NCBI GenBank assembly: GCA_003142185.1
Contig: PLOR01000076.1
Location: 1-61,461, forward strand
Source of the DNA: Bryobacterales bacterium
GTDB taxonomy: Bacteria > Acidobacteriota > Terriglobia > Bryobacterales > Bryobacteraceae
Direction of reading: 5' to 3'
DNA length: 61,461 nucleotides
In this document: piece after piece, positions 1-61,461 of the stretch
How the letters are laid out: every line of letters starts with the position of its first letter
How positions within the stretch are numbered: the first letter of the stretch is position 1
The notes under the pieces: model-generated
What the model was told of the DNA's origin: nothing
Seen by the model: the letters and a program-made list of their open reading frames with translations, nothing else
Databases searched by the model: none
Translations under genes and position numbers: made by a program

Positions 1-32
1 CAAAATCTGAGGAAACTCCTATCTGGAAACCA

Positions 33-662
33 TTGACAACAATTACGATATCGGTCTACTCTAGAGCAGGGAGTAGTTTATCTTTGCATCGAAGAATTAC
101 ATTCTCCTTCGACGTTCGGAAGTTCGTCAATGCATCTGCGTATCTTGTTGAGAGATGCCCGGAAGTCACGAAGATGAAGCTGTCGAAGCTGCTATATTTC
201 GTTGACAAAGAGCATCTCCTGTCCTACGGCAGGACGGTTATTGGCGACCGTTATATCAAAATGGAGTTTGGGCCAGTGCCTTCATCCGGATACAATCTGA
301 TGAAGCACGACGATAGGGTCTCCGTGGAAGATCAAACCCTGTTCGATCATCATCTGAATGTCTGCGGTAACGATATCACGTTGAAGGCTCCCGCCAGCCT
401 GCGCCACCTCTCCGAGACAGATAGAGAGGCCTTAGATGTGGCCGTTACGAAGTACGGAAACCTAACCCCAGCGCAACTCAGCAAGATATCGCATCGCGAG
501 CCGGCTTGGCGAAACGCCGAAATGAATGCGGAGATGGACTATAGGCTATTCTTCGCCGGAGTGGATTCATCGCAGGAGATTCAGTGCTTGGTAGAAGATG
601 ACCAAGCGTTGAGAGATGCCCTGGTTGACGCTGAATTAGAGGAGTTTATTGGCGTATTGTGA
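33..662 (+). CDS. Panacea (DUF4065/SocA-like) domain protein, putative antitoxin
   Basis: Residues about 30-150 match the Panacea fold: a helix leading into KLSKLLYFVDKEHL, then the GPVPSSGYNLM turn and a C-terminal helical half. Panacea domains act as versatile antitoxins in PanAT modules and as proteolytic adaptors (SocA). The listed TTG start is uncertain. The frame stays open to the left edge, so the gene could be truncated there. A TTG at 84, preceded by GGGAG at 69-73, would place the start close to where Panacea domains normally begin (FDVRKF). The next gene starts inside this one behind a good Shine-Dalgarno, so the two are translationally coupled. Base composition is visibly poorer in GC than the genes to the right, suggesting transfer. 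Confidence 0.75.
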   Translation: MTTITISVYSRAGSSLSLHRRITFSFDVRKFVNASAYLVERCPEVTKMKLSKLLYFVDKEHLLSYGRTVIGDRYIKMEFGPVPSSGYNLMKHDDRVSVEDQTLFDHHLNVCGNDITLKAPASLRHLSETDREALDVAVTKYGNLTPAQLSKISHREPAWRNAEMNAEMDYRLFFAGVDSSQEIQCLVEDDQALRDALVDAELEEFIGVL

Positions 663-1068
663 TCTTGAAACGGGCGCAATAATCTTCTACGAGAAATTTG
701 AAGGCCACGAAGAAACCAAGGATCGCTACTTCGTCATCATCAGCAATAAGGCTGCACTTGTTGAGTGTTTTACGACTACCACGCAACTCCACGCCAAGAA
801 CAGCCCAAAACTCGCGAACGAGTATTGTGAAATTCTTGAGGGCGAGTGTTGTTTGCCCAAACGTTGCTTCGTAGATTTTAGAAGCATTTACCCTTTTGAT
901 GATATCCAGCTTGGCAGCCGGCTCCGGTCCAAAAGCGTTAAGCGCCTGGGGTGTCTGGTGCCCGAACTCCTCTCACGAATTCGATCCTCTCTTGCCAACT
1001 CCAGGAGCCTTTCGCCCGACGAAAAAGAGCGCCTGATTGCCGAAATAGACAAGAGGATTGAAGGCTAG
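649..1068 (+). CDS. Small PemK/MazF-like protein, putative toxin partner of the Panacea protein
   Basis: This 139-residue protein starts at TTG 649, directly behind TAGAGGAG (637-644), and overlaps the stop of the Panacea gene by 14 bp. The N-terminal half reads as a beta-rich barrel: GAIIFYEKF, a short charged loop, RYFVIIS, then ECFTTTTQ. That spacing recalls the PemK/MazF fold (G-x-I-V, R-P-V-L-V-I-S, T-T). The C-terminal 40 residues are a charged helix ending in DEKERLIAEIDKRIEG. I do not see an unambiguous catalytic signature, so the toxin call rests on the fold-like pattern and on pairing with a Panacea domain. It could instead be a non-toxic partner. Confidence 0.5.
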   Translation: MAYCDLETGAIIFYEKFEGHEETKDRYFVIISNKAALVECFTTTTQLHAKNSPKLANEYCEILEGECCLPKRCFVDFRSIYPFDDIQLGSRLRSKSVKRLGCLVPELLSRIRSSLANSRSLSPDEKERLIAEIDKRIEG

Positions 1069-1207
1069 CCTTTCCAGGGCGTGCCACCTGCCCGCCCTGC
1101 CCTTTGTTGCAAGCCGACGACAGTGTTCGTTTTCCGCCAGCCTTCCCTCAGCCCAAACTGCTACAATCCCCTATTAACGGATTTGTTCGGTCGCCGTCCC
1201 TTCTATT

Positions 1208-2413
1208 GTGCTGCGCCGGGTCTTCAAAGCATTCCAATATCGCGACTTCCGCCTCATGTGGGTGGGCGCCTGCACATCCAGCATCGGGACCTGGATGCAG
1301 ATCGTGGCGCAGGCTTGGCTGGTCTATGATCTGTCGAAATCCGGCTTCCTGCTGGGCCTCGACATGTTTCTCGGCGGCATCCCCATCTTCCTGTTCTCCT
1401 TGTTCGGCGGCGTAATCGCCGACCGCTTCGAGCGCCGCCGCGTGCTGCTGGCTTCGCAGTGGGTGCAGATGGCCTCGGCCTTCACGCTCACCATTCTGGT
1501 CTTATTCCACGTGGTGCACGTCTGGCACATCCTCGGCCTTTCCTTTGTCTCCGGCTTCGCGCAGGCGTTCGGCAGCCCGGCGTACTTGGCGCTGATTCCC
1601 ACGCTGGTGAAAAAGGAAGACATGCCCAACGCGATTGCGCTCAATTCCATCCAGTTCAACATGGCCACCGTGATCGGCCCGATGCTGGGCGGACTGGCGA
1701 TGGCAAAACTGGGCAATGCGTGGTGCTTCGGTCTCAACGGCCTCTCGTTTGTGGCGCCGATCGTTTCGCTCAGCATGCTGCATATCCGCATCATCCCGGA
1801 AAAGACCAGCGAGAGCGTGCTCGACAGCATGAAAGAAGGCTTCCGCTTCATCCACCGCCATGGCACGATGGAAGCGCTGATGGTGCTGGCCTTCGCCATG
1901 ACCGCGCTGGGCGTGCCTGCACGCACCTTCCTGCCCATCTTCGCCAAGCAGGTTTTTCATCGCGGGCCGGAAATGTATACCATGTGTCTGTCCATCGCCG
2001 GAGTCGGCTCCGTGCTGGGCGCGCTCGCGGTGGCCGCGCTGGGAAACGTGGCGCACAAAGGACGAATCGCGCTATCGACACTGATCCTGATGGGCGTGGG
2101 CATCACGGGCTTTGCCCTCTCCCGCTCGGTGCCGCTTACCTTCGCCCTGATGTTCCTGAACGGCGCCTCCATGGTGGGCGTTTTTGCCATGGTCAACTCG
2201 CTGGTGCAGTTGATCACCACCAACGAAATGCGCGGCCGCGTGATGAGCGCCTACAGCTTCGCGTTTCGCGGCGGCATGCCGATGGGAAACCTGGTGGCGG
2301 GCTGGCTCGTCCCAATCTTTACGGCTCCCACGGTGGTGGCCGTCGATGGTTTGCTGCTGGCGGCGCTCGGTTTGTACTTTCTGCTGGTGCACCGCAAGGT
2401 GGCGGCTTTGTGA
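1208..2413 (+). CDS. MFS transporter, EntS/MFS_3-like exporter
   Basis: A 401-residue integral membrane protein with about 12 hydrophobic segments. The N-terminus FQYRDFRLMWVGACTSSIGTWMQIVAQAWLVYDL (shown in parts: RDFRLMW, SIGTWMQ) is characteristic of the MFS_3/TIGR00900 group containing the enterobactin exporter EntS. The cytoplasmic loop 2-3 motif appears as GGVIADRFERRR. The central PGMLGG-like helix (IGPMLGGLAM) follows an NSIQFN segment also typical of the group. The start is GTG 1208. It is probably an efflux pump for a small molecule; the substrate cannot be read from sequence. The TPR gene follows after 15 bp, so the three plus-strand genes to 4677 are likely co-transcribed. Confidence 0.85.
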   Translation: MLRRVFKAFQYRDFRLMWVGACTSSIGTWMQIVAQAWLVYDLSKSGFLLGLDMFLGGIPIFLFSLFGGVIADRFERRRVLLASQWVQMASAFTLTILVLFHVVHVWHILGLSFVSGFAQAFGSPAYLALIPTLVKKEDMPNAIALNSIQFNMATVIGPMLGGLAMAKLGNAWCFGLNGLSFVAPIVSLSMLHIRIIPEKTSESVLDSMKEGFRFIHRHGTMEALMVLAFAMTALGVPARTFLPIFAKQVFHRGPEMYTMCLSIAGVGSVLGALAVAALGNVAHKGRIALSTLILMGVGITGFALSRSVPLTFALMFLNGASMVGVFAMVNSLVQLITTNEMRGRVMSAYSFAFRGGMPMGNLVAGWLVPIFTAPTVVAVDGLLLAALGLYFLLVHRKVAAL

Positions 2414-2428
2414 CGGTTTGAAATCCCT

Positions 2429-3100
2429 ATGATTGTGCACTTGTTGATGGCCGGCTTCCTGGCCGGAACACTTTCGCCGCTCGAACTGGCGCGTGACACG
2501 CAAGACCGGCCGGCCCTGGAACGCCTGGTTAATGAGGCGGCCGCTGCCGCCGCCAGGGCGCCGAAGGATGCCGCCGCGCAGTTCCGCATGGCTCTGGCGT
2601 CGTCCTATCTCGCCGAAGTGGAAATCGAGACGCACGACAAGAAGGCCGCGCAACAGGCCGCCGTCCGTGGCATTCACGCGGCCGACCAGGCCATCGCTCT
2701 GAAACCGGATGACGCGGAGAACTACCGCGTCCTAGCAACCCTCTGTGGCCAGGCCATCACGGATATGCTGAGCGGCTTGAACTACGGCCCGCGCGCCAAG
2801 GACGCCGTTAGCAAGGCGGTCTCGCTGGCGCCCAAATCTTCGGCGGTCTGGATGGCGCGCGGCGTGGGCAATTACTACCTGCCGGCGCAGCTTGGCGGCG
2901 GCGCGGCCCAGGCTGTCGCCGATTTCCGCAAGGCCATCGAGCTCGACTCGCGAAACGCCGAAGCCTGGACCTGGCTCGGTATCGCCCTGCGGAAGGAGAA
3001 TCAGGATGCCGAAGCGCGGCGGGCATTCGGCAAAGCGCTGGCGCTCGATCCGAACCGCGTCTGGGTGCGGCAGCAGCTCGAAAAGACCCCCGCCAAATGA
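2429..3100 (+). CDS. Tetratricopeptide-repeat protein
   Basis: A 223-residue alpha-helical protein beginning with a short hydrophobic stretch (IVHLLMAGFLAGTLS) that may be a weak signal sequence. Several TPR-type helix pairs follow, with the A-x2-L-x-P-D/N signature: AIALKPDDAENYRVLA, AVSLAPKSSAVWMARG, AIELDSRNAEAWTWLG and ALALDPNRVWVR. It should act as a protein-protein scaffold, probably at the membrane or in the periplasm. Its stop overlaps the next start by 4 bp (ATGA at 3097), so it is coupled to the GT-C-like membrane protein and may partner with it. No specific function can be assigned. Confidence 0.8.
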   Translation: MIVHLLMAGFLAGTLSPLELARDTQDRPALERLVNEAAAAAARAPKDAAAQFRMALASSYLAEVEIETHDKKAAQQAAVRGIHAADQAIALKPDDAENYRVLATLCGQAITDMLSGLNYGPRAKDAVSKAVSLAPKSSAVWMARGVGNYYLPAQLGGGAAQAVADFRKAIELDSRNAEAWTWLGIALRKENQDAEARRAFGKALALDPNRVWVRQQLEKTPAK

Positions 3101-4677
3101 CGCGGATCGGGGCGCCCGCCGCCGCGCTGGCCCTGGCGCTGGCGAGCTTCTTCCTGTTCCCCGGCCACACCTGGCTCCAGCAGGATTCGCAGATCTGGAC
3201 GCCAATGCTGGAACATCTGCGCGATCCGGCCGTGCTGCGCAACGACATTCTGGTTCAGCAGCCGCACGTGGGCTTCACGCTCTACGATGAGGCCGCTCTC
3301 GCACTGCGCGGCATTAGCGGCCTGGGATTCCGCGAGGTGCTGGCCCTCCAGCAGATCGCCTTCCGCGCGTGCGGCATCTGGGGATTGATTCTGATGGCCA
3401 CCGCGGCCGGGCTCGAGTTGGGGCCGGCAGTGCTGGTGGCGGCGCTCTGCTCGCTGGGCGTGGCCATCGCCGGCCCCGCCGTGTTCACGGTCGAATACGA
3501 GCCCACCCCGCGCGCCTTCGCGCTGCCGCTGGTGCTGCTCGCCATCGGCCTTACGGCGCACCGCCGCTGTCTGGCGGCCGGCATCGCGGCGGCATGCGCG
3601 TTTCTGTATCATCCGCCAACCACGCTCGGGTTTCTGGCGATTTTCGCCGTGCTGACTTTCCGCCGGCGCCAATGGCGGGCCTGGATTCCGCTGGCGCTGG
3701 CGGGGGCGCTGCTGGCTTTCGCCGCAGTCCACCAGCACGGCGCCGCCCAGCAGCCGTTCTGGGGACGCATCGGCGCGCCGCAGGAGCAACTGCAACGGCT
3801 GCGCGCGTCCTATATCTGGATTTCCGCCTGGCCGCTCCGCTTCATGGTTCATCATCTGCTGCTTGCCGCCGCGCTCGCCGCCGCGTGGTTCCGCATTCGC
3901 CGGCACGTCCCCGCCGAACTGCGCGCGTTCGTGTTGGGGCTGCCGTTGCTGGGCCTGGCCAGCATGCCGGTTTCCTGGCTGCTGCTGGAGCACGCCCGGT
4001 GGGTGCTGATGCCGCAGCTTCAGCCCATGCGCCTGCTGCTGTTCCTGGCTTTGATGATGCAGTTTGTCGCCGCCGTGGCCGGAGCGCACGCCGCGCTTGC
4101 CCGGAGGTGGCTGGAAGCGGCGGCCTGGTTCGCCGTGGCGTGCTGGTTACCGCTCCAGCCGGTAGTCACCGAACCTTACCAGTGGCGCCGCGTCGCGGTG
4201 CTGTTGGTGGTGGCCGCTATCGCCGCGGCCGCCATGCGCTTCCGCGTCGCCCCGCTGGCCGGCGCCGCGGCGCTCCTCCTCATCCCGTTCGCCGGCGGTG
4301 TCGTCAACAACCCGCAACTCCACACGCCCGAACTGCGCCAGCTTTCCGATTGGGCGGCTCACTCGACCGCCCCCGACGCCGTCTTTCTCTTTCCCGATGC
4401 CGGCCGCTCGCTCTCGCTCGGCGTCTTCCGTTCCGAAGCGTTGCGCGCCGTCTATGTGGATTGGAAAGGCGGCGGCCAAGTGAACTTCAACCGCCCGTTC
4501 AGCGAGGAGTGGTGGCGCCGCTGGTCCGCAACCATAGCTCCCGGTTTCCACCCCACCGACATACCCAAATATGCGGCAGCCGGCATCGACTACATCGTGG
4601 TGCAGCCTCAGCATCGCCTGCCCGATCCTCCGCTGTTCTCCAACGCGGGGTATGTGGTGTACAAGGTTCCGAACTAG
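3097..4677 (+). CDS. Polytopic membrane protein with GT-C-like architecture
   Basis: A 526-residue protein with an N-terminal signal-anchor, roughly ten further hydrophobic segments up to about residue 410, and a soluble C-terminal domain of about 110 residues (DAVFLFPDAG, VDWKGGGQVNF, YIVVQPQHR). A first periplasmic loop with an acidic residue (QQDSQIW) plus many helices and a C-terminal periplasmic domain is the layout of GT-C polyprenol-dependent glycosyltransferases and related uncharacterised families. The catalytic role is inference only. It overlaps the TPR gene by ATGA. Codon use is extremely GC-rich, which creates long open frames on both strands here that should not be read as genes. 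Confidence 0.65.
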   Translation: MTRIGAPAAALALALASFFLFPGHTWLQQDSQIWTPMLEHLRDPAVLRNDILVQQPHVGFTLYDEAALALRGISGLGFREVLALQQIAFRACGIWGLILMATAAGLELGPAVLVAALCSLGVAIAGPAVFTVEYEPTPRAFALPLVLLAIGLTAHRRCLAAGIAAACAFLYHPPTTLGFLAIFAVLTFRRRQWRAWIPLALAGALLAFAAVHQHGAAQQPFWGRIGAPQEQLQRLRASYIWISAWPLRFMVHHLLLAAALAAAWFRIRRHVPAELRAFVLGLPLLGLASMPVSWLLLEHARWVLMPQLQPMRLLLFLALMMQFVAAVAGAHAALARRWLEAAAWFAVACWLPLQPVVTEPYQWRRVAVLLVVAAIAAAAMRFRVAPLAGAAALLLIPFAGGVVNNPQLHTPELRQLSDWAAHSTAPDAVFLFPDAGRSLSLGVFRSEALRAVYVDWKGGGQVNFNRPFSEEWWRRWSATIAPGFHPTDIPKYAAAGIDYIVVQPQHRLPDPPLFSNAGYVVYKVPN

Positions 4678-4690
4678 GCGGGCACGGAAT

Positions 4691-4803
4691 GTGGCGCACG
4701 CACTCGTGCGTGCCGTGTCGAGACTCTTCTCGACATATCTTCGCTTCGCCTCGCCGTGCGTCGGCACGAGTGCCGACGCGGCACGCATGAGTGCGTGCGC
4801 CAC
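4691..4803 (+). repeat. 113-bp palindromic repeat, copy 1 (inverted partner at 6105-6217)
   Basis: The ends are inverted (GTGGCGCACGCACTCGTGCG against a near-match ending GTGCGTGCGCCAC). Two further perfect hairpins lie inside: GTCGAGA/TCTCGAC and CGTCGGCAC/GTGCCGACG. The element can therefore fold into a three-hairpin cruciform. Copy 2 is the same length, in opposite orientation, and differs at about 4 positions by hand alignment. The element is non-coding and looks like a mobile, MITE- or BIME-like repeat. Confidence 0.85.
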
Positions 4804-4821
4804 GGCAACAACCGCGGCGAT

Positions 4822-6060
4822 CTATTCGTACCGCAGCACTTCGGCCGGGGCGATTCTCGTGGCGTTGCGCGCGGGATACAACGTCGCCAGGAAACTGACC
4901 AGGATGGCAGCGGCGGCGATCCACACCCCATCCACCCAATGCGCTTCAAAGGGGACGAAACTCAGCGAGTAGACCGCTTCATCCAGGCGCACCCAGTGGT
5001 ACTTGTCGGCGAAGTACGCCAGCGTGTAGCCGCCCACCAGCCCGATGGCGCTGCCCACCACGCCGATCAGCACCCCCTGCAACATGAAAATGCGGCGCAC
5101 CTGCGCGGTTCGCGCGCCCATCGACATGAGGATGCCGATGTCGCGGTACTTTTCCATCACCATCATCACCAGCGTGATGAAAATATTCAGCGCAGCCACC
5201 ATGAGAATCAGGCCGATCACGATCATGGCCACGATGCGCTCCATGCGCAACGCGCCGAGCAGTTGCTTATTGCGTTCCTGCCAAGTGGTGGTGGTGTAGC
5301 GGCTGCCGGCCACGCGTTCCACGTCGCGGGCGATCTCCGGCGCGCGGTCCAGGTCGTCAACCTTGAGTTCGATCTGGTTGATGACGTCCTCGAGCGATAG
5401 CGCCTTCTGCGCGGCGGCGATGGAAGTGAACGCCCAGGTGTCGTCGATATCGAAGAAGCCAGTCTCGTAAATCGCGCACACCTTGAAGCGGCGGATGGCG
5501 GGTCGCGGGCCAAAGGGCGTGAGCTCGCCTTCCGGGCTGACGAGCGTGATGTTGTCGTTGACGCGCATGCCGGTGTCTTCCGCCAGCCGCGCGCCGAGAA
5601 TGATGCCGGGCGGCGACGCATTGGGATCGAGCAGCCGCTTTGTCGAGCCAGCTTTGAGATGGCGCAGCGCATCGCTGATGGCCAGTTCGGAATCCACCTC
5701 GACGCCTTTTAACACCGCGCCGTGCGACTGGATGGCGCCGGACAGAAACACCGGCGTGTAGAGCGCGGGCGAGACCGCGGTGACGTGGGGCGTGGCCCGC
5801 AAGCGCGCGGAGAGATCGCGCCAGCCGTCGATGCCGTTGTTGAGCTTCTCGGACACGTTGATGTGCGCCATCGCGCCCAGCAGGTTGCGCTCCAGCGTGT
5901 TGCGGAAGCCGGTGGTGACGGCGATGGCAATCACCAGCGCCATCACTCCCACCGCTACGCCGAGCACGGAGATGGCGGTGATGACGGAGATGACCGATGC
6001 GCCGCGGTGCGCCCGCAGATAGCGCGCGGCGACGAAAAGCTCAAAGCGGTATCGGGTCAT
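4822..6060 (-). CDS. LolC/LolE-type ABC transporter permease (FtsX domain)
   Basis: A 412-residue permease of the lipoprotein-release family. It has an N-terminal YLRAHRGASVISVITAISVLGVAVGVMALVIAIAV-type first membrane segment (key block SVITAISVLGV), a periplasmic MacB-like domain of about 220 residues, and the C-terminal FtsX domain with three membrane segments (MIVIGLILMVAALNI, GVLIGVVGSAIGLVGG, WIAAAAILVSFLATLYPARNA). The ending PAEVLRYE is standard for LolC/E. In the family it moves outer-membrane lipoproteins from the inner membrane to the LolA chaperone, with a LolD ATPase. No LolD gene is in the window. It lies downstream of lysS, on the same strand after 199 bp, but is boxed by two inverted 113-bp repeats. 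Confidence 0.88.
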   Translation of the reverse strand: MTRYRFELFVAARYLRAHRGASVISVITAISVLGVAVGVMALVIAIAVTTGFRNTLERNLLGAMAHINVSEKLNNGIDGWRDLSARLRATPHVTAVSPALYTPVFLSGAIQSHGAVLKGVEVDSELAISDALRHLKAGSTKRLLDPNASPPGIILGARLAEDTGMRVNDNITLVSPEGELTPFGPRPAIRRFKVCAIYETGFFDIDDTWAFTSIAAAQKALSLEDVINQIELKVDDLDRAPEIARDVERVAGSRYTTTTWQERNKQLLGALRMERIVAMIVIGLILMVAALNIFITLVMMVMEKYRDIGILMSMGARTAQVRRIFMLQGVLIGVVGSAIGLVGGYTLAYFADKYHWVRLDEAVYSLSFVPFEAHWVDGVWIAAAAILVSFLATLYPARNATRIAPAEVLRYE

Positions 6061-6104
6061 AATCGGCCTGAGGGCTCGTCAAGAAACGACCGTACCATTC
6101 GGGC

Positions 6105-6217
6105 GTGGCGCACGCACTCGTGCGTGTCGCGTCGGCACTCGTGCCGACGCCCGGCGAGGCGAAGCGAAGACATGTCGAGAAGAGTCTCGACACGGCACGC
6201 ACGAGTGCGTGCGCCAC
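6105..6217 (-). repeat. 113-bp palindromic repeat, copy 2, inverted relative to 4691-4803
   Basis: The reverse complement of this stretch aligns end to end with 4691-4803, with about 4 substitutions in 113 positions and no gaps. It lies just upstream of the LolC/E-type permease start. The two copies bracket that single gene in inverted orientation. Confidence 0.85.
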
Positions 6218-6259
6218 GTCGTTCGCCAGGATTTAGCATGGTCATTTCCTAACAATCGC

Positions 6260-7777
6260 CTACGCCGGCGCGCCTCCCTCATCGAGCTCGCGCATTTCGC
6301 GGACCAAGTCAATCGGACCTTCCGGCCGCAGCAACGGAAAGAGAATCACGTCGCGGATGGAACGGGAGCCGGTCAGGATCATGGTGAGACGGTCAATGCC
6401 GATGCCCTCGCCGCCGGCGGGCGGCATGGCGTACGCCAGCGCGCGGACGTAGTCTTCGTCCATCTGGTGTGCCTCTTCGTCGCCGCGCTCGCGCATGGCG
6501 AGCTGCATGTCAAAGCGGCGCCGCTGCTCTTGCGGATCGTTGAGCTCGGTGTACGCGTTGCCGATCTCCATCCCCGCGGCATATATTTCGAAGCGCTCGA
6601 CGAACGCCGGATCGTCGGGCTTGGTCTTGGAAAGCGGCGACGTCTCGACCGGGTAATCGTAGATGATGGTCGGCTGAATGAGCTTGCTCTCCACCCGCTG
6701 CTCGAAGATGTCGGTCAGAGCTTCCCCGGCCGTGGGCTTGCGGGAATGGCTCCGCAGCCACTCGGGGCTGGCGACGTCCTCCGTCGCCGGCCGGTCTTCG
6801 CCTTCCCAAAACCGCACCACGGCTTCGCGCATGGTGTACCGCTCCAGGTGGCTGAAATCCAGGCGTTGCCCGTCAAAGTCCACGTCCGTCGAGCCGGCCG
6901 CATCGAGCGCGGCTTGCTTAAGCAACGCTTCGGAAAAGTCCATCAGGCCGAGGTAATCGGTGTAGGCCTGGTAGAACTCCAGCATGGTGAACTCGGGGTT
7001 GTGATGTGTGGAGAGACCTTCGTTGCGGAAGTTGCGATTGATTTCGTACACGCGCTCCAGGCCGCCCACCACCAGTCGCTTCAGGTACAGCTCCGGCGCG
7101 ATGCGCAGATACAGGTCGATATCGAGCGTGTTGTGGTGGGTGACGAACGGCCGCGCGGCAGCCCCGCCATAGAGCGGCTGCATCATCGGTGTTTCCACTT
7201 CGATGAAATCGCGCGCCTCCAGTTGGCGCCGCAGCGACGAGATGATGCGCGCCCGCGTGATGAACACCTTGCGCACTTCCGGGTTGGCGATCAGGTCCAG
7301 GTAGCGCTGGCGGTAGCGGGTTTCCACGTCCTCCAGGCCGTGCCACTTTTCGGGCATCGAAAGCAGCGTCTTGGAAAGGAACTCCAGCTTCTCGGCGTGG
7401 ATGCTCAGCTCGCCGGTGCGGGTCCGGAACAGGTAGCCCTCCACGCCGATGATGTCGCCGATATCCAGCATCTTGAAGAGCTGGAAATCGCGCTCGCCGA
7501 CCGCATCTTTCTTCACGTAAATCTGCAACCGCTCGCCGTTTTGCTGGAGGTGCGCGAAGCCCGCCTTGCCCATGTGGCGAACAGTCATCATGCGTCCGGC
7601 CACACGCACGCGCACTTCGGGTGTGAGTTCCTCGGCGGTCTTGGAGCCGTATGCGCCCAGGATCTCGGGAATGGTGTGGGTGAAATCGTAGCGCCGGCCG
7701 TAGGCGCGGTAGCCCAGCGCCTCGATTTCGCGAACGCGCGCCAGGCGCTGCTTGAGTAGGTCGTCTTCCAGCGACAA
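6260..7777 (-). CDS. lysS: Lysine-tRNA ligase (class II)
   Basis: Charges tRNA-Lys with lysine in the cytosol. The N-terminal OB-fold anticodon-binding domain occupies about residues 55-145 ([21 protein letters not shown]). The class II catalytic core follows: motif 1 around FIEVETPMM, motif 2 [18 protein letters not shown], and motif 3 [13 protein letters not shown] near the C-terminus. I chose the TTG at 7777 rather than the upstream ATG at 7888. AGGAGAGA lies 5 bases before it, the protein then starts [12 protein letters not shown] as expected, and its 505 residues fit the family. A TATAAT at 7811-7806 (minus strand) gives a plausible -10 with a leader of about 20 bases. Confidence 0.96.
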
Positions 7778-7805
7778 AAAATCTCTCCTGTGAGCGAAAA
7801 CACCT

Positions 7806-7811
7806 ATTATA
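7806..7811 (-). promoter_or_regulatory. Probable -10 element of lysS
   Basis: A perfect TATAAT on the minus strand ends about 28 bases before the TTG start of lysS. No good -35 hexamer is visible 16-18 bp upstream, so strength is uncertain. Confidence 0.5.
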
Positions 7812-7916
7812 CGGCTTCGGTTTCTCAAATCCCCCGCCGCAACCCCCTGCATTTGTTCGGTGCTAAGATAAAAAGGTCCGCTCGGCAAGCTCTGGGGGCG
7901 GAATCCGTGTCCTGAT

Positions 7917-9533
7917 ATGTCCGGTCTTTATTGGGCCCTTCTGGTCAGTCCGTCAGCATCCGGCCGGTTGAGCCAGATGTTCGTCAAGACTCCGTTTGCG
8001 GGCATCCATCAACTCGCGTGGTTCGACTGGGCCATGCTCATCCCCTATTTCAGCGTGCTGGTGGTTCTCTCGGTGTACGGGATTCACCGGTACGACATTA
8101 TCCGCACTTATTTCAAGTACCGCAAGAACGCCACCGCGGAGCCGGCCGCCCGCCACTTCGAGAAGCTGCCGCCGGTGACCATCCAGTTGCCGCTTTTCAA
8201 CGAGCGCTATGTCGTGGAGCGCCTGGTGGAGGAAATCGTCAAGATCGAGTACCCGAAGGAGCTGCTGCAAATTCAAGTGCTGGACGATTCCACCGACGAC
8301 ACCGCGCCCTTCGCCGGCGCACTGGTGGAACGCTATCGCGCGCTCGGCTACCCGATCGAATATCATCACCGCACCAACCGCCATGGATTCAAGGCGGGAG
8401 CGTTGCAGGAAGGCCTCGAAACCGCCACCGGCGAATTCGTAGCCGTGTTCGACGCCGACTTCTGCCCGCCGGCCGACTTCCTGATGCGCACCATCCATCA
8501 CTTCGCCGACCCCAAGGTGGGCGTGGTGCAGACGCGCTGGAGCTACATCAACCGCGATTATAACTTCCTCTCCGAAGTGGAAGCCATGCTGCTCGACGGG
8601 CACTTCATCCTGGAGCACGGCGCGCGGTCGCGGGCGGGCTACTTTTTCAACTTCAACGGCACGGCGGGCATCCTCCGGCGCGCCATGATCGACGATGCGG
8701 GCGGTTGGCAGCACGACACGCTAACCGAAGATTCCGACCTGAGCTACCGGGCGCAGCTCAAGGGCTGGCGGTTTGTGTACCTGCCGGGCCTCGATTGCCC
8801 GTCCGAGCTGCCGGTGGACATTCACGGATTCCAGGTGCAGCAATCGCGGTGGGCCAAGGGCCTGACGCAGGTTGCCAAGAAACTCCTGCCGCGGCTGCTG
8901 CGCGCCGACCTCCCCAAGCGCGTCAAGGCCGAGGCTATTCTCCATCTCACTCCCAATATCACTTACCCGCTGATGATCGTGGTTTCGGCGCTGATGCTGC
9001 CGGTGATGATCGTCCGCTTCTACATGGGAGTGTGGCAGATGGTGTTCATCGACCTGCCGCTGATTGCGGCTTCGTTCTGGTCGATTTCGGCGTTCTACGT
9101 GATCGCGCAGCGCGAGCTGCACCCGAAAAGTTGGAAGCGGTCCATTCTGATGCTGCCCATGCTGATGGGGGTGGGGGTGGGCCTGACGATCATCAACACG
9201 CGCGCGGTGCTCGAAGCGCTGTTCGGCGTGGAGACCGCCTTCGCCCGCACGCCGAAATACGCCATCGCGGATCGCCCGGTGAAACTGGAAGTTAAGAAGT
9301 ACCGCGGCCGCAGCGGATGGCTGCCCTATGCCGAGATCCTGGTGGGCACGTATTTCCTCGGCATGGTGGTCTTCGCGATCCAGACTTACAACCTCCTGGC
9401 GGTTCCGTTTCTGCTACTCTTCGTCTTCGGCTATTACTGGGCGGGTTTCGGCACGCTCTATCAGGAGCAGCAGGGCCGCCTGCGCTGGATGAAACAGCAG
9501 CGCCTCGCGCTCAACGCCGCACGGCAGGGGTAA
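7917..9533 (+). CDS. Family 2 processive glycosyltransferase (cellulose synthase/glucosaminyltransferase-like)
   Basis: A 538-residue membrane glycosyltransferase. One membrane segment (about 38-55) precedes the cytosolic GT2 domain. The D,D,D,QxxRW set is complete: DDSTDDT at 123, FDADF at 178-182, TEDSD at 270-274 and QQSRW at 308-312. Several membrane helices follow (about 345-400, 455-505), forming the export channel seen in this class. It should polymerise or transfer a sugar from a UDP-sugar to an extracellular glycan or lipid acceptor. No PilZ domain or BcsB-type partner is present, so it is not a canonical cellulose operon. An alternative ATG at 7977 would shorten the N-terminus. It is divergent from lysS and convergent with the amidase. 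Confidence 0.87.
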
Positions 9534-9574
9534 TTGCCCGGCCCTCGAGTTGTCGTCTGTTATGGCACCGCACG

Positions 9575-10963
9575 CTACTCCGCCGGCGGCTTCCATCCGC
9601 CAAATGCCTGTTCCAGCCACCACGCCACCGCCAGCGCCACATCTTCGCGCCATGGCGCGGCGGCTATCTGAACGGCGATGGGCAAGCCCGTACCCGACTC
9701 GCCGCAACGCACAACCGCGGCCGGCCAACCGGCGACGTTGTAAGCCATGGTGTGACTGAAGCCGATGAAGTTCTCATCCAGGATAGAAGTGCCGAGCGGC
9801 AGCGCCGGGTGGATATAGGCCGGACACAGAATCGCGTCGTATCCGCGGGCGAGAAACGCGGTCATTTCGGCGCAGTAATCGAACCACTCACCCCAGTAGT
9901 GCGCAAATCCGTCGATGCCGGTGCGGTATTGCTCCAACTTATCCACCCAGCCGGTCAGCAGCGGATGGACGCTGGTCGAACCGATGTCGCGCAGATAGCT
10001 GCGCAGGCCGTCGCCACCATCTGGGCCGATCAGTTTCATCTCGATCTCGTAAGCGGCATCCAGACAGGCCGGCCGGGCCTCTTCCACGCGGACGCCTTCC
10101 ACGGCGAGCGCAGCCGCCGCGGTGCGTACCACGCCCGTCACTTCCTCGTCGGCCGCGGCGAGACCATTGTCGGTGTAGAACGCGATTCGCAGGTCGCGTA
10201 CCCGCACCGCGCGCGGGTTCTCGAGCGGCATGTCCACCACGGTGTGGTCGCGGCCATCGGGACCGGCCAGCAGCGGCATCACGGTGACCAGGTCCTCCAC
10301 GCGGCGCGCCATCGGCCCCACCTGCCACAGCGCTTCGATCCAGCCGCCGGCGGGCGGAAAATGGCCGGTGCGCGGCAGGCGTCCCGAGGTCGGCTTGATG
10401 GCGGCGCATCCGCAAAAAGCCGCCGGAAGGCGCACGCTGCCGGCGCAGTCGCTGCCCAAGCCAAGCGGCGAACCACAAGCGGCGAGCAGCGCGGCCTCAC
10501 CGCCGCTCGAGCCTCCCGGCGTGCGCGCCGTGTCGTACGGGTTGCGGGTGGCGCCGAAAATCAGGTTGTCGCTCTCGAAGGCGAACAGCAGATCCGGCAG
10601 ATTGGTTTTGGCGATGGGGATAGCGCCCGCCCGCCGCAGACGCTCCACCAGCGTTGCGTCCTCCGTGGAGGGCGGCGCGTTCTTCCGGCCCAGCGTCCCC
10701 GCCGTAACCACCGTGCCGGCCAGCTCGAGCGAGTCCTTGATGCTGAACGGCACGCCGTGGAGCGGCCCGCGCGGTTCGCTCGCATCGGCGGCCGCGGCCT
10801 CTGCCAGCGCGCTTTCCGTGAGTACCTGTATGGCGGCATTGATCTTCGGATTGATGGCGGCGATCCGCTCCAGGTGCGCCGCCACCAACTCGCGCGACGA
10901 GACACGCCGCTCGCGGATCAGCCGCGCCTGTTGGGTGGCGGAATAAGCGATGAGTTCGTTCAT
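9575..10963 (-). CDS. Amidase-signature family hydrolase (GatA-like fold)
   Basis: A 462-residue amidase-signature enzyme. The Ser-cisSer-Lys triad is visible: Lys76 in VPFSIKDSLE, cis-Ser153 in GGSSGGEAA, and nucleophile Ser176 in SDCAGSVRLPA. The last motif has Cys-Ala where many relatives have Thr-Gly. The order and spacing match amidases that hydrolyse carboxamides. GatA itself is less likely because gatB/gatC are absent here and the C-terminus is of the general amidase type. The start is taken as ATG 10963 because GGGAGA lies just upstream; the more distal ATG at 10981 falls inside a palindromic repeat. Substrate unknown. Confidence 0.87.
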   Translation of the reverse strand: MNELIAYSATQQARLIRERRVSSRELVAAHLERIAAINPKINAAIQVLTESALAEAAAADASEPRGPLHGVPFSIKDSLELAGTVVTAGTLGRKNAPPSTEDATLVERLRRAGAIPIAKTNLPDLLFAFESDNLIFGATRNPYDTARTPGGSSGGEAALLAACGSPLGLGSDCAGSVRLPAAFCGCAAIKPTSGRLPRTGHFPPAGGWIEALWQVGPMARRVEDLVTVMPLLAGPDGRDHTVVDMPLENPRAVRVRDLRIAFYTDNGLAAADEEVTGVVRTAAAALAVEGVRVEEARPACLDAAYEIEMKLIGPDGGDGLRSYLRDIGSTSVHPLLTGWVDKLEQYRTGIDGFAHYWGEWFDYCAEMTAFLARGYDAILCPAYIHPALPLGTSILDENFIGFSHTMAYNVAGWPAAVVRCGESGTGLPIAVQIAAAPWREDVALAVAWWLEQAFGGWKPPAE

Positions 10964-10971
10964 GGTCTCCC

Positions 10972-11012
10972 GGTGGGGCATGCTTTAGCTTGCCAACGCC
11001 CGCTTGCGGGCG
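10972..11012 (+). repeat. REP-like double palindrome
   Basis: GGTGGGGCA, a short imperfect stem, then CTTGCCAACGCCCGCTTGCG. The second hairpin (CCCGC/GCGGG) is identical to the one inside the MFS gene at 38911-38952. It lies between the divergent amidase and rsfS. Confidence 0.7.
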
Positions 11013-11133
11013 CATTGCTTTGCCTTGCCCGTATACTCCATATAACTCCATTTCCGTATCGCGCACCAACCGCTCTTCGCGCCGCAGCCCCGTCCTTCAA
11101 CCCGGCGTAGTACGATACCAACAGGAGCGTGTT

Positions 11134-11520
11134 CTGACCAAGGCACATCTTGAAACAACCGCCGCCCTTCCGGCCGCCGACCCAACCTGGACCATCGCCG
11201 TCCGCGCCGCCGAATCCAAGAAGGCCACCGACATCAAAGTTCTGGATTTGACCGGCATCACTTCCTTCGCCGACTATTTCGTCCTTTGCAGCGGCTCCAA
11301 TCAGCGGCAGATTCAGGCCATCGCCGACGAAGTCACGCTACAGCTCAAACACCAGGCGGGCGAGCTGCCGATGAGTCTGGAAGGCTACGAGCAGGGCGAA
11401 TGGGTGTTGGCCGATTACGGCGACATGCTGGTCCACGTTTTTTCCACCAAGGCCCGAGCCTATTATGATTTAGAGCGGCTCTGGCGCAATGCGAAGCCGA
11501 TCGAGATTCCGTCCGAGTGA
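11134..11520 (+). CDS. rsfS: Ribosome silencing factor RsfS
   Basis: RsfS/DUF143 binds uL14 on the large subunit and blocks subunit joining when nutrients are scarce. The family block is clear: KKATDIKVLDLTGITSFADYFVLCSGSNQRQ (core FADYFVLCSGSN), then EGYEQGEWVLADYGDMLVHVF and YYDLERLW. The start is unusual. No ATG, GTG or TTG lies in frame between 11023 and the conserved region. CTG 11134 is preceded at ideal spacing by AGGAG (11123-11127) and gives a 128-residue protein, normal for the family. The alternatives, TTG 10990 and 11020, lie in or beside a palindromic repeat with no ribosome-binding site. Its stop overlaps rlmH (GTGA). Confidence 0.93.
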   Translation: MTKAHLETTAALPAADPTWTIAVRAAESKKATDIKVLDLTGITSFADYFVLCSGSNQRQIQAIADEVTLQLKHQAGELPMSLEGYEQGEWVLADYGDMLVHVFSTKARAYYDLERLWRNAKPIEIPSE

Positions 11521-11936
11521 AGATCTTCGTCTACTTCATCGGCAAGCCCAAAGACCCGCACATCAATGCCGTGGCGCAGGACTTTCTCGGCCGCGCCGCC
11601 CGCTTTTCCAGCGTTGAAATGCGCGAGATCCGCCCGGAGCGCACCGATCCCTGGGCCCGCCATCCCGCCGCGCGCAAAATCTTTCTCGATCCGGCCGCCA
11701 AGCCGATCGATTCCGCCGCCTTCACCGCGCTGATCGCCAAGAGCGAGATGGAAGGCCGCGACCTGCTGTTCCTGGTGGGCGGGCACGCTGGTCTGCCGCC
11801 CGCCTGGGCCGGTCGCGCGGACCTGCTGCTCTCACTCTCCGCCATGACTTTTCCGCACGAGCTGGCCCGCGCCATGCTCGCCGAACAGATCTACCGGGCT
11901 TTCGCAACCTTGCGGGGCCATCCCTACCCGCGGTAA
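11517..11936 (+). CDS. rlmH: 23S rRNA (pseudouridine1915-N3)-methyltransferase RlmH
   Basis: A small SPOUT methyltransferase of 139 residues that uses SAM to methylate pseudouridine 1915 in helix 69. The knotted C-terminal half is typical: LLFLVGGHAGLPP, then LSLSAMTFPHELARAMLAEQIYRAFATLRGHPYPR (key blocks FPHELAR and AEQIYRA). Starts at GTG 11517, overlapping the rsfS stop by 4 bp. The rsfS-rlmH pair is conserved across bacteria. The extreme C-terminus PYPR replaces the usual PYHR; the histidine to proline change affects a commonly conserved residue and may merit checking. Confidence 0.94.
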   Translation: MKIFVYFIGKPKDPHINAVAQDFLGRAARFSSVEMREIRPERTDPWARHPAARKIFLDPAAKPIDSAAFTALIAKSEMEGRDLLFLVGGHAGLPPAWAGRADLLLSLSAMTFPHELARAMLAEQIYRAFATLRGHPYPR

Positions 11937-11949
11937 GTTGGTTGATTGC

Positions 11950-12810
11950 ATGTCTTGGTTTAAGCGCGACAGGCCGGACGACAAAAAGCCGAAAGCCATC
12001 GACGAAGAATCGAAGCACGTCAAGACAGAAGGCCTCTGGCAGAAGTGCGACGGCTGCCGCCAGATCGTCTGGAAGAAGGACCTGGCGGCCAACTGGAACA
12101 TCTGTCCCAAGTGCGGCCACCATTTCCGCATCGACGCCGTCTCCCGTATCCGCATGCTGTTCGATGGCGGCGATTACGAGGTTTTCGATGCCGCGCTGCA
12201 CTCCACCGACCCGCTGGGCTTCGTCGACAGTAAACCCTACGTCAAGCGCCTGGAGGCCGCCCGTCTCGAAACCGGGCTGCGCGACGCCCTGGTTGCCGCC
12301 CGCGGCAAGCTGGGCGGGCGCCAGGTCGAAATCTGCTCCATGGAGGTGCGCTTCATCGGTGGCAGCATGGGGGCGGTGGTGGGCGAAAAGATCACGCGCG
12401 CCATCGAACGCTCCCTCGCGTCCCGCTCGCCGCTGGTCATCGTTTCCGCCTCCGGCGGCGCGCGCATGCAGGAAGGCGCCGTCAGCCTGATGCAAATGTG
12501 CAAGATCTGCTCCGCGCTGATGCGGCTCGACCAGGCCCGCGTACCCTTTATCAGTGTGCTCACCGACCCCACCACCGGCGGCGTCACCGCCAGCTTCGCC
12601 ATGCTGGGCGACCTCAACATCGCCGAACCCGGCGCCCTGATCGGTTTCGCCGGCCCGCGCGTGATCGAGCAGACCATCCGCCAGAAGCTGCCCGAAGGTT
12701 TTCAGCGCAGCGAGTTTCTGGTCAAGCACGGCATGCTCGATGCCGTGGTGCCGCGCCTGGAGCTGAAGGCCTATATCGCACGGGCGTTCGATTTCTTCTG
12801 CCAGCAGTGA
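11950..12810 (+). CDS. accD: Acetyl-CoA carboxylase carboxyltransferase subunit beta
   Basis: Beta half of the carboxyltransferase that moves the carboxyl group from biotin-BCCP to acetyl-CoA, giving malonyl-CoA. An N-terminal zinc ribbon is intact (C-x2-C-x15-C-x2-C around CDGC...CPKC). The crotonase-fold core follows with SASGGARMQEG, DPTTGGVTASFAMLGD and GFAGPRVIEQTI. 286 residues from ATG 11950, a normal length. An in-frame TTG at 11938 is less likely because MSWFKR is the usual AccD start. The stop overlaps the folC start (GTGA at 12807), so the two are coupled, as in many genomes with accD-folC. Confidence 0.97.
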   Translation: MSWFKRDRPDDKKPKAIDEESKHVKTEGLWQKCDGCRQIVWKKDLAANWNICPKCGHHFRIDAVSRIRMLFDGGDYEVFDAALHSTDPLGFVDSKPYVKRLEAARLETGLRDALVAARGKLGGRQVEICSMEVRFIGGSMGAVVGEKITRAIERSLASRSPLVIVSASGGARMQEGAVSLMQMCKICSALMRLDQARVPFISVLTDPTTGGVTASFAMLGDLNIAEPGALIGFAGPRVIEQTIRQKLPEGFQRSEFLVKHGMLDAVVPRLELKAYIARAFDFFCQQ

Positions 12811-14096
12811 ACTACCCCGATTCGGTCCACTTCCTTTACGCACTGGGCAACGAAATTAAAACCGCCAAGCTCGGCCTGGAGCGCATCCGCGCCGTGCTCG
12901 ACGCGCTCGGCAATCCGCAGGACACGCTAAAGATCGTCCACGTGGCCGGCACCAACGGCAAAGGGTCCACCTGCGCCATGATCGAATCCGGCTTCCGCGC
13001 CGCCGGCCTGCGCACGGGGCTATACACTTCGCCGCATCTCGCCGAGCCCACCGAGCGCATCCGCATCGCCGGCCGCCCTGCCTCCGCCGAGCGGTTCGCC
13101 GCTGCCTTCAACCGCGTCCACGCCGTGGTCGAACAACTGCTGGCTCGCGAAGCCATCGACCTGCACACCACCTATTTCGAAACCGTCACCGCGATGGCGT
13201 TCCTGATCTTCGCCGAAGAAGGCGTGGATCGGGTAGTGCTGGAAGTCGGGCTGGGCGGGCGTCTGGATGCCACTAACGTGGTGCGGCCGTCGCTCGCCGT
13301 AATCACACCCATCGATTTCGATCACGAATCGTTCCTGGGCCGCGGCATCGAATCCATCGCCGCCGAGAAGGCCGGCATTCTGAAACCCGGCGTGCCCGCC
13401 GTTTTCGCGCGCCAACGCCCGGAAGCCGCGCGTGTGCTGGACCGCCGCGCCGCCGAATTGGACATTCCGGTGACGCGCGCCGCGTCGGCGTCTATCCAAG
13501 AGCTCTCGCTCGATGCTCGCGGCAGCCGCTTCGAGTTGTCCGGCGCGACCCCGCTTTCGATCCGCTGTCCGCTCGCCGGCGAGCACCAGGCGGACAATGC
13601 CGCCACCGCGGCGCTGGCGCTGCTCGCCTGCGGTGTTGACCACCGCGAGATTGAAGCCGGCATCGCCGCCGCCCTTTGGCCCGGCCGCCTGGAGCACGTC
13701 CGCGAACACCCCGCGATGATCCTCGATGGCGCCCACAACCCCGCCGCCGCCCGCGCGCTGGCCGCCTATATTACGCGCTTTTACTCGACCGTGCGCCTGC
13801 ACCTGATCTTCGGCATCATGCGCGACAAAGCCGCCGCCGAAATCGCCGCTATCCTTTTCCCGCTGGCCTGGCAGGTGATCGTCACCGCGCCGCGCCAATC
13901 GCGCGCCCTCGCGCCCGAATCCCTCCGCGCCGTGGTCGATCACCCCAACCTGCAGTTTGCTCCCACCCTCGAAGCGGCTCTCCGCTTGATCGAAGATGCG
14001 CCACCGGACGACGTCATCTTCATCACCGGCTCCCTGTTCCTGGTCGCCGAAGCCCGGGAACTGCTGCTGCCCGGCACCGCCTTCCCGCCTCTATGA
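12807..14096 (+). CDS. folC: Bifunctional folylpolyglutamate synthase / dihydrofolate synthase
   Basis: Mur-ligase-family enzyme that adds glutamate to dihydropteroate and folates using ATP. The P-loop is GTNGKGST (about residues 49-56). Other hallmarks are [16 protein letters not shown], the [12 protein letters not shown] block and DGAHNP in the C-terminal domain. The GTG at 12807, overlapping the accD stop, gives 429 residues. The open frame extends further upstream inside accD, but that part is a shadow of accD. The 3' end overlaps the convergent mbfA gene by 6 bp. Confidence 0.95.
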
Positions 14097-15047
14097 GCTG
14101 CCGATGAGGATGCCGGTGGCGAAGACCAGCGCGCCGCCGAGGCCGACCTGTAGGGCCGCGGAAAGGGGCGGGGTTTCCATATAGCGGTTGCGGATCCAGG
14201 TGATGATGCCCAGTTCGACGATCACCACCGCGATGGCGGCGGTGAGCGCGGCGCGGAAGCTGGGGATCATAAACGGCAGGGTATGGCCGATGCCGCCGAG
14301 GGCGGTCATCAGGCCGCAGACCAGGCCGCGCATCCAGGGATGGCCGCGGCCGGTGAGGCTGCCGTCGTCAGAGAGGGCTTCGGCGAATCCCATGCTGATG
14401 CCGGCGCCGATCGATGCCGCCAAGCCCACCAGAAACGCGTCCCACGGCCGGTGCGTGGCGAAAGCGGCGGCGAAAACCGGGGCAAGCGTGGAAACCGATC
14501 CATCCATCAAGCCGGCCAAGCCCGGCTGCACGATCTGCAGCACGAACAGCCGGCGGTTGGCGGCCTCTTCCTGCTCTTTGGCGGAGGCGTGCAGCTTGTC
14601 TTCGGTGAGCTCGTCGGCGCGGTTTTCGTGTCCCCGCTCCTCCTGGGCCAAGTCGTCCAAAAGCTGGCGAATGCTGGCGTCCTGGGTGCGGGCGGCGGCG
14701 CGCTCGTAAAAACGGCGGGTTTCGACTTCCATGGCGAAGGCCATGCCGCGCACCGCCTCCAGACGCAGCGGCCGCAACAGCCAGACGGGCCTGCGATCGA
14801 CAAAGCCCCGCACGTCCTGGCGGCGGATCAACGGGATATGCTCGCCGAACTTCGCGCGCGTCAGTTCAATCAGGCGGCGGCGATGGCCGGATTCCTCCTC
14901 GCGCATGCCGCTGAAGATGGCCGCCGTGGCTGGGAAGTCGTCGCGCAGACCTTCGGCGAAGTCCGCATAGATGCGCTCATCCTCTTCTTCGAGCGAGATG
15001 GCCAAGGCCAGAACCTCGCGTTGCGACAGGCTGTCGAAACTTCTCAT
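14091..15047 (-). CDS. mbfA: Membrane-bound ferritin/VIT1-family iron exporter (MbfA-like)
   Basis: A 318-residue fusion. The N-terminal ferritin-like (erythrin-type) domain has di-iron ligands in [35 protein letters not shown] and EERGHENRA. The C-terminal VIT1/CCC1-like domain has about five membrane segments ([16 protein letters not shown] onward). This layout is that of MbfA, which exports iron from the cytosol and protects against iron and peroxide stress. ATG 15047 gives [15 protein letters not shown], a normal family start. No Irr/Fur box could be identified with confidence upstream. Its stop codon overlaps the 3' end of folC. Confidence 0.9.
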
Positions 15048-15093
15048 GCATTCCACTCTAATCGAAAGGCGGGCGTGGTAGCATCAGGCTGGA

Positions 15094-15471
15094 ATGGCAT
15101 TCGCGGATCTCACCAAGCAACTGGCGCAGCAGGCGATCCTATCGGCTACCAAGGATCCACCCGCAGCCACGTCCGCGCCTGGAGAACCCGCCGGTAAGGT
15201 GATCCTCGCCCAACTCGCCCTCATGCAGCGAGCGCTCAAGGAAGACGAGGAACTGATCGTCCTATTTGATGCAGGCGGCGAAAGGATCCGCGTGCTGGAG
15301 GTCTTTCTGCCATCGCCCGAGGTCGCCGTGCTCAGCGGCACGGACGCGAACCGCGCGCCGGTGCGGGCGATTGCGCCGGCGTCATCGATCGAGCTGCTCT
15401 GCAGAACGGTGAAAGTCCCGCCCCCAGCCAGGCCCGCCCGCGTGACCCTCGTCGTGCCGAAAGCCAAGTAG
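15094..15471 (+). CDS. Hypothetical protein
   Basis: A 125-residue protein I do not recognise. It is Ala/Pro-rich at both ends, with a central stretch (LAQLALMQRALKEDEELIVLFDAGGERIRVLEVFLPS) predicted as a helix followed by beta-strands. No signal peptide or membrane segment. It is divergent from mbfA, with 46 bp between start codons. Its TAG stop is part of a GTAG-headed palindromic repeat (15468-15488), so its C-terminus may have been set by insertion of that repeat. Confidence 0.6.
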   Translation: MAFADLTKQLAQQAILSATKDPPAATSAPGEPAGKVILAQLALMQRALKEDEELIVLFDAGGERIRVLEVFLPSPEVAVLSGTDANRAPVRAIAPASSIELLCRTVKVPPPARPARVTLVVPKAK

Positions 15472-15488
15472 GCGGGGTGCCAGCCCGC
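15468..15488 (+). repeat. GTAG-headed REP-like palindrome
   Basis: GTAG head followed by the stem GCGGG/CCCGC around a GTGCCAG-type loop. The TAG of the head is the stop codon of the preceding gene. Confidence 0.55.
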
Positions 15489-15504
15489 AGCCGGATTCGC
15501 CCCA

Positions 15505-15578
15505 GCCACGGATAAACACAGATGAACCCAGATAAGGACTCCTTGTTTTATCCGTGTTTATCTGTGTTCATTCGTGGC
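15505..15578. repeat. Long imperfect palindrome of the cacagatgaa class, copy 1
   Basis: The left arm runs GCCACGGATAAACACAGATG onward and the right arm ends GTGTTCATTCGTGGC, so the whole 74 bp can fold into one long hairpin around CTCCTTG. The same motifs form a larger element with tandem decamers at 59993-60099. Confidence 0.8.
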
Positions 15579-15595
15579 CAATGTTCTTTCGCGGC

Positions 15596-16327
15596 TCAGA
15601 TCTGAAAATCCTCGCCGTGCCAGATTCCTTCCGCGTCCGGGGCGGGCGTGCGCGGCGGCGGAGGTTCGGTGACGGTGGGTTTCTCCAGCCGGTCTACGCG
15701 AGCCATCAGCGTCGTCAGCATGGCGCCGATCGCATCCGGCAGATCGGTGTGCTGCAGGTCGGGATCGTCCGCGGGAGCATGCGCCCTGGAGCGGGTCACC
15801 GGGCGGCCCGGAACGCCGACCACCACCGAATTCGCCGGCACCGATTTCACCAGCACCGAATTGGCTCCGATCCGGCAATCGTCACCGATATCGATGGCGC
15901 CCAGCAGCTTGGCGCCGGCGCCCACTACCACCCGGTCGCCGAGCGTCGGGTGCCGCTTGCCATGGCTCAGGCTGGTGCCGCCCAAGGTGACGCCGTGGTA
16001 AATGGTGACGTCCGCGCCAACCTCCGCCGTCTCGCCGATCACCACCCCCATCCCGTGGTCGATGAAGAAACCGGGGCCTAACTTCGCGCCTGGGTGAATT
16101 TCAATGCCGGTGAAGTTTCGCGCCAGTTGCGAAAGCACGCGCGCCAATAGGCGGAACCCGTGCCGCCATAGCCAGTGTGTGAAGCGGTACATCCAGATGG
16201 CGTGCAGGCCGGAATAGCACAGCAGGACCTCCAACGCGTTCCGCGCCGCAGGATCGCGCCGCAGCACCGACTGGATATCGCGGTGCATGGTGAGCAGCGG
16301 ATGCAGGTGTTCGCGGGCCGACGCCAT
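15596..16327 (-). CDS. cysE: Serine O-acetyltransferase
   Basis: Makes O-acetylserine from serine and acetyl-CoA, the first step of cysteine synthesis. After a helical N-terminus ([29 protein letters not shown]) come left-handed beta-helix hexapeptides with the catalytic block [23 protein letters not shown] and GVTLGGTS...[11 protein letters not shown] 16327 gives 243 residues. The C-terminal 45 residues ([21 protein letters not shown]) extend beyond the core and are proline-rich, resembling the short-form SAT/EpsC type seen in many soil bacteria. It is monocistronic. Confidence 0.94.
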
Positions 16328-16357
16328 TGTATTCAGTGTAGTGCAGTGGGTTTCTTC

Positions 16358-16385
16358 GTAGCGCCTGGCGGTCTTGCCGCCGGTT
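16358..16385 (+). repeat. GTAG-headed REP-like palindrome
   Basis: GTAGCGCC, then a stem of TGGCGG against CCGCCGG around a TCTTG loop. Nearly the same sequence occurs at 58680-58705. Confidence 0.6.
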
Positions 16386-16460
16386 CTTTGCAAGCCACCT
16401 TCGACAAGAATCTCGGCGCCGGGCCGAGCACGCTCGGCTGGCCGACGCGCCAGCGCGCCC

Positions 16461-16681
16461 TAACTCAATTCTGATTTTTCCTTTACGACTTCCTTATGCC
16501 GCGCCAACTACTCTTTGTACGTGGAGGCACACATGCGGACTCAGGCTGGGCTGCACATCGATCCGGGAGCGCTCGAAGCGGGTCCGGGCGAACGCGGATT
16601 GGAGATCGTCGTGCCGTACACGGAATGGGCGCTGGCCGGTGCTGTGCTGCAGGGCGCCGCTGTGCTGGCGGCCGGGGCTGC
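16461..16681 (+). repeat. Direct repeat (copy 1) carrying leader, ribosome-binding site and first ~48 codons
   Basis: Matches 17976-18196 at a constant offset of 1515 bp. The block covers the upstream leader (TCAATTCTGAT, then TTTACGACTTCCTTATGCCG), GGAGG at 16523-16527, ATG 16533 and the first codons. Identity is near perfect through the leader and the first 15 codons, then drifts. Confidence 0.88.
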
Positions 16682-17807
16682 CATTCTTGTCGCCACATGC
16701 CTGATGGTTGGAACTGCAGCCGCGCAGACCGGCACGCCGTCAGACACTCAGACGGCGACAGCGCCGGCTGCGGCGCCGGCCGCACCAGCGCCTCCCTCTG
16801 CGTACCACCAGGTGGGCATGGATTTCTCTTTCCTGTTCGACGGTTACGTGGACGCCAACTTCAACAACCCGAGTTCGGGCTGGAACTCGCTACGCAATTT
16901 CGACATGCGCTCCGACACACTGCATTTCAACATGGGGAAGATTACGATTGACCGTGCGCCAGGGCCAGTGGGCTTCCACCTGGACGTGGGGTTTGGAGAG
17001 ATATTCTCCGTCATCCATGCCGCCGACCAGGCTGCCAAGGGGCTGAAGTATATCGAGCAGGCGTACGTGGACTTCAAGCCGAAGTCGTGGAAGGGCGTGG
17101 AAGTGGACGTGGGCGAGTTCGTCAGCGCGGCCGGCGCCGAGGTGATCGACGTCAACCAGAACTGGAACTACTCGCGCTCGCTGCTGTTTGCGTGGGCGGT
17201 TCCGTACTACCACTTCGGCATCCGCACCTCGTTTCCGGTGGGCGCGCACTTCACGGGTGGAGTGCAGCTCGTGAACGGCTGGAACAACGTCTACGCGAGT
17301 AACCAGGGCAAGTTGATCGGCCTGAACGGCGCGTACGCGTGGAAGAAGGCGACCTGGACCAATGTGTGGTACGGCGGTCCGGAGCGGGACAAGAACAGCC
17401 CGGGATGGCGCAACCTGTTCGATTCGGTGGTGCAGGTGAACCCGAACGACAACCTCAGTCTCTACCTCAATTTCGATTACGGCCGGAACAAGAACGTGGG
17501 ACCGGATACGGCACAATGGACCGGCATCGCCGGGGCGGCGAGGCGCGCAGTCGGCAAGAAGGGCGCGATCACCGGACGCGTGGAATTGTTCGACGATGTG
17601 AACGGCTTTTCGACCGGCCTGGCGCAGACGGTGAAGGAATTTACGCTTACCGGCGAATACAAATTCTCCGGTTGGCTGCTGAGCCGCCTGGAGTTCCGCG
17701 ACGATTGGTCGAGCCAGCCGTTTTTTGAGAAGGGGCAAGGCAATACCTCCAAGAACCAGCCCACAGTGCTGTTGGGCATGGTGGCGTATTTCGGGCCCAA
17801 GAAATAA
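16533..17807 (+). CDS. BBP2-like outer-membrane beta-barrel porin with a Usp-derived N-terminus
   Basis: The mature part (from about residue 75) is a beta-barrel of the acidobacterial putative beta-barrel porin-2 type: FSFLFDGYVDANFNNP, DMRSDTLHFN, YIEQAYVDFKP, then alternating aromatic strands ending VLLGMVAYFGPKK with a C-terminal strand. A hydrophobic export segment ending GTAAAQ lies unusually deep, around residues 40-65. It is preceded by 40 residues almost identical to the start of the Usp-like gene at 18048. Start ATG 16533 has GGAGG 5 bases upstream, inherited in the duplicated block. BBP2 porins often accompany kdp genes in this phylum, which suggests a role in K+ or cation entry; this is inference. 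An internal start nearer the signal peptide is possible. Confidence 0.82.
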   Translation: MRTQAGLHIDPGALEAGPGERGLEIVVPYTEWALAGAVLQGAAVLAAGAAILVATCLMVGTAAAQTGTPSDTQTATAPAAAPAAPAPPSAYHQVGMDFSFLFDGYVDANFNNPSSGWNSLRNFDMRSDTLHFNMGKITIDRAPGPVGFHLDVGFGEIFSVIHAADQAAKGLKYIEQAYVDFKPKSWKGVEVDVGEFVSAAGAEVIDVNQNWNYSRSLLFAWAVPYYHFGIRTSFPVGAHFTGGVQLVNGWNNVYASNQGKLIGLNGAYAWKKATWTNVWYGGPERDKNSPGWRNLFDSVVQVNPNDNLSLYLNFDYGRNKNVGPDTAQWTGIAGAARRAVGKKGAITGRVELFDDVNGFSTGLAQTVKEFTLTGEYKFSGWLLSRLEFRDDWSSQPFFEKGQGNTSKNQPTVLLGMVAYFGPKK

Positions 17808-17975
17808 CAGCACAGGGCACCTGACCGGTTGTTCGCCTAAGGTCCACTGTCCAGAAACTCACCTGCAAGCTATTGATTCCACTTGCAGCCGCTCAAGTGA
17901 GTTTCTGGCTCTATGGACCCGGCGGCCGCCTGGTCTAGGCTTCCATGTCGCACGCTCGGCGGCAGGATCCCGCGT

Positions 17976-18196
17976 TAATTCAATTCTGATCTTTCCTTTA
18001 CGACTTCCTTATGCCGCGCCAACTACTCTTTGTACGTGGAGGCACACATGCGGACTCAGGCTGGGCTGCACATCGATCCGGGAGCGCTCGCAGCGGGACC
18101 GGGCGCACGCGAACTGGAAGTCGTCGTGCCGTACACGGAATGGGCGTTGGCCGAGGCGACGCTGCAGCGGGCCGCGGTGCTGGCGGCGGGGCTCAA
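17976..18196 (+). repeat. Direct repeat (copy 2) at the 5' end of the Usp-like gene
   Basis: Partner of 16461-16681. It carries the same leader and GGAGG (18038-18042), and the homology ends after codon 48, where the Usp-like reading frame continues and the porin frame diverges. Confidence 0.88.
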
Positions 18197-18497
18197 TGTC
18201 CGCGTCCGGCTGGTAGCGGTGCACTCGGTGCCATACGCAGTGTCATTCGGCTGCCCGGCGGCGGTGCATGCGCATCTGGTGGAACAACTGGTAGACTTGG
18301 CATCGCGGTGCCAGTTTCCGGTTGAGCCGCAAGTGGTGATGGCGCGTGGCTGGGTAGAGGGCTTTCAGTACGCGTTGCATCCCGACTCCACCGTGCTGGT
18401 GGGCACGCGAAAACATTTTTGGCGCACGCGGGAAGAAAGCCTGGCGCGCGACCTGGCTCGCGGCGGGCACAACGTCGCATTGATCCATGTGGAATAG
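18048..18497 (+). CDS. Universal-stress-protein-like protein upstream of kdp
   Basis: 149 residues with an alpha/beta Usp-like pattern: LEVVVPYTEWALAEATLQRAAVLAAGLNVRVRLVAVHSVPY (strand-helix-strand), then LASRCQFPVEPQVVMARG and HPDSTVLVGTRKHF. The Gly-rich ATP motif of classical Usp proteins is not evident, so nucleotide binding is doubtful. ATG 18048 follows GGAGG at 5-base spacing. It ends 7 bp before the small kdp leader ORF, so it is probably the first gene of the kdp transcript. Because a Usp domain is part of the KdpD sensor in many bacteria and KdpD is missing here, a K+-related regulatory role is conceivable but unproven. Confidence 0.7.
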   Translation: MRTQAGLHIDPGALAAGPGARELEVVVPYTEWALAEATLQRAAVLAAGLNVRVRLVAVHSVPYAVSFGCPAAVHAHLVEQLVDLASRCQFPVEPQVVMARGWVEGFQYALHPDSTVLVGTRKHFWRTREESLARDLARGGHNVALIHVE

Positions 18498-18504
18498 GTG
18501 AACC

Positions 18505-18588
18505 ATGCTGGACGTGATCTTCGTTCTCGTGACGATTCTGTTTTTCCTTGCCGCCTGGGCATTTACGAAAGGATGCGACCTGCTTTAG
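18505..18588 (+). CDS. 27-residue single-pass membrane peptide upstream of kdpF
   Basis: The peptide starts MLDVIFVLVTILFFLAAWAF and ends TKGCDLL. One membrane helix is followed by a K-G-C-D/E-x-L tail. Very similar tiny ORFs (helix then xGC[DE]xL) occur just upstream of kdpF in many bacteria but are usually unannotated. It sits between the Usp-like gene (7 bp gap) and kdpF (8 bp gap). A possible Shine-Dalgarno is TAGGTG at 18495-18500. It is probably a small accessory subunit of the Kdp system or a translational coupler; which is unknown. Confidence 0.7.
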   Translation: MLDVIFVLVTILFFLAAWAFTKGCDLL

Positions 18589-18596
18589 ACAAACCT

Positions 18597-18680
18597 ATGG
18601 AATACATCGTGGGATTGATTGTAGCGGCGGGCCTGGGGGTGTATCTGTTCTACGCCCTGCTGCGCCCGGAGCGTTTCTGA
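18597..18680 (+). CDS. kdpF: K+-transporting ATPase subunit F
   Basis: A 27-residue single-span peptide: MEYIVGLIVAAGLGVYLFYA, then LLRPERF. The Y-A-L-L-x-P-E-x-F ending is diagnostic of KdpF, which packs against KdpA and stabilises the KdpFABC pump in the inner membrane. Ten bases separate its stop from the kdpA start. Confidence 0.93.
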   Translation: MEYIVGLIVAAGLGVYLFYALLRPERF

Positions 18681-18690
18681 AGGGGAGCCG

Positions 18691-20421
18691 ATGACCACCA
18701 ACGGACTGTTTCAAATCGGACTTTACCTGGCGGTGCTGCTGCTGCTGGTGAAGCCGCTGGGCGCTTACATGGCCCGCGTGTTCCAGAGCGAGCGCACGTT
18801 CCTGCATCCGGTGCTGCGGCCTATCGAGAACCTGATCTACCGAATTTGCGGCATTGAGGAAGCGGCCGAGCAAAGCTGGAAACGCTATGCCGGCGGCGCG
18901 CTGGTGTTCAGCGCGGTGGGCATGCTGTTGACGTACCTCTTGATGCGTGTGCAGCAGTGGCTGCCGTGGAATCCGCAGGGGCTCGGCAACGTGGCGGCGG
19001 ACCTGAGCTGGAACACGGCGGCCAGTTTCACCACCAACACCAACTGGCAATCGTACACGCCGGAAACCACCATGAGCTACCTCACCGAAATGGCGGCGCT
19101 GGCCACGCACAACTTCTTTTCGGCGGCAATGGGAATGGCGGTGGCGATCGCGGTCGTGCGCGGCTTCTCGCGGCACTCGTCGAAAACCCTGGGCAATTTC
19201 TGGGTGGATTTCACGCGATCCATCGTTTACATTCTGCTGCCGCTCTCCATTGTGGTTGCGCTGCTGCTGTGCTCGCAGGGAGTGATTCAGAACCTGCATC
19301 CGTACACCAAGGCGGCGACGTTGGAGGGCGCGGTGCAGACACTTCCGCAGGGGCCGGCGGCTTCGCAGGAAGTCATCAAATTGCTGGGCACCAACGGCGG
19401 CGGATTCCTCAACGCCAATTCGGCGCATCCTTATGAGAACCCGACACCATTTACCAACTTCATTCAGATGCTGCTGATCTTCGTGATCCCGGCCGGGCTG
19501 ACTTATACGTTCGGCAAAATGGTGAAAGACACGCGGCAGGGCTGGGCGCTGCTGGCCGCCATGACAGTGCTGTTCCTGGCCGGCGTGTTTGTCGTCTACT
19601 CGGCCGAGCAGGGGGGCAACCCGATACTGGCGAAGCGAGGACTGCAAACCCAGGCAACGGCGACGCAACCGGGCGGCAACATGGAAGGGAAGGAAGTCCG
19701 CTTCGGCATCGCCAATACGGCGCTGTTCACGGTGATTACCACGGACGCGAGCTGCGGCGCGATAAACAACGCGCACGACAGCCTGACGCCGCTGGGCGGG
19801 CTGGTCCCGCTGGTCAACATCGAGTTGGGCGAAGTGGTTTTCGGCGGCGTCGGCTCGGGGTTATACGGCATACTGTTGTTCGCCATTCTGGCGGTGTTCA
19901 TCGCCGGGCTGATGGTGGGGCGCACGCCGGAGTACCTGGGCAAGAAGATCGAGCAGAAGGAAGTGAAGATGGTGATGCTGTCGGTGCTGGTGATGGCGTT
20001 CAGCATTCTGGGATTCGCCGCGGCGGGGATCAACCTGAGCACGGTGGGTAACAGTTTGACCAACCACGGGCCGCATGGGCTCTCCGAGGTTCTCTACGCC
20101 TACACTTCGGCGGTGGGGAACAATGGGAGCGCCTTCGCGGGGCTGAACGCCAACACGATGTACCTCAACGTCACCCTGGGCCTGGCCATGCTGTTCGGGC
20201 GATTTCTGATGTTGATTCCGTTGTTGGCGGCGGCGGGAAGCTTGGCAGCCAAAAAGCAAGTGCCGGTATCGGCGGGGACCTTCCCCACACACGGGCCGCT
20301 GTTTGTGGCGCTGCTGGTGGGCGTAGTGGTGATTGTGGGGGCGCTGACGTTCTTCCCTGCGCTTTCGCTCGGTCCGGTGGTGGAACATTTCCTGATGCAA
20401 CAGGGGAGGCTGTGGAGCTAA
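18691..20421 (+). CDS. kdpA: K+-transporting ATPase subunit A (K+-binding)
   Basis: 576 residues, 10 membrane helices, a member of the SKT channel superfamily. The four pore-loop regions are recognisable: TNTNWQ(S)Y, the [20 protein letters not shown] region (key GTNGGGF), [21 protein letters not shown] and [15 protein letters not shown]. It selects K+ in the high-affinity KdpFABC complex. A GGGGAGCC Shine-Dalgarno precedes ATG 18691. kdpB follows after one base. Confidence 0.98.
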
Positions 20422-20422
20422 G

Positions 20423-22531
<2,109 letters not shown>

Positions 22532-22543
22532 AGGAGACTCGAC

Positions 22544-23122
22544 ATGAAACAGCTCATGATTGCGATTAAAGCGACGCTTCTACTGACGGTGTTGACCGGC
22601 CTGCTGTATCCGCTGGCGGTGACGGGACTGGCGCAGATTCTCTTTCCCCACCAGGCCAACGGAAGCTTGAAGGTGGTGAACGGCAAGACGGTGGGCTCCG
22701 AACTGATCGGCCAGAGCTTCACTAAAACCGAATATTTTCACGGGCGCCCCTCGGCCGCGGGCAATGGGTATGACGGCTTGAACTCGGGCGGCTCCAATTA
22801 CGGACCGACTAACCAGAAGCTGAGTGACCGTGTAAGTGACGATGTCAAGAAGTTTCGCGCCGAGAATCCGACCTACACCGGCCCCGTGCCGGCGGACCTG
22901 TTGACCGCATCAGGCAGCGGCCTCGACCCGCACATCAGCCCCGCTTCAGCCGACGTGCAAGTAGCCCGCGTGGCCGCGGCGCGCGGCGTGCCCGCGGACA
23001 CAGTTCGCCAGCTTGTGCTCGCACACACCGAAGGCCGGCAATACGGCCTCTTCGGCGAGCCACGAGTGAACGTGCTCGAACTGAACGTGGCATTGGACCA
23101 AGCGGCGCCCGTGCGGAAATAG
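22544..23122 (+). CDS. kdpC: K+-transporting ATPase subunit C
   Basis: 192 residues: one N-terminal membrane helix ([22 protein letters not shown]) and a periplasmic domain with [20 protein letters not shown] and [23 protein letters not shown] (core GLDPHISP), ending ELNVALD. The chaperone-like subunit C aids complex assembly and nucleotide affinity. A GGAG motif (22533-22536) precedes ATG 22544. Unlike most kdp operons, no kdpD/kdpE pair follows; the next gene is a DUF2254 protein on its own transcript. Confidence 0.97.
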
Positions 23123-23413
23123 GTGCCAATGCCCGCCTGCGGGCGCGCTTCTTCGAGGCTTCGCGAACGGCTGCCCAACTGGGCGGCGGGTTAGTTTGGC
23201 CGTGCGGCCGGTCACTTCCGCAGGTCGGCGGCGGCGCGACTATTTGGTCTCTCTCTAGCAGGTTGGGTCTGCCAACTGGAGTCACAAGACTAGAGATATC
23301 GTGCGGACCATCGCGGAGCATTTCGCCGCATTCTACAATAGGCGGTGCGGCTCAACGATGCAATGGGAACTTGAGCCGGCCGGCCAAAACCACAAACAAA
23401 CAGGTAGAGGATT
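23123..23413. other. Intergenic region after kdpC
   Basis: 291 bp with no gene. It starts with a short hairpin (CCCGC/GCGGG at about 23131-23144) of the same type as the second stem of the REP-like repeats. A TACAAT at about 23334 could be a -10 for the DUF2254 gene; no clear -35 is seen. No terminator with a T-run after kdpC. Confidence 0.4.
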
Positions 23414-24766
23414 TTGGACAAGAGGATTCCATTGGTGATCCGGCAGGTTGCGTACAATCTACGTGGCGGATTCCTGGTTCGTCCTCTAATCATCACGCTC
23501 ACACTCGGTTGCGTCGGTGCGGCGCTGTCGTTCCTCGAAGAGCTAATTCCCGGGTTCTCCGATTTCATTCCCAAGTTGCTCCTTCCGTCTCGTTCCGATC
23601 CACAAGTGGCGCAGGTGATTCTAGGGAGCATCGCGACCTCGATCATGACCGTGGTCTCGATCGTTTTCGCGATCCTGCTGATGACGCTCACGCTGGCCTC
23701 CATGCAGTTTTCCCCGCGCATCATCGTCAGCTTTTCCAGGGATCGCGTGACGCAATGGACGCTGGGGATCTTCCTCGGCACATTTTCCTACTGCATGGCC
23801 GCGCTTCCAGCGGCGCACTCGGTCCCGCAACCGTTCGCGCCGGTCGTCACGGTGCTGGGGGCGATGCTGCTGGCGCTAGCCTGCGTCGGCTGGTTGCTGT
23901 TCTTCATCCATCACATCTCGCGCGCGATCAGCGTCAACCACATCGTGGACCGGATCGCTTCGGAAACCGAGGCGATGATCGAGGAGTTGATGCGGTGGCC
24001 GCACCGGCCGGGCCGCCCGGAAGGCGACGATCCGCGACGGGGATACACCTGGGAAACGACGCTCACCAGCCAGGTTTCAGGCTACATCCGCTTCCTAGAC
24101 ACCCGGCGCCTGGTCGCGGTCGCCAAGTCGCACCACGTCAAAGTCGACGTCTTACGCCGCGTCGGCCACTTCGTCCCGGCCGGAGTGCCGCTGATGAAGC
24201 TTTCGAGGGGCGACCGGATGCAACTGGATGGGAGCGAAGAGCTTCGCGGAGCATTCGACTTCGGTCCCACCAGGACCCTGCAACAGGACGTGGAATTCGG
24301 AGTTTTGCAGATTGTCGACATCGCACTGAAGGCCATTTCACCCGCGGTCAATGATCCCACCACCGCGATCGGTTCGGTGGACCAGTTAAGCCGCATTTTG
24401 ATCCGGTTTGCGTCGCGTGAAACGCCGGAGTCGACTCTCTATGATCCGCCTGGGGTCTTTCGGGTTCACGTTCCATGGATCGGCTTTGAGCGGCTCCTGG
24501 ATTCGGCTTTCGAGCAAATACGCTTGTATGCCAGAAGCGACGTCGCGGTCAGCTTGCGCCTCTTGCGTGCGCTGGCTGACATCGCTGTCACTACACCCGA
24601 CCCGCTGTTCCGTCGAATTCTCGCGGAGCGCGGCCGGCGAATCGTCGAGGGTTGTGCAAGCTCCCTCGGCGAGGAAGAACTGGAGCCACTTCGTGCGAGG
24701 GCGGCGGCGCTCGAGAATCTCACTGCCCCACCTCAGGCGGGCGCCGAGAACCTGAGTGGGCCTTGA
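23414..24766 (+). CDS. DUF2254 family membrane protein
   Basis: 450 residues. Four membrane segments in the N-terminal third (LIITLTLGCVGAALSFL, ILGSIATSIMTVVSIVFAILLMTLTLA, TLGIFLGTFSYCMAALP, VLGAMLLALACVGWLLFFIHHI), then a long soluble region containing the family blocks SGYIRFLDTRRLVAVA, QDVEFGVLQIVDIALKAISPAVNDPTTAI. The last motif (ALKAISPAVNDPTTA) is the DUF2254 hallmark. TTG 23414 follows GGTAGAGGA. Function unknown; the family is suspected to be a channel or envelope protein. Confidence 0.88.
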   Translation: MDKRIPLVIRQVAYNLRGGFLVRPLIITLTLGCVGAALSFLEELIPGFSDFIPKLLLPSRSDPQVAQVILGSIATSIMTVVSIVFAILLMTLTLASMQFSPRIIVSFSRDRVTQWTLGIFLGTFSYCMAALPAAHSVPQPFAPVVTVLGAMLLALACVGWLLFFIHHISRAISVNHIVDRIASETEAMIEELMRWPHRPGRPEGDDPRRGYTWETTLTSQVSGYIRFLDTRRLVAVAKSHHVKVDVLRRVGHFVPAGVPLMKLSRGDRMQLDGSEELRGAFDFGPTRTLQQDVEFGVLQIVDIALKAISPAVNDPTTAIGSVDQLSRILIRFASRETPESTLYDPPGVFRVHVPWIGFERLLDSAFEQIRLYARSDVAVSLRLLRALADIAVTTPDPLFRRILAERGRRIVEGCASSLGEEELEPLRARAAALENLTAPPQAGAENLSGP

Positions 24767-24872
24767 GTTTGAACCGCCCGGGAGTTGGCGGCGTGGAGCC
24801 GCTTTTGCCAAGCCGTCCGCAGGGTTCATGCCTAACTATGAAGCCGTATTCCTGGCTGTCCAGCGCCGGGCG

Positions 24873-25799
24873 TCAAGCGCCGATGGAGTCGAAATCCGCC
24901 GCTTCCCCGGCTTTGGCGACTGAGATGCCAGGAGCGATCGCGCGCACCAGGCCGGCCAGCACGGAACCGGCGCCGGCCTCGAAGGCGCGCTCCACGCCGC
25001 TCGCGGCCAGCAGGCGCACGCTTTCCACCCAGCGCACCGGGTTCGGCACCTGTTGGTACAGGCCCTCGCGAGCTTCGGCGCCGGTGCGGATTTCGCGCGC
25101 CTGCCAGTTATTGACCAGCGGGCAAGCGAGATCGGCGAATTCGGTCGCGTCCAGATTGGCGCGCAGCCGCTCCTGCGCCGGTTGCATCAGCGCGCAATGG
25201 AACGGCGCGCTCACCGGCAAGGGCAGCACGCGGCGGGCGCCGGCGGCTTTGGCGAGCGTCATGCCGCGCTCGACGGCGCCGGCGTGTCCGGCGATCACCA
25301 CCTGGTCCGGCGAGTTGAAATTGGCCGCGCTGACCACTTCCCCTTGCGCGGCTTCGGCGAGGATTGCTTCGAGCTTGCCCTCTGGCAATCTGAGGATGGC
25401 GGCCATGGCACCCACGCCCGGCGGCACCGCCTCCTGCATGTAGCGGCCACGATGGCGCACCAGGCGGACGGCGTCGCGGAAGCGGAGGCTCTTGGCGGCG
25501 ACCAGCGCGGCGTATTCGCCCAGGCTGTGGCCGGCCACGAAATCGGGGACAAAGCCGCGCTCGCCGAGCACGGCCCAGGCGGCCACGGAGACCGTCAGCA
25601 ACGCGGGCTGCTGGTTCTCGGTGAGCTTGAGCTGATCGTCGGGACCTTCAAAACAGAGGCGCGAAATGGCGAAGCCGAGTGCATCGTCGGCTTCTTCAAA
25701 CGTGCGCCCCGCCACGGGAAACCTATCGGCAAGCGACTTACCCATGCCGGCGTATTGCGACCCCTGGCCAGGAAAAAGGAAAGCGGTTTTCGGTGTCAA
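24873..25799 (-). CDS. fabD: Malonyl-CoA:ACP transacylase
   Basis: Loads malonyl onto acyl carrier protein for fatty acid synthesis. 308 residues with LFPGQGSQ, the nucleophile Ser92 in AGHSLGEYAAL, Arg in VRHRGRYMQEAVP, NFNSPDQVVIAG and the catalytic His in PVSAPFHCALM. The start is TTG 25799; no Shine-Dalgarno is visible, and a perfect TATAAT (25811-25806, minus strand) ends only 6 bases before it, so the mRNA may be leaderless or nearly so. Other fab genes are not adjacent. It is divergent from the aroF leader. Confidence 0.95.
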   Translation of the reverse strand: MTPKTAFLFPGQGSQYAGMGKSLADRFPVAGRTFEEADDALGFAISRLCFEGPDDQLKLTENQQPALLTVSVAAWAVLGERGFVPDFVAGHSLGEYAALVAAKSLRFRDAVRLVRHRGRYMQEAVPPGVGAMAAILRLPEGKLEAILAEAAQGEVVSAANFNSPDQVVIAGHAGAVERGMTLAKAAGARRVLPLPVSAPFHCALMQPAQERLRANLDATEFADLACPLVNNWQAREIRTGAEAREGLYQQVPNPVRWVESVRLLAASGVERAFEAGAGSVLAGLVRAIAPGISVAKAGEAADFDSIGA

Positions 25800-25851
25800 A
25801 AAGGATTATAACTGGCCGCGGCGGAGCTTTGGTTCATTGAAAGAGCCCCGC

Positions 25852-25881
25852 TTGCCCTGCCGCTGCTACTTGGTGTAGAGT
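25852..25881 (+). promoter_or_regulatory. Putative promoter of the aroF leader transcript
   Basis: TTGCCC (25852-25857) and TAGAGT (25876-25881) with an 18-bp spacer. Initiation about 7 bases later would give an mRNA that begins almost at the leader peptide ATG (25891). Confidence 0.35.
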
Positions 25882-25890
25882 AAAACTTCG

Positions 25891-25950
25891 ATGCCGCGCT
25901 ACTACGCCAGCTCATTTAGCGGCCGGTTCTGGTTTAGCCAGATCCGGTAG
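25891..25950 (+). CDS. Aromatic-rich leader peptide of the DAHP synthase gene
   Basis: A 19-residue ORF encoding MPRYYASSFSGRFWFSQIR. Six of its 19 residues are Tyr, Phe or Trp, clustered as YY and F-WF. It lies 87 bp upstream of the type I DAHP synthase and is followed by a strong intrinsic terminator. The FWF codons (25927-25935) lie in the 5' arm of a hairpin (CCGG-t-TCTGG, loop, CCAGA-t-CCGG, 25923-25947) that also covers the stop codon region. This is the arrangement of ribosome-mediated attenuation, where stalling at scarce aromatic aminoacyl-tRNA alters RNA folding. No Shine-Dalgarno is obvious. Confidence 0.75.
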   Translation: MPRYYASSFSGRFWFSQIR

Positions 25951-25955
25951 AGCGG
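25950..25955 (+). promoter_or_regulatory. Candidate antiterminator arm
   Basis: GAGCGG here duplicates the first six bases of the terminator's 3' arm (GAGCGGGC) and can pair with CCGCTC in its 5' arm (25995-26000). It would be released or sequestered depending on ribosome position on the leader peptide. Confidence 0.4.
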
Positions 25956-25992
25956 CGTTGGTTGCGTCAGACGTTGATGGATTTCGAAACCG

Positions 25993-26024
25993 GCCCGCTC
26001 TTTTCGGAGCGGGCTTTTTGTTTT
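25993..26024 (+). terminator. Intrinsic terminator (attenuator) upstream of aroF
   Basis: A perfect 8-bp stem GCCCGCTC/GAGCGGGC around a TTTTCG loop, followed by TTTTTGTTTT. It ends 13 bases before the aroF start, so it would stop leader transcripts before the gene unless antitermination occurs. Confidence 0.88.
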
Positions 26025-26037
26025 AGGGGGAACGGCG

Positions 26038-27087
26038 ATGGTGATTTCGATGCGGCAGCACGCCAGCAAAGAAGAAATCGAACACGTTTGCGAGCGGATT
26101 CAGGAGTTCGGATACAAGGTCCACTCGATTGTGGGCGAGTCACGGGTGGTGATCGGCGTAGTGGGGGTCGGCGACGTCACCGCCTGCCTGGAATCGCTCG
26201 AGGCCACGCCTGGGGTGGAAACGGCGGTGCGTATTTCGGCGCCCTACAAGTTCGTCAGCCGCGAATTCCGCAAAGAGCGCAGCGCCATCAAGCTCAATGG
26301 GATCGAAATCGGCGGCGCCGAATTGATCGTGATGGCCGGGCCGTGTTCGGTGGAAAGCGAAAAGCAGATCATGCAGACGGCGGAGGGCGTCGCCGCGGCG
26401 GGCGCCCGCGTGCTGCGCGGCGGAGCGTTCAAGCCGCGCACATCGCCGTACGATTTTCAGGGCATGGAGCTCGAGGGGCTGAAGCTGCTGCGCAAAGCGA
26501 AGGAAGCCACCGGCCTCGCGATCGTCACCGAGGTGATGAGCGACAGCGACGTGCGACTGGTGGCCGAATACGCCGACTGCATGCAGGTGGGCGCGCGCAA
26601 CATGCAAAACTTCGCGCTGCTGAAATCGCTGGGCGGCTGCGGCCGGCCGGTGCTGCTCAAGCGCGGCATGAGCTCTACCATCAAGGAGCTGCTGATGTCG
26701 GCCGAGTACATTGTGGCGCACGGCAACCCCAACGTGATTCTCTGCGAGCGCGGCATCCGCACGTTCGAAACCGCCACGCGCAACACGTGCGACATCACCG
26801 CCGTGCCAGTGTTGAACGAACTGACGCACCTGCCGGTGGTTCTCGACCCCAGCCATGCCACCGGCAAGCGCAGCCTGGTGCCGGCGCTGGCACGCGCGGG
26901 CGTGGCCATCGGGGCCGATGGGATCATCGTGGAAGTGCACCCGTATCCGGAGAAGGCCGTCAGCGACGGGGCGCAGTCGTTGACGCTCGATGGATTCGCG
27001 GCGATGATGCGGGATCTGGCGCCCTATATCGAGATGTGGCGGCAGGCGCGCGCGGCCCAGAGCGCGGCGCTGGCGACCGTGGTCTGA
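26038..27087 (+). CDS. aroF: 3-deoxy-7-phosphoheptulonate (DAHP) synthase, type I-beta with regulatory N-domain
   Basis: First enzyme of the shikimate pathway: PEP plus erythrose 4-phosphate to DAHP. Residues 1-70 form a ferredoxin-like domain ([20 protein letters not shown]) like that which gives Tyr/Phe control in Thermotoga-type enzymes. The barrel follows: [53 protein letters not shown] and [10 protein letters not shown]. 349 residues. GGGGG at 26026-26030 serves ATG 26038. Expression is probably set by the attenuator just upstream. A second, unrelated type II enzyme is encoded at 39845-41212. Confidence 0.95.
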
Positions 27088-27101
27088 GCGCGAGATTCGG
27101 T

Positions 27102-27124
27102 TGGCAGGCGAAAGCGCCTGCCCC
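27102..27124. repeat. Perfect 8-bp-stem hairpin, REP-like
   Basis: GGCAGGCG-AAAG-CGCCTGCC followed by CCA. No T-run follows, so it resembles the REP-like family (GGTGGGGCA...TGCCAAC read in reverse) more than an intrinsic terminator, although it may end the aroF transcript. Confidence 0.5.
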
Positions 27125-27203
27125 ACTCCGACGGCAATGTGGGACAGACGCCCGGGTTACGGGTCCGAAGCGGACTTCCGTCTGTCGACACACCCGCAAA
27201 AAC

Positions 27204-27677
27204 CTATAATTCCGCCACTGGCTCTGCCTGACGGGCGCCAACGCGGCCGGCGACGATGTCGGCCAGGAAATAGTTCTCGCCGTGGAATGGGCAGCCGGCC
27301 AGGCGGCGCAGCATGGCGATTTGGCCGACGTGGCTGAGCGCATCGGCAATCGGGCCCTGGAACAGCTTTTCGGCAGGGCACGCCGACGGTACATCGGACG
27401 CCAAACGGCGGTCGAAGGCTTCGAGCGCGGCGAAGAAACGCGCCGTGCCCTGCTCCCAGGCAAGCGGCGGTGAATCGTGCCAGGCCTGCTTGCCATCCGC
27501 CATCGAGAGCGACCAATCCAGCAGATCGCCGATGTGCGCCAGAATTTGGCCCGGCGTGCGCGGTTGCTCCCCCACCCGAAATGCCGCGAATTCGACCGGC
27601 GCCCCGCGCAACGCCTTGCCGCCGCGGTATGCCAGCGTCGCCAGCGTGTGGCGCAATAGGGTGGTTTTATCGTCCAT
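27204..27677 (-). CDS. DinB-superfamily protein
   Basis: 157 residues, predicted four-helix bundle. DinB-like features are TPGQILAHIGDLLDWSLSM near residue 40-60 and ALSHVGQIAMLRRLAG near 110-125, giving two of the usual metal-binding histidines; the third is not obvious. The family includes thiol-dependent metalloenzymes and many proteins of unknown role. Its ATG follows the RNB nuclease stop with no gap (TGAATG), so the two are translationally coupled. Confidence 0.8.
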   Translation of the reverse strand: MDDKTTLLRHTLATLAYRGGKALRGAPVEFAAFRVGEQPRTPGQILAHIGDLLDWSLSMADGKQAWHDSPPLAWEQGTARFFAALEAFDRRLASDVPSACPAEKLFQGPIADALSHVGQIAMLRRLAGCPFHGENYFLADIVAGRVGARQAEPVAEL

Positions 27678-29126
27678 TCAAGATACTTTACCGAAATCTA
27701 AGAAGCCGCGCTGCGGGTCGGTGCTCAACAGCGTCACGCGCAGGCGGTCGCCCACGTCCAGCCCCCGCTCGCCGCGCATCAGCCGGCCTTCCACCGGCGG
27801 ATCGAAGATTCTCACGAAGACGCCCTTGGGCGTGTTGCCGGTCACGACTGCCTGGAAGTTTTCGCCGATTCGATGCTGCATCGCCACCGCCGCCAGGCGC
27901 TTGTTCATGGCGCGCTCCACTTTGCGCGCGGCATCCTCTTTCAAGGTGCAGTTCTTCGCGATGCCATCCAGTTCGTCGTCCGCGTAACCGGCGACCGTCC
28001 CGGCCGCGTGCGCCTTGATGAGGCGCTGGGTCACCATGTCGGCGAAGCGGCGGTTCGGCGCCGTCGAGTGCGTGTAGTCCTGCGCGGCGAGGCCGAAATG
28101 GCCCTGCGCCGGATCGCCCGGCCGCATCAGCACGTACTCACCCGGCCCCATCAGCTTCAGCACCGAAAGCGAGACGTCGGCATAATGTACCGGGTCGGCC
28201 GCTTTGCGCCGTACCAGGAAAGCGTTGAGCGCCCCCGGATCGGGCGTGTCGGGCAGCGTGTCGCCGGTTTGCTTCGCCAGCTCGACAATACGCGGCCAGC
28301 GCTCCGGCGCTTTCACCACACGGCGGATCGAGGAGACGCCGGCATCGCGCAGCGTGCGCGCCATCACTTCATTGGCCGCGATCATGAAATCTTCGATCAA
28401 GTGCGCCGCGCGGTTGGCGGCACGAGCGGTAATGTCCTGCACCTTGCCATCGGCGAACACCGGCTGCGCTTCCAGGCGATCGAAAGTGAGCGCGCCAAGC
28501 CGGTGGCGCGCCTCGCGCAGGATTCCAGCGGCCTCATCCTGCAACTTGAGCTGTGCGGCCAGTTCCACGGAGGCGGCGACTTTCGCGGGCGCCGGGCCCG
28601 TGCCTTCGAGCCACGCGCCCACGCCGTTGTAGGCGAGTTGCGCGCGGTTGCGCACGCGGGCCCGATAGATGCCGCTCTTCGTGACCGATCCATCGGCCGC
28701 CATCACGGTCTCGATGACCACCGCGGCGCGCTCCTGGCCCTCGTTGAGCGACGTCAGGTCCGTCGACAGCCGCTCCGGCAGCATGGGAAAAGTGCGGACT
28801 CCGGTATACACCGTGGTGGTCTCCTGGGCCGCGTGCGCATCGATGGGCGTCCCCTTGCCCACCAGCGAATCCACGTCGGCGACGCCCACCAGCACGCGGA
28901 TGCCTTCGGCCGTCCGTTCCGCCCATTCGATCTGGTCGAGATCGCGCGAGTCGTCGTTGTCGATGGAAGACCACAGCAGGCCCGTGAGATCGCGCAAGCT
29001 CGCGTCCGAGCTTGGCTGGATGGCCGCAAGCTGGCGCTCAGCTTCGGGTGAAAAGTCCGGCGCAAAGCCGTGGTCGATCATTTCCTGGCGCGCCGCCGCC
29101 AACAGGTTGAAGTCGTCGTGAGGCAT
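27678..29126 (-). CDS. RNB-domain exoribonuclease (RNase II/R family)
   Basis: A 3'-5' exoribonuclease-like protein. The RNB signature DNDDSRDLDQIE at residues 56-67 carries the Mg2+-binding aspartates. Other conserved blocks are YTGVRTFPMLPERLS, HYADVSLSVLKLMGPGEY and HSTAPNRRFADMVTQRLI, and an S1-like fold at the C-terminus (FQAVVTGNTPKGVFVRIFDPPVEGRL). It lacks the N-terminal cold-shock domains of E. coli RNase R, so it is a short form of 482 residues. ATG 29126 is chosen because the upstream in-frame start adds an atypical Cys-rich stub. Confidence 0.9.
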   Translation of the reverse strand: MPHDDFNLLAAARQEMIDHGFAPDFSPEAERQLAAIQPSSDASLRDLTGLLWSSIDNDDSRDLDQIEWAERTAEGIRVLVGVADVDSLVGKGTPIDAHAAQETTTVYTGVRTFPMLPERLSTDLTSLNEGQERAAVVIETVMAADGSVTKSGIYRARVRNRAQLAYNGVGAWLEGTGPAPAKVAASVELAAQLKLQDEAAGILREARHRLGALTFDRLEAQPVFADGKVQDITARAANRAAHLIEDFMIAANEVMARTLRDAGVSSIRRVVKAPERWPRIVELAKQTGDTLPDTPDPGALNAFLVRRKAADPVHYADVSLSVLKLMGPGEYVLMRPGDPAQGHFGLAAQDYTHSTAPNRRFADMVTQRLIKAHAAGTVAGYADDELDGIAKNCTLKEDAARKVERAMNKRLAAVAMQHRIGENFQAVVTGNTPKGVFVRIFDPPVEGRLMRGERGLDVGDRLRVTLLSTDPQRGFLDFGKVS

Positions 29127-29177
29127 GAAACGATGAGGGTAGCAAAAGCCGGAGCACAAAACACGGCGCGCGGGCAG

Positions 29178-29747
29178 TTACCTGTCGGGCAGGAAGCCAA
29201 TGCGGCGTTTCGTTACCGGAGGCCCTTGCTGCAACCTCTTGATCTCTTCCACTACCCCCAGGATGATCGAGCCCTGTCGTTTTTGCGTAGCGTCAAGCCT
29301 GCCAACCTTGCGGGCGAGTTCTTTATGGCTTGCCACCACCTCGCGAAGTTTCACAAAAGCTCGAATGATGACGATGTTCATCTGCGCGGCGCGATCGCTA
29401 TTGAGCACTGAGGCGAGCATCGCCACGCCGTGCTCGGTGAACGCGTATGGCAACGTGCGCCGTCCGCCGCGTCCCGCCTTTGACATCGCAATTTGCGATG
29501 TCAAAAAGCCCGCCTCCTCGCGACTGAGCTGGAGCATGAAATCCGCGGGAAAACGTTTGTGGTTACGTTTGACAGCTTCGTTGAGGCGGAACGTGGGCAC
29601 GCCATAGATCTCGGCCAGATCGGAATCCAGCATGACCTTCTGGCCGCGGACGAGATAGATCCTCCGCTCAATCAGCCCCACCGGCACGGGCAGCTGCCCG
29701 GCAAGGGAGGAAGGCCTCTTGGTTATTTGTGGCGCGCGTATTGCCAA
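29178..29747 (-). CDS. ORF6N domain protein
   Basis: 189 residues. The ORF6N DNA-binding domain spans about 20-110: IYLVRGQKVMLDSDLAEIYGV, RLNEAVKRNHKRFPADFMLQL, and GRRTLPYAFTEHGVAMLASVLNS. The C-terminal part is a helix with KEL-ARKVGRLDATQKRQG. ORF6N proteins come from phages and mobile elements and are widespread, with poorly known roles in transcription or phage control. The codons for LTSQIAMSK form one arm-to-arm palindrome (29479-29505), which recurs exactly upstream of the gene at 29839-29865. Confidence 0.88.
   Translation of the reverse strand: MAIRAPQITKRPSSLAGQLPVPVGLIERRIYLVRGQKVMLDSDLAEIYGVPTFRLNEAVKRNHKRFPADFMLQLSREEAGFLTSQIAMSKAGRGGRRTLPYAFTEHGVAMLASVLNSDRAAQMNIVIIRAFVKLREVVASHKELARKVGRLDATQKRQGSIILGVVEEIKRLQQGPPVTKRRIGFLPDR
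29479..29505. repeat. 27-bp palindrome inside the ORF6N gene, copy 1
   Basis: Perfect 12-bp arms TTTGACATCGCA / TGCGATGTCAAA around ATT. It encodes part of the conserved SQIAMSK stretch on the minus strand. Confidence 0.85.
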
Positions 29748-29838
29748 ACCAAACTATAACGGATCTCATCCTCACGGAAAGGACTATTTCTCCGCAGCCA
29801 GCGCGGCCGGCTCCATCAGCCTGCAGGGGCACGCCCTG

Positions 29839-29865
29839 TTTGACATCGCAATTTGCGATGTCAAA
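29839..29865. promoter_or_regulatory. 27-bp palindrome upstream of the ORF6N gene, copy 2 (possible operator)
   Basis: Identical over all 27 positions to 29479-29505. It lies 92 bp upstream of the ORF6N start codon and just beyond the 3' end of the DUF423 gene, a reasonable place for an autoregulatory operator. Confidence 0.5.
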
Positions 29866-29884
29866 GAAAATCGCTTCCACGGAA

Positions 29885-30250
29885 CTACCTTCGCAACCGC
29901 CACGCCAGCAGCAGCCAGCCGGCGATAAACGCAATCCCGCCGATTGGCGTGATCGCGCCCAGCCAGCGGTTGCCGGTGATGGCCAGCAGGTAGAGGCTCC
30001 CCGAAAAGAAGACGATTCCCGCCAGCAGCACCGCGCACACCGTGCCCGCGGCATCCTCTGTCAGCGCACTCGTCCGCGGCAAAATGGAAACTACCAGAAT
30101 TCCCAATGCGTGCAAGAAGTGGTAGAGCGCGGCCTTCTCATACACGCTCATCCGGTAAGCGTCCACGCGCTCCCTCAGTTGGTGCGCGCCGAACGCGCCC
30201 AAGGCAACTGCCAAGGCCAGCAGAATCGCTCCCGTCATGCTCCAGTTCAT
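29885..30250 (-). CDS. DUF423 family small membrane protein
   Basis: 121 residues with four membrane helices. The N-terminus TGAILLALAVALGAFGAHQLRER (GAFGAH) and the later FSGSLYLLAITG, ITPIGGIAFIAGW are the DUF423/YwdK signature. Function unknown. ATG 30250 has GGCGGAAG upstream; the longer frame beginning at 30331 lies in AT-poor intergenic sequence and is not favoured. It is divergent from the acyltransferase gene. Confidence 0.9.
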   Translation of the reverse strand: MNWSMTGAILLALAVALGAFGAHQLRERVDAYRMSVYEKAALYHFLHALGILVVSILPRTSALTEDAAGTVCAVLLAGIVFFSGSLYLLAITGNRWLGAITPIGGIAFIAGWLLLAWRLRR

Positions 30251-30354
30251 GTTCTTCCGCCTTTTAATGCGAAGGATACCAGAGAGACCGTCGGAGCAGG
30301 CTTTCGCTTTCGGGCTTGCTCGTGCCGCCACTTGTTATGATTGGTGGCGAAGCG

Positions 30355-31071
30355 ATGAGCTTTCTGCGCTCCCTGCTGTTTTCGACCCCCCTGATCGCGC
30401 TCGCCACCATGATCATGGGAACCCTCTCGCTTCTGGCATCGCTGGTCGACCGCACCGGTCGCACTCAGCACAAGCTGGCGCGCATTTGGGGCAGGATGCT
30501 GCTCGATGTGAGCTTCATCAGGGTTCGCACCGAGGGTCTCGAAAAGCTTGACCGGAATGCCGCTTATGTATTCGTTGCCAATCACGCAAGCTACATGGAT
30601 ATCCCCGCGCTGCTGGCCTACCTGCCGTTTCAGTTCCGCTTTTTCGCCAAGCAAGCGCTGTACAGGATTCCGTTCCTGGGCGGCCATCTGAACCGTGCCG
30701 GCCATATCCCGGTGGATCGTTCCAGTCCGCGGGCTTCGCTCAAGAGCATGAGCGAGGGTGCCCGCATCGTGGCTCAGCGCCGCATTTCAGTGTTGTTGTT
30801 TCCAGAGGGCGGACGCTGCCCCGAAGGACTGAGGGAATTCAAGGAAGGCGCCGCTTACATCGCGATCAAGGCGGGCGTGCCGGTGGTGCCGATGGCGCTA
30901 GTCGGCATGCGCCGACTGTTGCCCATGGGCTCGATCCACCTGCGCAGCGGCGAGGCCGTCCTGCGCATTGGCGATCCCATCCCCACCGCCGGCATGGGGC
31001 TACACGACCGCACCGCGCTCAACCAACGTCTGTATCAAGAGGTTGCGCAACTGCTGGCGGGGGGACTGTAG
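30355..31071 (+). CDS. 1-acyl-sn-glycerol-3-phosphate acyltransferase (PlsC-like)
   Basis: 238 residues. The N-terminal membrane segment is followed by the PlsC acyltransferase motifs: NHASYMDIPAL (H-x4-D), GGHLNRAGHIPVDR, FPEGGRCPEG and VPVVPMALVG. It acylates lysophosphatidic acid at the inner membrane to make phosphatidic acid. ATG 30355 has GGCGAAG upstream. The TAG stop is the head of a GTAG repeat (31068-31091). Confidence 0.9.
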   Translation: MSFLRSLLFSTPLIALATMIMGTLSLLASLVDRTGRTQHKLARIWGRMLLDVSFIRVRTEGLEKLDRNAAYVFVANHASYMDIPALLAYLPFQFRFFAKQALYRIPFLGGHLNRAGHIPVDRSSPRASLKSMSEGARIVAQRRISVLLFPEGGRCPEGLREFKEGAAYIAIKAGVPVVPMALVGMRRLLPMGSIHLRSGEAVLRIGDPIPTAGMGLHDRTALNQRLYQEVAQLLAGGL

Positions 31072-31091
31072 GGGCCGGGCATGCCCGGCCC
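31068..31091 (+). repeat. GTAG-headed REP-like palindrome that supplies a stop codon
   Basis: GTAG followed by GGGCCGGGC/GCCCGGCCC around AT. Identical over 24 bases to 47989-48012. The TAG of the head ends the acyltransferase gene. It sits between the convergent acyltransferase and rpoD genes. Confidence 0.75.
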
Positions 31092-31100
31092 GCGGCTGAG

Positions 31101-32630
31101 TTACCGCGCCGCCATCAACGCGCGCAGCCGCCGCGCCCGTTCCGGGGCGCGCAACTGGCGCAAGGCTTTGGCTTCAATCTGGCGAATCCGCTCACGCGTG
31201 ACGTCGAACTCCTGGCCGATCTCTTCCAGCGTGTGCTCCCGTTCGCAGCCGATCCCGAACCGCATGCGAATCACTTTCTCCTCTTTCGGAGAAAGCGTCT
31301 TCAGAATGCCGGCCGTTTCGTCGCGAACGTTGGTTTCGATTACCGCATCCACCGGCGACCCTACCCAGCGGTCTTCGATCAGATCGCCGAGAGCCGATTC
31401 GCCGTCGCGGCCCACCGGCGTTTCGAGTGACACCGGGTCGCGGGAAATGGTCTTCAGCTTTTGCACCTTCTCGACCGGGATTTCCATACGCCGGCCAATT
31501 TCGTCATTCGTAGGAGTTCGGCCCAGTTCCTTCTCGAGTTCGCGGGTGGCGCGCAGAAACTTGTTCATGCTCTCGTTCATGTGCACCGGAATACGAATGG
31601 TCCGGGACTGGTCGGCGATGGCACGCGTGATGGCCTGCCGGATCCACCAGGTGGCATAAGTCGAAAACTTGTAGCCGCGCCGGTATTCGAATTTGTCGGC
31701 TGCGCGCATCAGGCCGATATTGCCCTCCTGAATCAGGTCGAGGAGGTGCAACCCACGATTTACGTATTTCTTAGCGACCGAAACCACCAGCCGGAGGTTG
31801 GCCTCGACCAGATCCTTCTTGGCCCGCTCGGCTTCCGCTTCACCGTGGCGGATCACGGTCAGGGTGTGGCGCAGTTCGGGCAGCGAGGCGCCAGCGGCCG
31901 CTTCGCGCTTGCGGATCTCGCGCTTCAACTCCCGCAGGCGGGCTTGCAGCAGCGGGCTGTTGCGCGCTTCCAGTTTTCTGATTTCGCCATCCAGGTGGTT
32001 GATCTCCTCCACGGCCCGCTCAATTTCGCGCGCGAAGTCTTTCCAGCGGTTGCCCCTGAACGGGCAGCGCCGGATGGCCAGCGAGGTTTCCACTTTGGCC
32101 CGATTGAACTTGCCCACCAGCCGTTTACGCGGTTTCTTGTTGGCTAGGGGGGTAGCTTCCACTTTCTCTTCCAGTTGCTGCTGTTTTTTGTGGAGTACGA
32201 TTACATCCGCGAACAGCTTGGAGGCATCCGCCCGCACCTTCAGATCCGCCGGAGATCCTTCTTCCACATCGCCCAAGTCGGCAACCGACTCCAGTTCGAT
32301 GGCACCCTTTTTCAACGCCTCCGCCATATCCAGGGCCACGCGCTGCACCACGGCCGAACGGCTAATAGCCTTCTGCATCCGTAGTTTGCCGCGTTCCATG
32401 CGGCGTGCCAGGTCCACTTCGCCTTCGCGCGTCAGCAGCGGAACCGCTCCCATTTCCCGCAGATACACACGCACCGGATCATCTGTGTAGATGGATTCTT
32501 CCACCGGTGGTTGATGCAGAAAGTCGGTCTCGTGCGCAGCCTCCGCATCGAAGAATTTGGCGTCTTCTTCGAAGTTCAAGCCCAGACTTTCAGGATTCTC
32601 AGCGAGAAAATGATCTTCAAAACGGTCCAC
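31101..32630 (-). CDS. rpoD: RNA polymerase primary sigma factor
   Basis: 509 residues. Region 1.2 is [23 protein letters not shown] (about 50-75). A long non-conserved insert follows (about 110-265). Region 2 is [25 protein letters not shown]...[43 protein letters not shown], region 3 is RELGRTPTN-like, and region 4 is [27 protein letters not shown]. The full -10 (region 2.4) and -35 (4.2) determinants mark it as housekeeping sigma-70. No long acidic region 1.1 is seen. GTG 32630 is preceded by a strong GGGGAGGTGA. Confidence 0.95.
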
Positions 32631-32863
32631 TAAGACTCACCTCCCCAAAGGAACGGAGAAACGTACGCAAATTATGGGAAATAGGATATTTGCTGAAAAT
32701 AAACTCGACTTGCGGGTTGTCGCCCGGCCACATCGCGCAACTGTCAGGCACAGGGCAGATCTTCCAAATAATCATACCACCGTTCCCTAACAAAATTAAA
32801 GCTCTATTTTTAGAGATGTCTTGAAACTGATAAGGTTACACAACATTTGCCGGCCGCCACGAC
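32631..32863. other. rpoD-nrdR intergenic region
   Basis: 233 bp, markedly AT-rich for this window. On the minus strand it holds a short hairpin (CTCTA/TAGAG, about 32799-32813) followed by a T-rich run that may terminate nrdR, and a TATGAT that could be a -10 for rpoD. No gene. Confidence 0.4.
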
Positions 32864-33325
32864 TCAAGGCAACTTCTGCCGCATCAGGTTCTTGAGCTCG
32901 TTGAAAAACGCCTCCTCGTCCTGAAAGTCCCGGTAAACCGACGCAAATCGTACGTAGGCGATCTTGTCCAGCTCCCGAAGGCCTTCCATCAGGAATTCTC
33001 CTATTTCTGTAGTTGAAATTTCCCGGTCCGGCGAGTCGGAGACCTTCGCTTCCACCCGGTTCACCAGCTCGGAGAGCTTCGACACACTAATAGGACGTTT
33101 CTCGCAGGCTTTCAGTAGCCCGGTCAATACCTTTTGACGGTCGAACTTCTCGCGGCGACCGTCTTTCTTGATTGCCATGTAAGGGACTTCATCGATGCGC
33201 TCGTAGGTGGTGAATCGCCGCTCACAGGCAAGGCACTCGCGCCGGCGGCGTATGGCGTCGCCTTCCTTGCTTTCCCGGGAATCCACCACCCTGTCATGTA
33301 AGTGACTGCAAAAAGGGCACTTCAT
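32864..33325 (-). CDS. nrdR: Transcriptional repressor NrdR
   Basis: 153 residues. The N-terminal zinc ribbon is MKCPFCSHLHDRVVDSRESKEG...CLACERRFTTYER (four Cys), then the ATP-cone domain (KKDGRREKFDRQKVLTGLLKACEKRPIS). NrdR binds NrdR boxes and represses ribonucleotide reductase genes when dATP is high. Its ATG overlaps the stop of the flippase-like gene (ATGA at 33322-33325). No ribonucleotide reductase gene is in the window. Confidence 0.96.
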   Translation of the reverse strand: MKCPFCSHLHDRVVDSRESKEGDAIRRRRECLACERRFTTYERIDEVPYMAIKKDGRREKFDRQKVLTGLLKACEKRPISVSKLSELVNRVEAKVSDSPDREISTTEIGEFLMEGLRELDKIAYVRFASVYRDFQDEEAFFNELKNLMRQKLP

Positions 33326-34317
33326 TGTTCGTTGCGTCCCATCCGGCGCAAGCTGCGCCAGTCCAGCCCTTCCTTAAGCGTGAGCATCAACCCAACCGGA
33401 ACTATTACTACAAAACTAAGAATCCAAATCAGAATAGCGAATGAAGTCGCGGGCTCCAGCCGCACCCGGAACAGTTCGGTCAGAACCACCACCGCCACCA
33501 CCTGCAATCCGCCTCCGATCCCAGGAATCTGTACGGCGGCTCCAAACGAAATGAATCCCACAAAAATGAGGACATCCACGAAAGAGAAATGCAAAACCGC
33601 GGCGAACGAGCGGGCCAGACACCAGTAGCACGCGGCGATCAGCATCCACTCGAGTACGGAGTACAGGAAAATCGCCAGCAGCGCTCCATCGCTGCGGATC
33701 GATTCCACTCCCTGGACGCACGCCACCAACAGCTTTTCGGCGCGCGCGAAATATCGCTCCGGCCAAAAGCGGATGGCGTGGGTCAGGTAGCGGCGGACTG
33801 GTTCGGCGAAATGGCGCATGGCAAACAGCAGGACCACCAATCCCAGACAGGATGCGGCGACAAAACGTCCGCCGGCGGCCAAGACCCAAGCGATCCTGGG
33901 CCCGACGTGTACGCCGGTCGAGGTGATGCGCATCATGGCGAAGGCGAAGAGCAGAAGCGCCATCAGCAAATCGAAGATCCGCTCCAGCAGCCATGCCGCC
34001 AGTTGGGATGGAAACGGGACCTTCTCCTTGACCGCGATCAGGTACGGCCGCACGAACTCGCCGGCGCGGCCAAACAGAGTGATGGCAGTGAACCCGATCA
34101 CCGTCGCCGAGAGCAGGTTGCGTATCGACGGGCGTGGCTTGAGCGGCTTCAGGAACACCGCCCAGCGCAAGGCCCGGACATAATACGAGCCGGCGACGGG
34201 AACCAGGGAAACGCCAACCCATCTCCAGTCCAGTCCAGCCAGCGCCGCGGCCGCCAGACGCCAATCGAATACCCGGGGGGAGAATCGCCATACCAGACCA
34301 ATTCCCACGGCAGCCAC
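33322..34317 (-). CDS. LPG_synthase_TM / flippase-like membrane protein (UPF0104)
   Basis: 331 residues, about eight membrane helices. Family blocks are SYYVRALRWAVFLKP, NLLSATVIGFTAITLFGRAGEFVRPYLI (core GRAGEFVRPY), ERIFDLLMAL and IPGIGGGLQVV near the C-terminus. Relatives include the flippase half of MprF and the AglD-associated lipid proteins. The listed GTG 34317 is a conservative start. An in-frame ATT at 34359 has AGGAGGT immediately upstream and would add 14 residues (beginning with QHRWWKW), which makes a better first membrane segment with a basic cap. It is coupled to nrdR by ATGA. Confidence 0.85.
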   Translation of the reverse strand: MAAVGIGLVWRFSPRVFDWRLAAAALAGLDWRWVGVSLVPVAGSYYVRALRWAVFLKPLKPRPSIRNLLSATVIGFTAITLFGRAGEFVRPYLIAVKEKVPFPSQLAAWLLERIFDLLMALLLFAFAMMRITSTGVHVGPRIAWVLAAGGRFVAASCLGLVVLLFAMRHFAEPVRRYLTHAIRFWPERYFARAEKLLVACVQGVESIRSDGALLAIFLYSVLEWMLIAACYWCLARSFAAVLHFSFVDVLIFVGFISFGAAVQIPGIGGGLQVVAVVVLTELFRVRLEPATSFAILIWILSFVVIVPVGLMLTLKEGLDWRSLRRMGRNEQ

Positions 34318-34451
34318 GACCAGGCCGGCCGCGGCCCATTTCCACCAGCGGTGCTGAATCGAACCTCCTCGAGAGCCTCACGCGCGTCTCCCAAGCGGGG
34401 AGACAAGCGCCTGTACAAGTATCTCAAAAGAACCGGAATACGGGAAAAGAT

Positions 34452-34478
34452 TGAACCTGGCACGAAAAAACATCGTTT
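34452..34478 (+). promoter_or_regulatory. Putative ECF-type promoter of the sigma/anti-sigma operon
   Basis: TGAACC (34452-34457), 16 bases, then CGTTT (34474-34478). An AAC-containing -35 with a CGT-containing -10 at this spacing is typical of promoters read by ECF sigma factors, so the operon may be autoregulated. Confidence 0.45.
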
Positions 34479-34500
34479 CTTTATACGAAGGAATGGAGTG

Positions 34501-35178
34501 ATGGCAACCGCGACGCTAGCCTTGGGAGTCTTCCAGAATTCGCCAACCGGGCAGGACGCTCTGGGCGGGCTGGCAGGTATGCGAGCGAGCCATGTGGTAG
34601 AACGAATCTTGGACCAGGACTGCTCTCTCGTTTCGCGGTGCCTGCGCGGCGACGAGTCGGCGTGGGAGGATCTCGTCCGCCTGCACAGCCGCCGCGTCTA
34701 CGGATTGTGCTACCGCTTCACCAACAGCGGCTCGGAGTCACAGGATCTGACGCAGGAAGTCTTCCTGCGCGTCTTCCGCACGCTGCACTCTTTTCGCGCG
34801 GCGGAAGGCTCGTTCGGCACCTGGCTGGCGCGCCTCACGCGCAATCTTTTGATCGATCATTACCGGCGGACGCGTCAGGACCGGGTGACGGATTCGCTCG
34901 ACGATCAGCTCCCCGTCGTCGCGGATCGAAGCGCCGCGGGTGCGTCTCGTGCGGACCAGGCCGTGGCCGGCCGCGAGGCTAGCGAGATTCTGCAAGCCGC
35001 GCTGCAGAAGCTGTCGCCCGATTTGCGCGAGGCCGTCATCCTGCGCGACCTGCAGGAAATGGAGTACCGGGAAATCGCCCACGTGCTGGTGATACCCGAA
35101 GGCACCGTGAAATCGAGAATCAACCGCGGCCGCGCCGAGCTGGCACGGCTGCTGCGCAAGCAGAAGCTGATAGTATGA
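34501..35178 (+). CDS. ECF-family sigma-70 factor
   Basis: 225 residues. Sigma region 2 is DLVRLHSRRVYGLCYRFTNSGSESQDLTQEVFLRVFRTLHSF with the DLTQEVFLR motif, and region 4 is LQKLSPDLREAVILRDLQEMEYREIAHVLVIPEGTVKSRINRGRAELARLL. The spacing lacks regions 1 and 3, as in ECF factors. ATG 34501 has GGAG just upstream; an internal ATG at 34579 would remove an unstructured N-terminus. The anti-sigma gene overlaps its 3' end (ATGA). Likely target: the envelope genes downstream. Confidence 0.92.
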   Translation: MATATLALGVFQNSPTGQDALGGLAGMRASHVVERILDQDCSLVSRCLRGDESAWEDLVRLHSRRVYGLCYRFTNSGSESQDLTQEVFLRVFRTLHSFRAAEGSFGTWLARLTRNLLIDHYRRTRQDRVTDSLDDQLPVVADRSAAGASRADQAVAGREASEILQAALQKLSPDLREAVILRDLQEMEYREIAHVLVIPEGTVKSRINRGRAELARLLRKQKLIV

Positions 35179-35816
35179 ACTGCGCCGAACTGGACATCCT
35201 GCTCTGCGAATACGTGGATGGCACGCTCGACGCGGCCACGCGGGCCGCGGTGGAACTCCACCTGGCCGGCTGCCCTTCGTGCGCCGAACTGGCGCGCGAT
35301 TCCGCCGCCGCCGTCCGCTTCCTCGGGCGCGCCGCCGATGTGGAGCCTCCGGCCGAGCTGGTGAATCGCATCCTCTTCGCCGCTCCCTGGCGCCAGAACC
35401 CTAAATCGAAGCCGCGCAAGTGGCTGGCCGGGCTGCTCAGCCCCATCCTGCAGCCGCGCTACGTGATGAGCTTCGCCATGACCATCGTTTCGTTTTCGCT
35501 GCTGCGCTCGGTGATTCCGGTGCGCAGCATCCGGCCCGACGATCTGCGTCCTTCCAAGGTTTGGGCGGGCCTGGAAACACGCGTGGAATATGGCTGGGGA
35601 CGCGTGGAAAAGTTTTACGACAATCTGAAAGTGGTTTATCGGATTCAAACCACACTGCGAGATTGGCAACAACGGGAAGACGAGCGGGAGCCCGCGGCTC
35701 CGCTCCGCAAACCCGCGTTCAACGACGAGCGGAAGCTGCCGGTTGTCTCCGCTCCGCCGGCCGGGGAAACACAGGGCGGGGCCGCTCCCGCCCAGCGACC
35801 GGAAACATCACACTGA
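35175..35816 (+). CDS. Zinc-finger anti-sigma factor
   Basis: 213 residues. The N-terminus is a zf-HC2 domain: MNCAELDILLCEYVDGTLDAATRAAVELHLAGCPSCAEL (H-x3-C-x2-C, with Cys at position 3 as fourth ligand candidate). One probable membrane segment (YVMSFAMTIVSFSLLRSVIPV, about 96-116) follows. The C-terminal half is charged and proline-rich and would be periplasmic. It should hold the adjacent ECF sigma factor at the membrane. ATGA overlap with the sigma gene. Confidence 0.88.
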   Translation: MNCAELDILLCEYVDGTLDAATRAAVELHLAGCPSCAELARDSAAAVRFLGRAADVEPPAELVNRILFAAPWRQNPKSKPRKWLAGLLSPILQPRYVMSFAMTIVSFSLLRSVIPVRSIRPDDLRPSKVWAGLETRVEYGWGRVEKFYDNLKVVYRIQTTLRDWQQREDEREPAAPLRKPAFNDERKLPVVSAPPAGETQGGAAPAQRPETSH

Positions 35817-35826
35817 GGGAAATGCC

Positions 35827-36537
35827 ATGAACTGTCAAAATCATCCGGACGTAGCTGCAATCGCTTATTGCCGAACCTGCGGCAAGCCGGTATGCGGCGA
35901 GTGCCGCCGGGAAGCATCGGGCACTGTGTACTGCGCCGAGCATGCGGCGGCCGCCGCGCCGCCGCCCTTCACCGCGCCGCCTCCGCCGTACAATGCGCCG
36001 CCTCCCGCGGCCGCGCCGCCTTACGCGCCGCTGGTCGCGCCCTCTCCCTATGTTCGTACCGATATCCATCCCGGGCTGGCATTTGCGCTGGGCTGGATTC
36101 CCGGCGTTGGCGCCATCTACAACGGGCAATACGCCAAGGGCTTGATCCACGCCGTGGTCTGGGGCGTGCTGATGAGCATCGCCAGCTCGGATGCCATTCG
36201 CGATCTGCAGCCCGTCTTCGTCATCATGGTGATCGCCTGGATGGCCTACATGGTGTTCGAGGCTTACCGCACCGCGCAGAAGCTGCAACGCGGCGAATCG
36301 GTGGATGAGTACTCGAGCGTGCTCCAGTTGCGCGGCGGGCCCGGGCGGTTTCCGATGGCCGCCGTGGCGCTGATTGTGCTGGGCGTGCTGTTGCTGCTAC
36401 ACACCCTCGACCTGGTGAATTTTCAAAGGATCGTGCCGTACTGGCCGGTGCTGCTGATTGCGGCTGGAGCATATATGCTGTGGTCGCGTTTTGCCGGTCA
36501 GGAACCGGCGCCGGGAGAAATGCGCCATGAAAGGTGA
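35827..36537 (+). CDS. B-box zinc-finger membrane protein with LiaF-like C-terminal segment
   Basis: 236 residues. Residues 1-38 are a B-box-type zinc finger (CQNHPDVAAIAYCRTCGKPVCGECRRE...YCAEHA). A Pro/Ala-rich linker of about 35 residues follows, then membrane helices (GLAFALGWIPGVGAIYNGQYAKG and VFVIMVIAWMAYMVFEAY). The last 60 residues form a LiaI/LiaF-like (DUF5668) hairpin: VALIVLGVLLLLHTL...IVPYWPVLLIAAGAYMLW. This cytosolic zinc finger plus TM layout is common in Acidobacteriota and uncharacterised. The next gene starts inside it. Confidence 0.8.
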   Translation: MNCQNHPDVAAIAYCRTCGKPVCGECRREASGTVYCAEHAAAAAPPPFTAPPPPYNAPPPAAAPPYAPLVAPSPYVRTDIHPGLAFALGWIPGVGAIYNGQYAKGLIHAVVWGVLMSIASSDAIRDLQPVFVIMVIAWMAYMVFEAYRTAQKLQRGESVDEYSSVLQLRGGPGRFPMAAVALIVLGVLLLLHTLDLVNFQRIVPYWPVLLIAAGAYMLWSRFAGQEPAPGEMRHER

Positions 36538-36916
36538 CCGCAACATATTCAGGGCGGTTCGCGGACCCGTGACGCTGATCACGATCGGAGGCCTGTTTGC
36601 CCTGCAGAACTTCACGCCCTACGACTTCGGCCAGACTTGGCCCGTGCTGCTGATCGTATTCGGCCTGCTGAGTCTGCTGGGGCGGACCATGGCGCCGCCG
36701 CCGCCCGCCCCGCCGCCACCGCAATACGCCTGGCAGCCGCCAGCGTGGCAACCGCAGCCGCCTGCCGATCAGCCGGCGCCTGGCGGGTACCGCGCCACGT
36801 CTTACGCGCAGGGCCCCTATGCGCAGCCGCCGGCCGGCGCGGATCCGGGTGCGTCATCCAGTCCGGCCAAGCCGGATACTCCGCCTGAAAGTTCCACTCC
36901 TGGAGGTGCTGTATGA
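36527..36916 (+). CDS. LiaF-like transmembrane protein with Pro/Gln-rich tail
   Basis: 129 residues. The N-terminal hairpin RGPVTLITIGGLFALQNFTPYDFGQTWPVLLIVFGLLSLLGR (core ITIGGLFAL, WPVLLIVFG) is paralogous to segments of the proteins on both sides. From residue 50 on it is low-complexity, rich in Pro, Gln and Ala (PPPPQYAW, PQPPADQPAP). ATG 36527 follows GGGAGAA and overlaps the upstream stop; the downstream gene overlaps by ATGA. Confidence 0.78.
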   Translation: MKGDRNIFRAVRGPVTLITIGGLFALQNFTPYDFGQTWPVLLIVFGLLSLLGRTMAPPPPAPPPPQYAWQPPAWQPQPPADQPAPGGYRATSYAQGPYAQPPAGADPGASSSPAKPDTPPESSTPGGAV

Positions 36917-38346
36917 GACCGCGTTCTCTCACCGGGCCGCTCATCCTGGTCATCATCGGCGGCCTTTTCCTGTGGCGCAATCTCCACCCGGAGGCGCCCA
37001 TCTACGAGATTTTCGCGCTCTACTGGCCGTTCCTGCTCGTCCTCTGGGGCGTGTTGCGGCTGATCGAAGTCGCCTGGCCCGGCTCTCCCTGGAAGAGCGG
37101 CTTCAGCGGTGGCGAGGTGGTGCTCGTCATACTGGTCTGCCTTCTCGGCTCGGCGATGTGGGCCGGCTACCGCAACGGCATCCACTGGAATGGTGAAGGT
37201 CTCAGCGTCTTCGGCAATGAGTACGACTATCCGGTCTCCGCCAAGGCTCCGGCCGCCGGGATGAGGCGCATCGTCTTCGACATCGCGCGCGGCAATATCA
37301 AGGTGACCGGCGCCGATACGCAAGAGGTTGCGGTGAGCGGCAACAAAGTGATCCGCAGTTTTGGGCGGGAGGATGCGGACCGCACCAACAACAACACGCC
37401 AATCGAGGTGGTGCCCGAAGGCGATCACCTGCTGGTCCGCGCCAACCAGGATCGAGCGTCCAATAACCAGCGCGTCTCCGACGATATCGAAGTGACCGTG
37501 CCTCGCGCGATGGCGGTGGAAGCCCGCGGCCGGCGCGGCGATTTCGAGATCGGCGATATCGATGGCGATGTCGTGCTGGGAGGCGCCCACGGAGACGTGC
37601 GCCTGTCCCGGCTGGGCGGCAACGCCCGCGTGGAAGTGAACCACAGCGAAACCATCCGCGCCGTGGATGTGAAGGGCCATATCGATGTGCAGGGTGAGGG
37701 CTCCGACCTCTCGCTCGAAAACGTGCAGGGGCAGGTCACCATCAGCGGGGCTTTTACCGGCACCCTGGATTTCAAGAACCTGGCTAAGCCGCTGCAGTTT
37801 GAAGGCGCGCGCAACACCGAGTTGCACGTGGAAGCCGTGCCGGGCAACATCAGCATGGACATGGGCGAATTCACCGCCAATGGGCTAGTGGGACCGGTGC
37901 GGCTGATCACGCGCTCGCGCGATATCAAAATCGGCCGCTTCAGCCAGACCATGACCGTCGAGACCGAGCATGGCAACATCGAGCTCGATCCGGGCATGCC
38001 CGTGCCCGCCATTGAAGCGCGCTCCGGCGCCGGCAACATCGAGCTGACGCTGCCCGAAAAGGCCGCCTTCCAGCTCAGTGCCACCGCCGAGCGCGGCGAT
38101 GCCACCAACGATTTCGGCGAGCAGATTCAGAAAGAGAGTTTCGGACGCAGCGCCACTTTGAAAGGCAAGGTGGGCGATGGCCCATCCATCCGGCTCACCG
38201 CCTCTCATGGCGAGGTGGAAGTGCGCAAGGGCGATGACTCGGTGCGCCCGCCCGATACCCCCGCCGCCGCACCCGCCGCACCGGCTCCGCCAGCACAACC
38301 CAAGGCTCCGGCTAAGAATCTCAAAGACTCCGAGATCAAGCTGTGA
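36913..38346 (+). CDS. LiaF-like membrane protein with DUF4097 beta-helix domain
   Basis: 477 residues. The N-terminal LiaF-type hairpin (LTGPLILVIIGGLFLWRN, ALYWPFLLVLWGVLRLIE) and a third membrane segment (VVLVILVCLLGSAMW) are followed by about 300 residues of repetitive DUF4097 adhesin-like beta-solenoid: GNIKVTG, GDFEIGDIDGDVVLGGAHGDVRLSRLGG, GHIDVQGEGSDLSLENVQGQVTISG, GNIELDPG. An Ala/Pro-rich tail ends the protein. In Firmicutes LiaF and related proteins sense envelope stress; here the role is inferred from this homology and from the ECF/anti-sigma genes upstream. Confidence 0.82.
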   Translation: MRPRSLTGPLILVIIGGLFLWRNLHPEAPIYEIFALYWPFLLVLWGVLRLIEVAWPGSPWKSGFSGGEVVLVILVCLLGSAMWAGYRNGIHWNGEGLSVFGNEYDYPVSAKAPAAGMRRIVFDIARGNIKVTGADTQEVAVSGNKVIRSFGREDADRTNNNTPIEVVPEGDHLLVRANQDRASNNQRVSDDIEVTVPRAMAVEARGRRGDFEIGDIDGDVVLGGAHGDVRLSRLGGNARVEVNHSETIRAVDVKGHIDVQGEGSDLSLENVQGQVTISGAFTGTLDFKNLAKPLQFEGARNTELHVEAVPGNISMDMGEFTANGLVGPVRLITRSRDIKIGRFSQTMTVETEHGNIELDPGMPVPAIEARSGAGNIELTLPEKAAFQLSATAERGDATNDFGEQIQKESFGRSATLKGKVGDGPSIRLTASHGEVEVRKGDDSVRPPDTPAAAPAAPAPPAQPKAPAKNLKDSEIKL

Positions 38347-39728
38347 ACCCCGGCAGCGGGGCGGGTGCGTCCGCCCCGCTGCTGATTCTCTTCCTGGTCA
38401 ACGTTCTTAATTTCTACGACCGGCAGGTGCTGGGCGCCGTGCTCGAACCGCTGCACCGCGAGTTCGGTCTTTCCGATACCCAGCTCGCCGTGCTGGCCAC
38501 GGCCTTCACGCTGCTCTACGCGGTGGCGGGCTTGCCGCTCGGGCGGCTGGCCGACACGTGGAGCCGCAAACGTCTGCTCACCATCGGCGTCGGCGTGTGG
38601 GGCGCGCTGACAGCCCTCGGCGGGCTGGCCTCCAGTTACGGGATGTTGCTGGCGACGCGCCTGGGCGTGGGGATCGGCGAAGCCACCTGCGCACCCGCCG
38701 CCACAAGCTGGATCGGCGACCTGGTGCCCGCCGGCCGCCGCGCGCGCGCCATGGCCACGTTCATGATGGCCGTCCCCGTGGGCGGATTTCTCAGCTTCGC
38801 AGTGGGAGGCCCGATGGCGCAGGCCTGGGGCTGGCGCATAGCATTGGTGCTGGCCGCGCTTCCAGCGGTGGCGCTGGTGCCCGCGCTGGCGGCACTGCGG
38901 GAGCCGGTAAGGTGGGGCAGGTTTCAACCTGCCAACGCCCGCTTGCGGGCGGGTGCTCTCCCAGTTTCCGACGGTCCCCCCTCCGAATTGGGCCATGACC
39001 GTTCCGAACCGAGCCACGACCGTGAGGGAGTGGTTCACCGCAAGGACGCAACCTCAAACGTCGAGACGCTCAGCCCCTGGCTGCTGGCGCGCATCCCTGC
39101 GTTCTGGTGGATCGCCGGCTCCGGCGCCATCGTCAATTTCATGCTCTACAGCTTCTCGCTCTTTCTGCCGGCGTTTCTCACCCGCTATCATGGCCTGTCG
39201 GTGGCGCGCTCGGGCGTCTGGAGCGGGGTTGGATCGGGCGCCGCGGGTGTGCTCGGTGCGCTGGCTGCCGGTTACCTGGGCGATCGAGTGGCACGCGACC
39301 TCGGCCGCCGCCGCCTCCTGCTGGCCGCTGCGGCAGCCGCTCTCGCCGCCCCGCCGGCCTTTGCCGCCATTAGTCTGCCCGCCGGTAGTGTCGTCGCCGC
39401 AGTTCTGCTTCTCATGCTGGCTTACGGCTTGTGGCAGACTTACTACGGCTTGGTCTACGCCGCCATCCAGGATATCGTGCCCGGACAGTTACGCGGCACC
39501 GCGATGGCCACTTACTATCTCGCCATGTACTTATGTGGCGCGTCCTTCGGCCCGCTCGTGACTGGCCGCCTCAGCGACCATTTCGCCCGTGTGGCCGCTA
39601 ACTCAGGCATCGCGCTAGAGGCCGCCCGCGCGATCGGCTTACATCAGGCCATGTATCTCATCCCCGTGTGCTCGGTGATGCTCGCCGCCGTGTTATGGAC
39701 GGCAGGCCGATCGTGGAAGCAGGAGTAA
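38343..39728 (+). CDS. MFS transporter (spinster-like) with repeat-derived central loop
   Basis: 461 residues, 12 membrane helices. The N-terminal half has LNFYDRQVLGAVLEPL, GLPLGRLADTWSRKRLL and GIGEATCAPAATSWIGD, which are typical of the spinster/exuT-like MFS group. The loop between helices 6 and 7 (about residues 187-240) is abnormal: it is encoded by a REP-like palindrome (38911-38952) and a second repeat (about 39005-39045) read through in frame. Both halves remain intact, so the transporter may still work. It overlaps the DUF4097 gene by ATGA, placing it at the end of the ECF operon. Confidence 0.85.
   Translation: MNPGSGAGASAPLLILFLVNVLNFYDRQVLGAVLEPLHREFGLSDTQLAVLATAFTLLYAVAGLPLGRLADTWSRKRLLTIGVGVWGALTALGGLASSYGMLLATRLGVGIGEATCAPAATSWIGDLVPAGRRARAMATFMMAVPVGGFLSFAVGGPMAQAWGWRIALVLAALPAVALVPALAALREPVRWGRFQPANARLRAGALPVSDGPPSELGHDRSEPSHDREGVVHRKDATSNVETLSPWLLARIPAFWWIAGSGAIVNFMLYSFSLFLPAFLTRYHGLSVARSGVWSGVGSGAAGVLGALAAGYLGDRVARDLGRRRLLLAAAAAALAAPPAFAAISLPAGSVVAAVLLLMLAYGLWQTYYGLVYAAIQDIVPGQLRGTAMATYYLAMYLCGASFGPLVTGRLSDHFARVAANSGIALEAARAIGLHQAMYLIPVCSVMLAAVLWTAGRSWKQE
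38911..38952 (+). repeat. REP-like double palindrome inside the MFS gene
   Basis: GGTGGGGCAGG/CCTGCC stem, then CCAACGCCCGCTTGCGGGCG. The second part is identical to that at 10972-11012. It contributes codons for about 14 residues of the central loop. Confidence 0.75.
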
Positions 39729-39783
39729 CTGCGTGGTGTGGGCAAGCCAAAGAGCATGCCTCACCGACGGCACGCACGGTATT

Positions 39784-39818
39784 GGTGGGGCAAGCTTAAA
39801 GCTAAAGGATGCCCCACC
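39784..39818. repeat. REP-like palindrome with 9-bp perfect arms
   Basis: GGTGGGGCA ... TGCCCCACC around an AAGCTTAAAGCT core. It lies between the MFS gene and the type II DAHP synthase. Confidence 0.7.
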
Positions 39819-39844
39819 CGCCCCCTGTGATACCGTGAAGGTGC

Positions 39845-41212
39845 ATGGAGCGCACCGCCGAACTGAGCCTCTGGACGCCGCCATCCTGGCGCACGCGCGA
39901 CGCGCTGCAGCAGCCCGAGTACCCCGATCCGGCCGCTCTCGAAGCCGTCCTGGCGGAGCTAAGCGCGCTCCCGCCGCTGGTCACCAGTTGGGAAATCGTG
40001 CAACTGCGCCAGCTCCTCGGCGAGGCCACGGCCGGCCGCTGCTTCGTGCTGCAGGCGGGCGATTGCGCCGAGCGATTCGCGGCCTGCACTCCCAACCGCA
40101 TCACCAATAGTTTGAAAGTGCTGCTGCAAATGAGCCTGGTGCTGGTGATGGGCGCACAGCGGCCGGTCATCCGCATGGGCCGCTTCGCGGGCCAATACGC
40201 CAAGCCGCGCTCGGCCGCCACGGAAGTGCGCGATGGCGTGGAGCTGCCCTCCTACCGCGGCGACAACGTCAACCGGGCGGAATTCACGCGCGAGGCCCGC
40301 ACGCCCGACCCCGCGCTTCTGCTGCGCGGTTATGAGCGCGCCGCGCTTACCCTGAACTTCGTGCGCGCGCTGGTCAAGGGCGGCTTCGCCGATCTCCATC
40401 ACCCGGAGTACTTCGAGTTGGATTGGGCCGCCCGCTCGCCGCTCGCCGAAGAGTACCACCGCATGGTCGAAACCATCAACGAATCGCTGCGTTTCACCGA
40501 GCATGTGCTGGGCGTGCGGGCTGGCGCCACCGACCGCATCGATTTCTACACCTGCCATGAGGCCCTGCACCTCGGTTCGGAAGAAGCGCAGACGCGCCAC
40601 GTGCCGCGCCGTGCGGGCTACTTCAACCTGGCCACCCATTTTCCCTGGATCGGACTCCGCACCAACTCGCCCGGCGGCGCGCACGTCGAATACATGCGGG
40701 GCATCGAAAACCCCATCGGCATCAAGGTCGGCCCCGGTACCACCCGCGAAAGCATCGGACGCTGGTTGGAGGCGCTCGATCCGGCGCGCCAGCCGGGGCG
40801 CCTGACGCTGATTCATCGCTGCGGCGCCCGGCGCATCGCCGACGAATTGCCGGCGCTGATCGAAGCCACGCGGGCCGAGGGCGGCAACGTGTTGTGGATC
40901 GCGGACCCAATGCATGGCAATACGCAAACCACCTCCAGCGGAGTGAAGACGCGCCGCTTCGAGGATATCTACTCCGAGGTGGAGCAGTCCTTCGATATCC
41001 ACCGCGCCCTGGGGTGCAAACTCGGTGGCGTCCACATCGAAGTAACCGGCGAGAACGTCACCGAGTGCACAGGCGGCTCCAACGGGCCCAGCGAATCCGA
41101 CCTCGGCCGCGCCTATGAATCCGAAGTCGACCCTCGCCTTAACTACGAGCAATCGCTCGAGCTGGCCTTCCTCATCGCGCGCAAGATGAAAGCCGACGAG
41201 CAGGCCGCATAA
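39845..41212 (+). CDS. DAHP synthase, type II (plant/AroH-like)
   Basis: 455 residues. Recognised by PPSWR near the start, FVLQAGDCAERF, RMGRFAGQYAKPRS, SYRGDNVN, CHEALHL, HFPWIG, VGPGTT, HRCGARRIADELP, WIADPMHGNT, VHIEVTGENVTEC and DPRLNYEQSLELAF. Catalyses the same reaction as the type I enzyme at 26038 but is unrelated in sequence and differently regulated (type II enzymes often respond to several aromatic end products). It stands alone, not beside other shikimate or phenazine genes. Confidence 0.95.
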   Translation: MERTAELSLWTPPSWRTRDALQQPEYPDPAALEAVLAELSALPPLVTSWEIVQLRQLLGEATAGRCFVLQAGDCAERFAACTPNRITNSLKVLLQMSLVLVMGAQRPVIRMGRFAGQYAKPRSAATEVRDGVELPSYRGDNVNRAEFTREARTPDPALLLRGYERAALTLNFVRALVKGGFADLHHPEYFELDWAARSPLAEEYHRMVETINESLRFTEHVLGVRAGATDRIDFYTCHEALHLGSEEAQTRHVPRRAGYFNLATHFPWIGLRTNSPGGAHVEYMRGIENPIGIKVGPGTTRESIGRWLEALDPARQPGRLTLIHRCGARRIADELPALIEATRAEGGNVLWIADPMHGNTQTTSSGVKTRRFEDIYSEVEQSFDIHRALGCKLGGVHIEVTGENVTECTGGSNGPSESDLGRAYESEVDPRLNYEQSLELAFLIARKMKADEQAA

Positions 41213-41230
41213 CCACCCGATTCCGGAAGC

Positions 41231-41305
41231 GTGGCAGCGCGGCGTGCACCGACAAAGAAATGTCGAGACGACTCTCGACACATCAGGCTTGACAGCCCGC
41301 GCCAC
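41231..41305. repeat. Diverged, shorter relative of the 113-bp palindromic repeat
   Basis: Ends GTGGC/GCCAC and an internal TGTCGAGA-CGAC-TCTCGACA hairpin match the outer and middle hairpins of 4691-4803; the third hairpin is missing. Confidence 0.5.
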
Positions 41306-41307
41306 AC

Positions 41308-41910
41308 CTAATTGCCGATGTTGAGCACTTCAAAATGGAAGCGGTGCGGCGGCAGCAGCATCAGGGCTTCGGGAACCAGGTGCGACCAGGTCCGGTAGGC
41401 CGTGTCGGCGACCGTGGAGTTCAGGTACAGCAGGAATTGGTTGGAGCAGCAATCGATGGGCGGCGGCTGGCGGAAGGTGAGCCGCAGGCCCACCGCGCGC
41501 TCCAGCGCCACGCCCGCCGTGGCGACTTGCTTTTCCTCGAGCAGGGTCACGAAACTGGAGCGGCTGGCATGCGGCCACACATCGGGATGCAGCAACTGGC
41601 GAAGCACGTCGGCGCCCTCGAAGGTGATCTCGCACTGCCGGATCCATTCCAGAATGGAATCGCCCCACTGCCATTGCGCCCGCAGCCCCTGGTACCGTTC
41701 AGTCAGTTGCACAGCGAGTTCGAACTTGCGGTGCTCCAGCACCTCCTCGGTAGCATCGCTCGCCGCCAGCATATCTTCGGCTTCGGGCATCACCGAAGCC
41801 AGATCTGGCGCTTCTTGGGCGGGTGAGTGGTCCGCCAACGAATTGAGCAGCAGCGGCGGGAGCTCATGCGTTCCGTTGCCCGGAATGTCGATATAACGCG
41901 CGTCGCTCAT
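41308..41910 (-). CDS. Hypothetical protein
   Basis: 200 residues that I do not recognise. Soluble, mostly helical in the middle (EVLEHRKFELAVQLTERYQGLRAQWQWGDSILEWIRQCE), with the C-terminus rich in hydrophobic and aromatic residues (FLLYLNSTVADTAYRTWSHLVPEALMLLPPHRFHFEVLN). No signal peptide. Begins MSDARYIDIPGNGTHELPP. Codon usage matches the neighbours, supporting a real gene. It is followed closely by the 3' side of the type II DAHP synthase (convergent). Confidence 0.7.
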   Translation of the reverse strand: MSDARYIDIPGNGTHELPPLLLNSLADHSPAQEAPDLASVMPEAEDMLAASDATEEVLEHRKFELAVQLTERYQGLRAQWQWGDSILEWIRQCEITFEGADVLRQLLHPDVWPHASRSSFVTLLEEKQVATAGVALERAVGLRLTFRQPPPIDCCSNQFLLYLNSTVADTAYRTWSHLVPEALMLLPPHRFHFEVLNIGN

Positions 41911-42111
41911 CGCTAGCCTCCCCTACTACATATCGACGTAAAACCACGGTGCACTTGTTTCATTTTGTATGCAAGCTGGTCGAAAGTGAACTAAAAAGAC
42001 TTGATGCGGGTTATGGCTCTGGGTGATGAGGCGCCGCCTGCCTGCCCTGGCTGGACGGATAGCTGCGGTTCAAGATTCGCCGGGGCCGGACGAAAAGCCT
42101 TTTGAAAGGCA

Positions 42112-42324
42112 GTGCCGGTGGCCAAGAACTCGGGTCCAGGGAGTGCGCGTCCGACCGTTCCAGTGATCGGTGTCGATGCGAGCGAGTTGCGCTGGGTTCG
42201 CGCGCTGATCTCGCTGCTCCGCCACCCGGACCCAGTGGTGCCGGAGCTAACCCGGCACGCGCTCGATTATTTGAGCGACTCAGCCGCGTCAAGAAAAGCA
42301 CCACGGTTGGACAACACGGGCTGA
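42112..42324 (+). CDS. Small hypothetical protein
   Basis: A 70-residue ORF from GTG 42112. The centre (VIGVDASELRWVRALISLLRHPDPVVPELTRHALDYL) reads as an ordered helical protein and not as random translation. A convincing intrinsic terminator 35 bp downstream (42359-42380) supports transcription on this strand. A perfect hairpin (GCCTTTTGAAAGGC) lies immediately upstream of the start. No family recognised. Confidence 0.45.
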   Translation: MPVAKNSGPGSARPTVPVIGVDASELRWVRALISLLRHPDPVVPELTRHALDYLSDSAASRKAPRLDNTG

Positions 42325-42358
42325 GCCCCCCCGTGGCGCAGGCTGTCGAGCCTGCTGA

Positions 42359-42380
42359 GCCGAGAGTCATCTCGGCTTTT
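42359..42380 (+). terminator. Intrinsic terminator
   Basis: 7-bp perfect stem GCCGAGA/TCTCGGC with a GTCA loop, then TTTTCTTGGTTTT. Likely ends the small gene at 42112. Confidence 0.8.
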
Positions 42381-42409
42381 CTTGGTTTTCTTAGCGTTCC
42401 CGCCCCTCC

Positions 42410-42616
42410 TCACGCCTTCCGGAAAAACGGAATGCCGTCGCTTGGTTCGGCTTCCGCCACGCGGTCGCCAATCGCGACACGGTCTCCCAGCACGCGCGCG
42501 GTCACACGTCCGCCTCCATCGAGCGCCACAATCGCCGTCTGGTAGGGAACGTCCGCGGCGAACGCCTCCGGCGCAGACCAGATCACGGTCTCGGTATACA
42601 CGGTTCCGCTTCTCAT
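42410..42616 (-). CDS. DUF35-type OB-fold protein (thiolase partner), zinc ribbon absent
   Basis: 68 residues with an OB-fold pattern: GTVYTETVIWSAPEAFAADVPYQTAIVALDGGGRVTARVLGD. These proteins pair with SCP-x/ChsH-type thiolases and carry the YQTA/VPY-ALV pattern. Here the N-terminal zinc ribbon usual in DUF35 proteins is missing, so it is an OB-only form. It lies 16 bp downstream of the thiolase gene and is probably its heteromeric subunit. Confidence 0.8.
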   Translation of the reverse strand: MRSGTVYTETVIWSAPEAFAADVPYQTAIVALDGGGRVTARVLGDRVAIGDRVAEAEPSDGIPFFRKA

Positions 42617-42632
42617 GCCGCTGCTCCGCCTT

Positions 42633-43793
42633 TCATGCTGCCCCGAGGATAGTGACCACGCAAGTGGCCCCGGATCCGCCCAGGTTCTCCGCCAGCGCGA
42701 GCGAATGCCGCTCGATCTGCCGCTCTCCGGCTTCGCCGCGAATCTGCAGCACCAGGTCGCAGATCTGCGCCACGCCGGTCGCGCCCACCGGATGGCCCTT
42801 CGATTTCAGGCCGCCGCTGGTGTTCACTGGCCGCTCGCCCCGCAGCGCCGTGCACCCTGCAAACGCGTACGGCCCGCCCTGTCCCTTTTCCACGAACCCC
42901 AGGTCTTCGGTGGCGACGATCTCGGCGATGGTGAAGCAGTCGTGCAACTCGGCGAACTCGATCTCGCGCGGCGTCACGCCGGCCATCCGGTACGCTTGTT
43001 CGCCCGCGCGCCGAACGGCCGGAAAAGTCACAATGTCCGCCTTCTGGTCCAGCGCTACGTAATCCGAACATTGCGCGATGCCCAGCACGCGCACCGGTTT
43101 TGCCGTGAATTCGCGGGCGCGCTCGAGCGGCGCCAGCAGCACCGCCGCCGCGCCATCGGAAACCAGCGAGCAATCGTATAGGTTGAGCGGCTCGGCGATC
43201 GGCTTGGCCTTCATCGCCTGTTCGAGCGTGATTACCTTGCGCATGTGGGCATCCGGATTGAGCGCCCCCGCCGCGTGGTTCTTCACCGCCACCATGGACA
43301 GGTGTTCTTTCTTGGTGCCGAACTCGTACATGTGGCGCCGGGCGATCATCGCGAACAGCGAGGCGAAGGTCGATCCCACCTTCATCTCGCCCGAGCAATC
43401 CCCCGCTTCGGCCAGAATCTGGCTGACGCGCGCGGTGGGCTGGGAGGTCATCTTCTCCACGCCCACCACCAGCACCAGGTCGTAGACGCCGGCCGCCACT
43501 TCCGTCCACGCGTGGAAGAAGGCCGAGCCGCTGGAGGCGCAGGCCGCTTCGATCCGTGTCGACGGCACGCCGTAGATTCCCAGCGCCGTCGATACATACG
43601 GCGCCAGGTGGTTTTGCCCCACAAATGCCGGCCCGGCGAAATTCCCCAGATAAAAGGACTCTACTTGCGCGGGCGCCGCGTGGGCGTTGCGCAGGCATTT
43701 CTCGCCGGCTTCCACCGCCAGGCTGCGCAGGTCCCTGTCCGCGAAAGCGCCGAACGCCGTCTTGCCGATCCCCACTATCGCAACCGGTCTCAT
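42633..43793 (-). CDS. Thiolase family acyltransferase (SCP-x-like)
   Basis: 386 residues. Catalytic Cys85 in EAACASSGSAFF, His in AELHDCFTI and the ending CGHP-like block as SGGLKSKGHPVGATG. The family cleaves or condenses beta-ketoacyl-CoA; SCP-x-like members with an OB-fold partner act on bulky or branched acyl chains. The Cys of the usual C-terminal CxG appears as LGGSGATCVVTIL. ATG 43793 is preferred over the in-frame start at 43826 because the protein then begins RPVAIVGIGKTAFG. Confidence 0.88.
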   Translation of the reverse strand: MRPVAIVGIGKTAFGAFADRDLRSLAVEAGEKCLRNAHAAPAQVESFYLGNFAGPAFVGQNHLAPYVSTALGIYGVPSTRIEAACASSGSAFFHAWTEVAAGVYDLVLVVGVEKMTSQPTARVSQILAEAGDCSGEMKVGSTFASLFAMIARRHMYEFGTKKEHLSMVAVKNHAAGALNPDAHMRKVITLEQAMKAKPIAEPLNLYDCSLVSDGAAAVLLAPLERAREFTAKPVRVLGIAQCSDYVALDQKADIVTFPAVRRAGEQAYRMAGVTPREIEFAELHDCFTIAEIVATEDLGFVEKGQGGPYAFAGCTALRGERPVNTSGGLKSKGHPVGATGVAQICDLVLQIRGEAGERQIERHSLALAENLGGSGATCVVTILGAA

Positions 43794-43817
43794 CTCAACC
43801 ACAAGCTTACAACGTTG

Positions 43818-43842
43818 GTAGGGCATGCTTTAAAGCTTGCCC
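43818..43842. repeat. GTAG-headed palindrome
   Basis: GTAG then GGCATGCTTT/AAAGCTTGCC, palindromic apart from one mismatched pair. It lies upstream of the thiolase gene. Confidence 0.6.
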
Positions 43843-43948
43843 AACACTGGAGCTAGCTTTCCCGCCATTGGTAGAATGAGCTTAGCGGATTTACTGCGCT
43901 TTTCGTTTCCACGTTTTGCGGGTTCCGGCGTCATCTTGTTAGGAACCT

Positions 43949-44497
43949 GTGACGACTGTCGTTTTGAGCCAGATGAGCGAAGTCATCGACCCGGGACTGG
44001 AGCTGCTCGATCGGCAAAACCGCTTTGTTAACGAGCACTTGCGGCGGATCTTCGTGCAGATTTATCGCATTGTCCGCAACCGCGCCGACGCTCAGGATCT
44101 GACCCAGGAAACGTTCATCAAGGCGCTCCAGCGGCAGGAACAGCTAAAGGATGAGCAGAAGGCCGCCCACTGGCTATCGAGAATCGCGACCAACACGGCC
44201 ATCGATTTCATGCGGCGCAGCGCGCGCGCCTCGTTCTGTGACATCGAGCTCGCCCCGCCGAGCCTCGCCGAGAGCCCGGAGCAGGCGCTGCTGCGGAGCG
44301 AGCATCACGATTATCTGGAAGATGGATTGCGCCTTTTGAGCCCACGCGAGCGGGCGGCGCTGATCCTGCGCGACGTGGAGGGTTTGCCGGCTGAAGAAGT
44401 GGCCCGCCACCTCAACTGTTCCAAGGCCACGGTGCGTTCGCACATCGCCAATGCGCGCACCAAGTTTCGCAAGTACGTGGAGAGAAGAAAGCGGTAA
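43949..44497 (+). CDS. ECF-family sigma-70 factor
   Basis: 182 residues. Region 2: RRIFVQIYRIVRNRADAQDLTQETFIKALQR; region 4: LRLLSPRERAALILRDVEGLPAEEVARHLNCSKATVRSHIANARTKFRKY. It starts at GTG 43949 or ATG 43973 (MSEVIDPG); the latter would be the more conventional N-terminus. The anti-sigma gene starts 4 bp after its stop. Codon use is typical of the region. It probably regulates the exported proteins downstream. Confidence 0.9.
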   Translation: MTTVVLSQMSEVIDPGLELLDRQNRFVNEHLRRIFVQIYRIVRNRADAQDLTQETFIKALQRQEQLKDEQKAAHWLSRIATNTAIDFMRRSARASFCDIELAPPSLAESPEQALLRSEHHDYLEDGLRLLSPRERAALILRDVEGLPAEEVARHLNCSKATVRSHIANARTKFRKYVERRKR

Positions 44498-44501
44498 GCG
44501 G

Positions 44502-45053
44502 ATGAAACACCCTGACCAGGAGACATTGGCGTTACACGCGGGCGGCGACCTCGGTCCCATCGCCCGTTGGCGCGCCCGGCGCCACTTGGCGCGTTGCGCG
44601 CAATGCCGGGAAGAAGTCGCCGGCTTCGACCAGTACCGCCAGCTCCTGCCTTCGCTCGACGATTCTCAGGACGTCCACTGGAGCCGGCTGGCGGCGGAGA
44701 TGAAAGCCAATATCCGGCTGGGTCTGGCCGCCGGCGAGTGCGTTTCCGTCGCGGGTCCGGTCTGGTCCGGTGCGCGGGTTGGCGTCGCGCTGGCCAGCGT
44801 AGCCGTGTTGCTGGCCACCGGCGTGGTGCTCGAACATCCGGGCCCGACCGTGGCCCGCGAAACCGGAGTGGTGGTGCAGGCCACCGCCGATGGCGTCCAG
44901 GTGCGCGAGGGCGGCCAGTCGATGGGACTCATGCATTCCGGCACCAACAAAGAGGCGGTCACTTACCAGGTGGGCGCCCAGGGTTCGGTGGAGGCCCGTT
45001 ACGTGGATGCGGAAACCGGCTACGTCACGGTGAATAAAGTCGATGTCGAATAA
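44502..45053 (+). CDS. Putative anti-sigma factor
   Basis: 183 residues. An N-terminal zinc-finger-like block (MKHPDQETLALHAGGDLGPIARWRARRHLARCAQCREEV: H-x3-C-x2-C) precedes one membrane helix (VGVALASVAVLLATGVVLE) and a periplasmic domain (GVVVQATADGVQVREGGQSMGLMHS). Spacing and position right after an ECF sigma gene make an anti-sigma role likely. It overlaps the next gene by 11 bp. Confidence 0.8.
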   Translation: MKHPDQETLALHAGGDLGPIARWRARRHLARCAQCREEVAGFDQYRQLLPSLDDSQDVHWSRLAAEMKANIRLGLAAGECVSVAGPVWSGARVGVALASVAVLLATGVVLEHPGPTVARETGVVVQATADGVQVREGGQSMGLMHSGTNKEAVTYQVGAQGSVEARYVDAETGYVTVNKVDVE

Positions 45054-46179
45054 GCCGCGAGTTGCGTTGCTGGCCCTGCTCGGCGCTGGTGCCGCGCTGG
45101 CGCAGGACGTTCCGATCGAGGGCCGCGTCAATATCAACCTGGGCAAGGATTCGCCGGTCGCCCTAGTCGGCATGTCCACCGGCGATTCGCACTCGAGTTC
45201 GCGCGGCGCCGCCCTGGTGCTCGATCTCCACATGGCGCTCACGCTGCGCAACACCGGCGCCAGCCGCATCCATGGCGTCGCGCTGCGCGTGGTCTCGCAG
45301 GAGATCACCGTCGGCGGCAAAGGCTCGGTCTCCATCCCCAGCCTTAACATCGGCCCCGGCGAATCTTTCCCGATTCGCATCGATATGCAGTTGATGCGTC
45401 CCACCCAAGTAGCCGGCGGCCCGCTGGTGGATGTCAATTTGGATGGCGTGCTCTTCGAGGATCTCTCCTGCTACGGTCCCGACCGGCTGAGTTCCTGCCG
45501 CACGCTCACCGCCTGGGACCTGGAAGCGCAGCGCGACCGCGAGCACTTCAAACACATTCTGGCGCAGGCCGGCCCTAAGGGCCTGCGGCAGGCCATGCTC
45601 GATAGCATCGGCCGCCAGTCGGCCCGGCCGCAACTGGACGTGCGCGTGCTGCGTGCGCCCGCCGTCACTTCCGCCGCGCTCGGCCCCGTGCACACCGAGC
45701 AGTTTGCCTTTCTCGATTTTCCCGATTCGCCCTTGCAGCCACTCGATGGCTGGGCGCAAGTTGCCGGCAATGAGGCGCGCTCGCCGCGCATTCAGGTGCG
45801 CAACCGCTCCGCGCAGACCATCAAGTATGTCGAGCTCGGCTGGCTGGTGAGCGATCCCGGCGGCCAGCAGTACCTGGCGGCCTCGCTGCCCGCCTCCGAT
45901 CCCGCGCTGTACCTGCCCGCCGGCAAGACCGCCCGCGTCGAGCAGGATACCGCATTGCGCTTCACCCGCGCCGGCCAGCCCGTCAGCATTCAGGGCGCGG
46001 TGGGCTTCGTCAGCCGCGTGCAGTTCGCCGACGGCAAGCTGTGGGTGCCCAGCCGCGCCGATCTCGAACGGGATTCGCTCGTCAAAGTGCTCCCGGCTTC
46101 GGCCGAAGAGCAGCGCCTGAACGATCTTTACCTGAAGCGCGGCCTCGACGCGCTGGTTCAGGAACTCAAGAAGTACTGA
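45043..46179 (+). CDS. Secreted hypothetical protein
   Basis: 378 residues with a clear N-terminal signal peptide (RVALLALLGAGAALAQ, cleavage after AAALAQ-type site). The mature part is beta-rich with no recognised domain: VLDLHMALTLRNTGASRIHGVALRV and IQVRNRSAQTIKYVELGWLV look like Ig-like/immunoglobulin-type strands. Two Cys (SCYGPDRLSSCR) could form a disulfide. It is the third gene of the ECF/anti-sigma operon and may be a sensor or effector of that pathway. Confidence 0.72.
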   Translation: MSNKPRVALLALLGAGAALAQDVPIEGRVNINLGKDSPVALVGMSTGDSHSSSRGAALVLDLHMALTLRNTGASRIHGVALRVVSQEITVGGKGSVSIPSLNIGPGESFPIRIDMQLMRPTQVAGGPLVDVNLDGVLFEDLSCYGPDRLSSCRTLTAWDLEAQRDREHFKHILAQAGPKGLRQAMLDSIGRQSARPQLDVRVLRAPAVTSAALGPVHTEQFAFLDFPDSPLQPLDGWAQVAGNEARSPRIQVRNRSAQTIKYVELGWLVSDPGGQQYLAASLPASDPALYLPAGKTARVEQDTALRFTRAGQPVSIQGAVGFVSRVQFADGKLWVPSRADLERDSLVKVLPASAEEQRLNDLYLKRGLDALVQELKKY

Positions 46180-46180
46180 A

Positions 46181-46603
46181 GTGCTCGCCTTCCTCCGCCG
46201 CATTTGGCCATTGCTCACCGTCATGGCGCTGATCGGGGCGGCATACGACGGCTGGATCTTTTACGACCGTTGGCAATCGGACCGCGACGCCGAACGCGCA
46301 CACGCCGATGCGGAGGCGGAACGCGCGCGCAAAACCATTGCTGCAATCGGCGGCGCCGATTTTGGGATCCGCAGCTTCTACGCCTCGCCGCCCGTGATTC
46401 ACCGCGGCGAACCGGCAAGCCTCTGCTACAGCGTGTTCGGCGCCACCACGTTGCGCCTGGATCCGCCTGTCGCCGAGGTCTACCCCACGTTCAACCATTG
46501 CATCCAAGCCTCCCCGCGGCAAGACACCGAGTTCACCCTCACCGCCGCGGACGCCGCCGGCCATACCGCAACCGCCAAGCTCGTGCTCAAGGTGGCGCGA
46601 TGA
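46181..46603 (+). CDS. Membrane-anchored hypothetical protein with Ig-like domain
   Basis: 140 residues from GTG 46181, one base after the preceding stop. A signal anchor (IWPLLTVMALIGAAYDGWIFYDRW), a charged coiled-coil-like stretch (RDAERAHADAEAERARKTIAAIGGAD), then a beta-sandwich (VIHRGEPASLCYSVFGATTLRLDPPVAEVYPTFNHCIQASPRQDTEFTLTAADAAGHT). This resembles bacterial Ig-like domains. Same operon as 45043-46179; exact role unknown. Confidence 0.68.
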   Translation: MLAFLRRIWPLLTVMALIGAAYDGWIFYDRWQSDRDAERAHADAEAERARKTIAAIGGADFGIRSFYASPPVIHRGEPASLCYSVFGATTLRLDPPVAEVYPTFNHCIQASPRQDTEFTLTAADAAGHTATAKLVLKVAR

Positions 46604-46743
46604 GCGGCCGCGCTCCACAACGGAGCCGCGACCAAAGGGAGCGGTCATGCTGGAGCCATGCCGGAAACCTTGACAGCCGTAGACAGTCGAGTGAATACTG
46701 ACAACGGAAAAGAACGACGGAAACTCCCGCCAAGAGGCTGGCT

Positions 46744-47493
46744 ATGTGGAAGCGGATTGCACTTGCGAACCTGATCTCAATGGCCTGTTGCGCCGCGTTT
46801 GGCCAGAGCGCACCGGCCGCGCCCGCCGAGCCGCCGCCCGAGTTCGAGGTGGCGACCGTGAAGCCGGCGCACCCCGAGGGCTTTTCTTACTCCATGGGCG
46901 TGCAGTTCGACCCTGGCCTGGTTCGCATGAACAGCACGTCGTTGGAGAACTGTATCGAGTGGGCGTATAAGCTCAATTCGTATCAGCTCTCCGGGCCGGA
47001 TTGGATGAAGAGCGATCACTACGACATCACCGCCAAAATGCCCGCCGGCGCGACCCAGGAGCAATTTCCGGCCATGCTCCAGAAGCTGCTGGAACAGCGC
47101 TTCCAGTTGAAGTCCCACCGCGAATCCAAAGTGTTGCCGGCCTATGCGCTGGTGGTGGCCAGCGGGGGGCTGAAGATGCACCCATCCAAGACCAGGCAAG
47201 GGGGAACGACGCAATGGGGAATCGGCCACGTGGAGGCGCATGAGACCCCGTTGTCCTCGCTGGCGGCCTCGCTATACGGCTGGGTGGACCGGCCGGTGGT
47301 CGACGAAACTGGCGTTCCGGGCGTCTTCGATTTCACGCTCGATTGGGCCGAGGACGAAGAACACGAAGCCGCCGGCCTTCCCTCGATTCGTGTCGCGCTC
47401 GAAGAAAAGCTGGGACTGAAGCTCGAGCCGCGCAAGCTGCCGGTGGACACGTTCGTCATCGATCATTTGGAAAAGAAGCCCAGCGAGAATTAA
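46744..47493 (+). CDS. TIGR03435 family secreted protein
   Basis: 249 residues. Signal peptide ISMACCAAFGQ, then FEVATVKPAHPEG, the block LENCIEWAYKLNSYQLSGPDWMKSDHYDITAKMPAG, MLQKLLEQRFQLKSHRESKVLPAYALVVASGGLKM and the C-terminal GVPGVFDFTLDW. This is the TIGR03435 (soil-associated) family, strongly expanded in Solibacter and other Bryobacterales. Function unknown, but domains of this sort are often found with M56-type peptidases. Start ATG 46744 after AAGAGG. It is a lineage marker for this window. Confidence 0.93.
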   Translation: MWKRIALANLISMACCAAFGQSAPAAPAEPPPEFEVATVKPAHPEGFSYSMGVQFDPGLVRMNSTSLENCIEWAYKLNSYQLSGPDWMKSDHYDITAKMPAGATQEQFPAMLQKLLEQRFQLKSHRESKVLPAYALVVASGGLKMHPSKTRQGGTTQWGIGHVEAHETPLSSLAASLYGWVDRPVVDETGVPGVFDFTLDWAEDEEHEAAGLPSIRVALEEKLGLKLEPRKLPVDTFVIDHLEKKPSEN

Positions 47494-47524
47494 TCGCGGG
47501 GCTGATCAAGGAGGTTTCCAAGCT

Positions 47525-47992
47525 ATGTGGCAGAAGCTTCTCGGAACACGCAACAGCATCCCGCTGGCGATCGTCCGGCTGGTGCTAGGCCTGGTGATGT
47601 TTCCGCACGGCGCGCAGAAGATGCTGGGCTGGTTTGGCGGCAACGGATTCAGCGGAACCATGGGCTTCTTCGCTCACCAGGGAATCCCGGCGCCGCTTGC
47701 CTTCCTGGCGATAGCTGCCGAGTTCTTTGGCGGCCTTGGGCTGATCCTCGGGTTTCTCAGCCGCATCGCCGCGTTTGGCGTTTTGTGCAACATGGTGGTG
47801 GCGGTGCTCACCGTGCATCTCGCCAACGGTTTCTTCATGAACTGGGCCAGCGCGAACAAGGGCGAGGGCTTCGAATATCACCTGCTGGCAATCGCCATGG
47901 CCCTGGCGGTAATGATCGGCGGCGCCGGCGCGACCTCGGTGGACCGGGCGCTGAGCGGGAGCGATTCGTCGGCATCCTCAACTCGACCGTAG
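47525..47992 (+). CDS. DoxX family membrane protein
   Basis: 155 residues, four membrane segments. The start IPLAIVRLVLGLVMFPHGAQKMLGWFGG and FLAIAAEFFGGLGLILGFLSRIAAFG are diagnostic of DoxX/DoxD-like proteins. AGGAGG at 47508-47513 precedes ATG 47525. Its role may be in thiosulfate or redox metabolism, or as a membrane adaptor; not clear here. The stop TAG is the head of a repeat (47989-48012). Confidence 0.88.
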   Translation: MWQKLLGTRNSIPLAIVRLVLGLVMFPHGAQKMLGWFGGNGFSGTMGFFAHQGIPAPLAFLAIAAEFFGGLGLILGFLSRIAAFGVLCNMVVAVLTVHLANGFFMNWASANKGEGFEYHLLAIAMALAVMIGGAGATSVDRALSGSDSSASSTRP

Positions 47993-48012
47993 GGGCCGGG
48001 CATGCCCGGCCC
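47989..48012 (+). repeat. GTAG-headed REP-like palindrome that supplies a stop codon
   Basis: Same 24 bases as 31068-31091. Its TAG ends the DoxX gene. Confidence 0.75.
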
Positions 48013-48060
48013 GGTTCGCCACGACGCGGGAATGCGATGTCGTATTCGCGCCACTCCCCG

Positions 48061-49326
48061 CTAACCCAGCTTCTCCAAGTCCAGCTTCGCTTCCCAGGTC
48101 TCCTTCGACCGCACCAGCTCCTCCCAGGTGACCTCGCGGCCCGTGTACATCGCCGTTCGGCCCAGCATAGCGGAAAGCGACGACTCCACGCCGGCGGCTA
48201 CCTGATTGTGAAACCCGCCCGACGTGATGCTCGCGATGAACGACTTGTGCTTTTCCGCGTCCGCCTCCGCCAGGTTATCGGCGAAGGTGCCCGCGGCCGA
48301 AAACTGGCCGTCCTGTTTCTTCTCGCTGCCTGCCCAGGTCCAGTTCTCCTCGCCGGTGATCCCCAGCGGACCCGAGTAGGGCGACTGGCTCTCGCCGCGG
48401 GCGCCGAAGAACCGCTCGCTGACGTCGAAGGCGCCCTTGCCGAACTGCTTGGAAGCGAAGCTCACTTGAACCTCGTTGGGATACCAGTAGGACACCGCGC
48501 AATGGCCGTAGACATTGCCCGGCTCCGATCGCCCTCTGCGCCCGCCCGTGCCCACCGCCTTCACCGGGTGCCCCTGTAACACCCAGTTGCAGATGTCGAT
48601 GGCGTGGATGTTCTGCTCGACGATGATGTCGCCGGAAAGCACGCGGTCGAACAGCCAATTGCGGAGACGCCATTGTGCCGGCGGCACGTCCGGGTGCGAA
48701 GCCTGATTAAACGGGCAGTAGTAATAGGCCGTGCCGAAACTGATCTCCCCGATGGCGCCCGCGTGGATGCGCTTCACCAGCTCGACAAACGGCGGCGCCT
48801 GGCGAATCTGGAATCCAACCTCAAGGCTGACCCGGCCCTCGGCTTTCTTGCCGATCTCGAGCACACGGCGGGTTCCCGGTACGTCCACCGCTACCGGCTT
48901 TTCGCAGTAAGCGTGCTTGCCGGCATCGACCACCGTTTCCAGATGCTGCGGATGGTAGTAGGGCGGAGTCGCAATCACCACCGCGTCGACTTCGCTCGAT
49001 CGGGCAATCTGCTCGAACGCCTGCGGGCCGCTGAAAATCTGCCCGGCATCGATCCCGGCAACGCCCTGCTTCTCCGCCAGTTCGTCGAAGTGCTTCCGGG
49101 CGCGCTCCAGCTGGTCGTCAAAGAGATCCCCCAGCGCCGTTACTCGGGCGCCGGCGTTCACCATCATACTGGTGGCGTCCGCGGTTCCTCTTCCGCCGCA
49201 GCCCAACAGCCCGACGCGAACTACCGAATTGGCTTGCGAGCCGCGCGCCAGCCGCGCGCCGATCACCGTCAGGCCGGCCGCTCCCAGAAAGCTGCGCCGG
49301 TTCCATTCCTTCTTGTTCTGCGGCAC
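48061..49326 (-). CDS. Gfo/Idh/MocA-family oxidoreductase with Tat signal
   Basis: 421 residues. A twin-arginine signal (NRRSFLGAAGL) is followed by the NAD(P) Rossmann domain (VGLLGCGGRGTAD) with the EKP motif at YCEKPVAVDVPGTRR, and the alpha/beta C-terminal domain (MVNAGARV; GREVTWEELVRSK). Enzymes of this family oxidise sugar or inositol derivatives; a Tat signal predicts cofactor-loaded export. GTG 49326 with GGGAGG upstream. It lies 92 bp downstream of the TIM-barrel gene on the same strand; the two likely form an operon. Confidence 0.9.
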   Translation of the reverse strand: MPQNKKEWNRRSFLGAAGLTVIGARLARGSQANSVVRVGLLGCGGRGTADATSMMVNAGARVTALGDLFDDQLERARKHFDELAEKQGVAGIDAGQIFSGPQAFEQIARSSEVDAVVIATPPYYHPQHLETVVDAGKHAYCEKPVAVDVPGTRRVLEIGKKAEGRVSLEVGFQIRQAPPFVELVKRIHAGAIGEISFGTAYYYCPFNQASHPDVPPAQWRLRNWLFDRVLSGDIIVEQNIHAIDICNWVLQGHPVKAVGTGGRRGRSEPGNVYGHCAVSYWYPNEVQVSFASKQFGKGAFDVSERFFGARGESQSPYSGPLGITGEENWTWAGSEKKQDGQFSAAGTFADNLAEADAEKHKSFIASITSGGFHNQVAAGVESSLSAMLGRTAMYTGREVTWEELVRSKETWEAKLDLEKLG

Positions 49327-49356
49327 TTTCGCCCCCTCCCAAAATGGGGGCTGGCT

Positions 49357-49383
49357 CGAATTTCGCCGCCTTTGCGAAATTCG
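49357..49383. repeat. Perfect 10-bp-arm palindrome between two genes
   Basis: CGAATTTCGC / GCGAAATTCG around CGCCTTT. It is followed by GCCTGTACCC twice, 20 bp apart (49385-49394 and 49405-49414). Confidence 0.6.
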
Positions 49384-49418
49384 TGCCTGTACCCATTTTG
49401 CCCTGCCTGTACCCCTCC

Positions 49419-50342
49419 TCAGCCGATCAGGCCTTCGAGGTAACGCTTCGCCGCCAGGATGTCGGCGGTCTGCTGCGGCCCGGAGATCTCCCGTTCGATC
49501 GTGATCGGGCCGCTGTAACCAATTTCCTTGAGCCGCGCCAGGAAACGCGGGAAATCCACTTTCCCCTGGCCGATCGACGTTTCCTCCCCCAGTTTCTCCG
49601 GATCGGTCGGGTACCGGCCGTCCTTGGCATGTACCCCCATCACCAGCGGCCCCAGCACGTCGAGCGCATCCACCGGGTTGCCCTTGCCATAGAGAATCAG
49701 GTTGGCCGTATCCATGTTCACCCCGATGTTGGGGAACCCGGCCGCACTAATCACGCGCAGCAGCGCAAGCGGAGTTTCCTGGCCCGTTTCGCAGCGGAAG
49801 GTCTGGCCGTTGCGCTTGCAGTGGTCCGCCACGTGCCACAGCACATCCACGCACGGTTTGAACACCGGGTCTTCCGGATCCTCGGGGAGGAAGCCGAAAT
49901 GGCGCTGCACGGCTGGAATGCCAGCCGTCTTGGCGAAGTCGGATGCCTTATATAGGGCCATCACCCGAGCCTCGCGGGTTTTCGGCGGCACCAGGCCCAC
50001 CGTGCGCGGCCCATCGCGAAACGTGTAGACCTCCGGCCCGGGGCCAGTCACAATCAGCGAAGTGCCCTCGATGCCGTAACGGTCCAGAGCCGCCCGCAGG
50101 CCCTTCGCGGTAGCCCCATCGTACGACGCCACGGTGACCTGGCAGGTGGGGAAACCAAGTTCCTTTACGCGCCGGATTCCCGCGTCCGGGTTTTCGCAAT
50201 TCGCGACAACACCCAGGCGCAGTGGCTTGGCAGCCTGCTGGGCGCGCGCGGCAACCACGACCGCCGCCGCCAGTTGCAAAAACTTCCTACGTCCGGGAGC
50301 AACCACCGGAAAACCGCGCCCGGTTTCTCCGCCTGTTACCAT
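49419..50342 (-). CDS. Sugar phosphate isomerase/epimerase family protein (TIM barrel), exported
   Basis: 307 residues. The N-terminus is a Tat-type signal: GRRKFLQLAAAVVVAARAQ. The barrel contains LGVVANCENPDAGIRRVKELGF, CETGQETPLALLRV, NIGVNMDTANLILYGKGNPVDALDVLG, VHAKDGRYPT and ITIEREI, the metal-binding Glu/Asp/His set of xylose-isomerase-like sugar epimerases. ATG 50342 is used because the upstream start at 50393 lies within the leuS region. Divergent from leuS by 27 bp. Likely acts with the Gfo/Idh/MocA protein next door. Confidence 0.85.
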   Translation of the reverse strand: MVTGGETGRGFPVVAPGRRKFLQLAAAVVVAARAQQAAKPLRLGVVANCENPDAGIRRVKELGFPTCQVTVASYDGATAKGLRAALDRYGIEGTSLIVTGPGPEVYTFRDGPRTVGLVPPKTREARVMALYKASDFAKTAGIPAVQRHFGFLPEDPEDPVFKPCVDVLWHVADHCKRNGQTFRCETGQETPLALLRVISAAGFPNIGVNMDTANLILYGKGNPVDALDVLGPLVMGVHAKDGRYPTDPEKLGEETSIGQGKVDFPRFLARLKEIGYSGPITIEREISGPQQTADILAAKRYLEGLIG

Positions 50343-50369
50343 AAGTTTCAACTCCCTGAACAGCATTCT

Positions 50370-52811
50370 ATGCCCGAAAAGCCATACGATCACGCCAAAA
50401 TCGAACTTAAATGGTACCAGCGCTGGCAGAACGCCGATTTCTACCGGGCGGAAGAGAATTCCGCCAAGCCTAAATTCTATGTCTTAGAAATGCTGCCTTA
50501 CCCCAGCGGCACGCTGCACATAGGCCACATTCGCAACTATTCGATCGGTGATGCCCTGGCGCGCTACAAGTGGATGCGCGGTTTCAACGTGTTGCATCCC
50601 ATGGGTTGGGATGCGTTCGGATTGCCCGCCGAAAACGCCGCCATCGCCAACCGGCAGCCGCCGCGCCAATGGACGCTACAGAATATCCAGGCGATGAAGA
50701 AGACTCACCGCCGCTTCGCCTTCAGCTATGACTGGGACCGCGAAGTTTCCACCTGCGAGCCCGAGTATTACCGCTGGAACCAGTGGTTCTTCCTCAAGAT
50801 GCTGGAGCGCGGTCTGGCCTACCGCAAGAAAGCGCTGGTCAACTGGTGCCCGAAGTGCGCCACCGTGCTGGCCAATGAACAAGTGGTGGAAGGCTGCTGC
50901 TGGCGTCACGAAGATACCCCCGTCGAACAGCGCGCGCTGGAGCAGTGGTTCCTCAAGATTACCGCCTATGCCGACCAGTTGCTGGCCGATATGCGGCAGC
51001 TCGAAGACGGCTGGCCGGAGCGCGTGCTCATCATGCAGCGCAACTGGATCGGCCGCTCCGAGGGCGCCGAGATCGATTTCACCCTCGCCGGAACGGACCA
51101 GAAGATTCGCGTCTTCACCACTCGCGTGGACACCATCTACGGCGCCACCTGCGTGATCCTGGCGCCCGAGCATCCGCTCAATGCGCAACTGCTCGATCCG
51201 GCGGGTCAGGCGCGCGCCAAGGCCATGGTGGATGCGCGCGCCGGCCGCGACCCCGGCGATATCGAAAAGGAAGGCTTCTTCAGCGGCAGCTACGCCGTTA
51301 ATCCCTATAGCGACGAAAATGTGCCGATCTGGGTCGGCAACTTCGTTCTGATGGGTTACGGCACCGGCGCCATCATGGCCGTGCCCGCGCATGACGAGCG
51401 CGACTTCGAATTCTGCCGCAAGTATTCGATCGCCATCCGCCCGGTGATCCGTCCCGTGGGTGGCGAGCTGGGCGTCGAGCCGGGCCTGACAGTCGCGTTC
51501 ACCGAGGATGGGATCGTCGAACATACCGGCGACTGGTCCGGCCTAACGAGTGAGGAGGCCCGCGACAAGATGGCCGCTCATGCCAGGGTGAATGGCTTCG
51601 GCGACGCGGCCGTTACCTTCCGCATCAAGGACTGGGGCATCTCGCGCCAGCGCTATTGGGGCACGCCCATTCCGGTGATCTACTGCCCCGCCTGCGGTTT
51701 GGTCGCCGTGCCCGAAGACCAGCTCCCCGTGCGCTTGCCTGATCGTGTTGAAATCACCGGCGCCGGCCGCTCGCCGCTCGAGAACGTGCCCGAGTTCGTC
51801 AACGTCGCCTGTCCGAAATGCGGCGGCGCCGCACGGCGCGAGACCGATACCATGGACACCTTCATCGATTCGTCCTGGTATTTCTACCGCTATTGCGACC
51901 CGCACAACGACAAGGCTCCCTTCGATCCGGCTAAAATCGCCTATTGGTTCGAGATCGATCAATACATCGGCGGCGTGGAGCACGCCATTCTGCACCTGAT
52001 TTACTCGCGCTTCTTCACCAAGGTGATGCGCGATATCGGCCTGATCCGCAACAGCGAGCCCGTCCGCCGCCTGTTCACCCAGGGTATGGTGATCGCCGAA
52101 GGCGCCAAGATGTCGAAATCCAAAGGCAACGTGGTGGGCGCCGACCTGCTGGCTGAAAAATACGGCGCCGATACCGCGCGCATGTTCGTGCTCTTCGCCG
52201 CGCCGCCCGAAAAGGAAGTCGATTGGCGCTGGGAAGGCGCCGACGGCATTTACCGCTTCCTCGGCCGCGTCTACCGCTTCGCCACGCGCCGCATCGGAAC
52301 CGCTGCGCCCGAAGCAGGCGCCGCCGACCGCCAGGTGCTGCGCAAACTCCACCAGTGCCTCCAGAAGATTACCGAAGATTTCGAGTCGCGCTGGCACTTC
52401 AACACCTGCATCGCCAGCATCATGGAACTGGTGAACGTGCTCTATGCCGAAGAGGAGAACATCGGCTCCGCGGTGTTGAACGACGTCCTGGTTAAGCTGG
52501 CGCTGATGCTCGCCCCGTTCGCGCCGTACCTGGCGCAGGAGATCTGGGAGGAGCTTGGTCACGACGGCCCGGTTTTCCGCCAGCAGTGGCCCGCCTACGA
52601 TCCCGAACTCGCCAAGCCCGAAGAAGCCGAGATCGTCGTCCAGGTCAACGGCAAACTCCGCAGCCGCGTTTACGCCCCGTTCGGCACGCCCCAAGACGCG
52701 CTGGAAAAGCTCGCCCTGGCCGACCCGAAAACCCAGCAGTCCATCGCCGCGAAACAGATCGTCCGCATCATCGCCGTCCCCGACAAGCTGGTAAACATCG
52801 TCGTCAAGTGA
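50370..52811 (+). CDS. leuS: Leucine-tRNA ligase
   Basis: 813 residues, class I. The HIGH motif is at HIGHIRN (about 50); the connective and editing domains follow (TRVDTIYGAT, MAVPAHDERDFEF); KMSKSKGN is at about 580. C-terminal anticodon-binding and tail domains end KLRSRVYAPFGTPQDALEKLALADPK...VPDKLVNIVVK. ATG 50370 begins MPEKPYDHAKIELKWYQRW. The last 61 codons have a second, diverged copy at 55150-55338, 2.5 kb downstream, on the same strand. Confidence 0.97.
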   Translation: MPEKPYDHAKIELKWYQRWQNADFYRAEENSAKPKFYVLEMLPYPSGTLHIGHIRNYSIGDALARYKWMRGFNVLHPMGWDAFGLPAENAAIANRQPPRQWTLQNIQAMKKTHRRFAFSYDWDREVSTCEPEYYRWNQWFFLKMLERGLAYRKKALVNWCPKCATVLANEQVVEGCCWRHEDTPVEQRALEQWFLKITAYADQLLADMRQLEDGWPERVLIMQRNWIGRSEGAEIDFTLAGTDQKIRVFTTRVDTIYGATCVILAPEHPLNAQLLDPAGQARAKAMVDARAGRDPGDIEKEGFFSGSYAVNPYSDENVPIWVGNFVLMGYGTGAIMAVPAHDERDFEFCRKYSIAIRPVIRPVGGELGVEPGLTVAFTEDGIVEHTGDWSGLTSEEARDKMAAHARVNGFGDAAVTFRIKDWGISRQRYWGTPIPVIYCPACGLVAVPEDQLPVRLPDRVEITGAGRSPLENVPEFVNVACPKCGGAARRETDTMDTFIDSSWYFYRYCDPHNDKAPFDPAKIAYWFEIDQYIGGVEHAILHLIYSRFFTKVMRDIGLIRNSEPVRRLFTQGMVIAEGAKMSKSKGNVVGADLLAEKYGADTARMFVLFAAPPEKEVDWRWEGADGIYRFLGRVYRFATRRIGTAAPEAGAADRQVLRKLHQCLQKITEDFESRWHFNTCIASIMELVNVLYAEEENIGSAVLNDVLVKLALMLAPFAPYLAQEIWEELGHDGPVFRQQWPAYDPELAKPEEAEIVVQVNGKLRSRVYAPFGTPQDALEKLALADPKTQQSIAAKQIVRIIAVPDKLVNIVVK

Positions 52812-52813
52812 GC
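52623..52813 (+). repeat. leuS 3' end, copy A of a 191-bp direct repeat
   Basis: Codons from GAAGCCGAG to the stop and two bases beyond match 55150-55340 with no gaps; hand comparison finds about 27 mismatches in 191, many at third positions. The repeat flanks the low-GC cassette. Confidence 0.9.
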
Positions 52814-52936
52814 CGAATCTCGTGCAACCCAGCTCAGCGGACTGCGCGTGATACCAGCCAAGTGGCATGGCTCTGGGCCGAGCCGGATTCCGTAAGCTCG
52901 ACGGCTCATGGCAAATCAAAGGTCACGCACGGTCGT

Positions 52937-53407
52937 TCACCTGCTGGCGTGAATTCGCACAGACATTCTCTGGGCCAGTCTCACCCGGAACATCTCCTTC
53001 ACCTTCGGGCTCGGCGCGTCCACAAATTCACCCCCGGCTCTGCAGCAGACCTCTGTGTGGGCGTAGCAGCACTCAAGCGGCTTATGGATGGGCTCGAACT
53101 GAAATGCTCTGCCATCCTGGCCATCTATCGGCGTCGGGAGGTCGGTTGATGAACATTCCAGAACTCCCCATCCATCTTGCAGCTTCTGGCCGTCACAACA
53201 ATCCGAGTGCAAAACGTCTTCCGGCCTGCTGTACTTTTCGCGATTGAACGACTGGCGCGGGAACCTGAAGGCCGCCGGAAGTAACCGCTGGTTTTGAAAG
53301 TGTTCCGCCCTGTAGCGCCTGAACAGAAGTTCCCCATTCGTGAATACTTGATCCTCGGGATCGCCATTTCGGTACCGAGGATGTCCGGGCTCACCCGAGC
53401 AGCACAT
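52937..53407 (-). CDS. Hypothetical protein, last gene of the TIGR04255 cassette
   Basis: 156 residues. The block GELLFRRYRAEHFQNQRLLPAAFRFPRQSFNREKYSRPEDVL is clearly a conserved protein module, followed by GWGVLECSS and EPIHKPLECCYAHTEVC. Eight cysteines are present, including CC pairs at both ends, which could bind metal. No domain recognised. ATG 53407 lies 5 bp after the stop of the preceding gene. Composition is poorer in GC than leuS. Confidence 0.75.
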   Translation of the reverse strand: MCCSGEPGHPRYRNGDPEDQVFTNGELLFRRYRAEHFQNQRLLPAAFRFPRQSFNREKYSRPEDVLHSDCCDGQKLQDGWGVLECSSTDLPTPIDGQDGRAFQFEPIHKPLECCYAHTEVCCRAGGEFVDAPSPKVKEMFRVRLAQRMSVRIHASR

Positions 53408-53412
53408 AGCTT

Positions 53413-53913
53413 TCAGCCGAGGTACGTCAAGATCCTGCCAGCCACGTCTGCTCGGGAAATGTCGCGGCCGATCTCAAGAACCTCTGCGTTGCCATTGTGA
53501 TCGTACATCACGAGTGTCTGAGACCCCTGATTGTAGCTTTCGATATAGACAGTCCGATGGCCGGTCATGAAGTAAATCGAAATACCACCCTCGGCAGATG
53601 GGACGATTGTGGACGGCAGGATCAGAGCGCCGGCCAGTTCCTCCAGGATCTCTTTTGATGCACGAACCGCATTGGCGTTTGGAGGCTCTGCTCCATATGA
53701 GTCCCAGTCCCTTTCCATGCTGGAAATCCGGTCCAGTGCTCCTTCGGCATCGATGAGCCCATACTTGATGGTCAAGAATGTGCTTTGCTCCAGCCTGCGC
53801 AACCAGTCATCCCGGAGTTCACTGGTCCGCTGGTTGTAGCTTGGCGTCTCGACGCGGTGAACTGCCGGTCCAAATCGATCAGGCCGGAACGGTGGCAGCG
53901 GGACTGCAGGCAT
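53413..53913 (-). CDS. Hypothetical protein, third gene of the TIGR04255 cassette
   Basis: 166 residues, unrecognised. A helical N-terminal half (SELRDDWLRRLEQSTFLTIKYGLIDAEGALDRISSMERDWDSYGAEPPNANAVRASKEILEEL) is followed by a beta-rich C-terminal half (TIVPSAEGGISIYFMTGHRTVYIESYNQGSQTLVMYDHNGNAEVLEI). RDWDSYGAEPPN is a motif I associate with uncharacterised proteins linked to mobile genes. Its ATG overlaps the TIGR04255 stop (TAATG), so it is coupled. Confidence 0.75.
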   Translation of the reverse strand: MPAVPLPPFRPDRFGPAVHRVETPSYNQRTSELRDDWLRRLEQSTFLTIKYGLIDAEGALDRISSMERDWDSYGAEPPNANAVRASKEILEELAGALILPSTIVPSAEGGISIYFMTGHRTVYIESYNQGSQTLVMYDHNGNAEVLEIGRDISRADVAGRILTYLG

Positions 53914-54674
53914 TAGCTGATTAACTCCCTCGTGTTATTGGTAATACAGCCTTCAAAGATCAAGTTCTTTCGCAAGCGCAGCGCCTCCAACACGTTCCAT
54001 ATTTCGTCGTCCGACTCGAGTTTGAGCCCCTGCTTGAACACATCAATATCGAGCACCACCGACGCGACGTCTGGGCTGGACGGAGGAACCATCGCCTCGT
54101 TGAGGATCAGCATGGCGCCTAGATCCTCTTGCGGAATCTGAACTTGTAGGAAGAACCCTGCCAACAGCTGAGGTAGGTCCGACGATATCTCCGGGTAGAG
54201 GCGGATGAAGTCCCGAAAATCCCGTATCGGCAGCGGAAGATCCAGTTGGTTCACGTACCGGAGCCCAATACGGACAACCGGGAGCGCACCAACGATCTGC
54301 CGGTATGATTCCCAAAGCGTCTTCGCTTCGTTTCGAAGCTGCTTCCACGTTTGATATGGAGCCAGCCTGCTGAAGGCGAAGCCGTTCACCTTGAACTGTA
54401 CGACATGCTTCCCTTCGCCTCCGACGAACGCATAGCCCATATCGTCCTGCTTCGCCGTCGCTGTGAGTACACCCCCCTCAAGCTGTCCTCGGAGCTGGCC
54501 CATCATCACCTTTCGGCGTTCCGCATAGCCCTTGGGCAGCGAGATATCAACCTTCTCAAAGTTCGCCAGGCTGAGCGATGGCGACTCGACTTGGATATCA
54601 ATGATCGCCTCTTTGATTGGGGCCTTGTCGTAGTGCCTGTCCTTCAGCCACGACATCCACTTTTGAGTCGCCAT
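53913..54674 (-). CDS. TIGR04255 family protein
   Basis: 253 residues. The family pattern is unmistakable: YDKAPIKEAIIDIQV near the start, HVVQFKVNGFAFSRLAPYQTWKQL, VRIGLRYVNQLDLPLPI and VASVVLDIDVF. TIGR04255 proteins are sporadically distributed, uncharacterised and often found in variable regions. ATG 54674 lies 13 bp after the stop of the 59-residue gene. It is likely the core of this four-gene cassette. Confidence 0.85.
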   Translation of the reverse strand: MATQKWMSWLKDRHYDKAPIKEAIIDIQVESPSLSLANFEKVDISLPKGYAERRKVMMGQLRGQLEGGVLTATAKQDDMGYAFVGGEGKHVVQFKVNGFAFSRLAPYQTWKQLRNEAKTLWESYRQIVGALPVVRIGLRYVNQLDLPLPIRDFRDFIRLYPEISSDLPQLLAGFFLQVQIPQEDLGAMLILNEAMVPPSSPDVASVVLDIDVFKQGLKLESDDEIWNVLEALRLRKNLIFEGCITNNTRELIS

Positions 54675-54687
54675 GTCTCCAACGTTA

Positions 54688-54867
54688 TCATTCTGGCGTG
54701 CGCTGGGCCGCTTTCCTGATGCGGGCCGCTACAGCCTTGCGGGCAAGCTCACTTCGCTGTTCGGGCGTGAGTCCGCCCATCCGTTTCTTGCCACCGATCT
54801 TACCACCCCGAGATCCCTGTTCCACGAAGAAATCCCGAACATTCTTTGGTAGTTTTGTTCCGGCCAC
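54688..54867 (-). CDS. 59-residue basic protein with GGKIGG motif, first gene of the cassette
   Basis: GTG 54867 to TGA, below usual length cut-offs. The sequence LPKNVRDFFVEQGSRGGKIGG, then KKRMGGLTPEQRSELARKAV and AARIRKAAQ resembles short basic proteins with a G-G-K-x-G-G turn and an LTPEQRSELARKAxxARW helix, which are common near mobile genes. An in-frame stop lies just upstream of the GTG, so the N-terminus is well defined. It may be a small nucleic-acid-binding regulator of the cassette; that is a guess. Confidence 0.7.
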   Translation of the reverse strand: MAGTKLPKNVRDFFVEQGSRGGKIGGKKRMGGLTPEQRSELARKAVAARIRKAAQRTPE

Positions 54868-55149
54868 CCTAATTCATCCTAACCCCCTCTGGATCATTTG
54901 ACAAGCCGAGAATGTGCCAGCCCAGAATATGCCCCGTGCACCCGCTGAGCCGTGCAAGTTCAAGAAGAAAACGCGTTAGCCTAGGTTTTCCCGGCAACGC
55001 GGGAAGAGTGTCTGCTACCCCGCTTCGATCACGCCCTGCTCAACCCGTTGGAACTTAGGCTCAAGCTCGACAAGCATGCCACGCAGCGCGCCATCACCGC
55101 GAGACCAAACATCGGCGGCTGACGCATCGACACCAGCTCTCCAGCACCT
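54868..55149. other. Gene-poor right part of the leuS-bounded cassette
   Basis: About 280 bp with no convincing gene. On the minus strand a tail (GMLVELEPKFQRVEQG) near 55020-55080 reads like a protein end but has no start of its own, and may be a gene remnant. The sequence then meets the leuS 3' copy. Confidence 0.4.
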
Positions 55150-55338
55150 GAAGCCGAGATCGTCGTCCAGGTCAACGGCAAACTCCGCAGTCGCGTCTAC
55201 GCCGAGTTCGGCACGCCCAAAGACGAGCTCGAGAAGCTCGCTCTGGCCGACCCCAAGGTTCAGCAAGGTATCGCCGGCAAACAGGTGGTGCGGATCGTCA
55301 CCGTCCCCGACAAGCTGGTGAACATCGTCGTCAAGTGA
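55150..55338 (+). pseudogene. Remnant of leuS 3' end (copy B)
   Basis: Keeps the LeuRS reading frame for the last 62 codons: EIVVQVNGKLRSRVYAEFGTP, KDELEKLALADPKVQQGIAG, KQVVRIVTVPDKLVNIVVK, then TGA. No upstream part of leuS precedes it and no start is available, so it is not expressed as a LeuRS. Copy B is the version one would expect of a typical LeuRS tail (GTPKDELEKLALADPKVQ). Confidence 0.88.
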
Positions 55339-55367
55339 GCGCGGGCAGACCGCCGCGCGCGCCCGCC

Positions 55368-56366
55368 TTAAACCTCCGCCGGCGCGCCCGTTTTGGCCAT
55401 GGCCAGTAACTTGTCGTCGAACCCGAAGCCGGCCGTGCGCGGTTTGTGATTGCGCGCGTACCAGCGGTAGGTTTCTTTGAGGGCCGCCTCGAACGCCGTG
55501 CCTTTCACTTTCAACATGCGGCTGACCTTGCCGATGTTCATCGTGATCGGCGGCACATCCAGGTATTCGCCGAAATAGTAAGGCTCCTCGAAGGCGTTGC
55601 CGCCGGCCTGCTGAATCAGGTCTCGCGGCACGCGGGCCAGCGTGGCCTCGGTGTTGGCGGCCTTGGCCAGCCGCTCCACCAGTTCCACCTGGGTGAGCGG
55701 CTTCGAGTCGCCGATGTTGAAGGCCTCGCCTTCGGCGCGCGGTTCGATCATGGCTCGCAGCATCGCCGCCACCAGGTCGCCCACATAAACGAACTGCATC
55801 AGCCGGTAGCCGTCGCCGGGGATGACGATGGGGCGGCCGGCGCGCAGCCGATCCCAGAAGAATTGCTCGCGGTAGAACGGGTTGTTGGGTCCGTACACGA
55901 ACGGCGGGCGGAAGGTCACCACTGGCAAGCCGTGCTGCGCGCGCATGCGGAACAGCAGCCGCTCGGTGGAAGCCTTGTGGCGGATGTATGGGTTCGCGTG
56001 CGAATCCGGCGCCAGCGGATCGCTTTCCTTGTGGTTCAGCCCGTCGCCGTAAGCCGCCACGCTGGACATGAAAATGTAACGGCTGAGCCGGCCGCCGCAC
56101 GCCTGTACGGTGGCTTCGACCTGCGCCGCCGTGGTGCCCCGTTCCCAATCGTAGACGTTGTCGAACACCACTTCGAAGCGGCGGCCGCTCAGCGCCTCGC
56201 GCACGGATTCCGCGTCGTTGCGGTCGGCCACCATGTTCTCCACCCGCCGCCCGAAATCGTGCTTCGGCTTGCGGTGCAGAACCGCGACGTCATGCCCCGC
56301 CTTGACCAACTCCTCGACCAGGGAGCGGCCGATGAAGAGCGTGCCGCCGATGACCAGTACTTTCAT
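55368..56366 (-). CDS. NAD-dependent epimerase/dehydratase (extended SDR)
   Basis: 332 residues. The Rossmann motif is GGTLFIGRSLVEEL (a GxxxxG variant), the catalytic Tyr-Lys appears as NPYIRHKASTERLL (Y-x3-K), with an SSVAAYG serine. Other hallmarks are RPPFVYGPNN and FNIGDSKPLTQVELVERLA. Resembles acidobacterial NDP-sugar or isoflavone-reductase-like SDRs. It is 91 bp downstream of ino1 on the same strand. Confidence 0.85.
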   Translation of the reverse strand: MKVLVIGGTLFIGRSLVEELVKAGHDVAVLHRKPKHDFGRRVENMVADRNDAESVREALSGRRFEVVFDNVYDWERGTTAAQVEATVQACGGRLSRYIFMSSVAAYGDGLNHKESDPLAPDSHANPYIRHKASTERLLFRMRAQHGLPVVTFRPPFVYGPNNPFYREQFFWDRLRAGRPIVIPGDGYRLMQFVYVGDLVAAMLRAMIEPRAEGEAFNIGDSKPLTQVELVERLAKAANTEATLARVPRDLIQQAGGNAFEEPYYFGEYLDVPPITMNIGKVSRMLKVKGTAFEAALKETYRWYARNHKPRTAGFGFDDKLLAMAKTGAPAEV

Positions 56367-56457
56367 ACTCTCCCAAAGATATTAGACGCAACCGCCCGCC
56401 GAAATGGTCCGGCGGGCGTTGCCCGACGTTTTTCCCCGATTAATAAAGATACTGCGA

Positions 56458-57774
56458 TCAGTCGTAATATTCCAGACCCAAGTGCGTGATCAGGTCCTCG
56501 CCCCGCATCCAACGCAGCGTGTTTTTCAGTTTCATGAGCTGGATGAACACGTCGTGCTCGGGGTAGACCTCGGGCGCGTGCATGGGGGCTTTGAAATAAA
56601 ACGACAGCCATTCCTGGATACCGCGCATCCCAGCGCGCTGGGCCAGGTCCATGAACAGCACGATATCGAGCACCAGCGGCGCGGCCAGGATGGAATCGCG
56701 GCACAGGAAGTTTACCTTGATCTGCATCGGGTATCCCAGCCAGCCGAAAATGTCGATGTTGTCCCAGCCTTCCTTGGCGTCGCCGCGAGGCGGGTAATAT
56801 TCGATGCGCACCTTGTGATACACGTTCCCGTACAGGTCCGGGTACAGTTGCTTCTGCAAAATGTATTCGAGCGCCGAGGACTTGCTCACTTCCTTGGACC
56901 GGAACGAGCCTGGGTCGTCCAGCACCTCGCCGTCGCGGTTGCCCAGAATGTTGGTCGAGAACCAGCCGTTGACGCCCAGCAGGCGCGATTTCAAGCCGGG
57001 CGCGATCAGCGTCTTCATGAATGTCTGCCCGCTCTTGTAATCCTTGCCCGCCAGCGGCAAGCTGCGGTCGCGCGCCAGCTCGAGCAGCGCCGGCATGTCG
57101 GTGGTCATATGCGGCGCCCCGTTGGCATACGGAACGCCCGATTTGAGCGCCGCGTAGGCGTAGATCTGGCTCGGCGAAATCTCCGGATCGTTCTCCCGCA
57201 AACCGCGTTCGAAACGCTCCAGGCTCGAATGGACCTCCGCCGCTTCGTGATAGACTTCCGTCGACCCGCACCAGATCATCGTCGTGCGCGAGACTTTGGT
57301 CCTCTTCTGGAACTGGCGGATGTCTTCCATCACCCCCTCGGCGTAATCCATCTTGCTGCCGCCGGCTTTGACGTTGGGGCCGTTCAGGCGCTTGACGAAT
57401 TTCTGGTCGAACACCGCCTGCATCGGTTCAATCGCTTCGAGCGGCTCTTTCAGCGATTGAAGAAGCGGCATTTCCAGCACACCCGCCTTGACTGCGGCTT
57501 CGTAAGCGTTGTCTTCGAAAATATCCCAAGTGGCGATTTCCAGGTCTTCCACGTTGGCCAGCGGCACGAAATCGCGGATGGCGGGACTGCGCCCTTCTGT
57601 CCGCTTTCCGAGTCGTACCGTGCCGAGTTGCGTCAGGGATCCGATTGGCTTCCCCAGGCCCCGCTTGATGGCTTCCAGACCGGCGATGAACGTCGTCGTC
57701 ACGGCGCCCATGCCGGGAATCAGCACACCGAGTTTACCCTCGGCGGGCGCGATGCGGACGTCTTGATTAGGCAA
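56458..57774 (-). CDS. ino1: Inositol-3-phosphate synthase
   Basis: 438 residues. Converts glucose 6-phosphate to inositol 3-phosphate using NAD. Recognised by GVLIPGMGAVTTTFIAG, NGPNVKAGGSK, WCGSTEVYHEAAEVHSSLERFE, SYxNGAPHMTTD-like block YANGAPHMTTD, DYKSGQTFMKTLIAPGLKSRLLGVNGWFSTNILGNRDG and SKEVSKSS. AAGGAGAG precedes ATG 57774. In this phylum inositol may feed phosphoinositide lipids or compatible solutes. It is divergent from the LytTR regulator, with a shared -10 region. Confidence 0.95.
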   Translation of the reverse strand: MPNQDVRIAPAEGKLGVLIPGMGAVTTTFIAGLEAIKRGLGKPIGSLTQLGTVRLGKRTEGRSPAIRDFVPLANVEDLEIATWDIFEDNAYEAAVKAGVLEMPLLQSLKEPLEAIEPMQAVFDQKFVKRLNGPNVKAGGSKMDYAEGVMEDIRQFQKRTKVSRTTMIWCGSTEVYHEAAEVHSSLERFERGLRENDPEISPSQIYAYAALKSGVPYANGAPHMTTDMPALLELARDRSLPLAGKDYKSGQTFMKTLIAPGLKSRLLGVNGWFSTNILGNRDGEVLDDPGSFRSKEVSKSSALEYILQKQLYPDLYGNVYHKVRIEYYPPRGDAKEGWDNIDIFGWLGYPMQIKVNFLCRDSILAAPLVLDIVLFMDLAQRAGMRGIQEWLSFYFKAPMHAPEVYPEHDVFIQLMKLKNTLRWMRGEDLITHLGLEYYD

Positions 57775-57802
57775 GTTTTACTCTCCTTAAAAGGTGAAAT
57801 GC

Positions 57803-57809
57803 TATAATA
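57803..57809. promoter_or_regulatory. Overlapping divergent -10 elements (ino1 and LytTR regulator)
   Basis: TATAATA: on the plus strand TATAAT (with a TGC extension, 57800-57808) for the response regulator; on the minus strand TATTAT for ino1. Initiation at normal distance gives an ino1 leader of about 20 bases and a regulator mRNA starting within a few bases of its ATG. Confidence 0.5.
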
Positions 57810-57817
57810 CCAACTCG

Positions 57818-58597
57818 ATGCGCGAACGTGCGACGGCCACCTTGGCGACAATTGTCGTCGATGACGAGCAACTGGCCCGCGAAGAGCTTGCTTTCCTCCT
57901 CAAGGATTTCCCGGAGATAGAGGTTATCGGCACTGGTTCCAATGGGTTAGAGGCGCTAAACCTGATCGAGAAGCTGGAGCCGGAAGTGGTTTTCATGGAC
58001 GTCAACATGCCCGGATTGGACGGCCTGGGCGTGGCGCAACGGCTGCGGGAAAAAGGCATCGACCCGCCGCATTTCATTTTTGTGACAGCCTACGACCAGT
58101 ATGCCGTGGAGGCTTTCCGGCTCGAGGCGATGGACTATCTGCTCAAGCCGCTCGACCGCGGGCGGCTGGCCGAGACCATCGACCGCGCGCGGCGAGTCAT
58201 CCTAGAGAAGAAATCGAGTGAGCCGGCCGCCGCCCGCGCCGCCGCTCCGGTCGCCACGCCTCGCACCAAGCTGATGGTCAAGGCCGCCAACCGGAATTTC
58301 ATCGTGGATGCGAGCGACGTCATCTACGCCACCATCGATAGCGGCCTGATCACGCTCGTCACCACTTCCTTCGAGGGCCAATCGAACTACCGCACCATCG
58401 AAGACCTGCAGGCCAACCTGGACCGCGAGCTTTTCTGGCGCGTCCACCGCTCCTACCTGGTGAACATCAACCGCATCAAGGAAGTGGTGCCTTGGTTCAA
58501 ATCGAGCTATCAGCTCCGCATGGACGATAAGAAGCACACCGAAATCCCCGTGAGCCGCGTGCAAACCCGGCGGCTGCGGGAGTTGTTCAAGCTGTAG
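57818..58597 (+). CDS. LytTR-type response regulator
   Basis: 259 residues. Receiver domain: VVDDEQ (15-16), phosphorylation site Asp61 in VVFMDVNMPGLDGL, Thr90 in VTAYDQYAVEAF and Lys110 in LLKPLDRGRL. A linker (about 125-145, Ala-rich) joins it to a LytTR DNA-binding domain (FIVDASDVIYATIDSGLITLVT, FWRVHRSYLVNINRIKEVVPWF). No partner histidine kinase is adjacent. ATG 57818 is taken as start; the upstream in-frame start at 57794 would lie within the -10 region. Confidence 0.93.
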   Translation: MRERATATLATIVVDDEQLAREELAFLLKDFPEIEVIGTGSNGLEALNLIEKLEPEVVFMDVNMPGLDGLGVAQRLREKGIDPPHFIFVTAYDQYAVEAFRLEAMDYLLKPLDRGRLAETIDRARRVILEKKSSEPAAARAAAPVATPRTKLMVKAANRNFIVDASDVIYATIDSGLITLVTTSFEGQSNYRTIEDLQANLDRELFWRVHRSYLVNINRIKEVVPWFKSSYQLRMDDKKHTEIPVSRVQTRRLRELFKL

Positions 58598-58968
58598 ACC
58601 CCGAAGGTAGGACGGACGATCGGTTTATGTCGTCTGTTGGGATCGGCCGCCGGCCCGCGAAATTTCCTGAAAAACTCCGGTAGCGCCGGCGGTCTTGCCG
58701 CCGGTGATTTGCCGGGATTCTTGGAACTTCGGGGCGGTCTTTCGCCCCTGTCAGGTTTTCGTGCTCCTGCGAAAATGACAGACCACGAAAACCGATGGTC
58801 TGTCCTGCTTCCCGCCAAAACGGTCGGGATCTGACCAAAACCTATCGGAAACAAAGAACTTAAAGCCTGTTTTGGTTCGATTCTGACCGAATCACCCCTT
58901 TACGAAACCCTAATGGTTCTTCTATGCCTTATTTAGCAACTTCCGCCTACGATTGCTGTGGAGCCACT
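58598..58968. other. Intergenic region between LytTR regulator and Ser/Thr kinase
   Basis: 371 bp without a gene. It contains a GTAG-headed palindrome at 58680-58705 and a GGGGCG/CGCCCC hairpin at about 58732-58750 (not followed by a T-run). The stretch 58800-58930 is poorer in GC and may carry the kinase promoter; no clear hexamers. Confidence 0.45.
58680..58705 (+). repeat. GTAG-headed REP-like palindrome
   Basis: GTAGCGCCGGCGG, TCTTG, CCGCCGGT. Near-identical to 16358-16385, and part of the same repeat family. Confidence 0.65.
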
Positions 58969-59937
58969 ATGACCCCAGTCAGCGCCGGAGACGAAATTGA
59001 TTGTTACAGAATTGAGAGCATGGTCGCCCGTGGCGGCATGGCAACCATTTTCCGCGCCGTCGACATGCGCGACGGCCGCACGGTTGCCATCAAGGTGCCG
59101 CATCCCGAGGCCGAGTGCGACCCGGTCTTCTTCGACCGCTTTCAGCGGGAGATCTTGATTGGCAGGAAACTTAACCACCCCGGCGCCGTCAAAACGCTCA
59201 ACAACGGCGATGGCAGCCGGCTGTATATGGTCATGGAGTGGGTGGACGGGCGATTGCTCCGCCAGGCGATGGCGGATGAGGGCCGCTTCTCCATCGATCG
59301 CAGCCTGCGGACCGCGCTCGCCATCTGCGAAGCCCTCGACCACATTCACTCGAAGGGCGTGGTGCATCGCGATCTTAAGCCGGAGAACATTTTGCTCGAC
59401 TCGAATGACGGAATCAAGATCATCGATTTCGGCATCGCCTATACCGCAGCCACGCGCCGGCTCACCTTCGGCAAACTCTCCGAGCTGATGGGCAGCCCCG
59501 ACTACATTTCACCCGAGCAGGTGAAGGGCAAGCGCGGCGATGCGCGCAGCGATGTCTACGCGCTCGGCGTAATGCTCTACGAAATGCTCACCGGCCGGCC
59601 GCCGTTTACAGGGGACAACCCGTTCCAGGTAATCAACGACCGCTTGGTCAACCATCCGGTGCCGCCGCGCGAAATCAATCCCGAGATCCCGCCTCAGCTC
59701 CAGGAGATCCTCTACCGCGCGCTGGAGCGCGAGCCCGCCCAACGGTACGCCAGCGCCCGCGAGTTCGCCCGCGACCTGGCGGATCCCGGCCAGGTGACGG
59801 TACGCGACAGGCCGGAGCTGCACGATTGGCAAACGCGCCGTTCGCCGAAGGCGCGGCGCCTCTTCTCCTACGCCATGCTGGCCCTGGTTCCGGTGCTCGT
59901 CTTCGGCCTGCTCCTGATCGCTGCGCACCGTGGGTGA
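58969..59937 (+). CDS. Ser/Thr protein kinase (PknB-like)
   Basis: 322 residues. Hanks-type catalytic domain: GGMATIF loop at 22-28, Lys42 in VAIKVP, HRDLKPEN (133-140), DFG (153-155), GSPDYISPEQVKGKRGDARSDVYALG. One membrane helix near the C-terminus (LFSYAMLALVPVLVFGLLLIAA, about 295-318) and a very short outer tail, with no PASTA sensor. ATG 58969 is chosen over 58924 because TGTGGAG lies just upstream and the domain starts normally. Substrates unknown; may cross-talk with the LytTR regulator beside it. Confidence 0.92.
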   Translation: MTPVSAGDEIDCYRIESMVARGGMATIFRAVDMRDGRTVAIKVPHPEAECDPVFFDRFQREILIGRKLNHPGAVKTLNNGDGSRLYMVMEWVDGRLLRQAMADEGRFSIDRSLRTALAICEALDHIHSKGVVHRDLKPENILLDSNDGIKIIDFGIAYTAATRRLTFGKLSELMGSPDYISPEQVKGKRGDARSDVYALGVMLYEMLTGRPPFTGDNPFQVINDRLVNHPVPPREINPEIPPQLQEILYRALEREPAQRYASAREFARDLADPGQVTVRDRPELHDWQTRRSPKARRLFSYAMLALVPVLVFGLLLIAAHRG

Positions 59938-59992
59938 GAGGGATCTCGGGGCGCAACCATTCCGCTCCGTCAGAAGCCATAAAAGAAGCATG

Positions 59993-60099
59993 GCCACGGA
60001 TGAACACAGATGAACACAGATGAACACAGATGAACACAGATGAACACGGATAAGAGAATAAAGAGTCCTTATCAGTGTTCATCTGTGTTTATCTGTGGC
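59993..60099. repeat. Long palindrome with tandem decamers of the cacagatgaa class, copy 2
   Basis: GCCACGG, then TGAACACAGA four times plus a variant copy (60001-60050), a spacer with TAAGAGAATAAAGAGTC, and a right arm CAGTGTTCATCTGTGTTTAT, ending CTGTGGC. Ends and arms match 15505-15578. Confidence 0.85.
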
Positions 60100-60166
60100 T
60101 CGAAATCAATTCCCCGCGGTTGCGCCCGGAGCCACGGCGCCGCGTCCCCTCTTATAATGAAAAAGC

Positions 60167-61150
60167 ATGCTCCGCAAGCTTTCGCTTTCCTTCGCAGCCG
60201 TGTGCCTGGGCGCATACGGCCAGACTCAGACAGCCACCAAAGGCGCATCCAGCCCGACGCCGTCGGCGCTCGACAAAGCCACGTTGGAAGCCTATGTGCG
60301 CCACATGTATGTCATGGACTCGCGTATCGGGGTGCAAATCTCCGATCCCAAGCCCGACGAATTGCCCGGCTTCTCGGAAGTGACCGTGCGCGCGTCGATG
60401 GGTCTGCAGAGCCAGGACATTGTCTTCCACATCTCCAAGGACGGCAAGAAAATCGTCCAGGGCGCCGTGTTCGACATCGGCCACAACCCCTTCCAGGCCG
60501 ACCTCGACAAGCTCAAGACGGAAGGCGCGCCGGGTATGGGAACTTCGGGAGCCCCGGTGGCTATCGTCGAATTCAGCGACTTCGAATGCCCGTACTGCAA
60601 GGAAGAAGCCAAGCTGCTGCACGACAACCTGCTCACGGCTTACCCCACGCAGGTGAAACTGTACTTCAAGGAGTTTCCGCTCGATGCGGTTCATCCCTGG
60701 GCCAAGCGGGCTGCCATGGCGGCGCGTTGCGTCCAACGGCAAGGTCTGGACGCGTTCTGGGCCTACCACGACTGGATCTTCGCGCACCAGGACCAGATCA
60801 CGCCCGACAACCTGCGCGATCAGGTGATGGACTGGGCGAAGGGACAAAGCCAGATCGACGCCATGAAACTGGGTGAGTGCATGGAAAACAAGCTGACCGA
60901 GGCCGAGGTGGATAAGACTGTGGCGCAAGGGCATGACCTGGCCGTCAATTCCACGCCCACGCTGTTTGTGAACGGCCGGCGCATCGAAAAAGCGCTCGAC
61001 TGGCCGACCTTGAAGAGCATCCTCGATTTCGAAATCGAATATCAGAAAACCGCGCACAACGCCGGCGACGATTGCGGCTGCGAGCTCAAGCTGAACCTGC
61101 CCGGCCAGCCCGCGCCCAAATCCACGCTCGGCCTCCCGGCCCAGAAATAA
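60167..61150 (+). CDS. DsbA-family thiol:disulfide protein, secreted
   Basis: 327 residues. N-terminal signal (RKLSLSFAAVCLGAYGQ), an unrelated N-terminal domain of about 100 residues (VQISDPKPDELPGFSEVTVRASMG), then a thioredoxin-4/DsbA domain with CPYC at 141-144 (FSDFECPYCKEEA) and the cis-Pro loop NSTPTLFVNG. It should form or isomerise disulfides in the periplasm. A Cys pair DDCGCE near the end is unusual. Similar two-domain proteins with an N-terminal 'peptide-release' domain occur in Acidobacteriota. Confidence 0.88.
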   Translation: MLRKLSLSFAAVCLGAYGQTQTATKGASSPTPSALDKATLEAYVRHMYVMDSRIGVQISDPKPDELPGFSEVTVRASMGLQSQDIVFHISKDGKKIVQGAVFDIGHNPFQADLDKLKTEGAPGMGTSGAPVAIVEFSDFECPYCKEEAKLLHDNLLTAYPTQVKLYFKEFPLDAVHPWAKRAAMAARCVQRQGLDAFWAYHDWIFAHQDQITPDNLRDQVMDWAKGQSQIDAMKLGECMENKLTEAEVDKTVAQGHDLAVNSTPTLFVNGRRIEKALDWPTLKSILDFEIEYQKTAHNAGDDCGCELKLNLPGQPAPKSTLGLPAQK

Positions 61151-61461
61151 GCCACCATGGCGCGCGCTGTCCAGCGCAATGCCGCATATTTTTCCCTTTC
61201 CGAGCGCCAGCGCTAATATGTGGGGCGGACGCCCTCGTCCTGGGGTCCCCTCTGGGGACGACCCCCTGGTCGCGCATCGCCTTGGGCAACCGACGTTTCT
61301 TCGTGCGGCCGCCACCCTTAACTTAAGCGTTAGGCGCCTAACTTAAGCGTTAGGCGGCACCTGGCCGTGCCAACCTCATACGTGGTGTTTTGTATCAGGG
61401 CACGGCTTTGAGCCGTGCCGCAAGACGCAGCCATCATGGGGCTTTAGATGGAATGAGAAGG
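61151..61461. other. Terminal intergenic region with repeats
   Basis: 311 bp with no supported gene up to the window edge. It holds two tandem 20-bp units near 61317-61356 (TTAACTTAAGCGTTAGGCG and CCTAACTTAAGCGTTAGGCG), including a perfect 14-bp palindrome GTTAGGCGCCTAAC (61329-61342), and a GGCACGGCT/AGCCGTGCC hairpin near 61399-61420. Confidence 0.55.

Follow-up and report, generated by a model that had tools for sequence, protein, structure and literature searches.

A leuS tail lying behind a small foreign cassette in a Bryobacterales genome, possibly displaced by one-sided homologous integration

Displacement of gene ends by incoming DNA has been described at rhs and T6SS effector loci, where the conserved part of a gene anchors the new DNA while the former 3′ part remains downstream, and where serial events produce arrays (PMC5361080; PMC3240628); homology-facilitated illegitimate recombination is the putative mechanism that PMC5361080 gives for such loci. 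Prophage e14 restores the end of icd with its own inserted DNA and leaves the original end as icdC (PMC4444293), and integrative and conjugative elements (ICEs) target lysS, guaA and rpsI, the streptococcal ones using the lysS 3′ end (PMC4701971); the latter account weakens a remark in a first-pass annotation of the DNA studied here, which had called a synthetase end unusual as an attachment site. Small variable genome segments, mostly beyond known mobile elements, have also been ascribed to illegitimate recombination (PMC2884548). Our literature search combining leuS or synthetases with integration sites returned no match.

Here we describe a leuS locus whose best reading, in our view, is a variant of this known C-terminal displacement, now at housekeeping genes. 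As far as the descriptions cited above go, it shares with rhs and T6SS loci a gene part that serves as anchor, a new piece that takes over and an old 3′ part that stays downstream; unlike them, it has an essential housekeeping gene as anchor and a replacement tail that looks equivalent in function, and it carries separate genes as cargo (a TIGR04255 row, a PIN toxin pair or an enzyme). With e14 and the ICEs it shares a restored 3′ end, a retained remnant and, among the targets, a tRNA synthetase gene, but those elements encode an integrase, whereas none was found at leuS, and the joint varies between the leuS cases. The segments of PMC2884548 are likewise short, strain-variable and mostly without a known mobile element; their flanking repeats are mostly <30 bp, however, compared with gene ends of ~95–800 bp here.

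The window, a stretch of 61,461 bp that makes up one whole contig of a metagenome-assembled genome (119 contigs), carries a full-length leuS (50370–52811, + strand; TIGR00396 leuS_bact, 1010.8 bits, E 4.7e-304). Its last part (copy A, 52623–52813, +) recurs 2.5 kb downstream (copy B, 55150–55340, +), where the leuS body ahead of it is missing, so that the intact gene is followed first by foreign DNA and then by a truncated copy of its own end. The first-pass annotation had seen this 191-bp repeat, ungapped and on the same strand, with about 27 mismatches, and alignment gave exactly 27 (85.9% identity; 224 bits vs. 38.3 bits for the best repeat in 10 block-shuffled windows). The repeat begins at leuS codon 752 and ends slightly beyond the stop codon. 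Its identity is a mosaic: copy A has, at its inner edge, a block of 41 bp without a mismatch (52623–52663, +), where ~4.7 would be expected (P ~0.01), and the other 150 bp hold all 27 (18%). Among 45 tail pairs compared, A and B alone showed no difference across the first 41 bp. As an identical stretch of this length is too long for tails that are 14% apart, A and B are not an evenly diverged old duplicate.

We compared 189 nt of both copies with the congener G001. Copy B differs from it by 27 nt but only 5 amino acids, a pattern which indicates that B is still a constrained coding sequence and, probably, that it belonged to a functional leuS not long ago. Copy A differs by 34 nt and 12 amino acids, about what the regional rate predicts, and going by this divergence A fits the role of native tail too. 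The expectation that a cassette-free relative should match B was thus borne out as a lean only, with G001 nearer to B (27 vs. 34 nt) and A within the regional rate. A sharp drop in similarity to G001 inside leuS, which would mark an upstream crossover, was absent after allowing for that rate (a misaligned G004 column was dropped from the scan). These comparisons also bear on an old tandem duplication of leuS, in which the second copy decayed and other DNA was inserted later. Widespread small-scale duplications are reported in the related Solibacter (PMC3174227); against this, B is not decayed, the repeat is a mosaic, and no second leuS body was found in the source genome. Only five of 257 genomes surveyed had two leuS tail matches, and none of the five showed two full leuS genes, G062 being ambiguous because its second tail leaves the contig end. 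We therefore disfavour simple duplication and decay, and consider it very unlikely.

The composition of the DNA between the tails supports a foreign origin. Its lower GC content, already pointed out in the first-pass annotation, was confirmed by measurement (56.7% for 52814–55149 vs. 63.9% for 10 kb of the left flank and 60.9% for the right flank); equally low values occur in 3/296 sliding windows of cassette size, the cassette itself among them, its tetranucleotide distance ranks 4/296, and GC3 is 0.63–0.70 in three cassette genes and 0.76–0.86 in the seven flanking genes measured. On the minus strand lie a TIGR04255 family protein (53913–54674; NCBIfam TIGR04255, 119.3 bits, cut-off 30), h166 as second gene of the row (53413–53913), h156 as third (52937–53407) and a 57-aa ORF (54697–54867), so that the four minus-strand genes counted before stand if this ORF is included and become three otherwise. 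For h156, searches of Pfam, NCBIfam and PADLOC gave no family match; in other Acidobacteriota its homologue keeps the same gene order. Comparison of the cassette with described anti-phage defence or toxin-antitoxin systems gave a single weak match, of h166 to part of a PADLOC profile (PDC-M32A, E 1.3e-5). A homologue of the cassette exists elsewhere, with 52936–54824 ~79% identical to contig C327 of G079/bog_159, whose leuS lies on a different contig (C208); the 57-aa ORF has its homologue in that cassette (79% over 42 aa in L058). Between the cassette and copy B there is a second truncated gene tail, left from the 3′ end of a carboxypeptidase-regulatory-like gene and degraded (54986–55122, +; the right end placed at its stop codon); 54986–55101 shares 76% identity with G239 (L235), in which the counterpart is a 133-aa ORF matching PF13620. 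No tRNA was found in the window, and no integrase among four scanned cassette proteins or in the translated gaps. Because the window is one whole contig, the earlier statement that it holds no integrase has no bearing on the remaining genome, where other contigs have 16 Phage_integrase matches.

To the right, an epimerase-like gene (55368–56366, −) forms the edge of a block shared with relatives, which continues through 56458–57774 and, where the locus extends that far, a LytTR gene (57794–58597). The epimerase adjoins the 56458–57774 homologue in G001, G021, G047, G103 and G002 (L304–L308), and no leuS tail match was found at these loci (flanks of 1.5 kb; the G103 flank stops at the gene). 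Polarity by gene order failed: in none of 10 relatives' leuS loci is the epimerase nearby, so donor and resident tail are not separable in this way. Another alternative is an assembly artefact, in which two strain haplotypes were joined at a shared k-mer. The assembly has over a hundred contigs, a k-mer joint would leave just such an identity of 41 bp, and several relatives' contigs end inside the leuS tail; yet the joint contains no N, the tails are separated by unique cassette DNA, and both flanks are about equally close to G001 (leuS 91% over residues 1–544, epimerase 89%), which speaks against a chimeric contig. Since similar arrangements with other tail lengths also occur in two other genomes, described below, we regard an artefact as unlikely.

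A leuS tail copy downstream of an intact leuS was found in two more genomes, from other genera, among 233 in the order with a tail match. G070 carries a PF01850 PIN toxin and an RHH_1 antitoxin between leuS and its tail copy (~95 bp, 6 mismatches), and G128 a Lactamase_B/Alkyl_sulf_dimr enzyme of metallo-beta-lactamase fold (129 bp, 4 mismatches); different cargo at this position in other genomes had been proposed as a test of the cassette reading, and it is what we found. Gene order gave no polarity at G128 either: neither the MBL-fold gene nor the fragment that follows it lies close to leuS in 13 other genomes of the same genus, some of these loci being cut by contig ends. The three genomes with a leuS cassette are all multi-contig (119, 160 and 710 contigs). 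The tail copies (191, 129 and ~95 bp) each have their own start point, which argues against a single shared crossover site, and the G128 and G070 copies both lack the 41-bp block. Neither of these two inserts showed an integrase. These insertions suggest that small modules can land at housekeeping-gene ends without an integrase of their own.

We propose, at about even odds (roughly 0.5), that the leuS tail was displaced by one-sided homologous integration, that is, by homology-facilitated illegitimate recombination. Donor DNA in which the leuS end of a relative was linked to other DNA would have paired with the resident gene. With strand exchange inside the tail, leuS would then continue through the donor tail into the cassette that followed it in the donor, while the other end of the donor fragment would be joined illegitimately to the resident leuS ~190 bp before the stop codon, so that the resident tail (B) came to lie behind the cassette. 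Had this joint formed 41 bp upstream of the point of exchange, the intervening 41 bp would be a recent duplicate, which would account for their identity. Such an event could be tolerated in an essential gene because LeuRS remains whole. Entry of the DNA by transformation is assumed; the only competence gene matched was of the ComEC family, which E. coli has too. No clear microhomology was seen at the joint at 55149/55150, as read from the cassette-bearing sequence.

Of the two alternatives in the first-pass annotation, capture of DNA by homologous recombination fits better than a site-specific element, since no integrase was seen in any of the three leuS inserts and their tail copies have three start points; of the mobile cassette with a replacement tail, what is supported is the foreign composition, a full leuS tail, a homologue elsewhere in a relative, and different cargo in other genomes. 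A site-specific element at the leuS 3′ end, with its integrase lost or acting in trans, is nonetheless the main rival, and we hold it to be a lesser, rather doubtful possibility. On this view the 41-bp block would act as attachment core, tail A would have come with the element, and B would be the resident tail. A short identical block does lie at the inner edge, the place expected of a core, although one-sided integration also explains it; ICEs are known to use the 3′ ends of lysS and other housekeeping genes (PMC4701971), and icdC is such a displaced C-terminus left by e14 (PMC4444293). Against it stand the failure to find an integrase in the cassette or to see one in the G070 and G128 inserts, the lack of the 41-bp block in the tail copies of these two genomes, and protein-gene targets that vary from genome to genome; the differing tail starts, which show no reuse of a core, weaken the case for a leuS-specific integrase in particular.

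Gene-end repeats were also surveyed in 1,195,903/5,791,462 bases of the source genome, giving 14 rows. Four read as gene-end duplications around other DNA: leuS, purD, a kinase/regulator pair and the 5′ end of a gene that we take to be universal-stress-like. Seven read as intragenic or short intergenic repeats (C62, C84, C7, C10, C11, C26 and C109:41869), and three are left unclassified (C14 twice, C109:142878). Control surveys, with rows unclassified, gave 0 in 400 kb of G009, 6 in 300 kb of G160 and 1 in 100 kb of G028, counts from which we draw no difference in rate. At purD, a PIN-domain toxin preceded by a small ORF has displaced the gene tail (100 bp, 88%), and a histidine kinase end plus response regulator is duplicated (795 bp, 94.8%) around 2.8 kb. 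The purD tails differ by 12 per 100 between A and B, 20 between A and G001 and 21 between B and G001; no long identical stretch marks their inner edge, and neither copy leans toward G001, so that the mosaic of identity at the joint and divergence beyond was seen at leuS and not at purD.

Tentatively, and as a wider reading that we consider possible but by no means probable, TIGR04255 rows and PIN toxin pairs may be small selfish or defence-like modules that spread with housekeeping-gene ends among related soil bacteria and need no recombinase of their own, the conserved end serving as landing pad and repair patch, leuS and purD as reusable entries, and displaced tails as arrival scars. If true, conserved ends of essential genes would be general entry points for small integrase-less modules, displaced tails would be a simple signature for counting such events in any genome, uncultured organisms included, and there would be a handle on the wide scatter of toxin-antitoxin and TIGR04255 modules without mobility genes.

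The surroundings of TIGR04255 relatives lend the site-specific rival further support. Duplicated tRNA or tmRNA ends flank them in four genomes (L192, tmRNA, with a Phage_integrase gene; L193, tRNA-Arg, a 46-bp perfect repeat and a 2.3-kb unit; L220, tRNA-Phe; L229, tmRNA, with a recombinase motif nearby), which points to integrases in the history of this cargo family; a 44-aa recombinase-like piece at L193, considered as an integrase relic, has no Phage_integrase match and counts against the rival. Duplicated protein-gene ends flank relatives in three further genomes. The intact gene lies 3′ of the TIGR04255 gene in 8/8 cases (the window, L154, L182, L209 and the four tRNA/tmRNA loci; two-sided binomial p=0.008, and p=0.125 in the four protein-gene cases alone), and at L209 the 5′ end of a DUF58-like gene is present in three copies with two cargos between, resembling tandem accretion; both observations favour a site-specific element. 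A direct repeat spans 5/60 TIGR04255 loci with enough flank vs. 5/525 control points (Fisher p=0.0016), an excess that is indicative only, because the control points overlap one another, the five include the window itself, and L192 lies at a tmRNA end. A protein-level test was positive at 9/67 loci, among them L192, L193 and L229 at tRNA/tmRNA ends, and L168 and L211, which look like paralogues and are left out of the polarity count.

The AlphaFold model of the TIGR04255 protein is confident (pLDDT 91.5); its best Foldseek matches reach E ~1e-3, and its best VIA Z scores, 8.6 to McsB and ~7 to TATA-binding proteins, are near the range expected without true relatives, and we draw no function from them. 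The name TIGR04255 gave no literature match. A record search returned no phage record for the protein and placed it in three plasmid records.

In the window, which is one entire 61,461-bp contig of a source genome in 119 contigs, leuS (50370-52811) is separated by 125 bp from a cassette of three minus-strand genes in a single row, h156 (52937..53407), h166 (53413..53913) and the gene for a TIGR04255 protein (53913..54674; 119.3 bits against a cut-off of 30), together with a 57-aa ORF (54697..54867). Beyond these, only the 3' end of a carboxypeptidase-regulatory-like gene is left, in degraded form (54986-55122; 76% DNA identity to genome G239 over 54986-55101). Past this remnant, the final 191 bp of leuS (copy A, 52623-52813) occur again as copy B (55150-55340). 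Both the low GC of the cassette and the recurrence of the leuS tail, claimed in the first-pass annotation, were borne out: cassette GC was among the lowest in the window (3/296 windows equally low, the cassette itself counted), and the repeat scored 224 bits vs. at most 38.3 in 10 shuffled windows, which rules out a chance repeat. The displaced leuS tail with its cassette is a real feature.

The two copies are identical over their first 41 bp, and all 27 mismatches fall in the remaining 150 bp. In 44 other pairs of leuS tails this 41-bp stretch evolves at 0.62 times the rate of the rest, so that 4.7 differences would be expected in it between copies A and B; none was found (p about 0.01). When 189 nt are compared with the leuS tail of the sole congener found, copy B shows differences at 27 nt and 5 AA (vs. 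34 nt and 12 AA for copy A). Copy B thus reads like a tail that belonged to a working leuS until recently; however, it is not confidently native, because the distance of copy A to the congener fits the usual rate of the region. A worn duplicate is argued against by the 41-bp identity and by the few AA changes in copy B.

We reasoned that one-sided homologous integration (homology-facilitated illegitimate recombination) explains this arrangement best, and consider it the most likely reading, with a chance of roughly one half; every step, from the uptake of DNA through joining, is inferred. Such an event would give an intact leuS beside a foreign-looking neighbour, plus a displaced tail, and the 41-bp identical block would be the short duplicate between the exchange point and the illegitimate joint. 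It would also fit the lack of an integrase, the varying joints and the varying cargos. For effector arrays, and by reference for rhs genes, such a sequence of events has been proposed in PMC5361080.

Across the order, a leuS tail search matched in 233/257 genomes, five of which (G000, G070, G128, G062 and G232) gave two matches. The first-pass annotation had named other cargo between leuS and a tail copy as a supporting outcome, and this was found twice: G128 repeats the last 129 bp of leuS (4 mismatches) across 1,717 bp that carry a gene for a metallo-beta-lactamase-fold enzyme, and in G070 a PIN toxin and a ribbon-helix-helix antitoxin are enclosed by a repeat of about 95 bp (6 mismatches). 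G062, where the second tail runs off the contig end, and G232, apparently one leuS divided over contig ends, are ambiguous. A family-wide search with tail A (215/237 genomes matched) additionally flagged G190, owing to contig ends, and G252, owing to one gene in two frames.

At four TIGR04255 loci the flanks are duplicated tRNA or tmRNA ends, and for one of these loci an integrase gene is confirmed. In 8/8 counted cases, the intact gene lies 3' of the TIGR04255 gene. This cargo family has thus used integrases, and the main alternative is that an integrase at leuS may have been lost or may have acted in trans; other contigs of the window's genome hold 16 Phage_integrase matches. Against this alternative, the leuS tail copies start at three different points. 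A very small tRNA-site element occurs at L193:2271-4648, where the 3' end of a tRNA-Arg is perfectly repeated over 46 bp on both sides of a 2.3-kb unit with TIGR04255-h166-h156, in which we found no recognisable integrase.

The cassette is not bound to the leuS locus: 52936-54824 is ~79% identical to DNA of bog_159 on a different contig from its leuS, the TIGR04255-h166-h156 row recurs in other Acidobacteriota, and a second, diverged set lies on contig C109 of the window's own genome. A scan of named genomes gave 115 stretches encoding TIGR04255 relatives, the best 80 of which come from many phyla. A direct repeat spans 5/60 testable TIGR04255 loci, including the window itself and one tmRNA case, vs. 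5/525 control points (Fisher p=0.0016). In bog_159 the TIGR04255 gene sits between duplicated 5' ends of a UxuA-like gene, the repeated part being the end far from the cassette; in a planctomycete it sits between copies of a small ORF's 5' end (146 bp); and in palsa_243 (L209:9237-14465) the 5' end of a DUF58-like gene occurs three times with two different cargos between, an arrangement that looks like stepwise arrivals at a single site. Other cargo is enclosed in the window's genome by a purD tail (100 bp, 88%) repeated behind purD (L117:8831-9854, equal to C109:68831-69854), namely a PIN-domain toxin and a small upstream ORF with no family match. In that genome, too, a kinase 3' end and a response regulator (795 bp, 94.8%) are duplicated around 2.8 kb of other DNA (L128:4979-9393, contig C3).

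Housekeeping 3' ends, including that of lysS, are known integrase sites (PMC4701971), and e14 leaves icdC behind (PMC4444293). C-terminal displacement is already known at rhs and T6SS loci; its recurrence at housekeeping genes, with toxin pairs or a TIGR04255 row as cargo, seems new. We found no literature account of it in searches that covered the broader field in part, which is weak evidence of novelty.

The window holds two further repeats. A 219-bp direct repeat (91%; 16461-16679 and 17976-18193) covers the 5' end of a small gene and the DNA upstream of it; this gene directly precedes potassium-transport-like genes, which we take to be kdp. The duplicate stands ahead of a gene for a BBP2 porin (PF07642, E 5e-70) and is in frame with it. 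The other is a 114-bp inverted repeat (4691-4804 and 6104-6217), 96.5% identical, with copies 1.3 kb apart.
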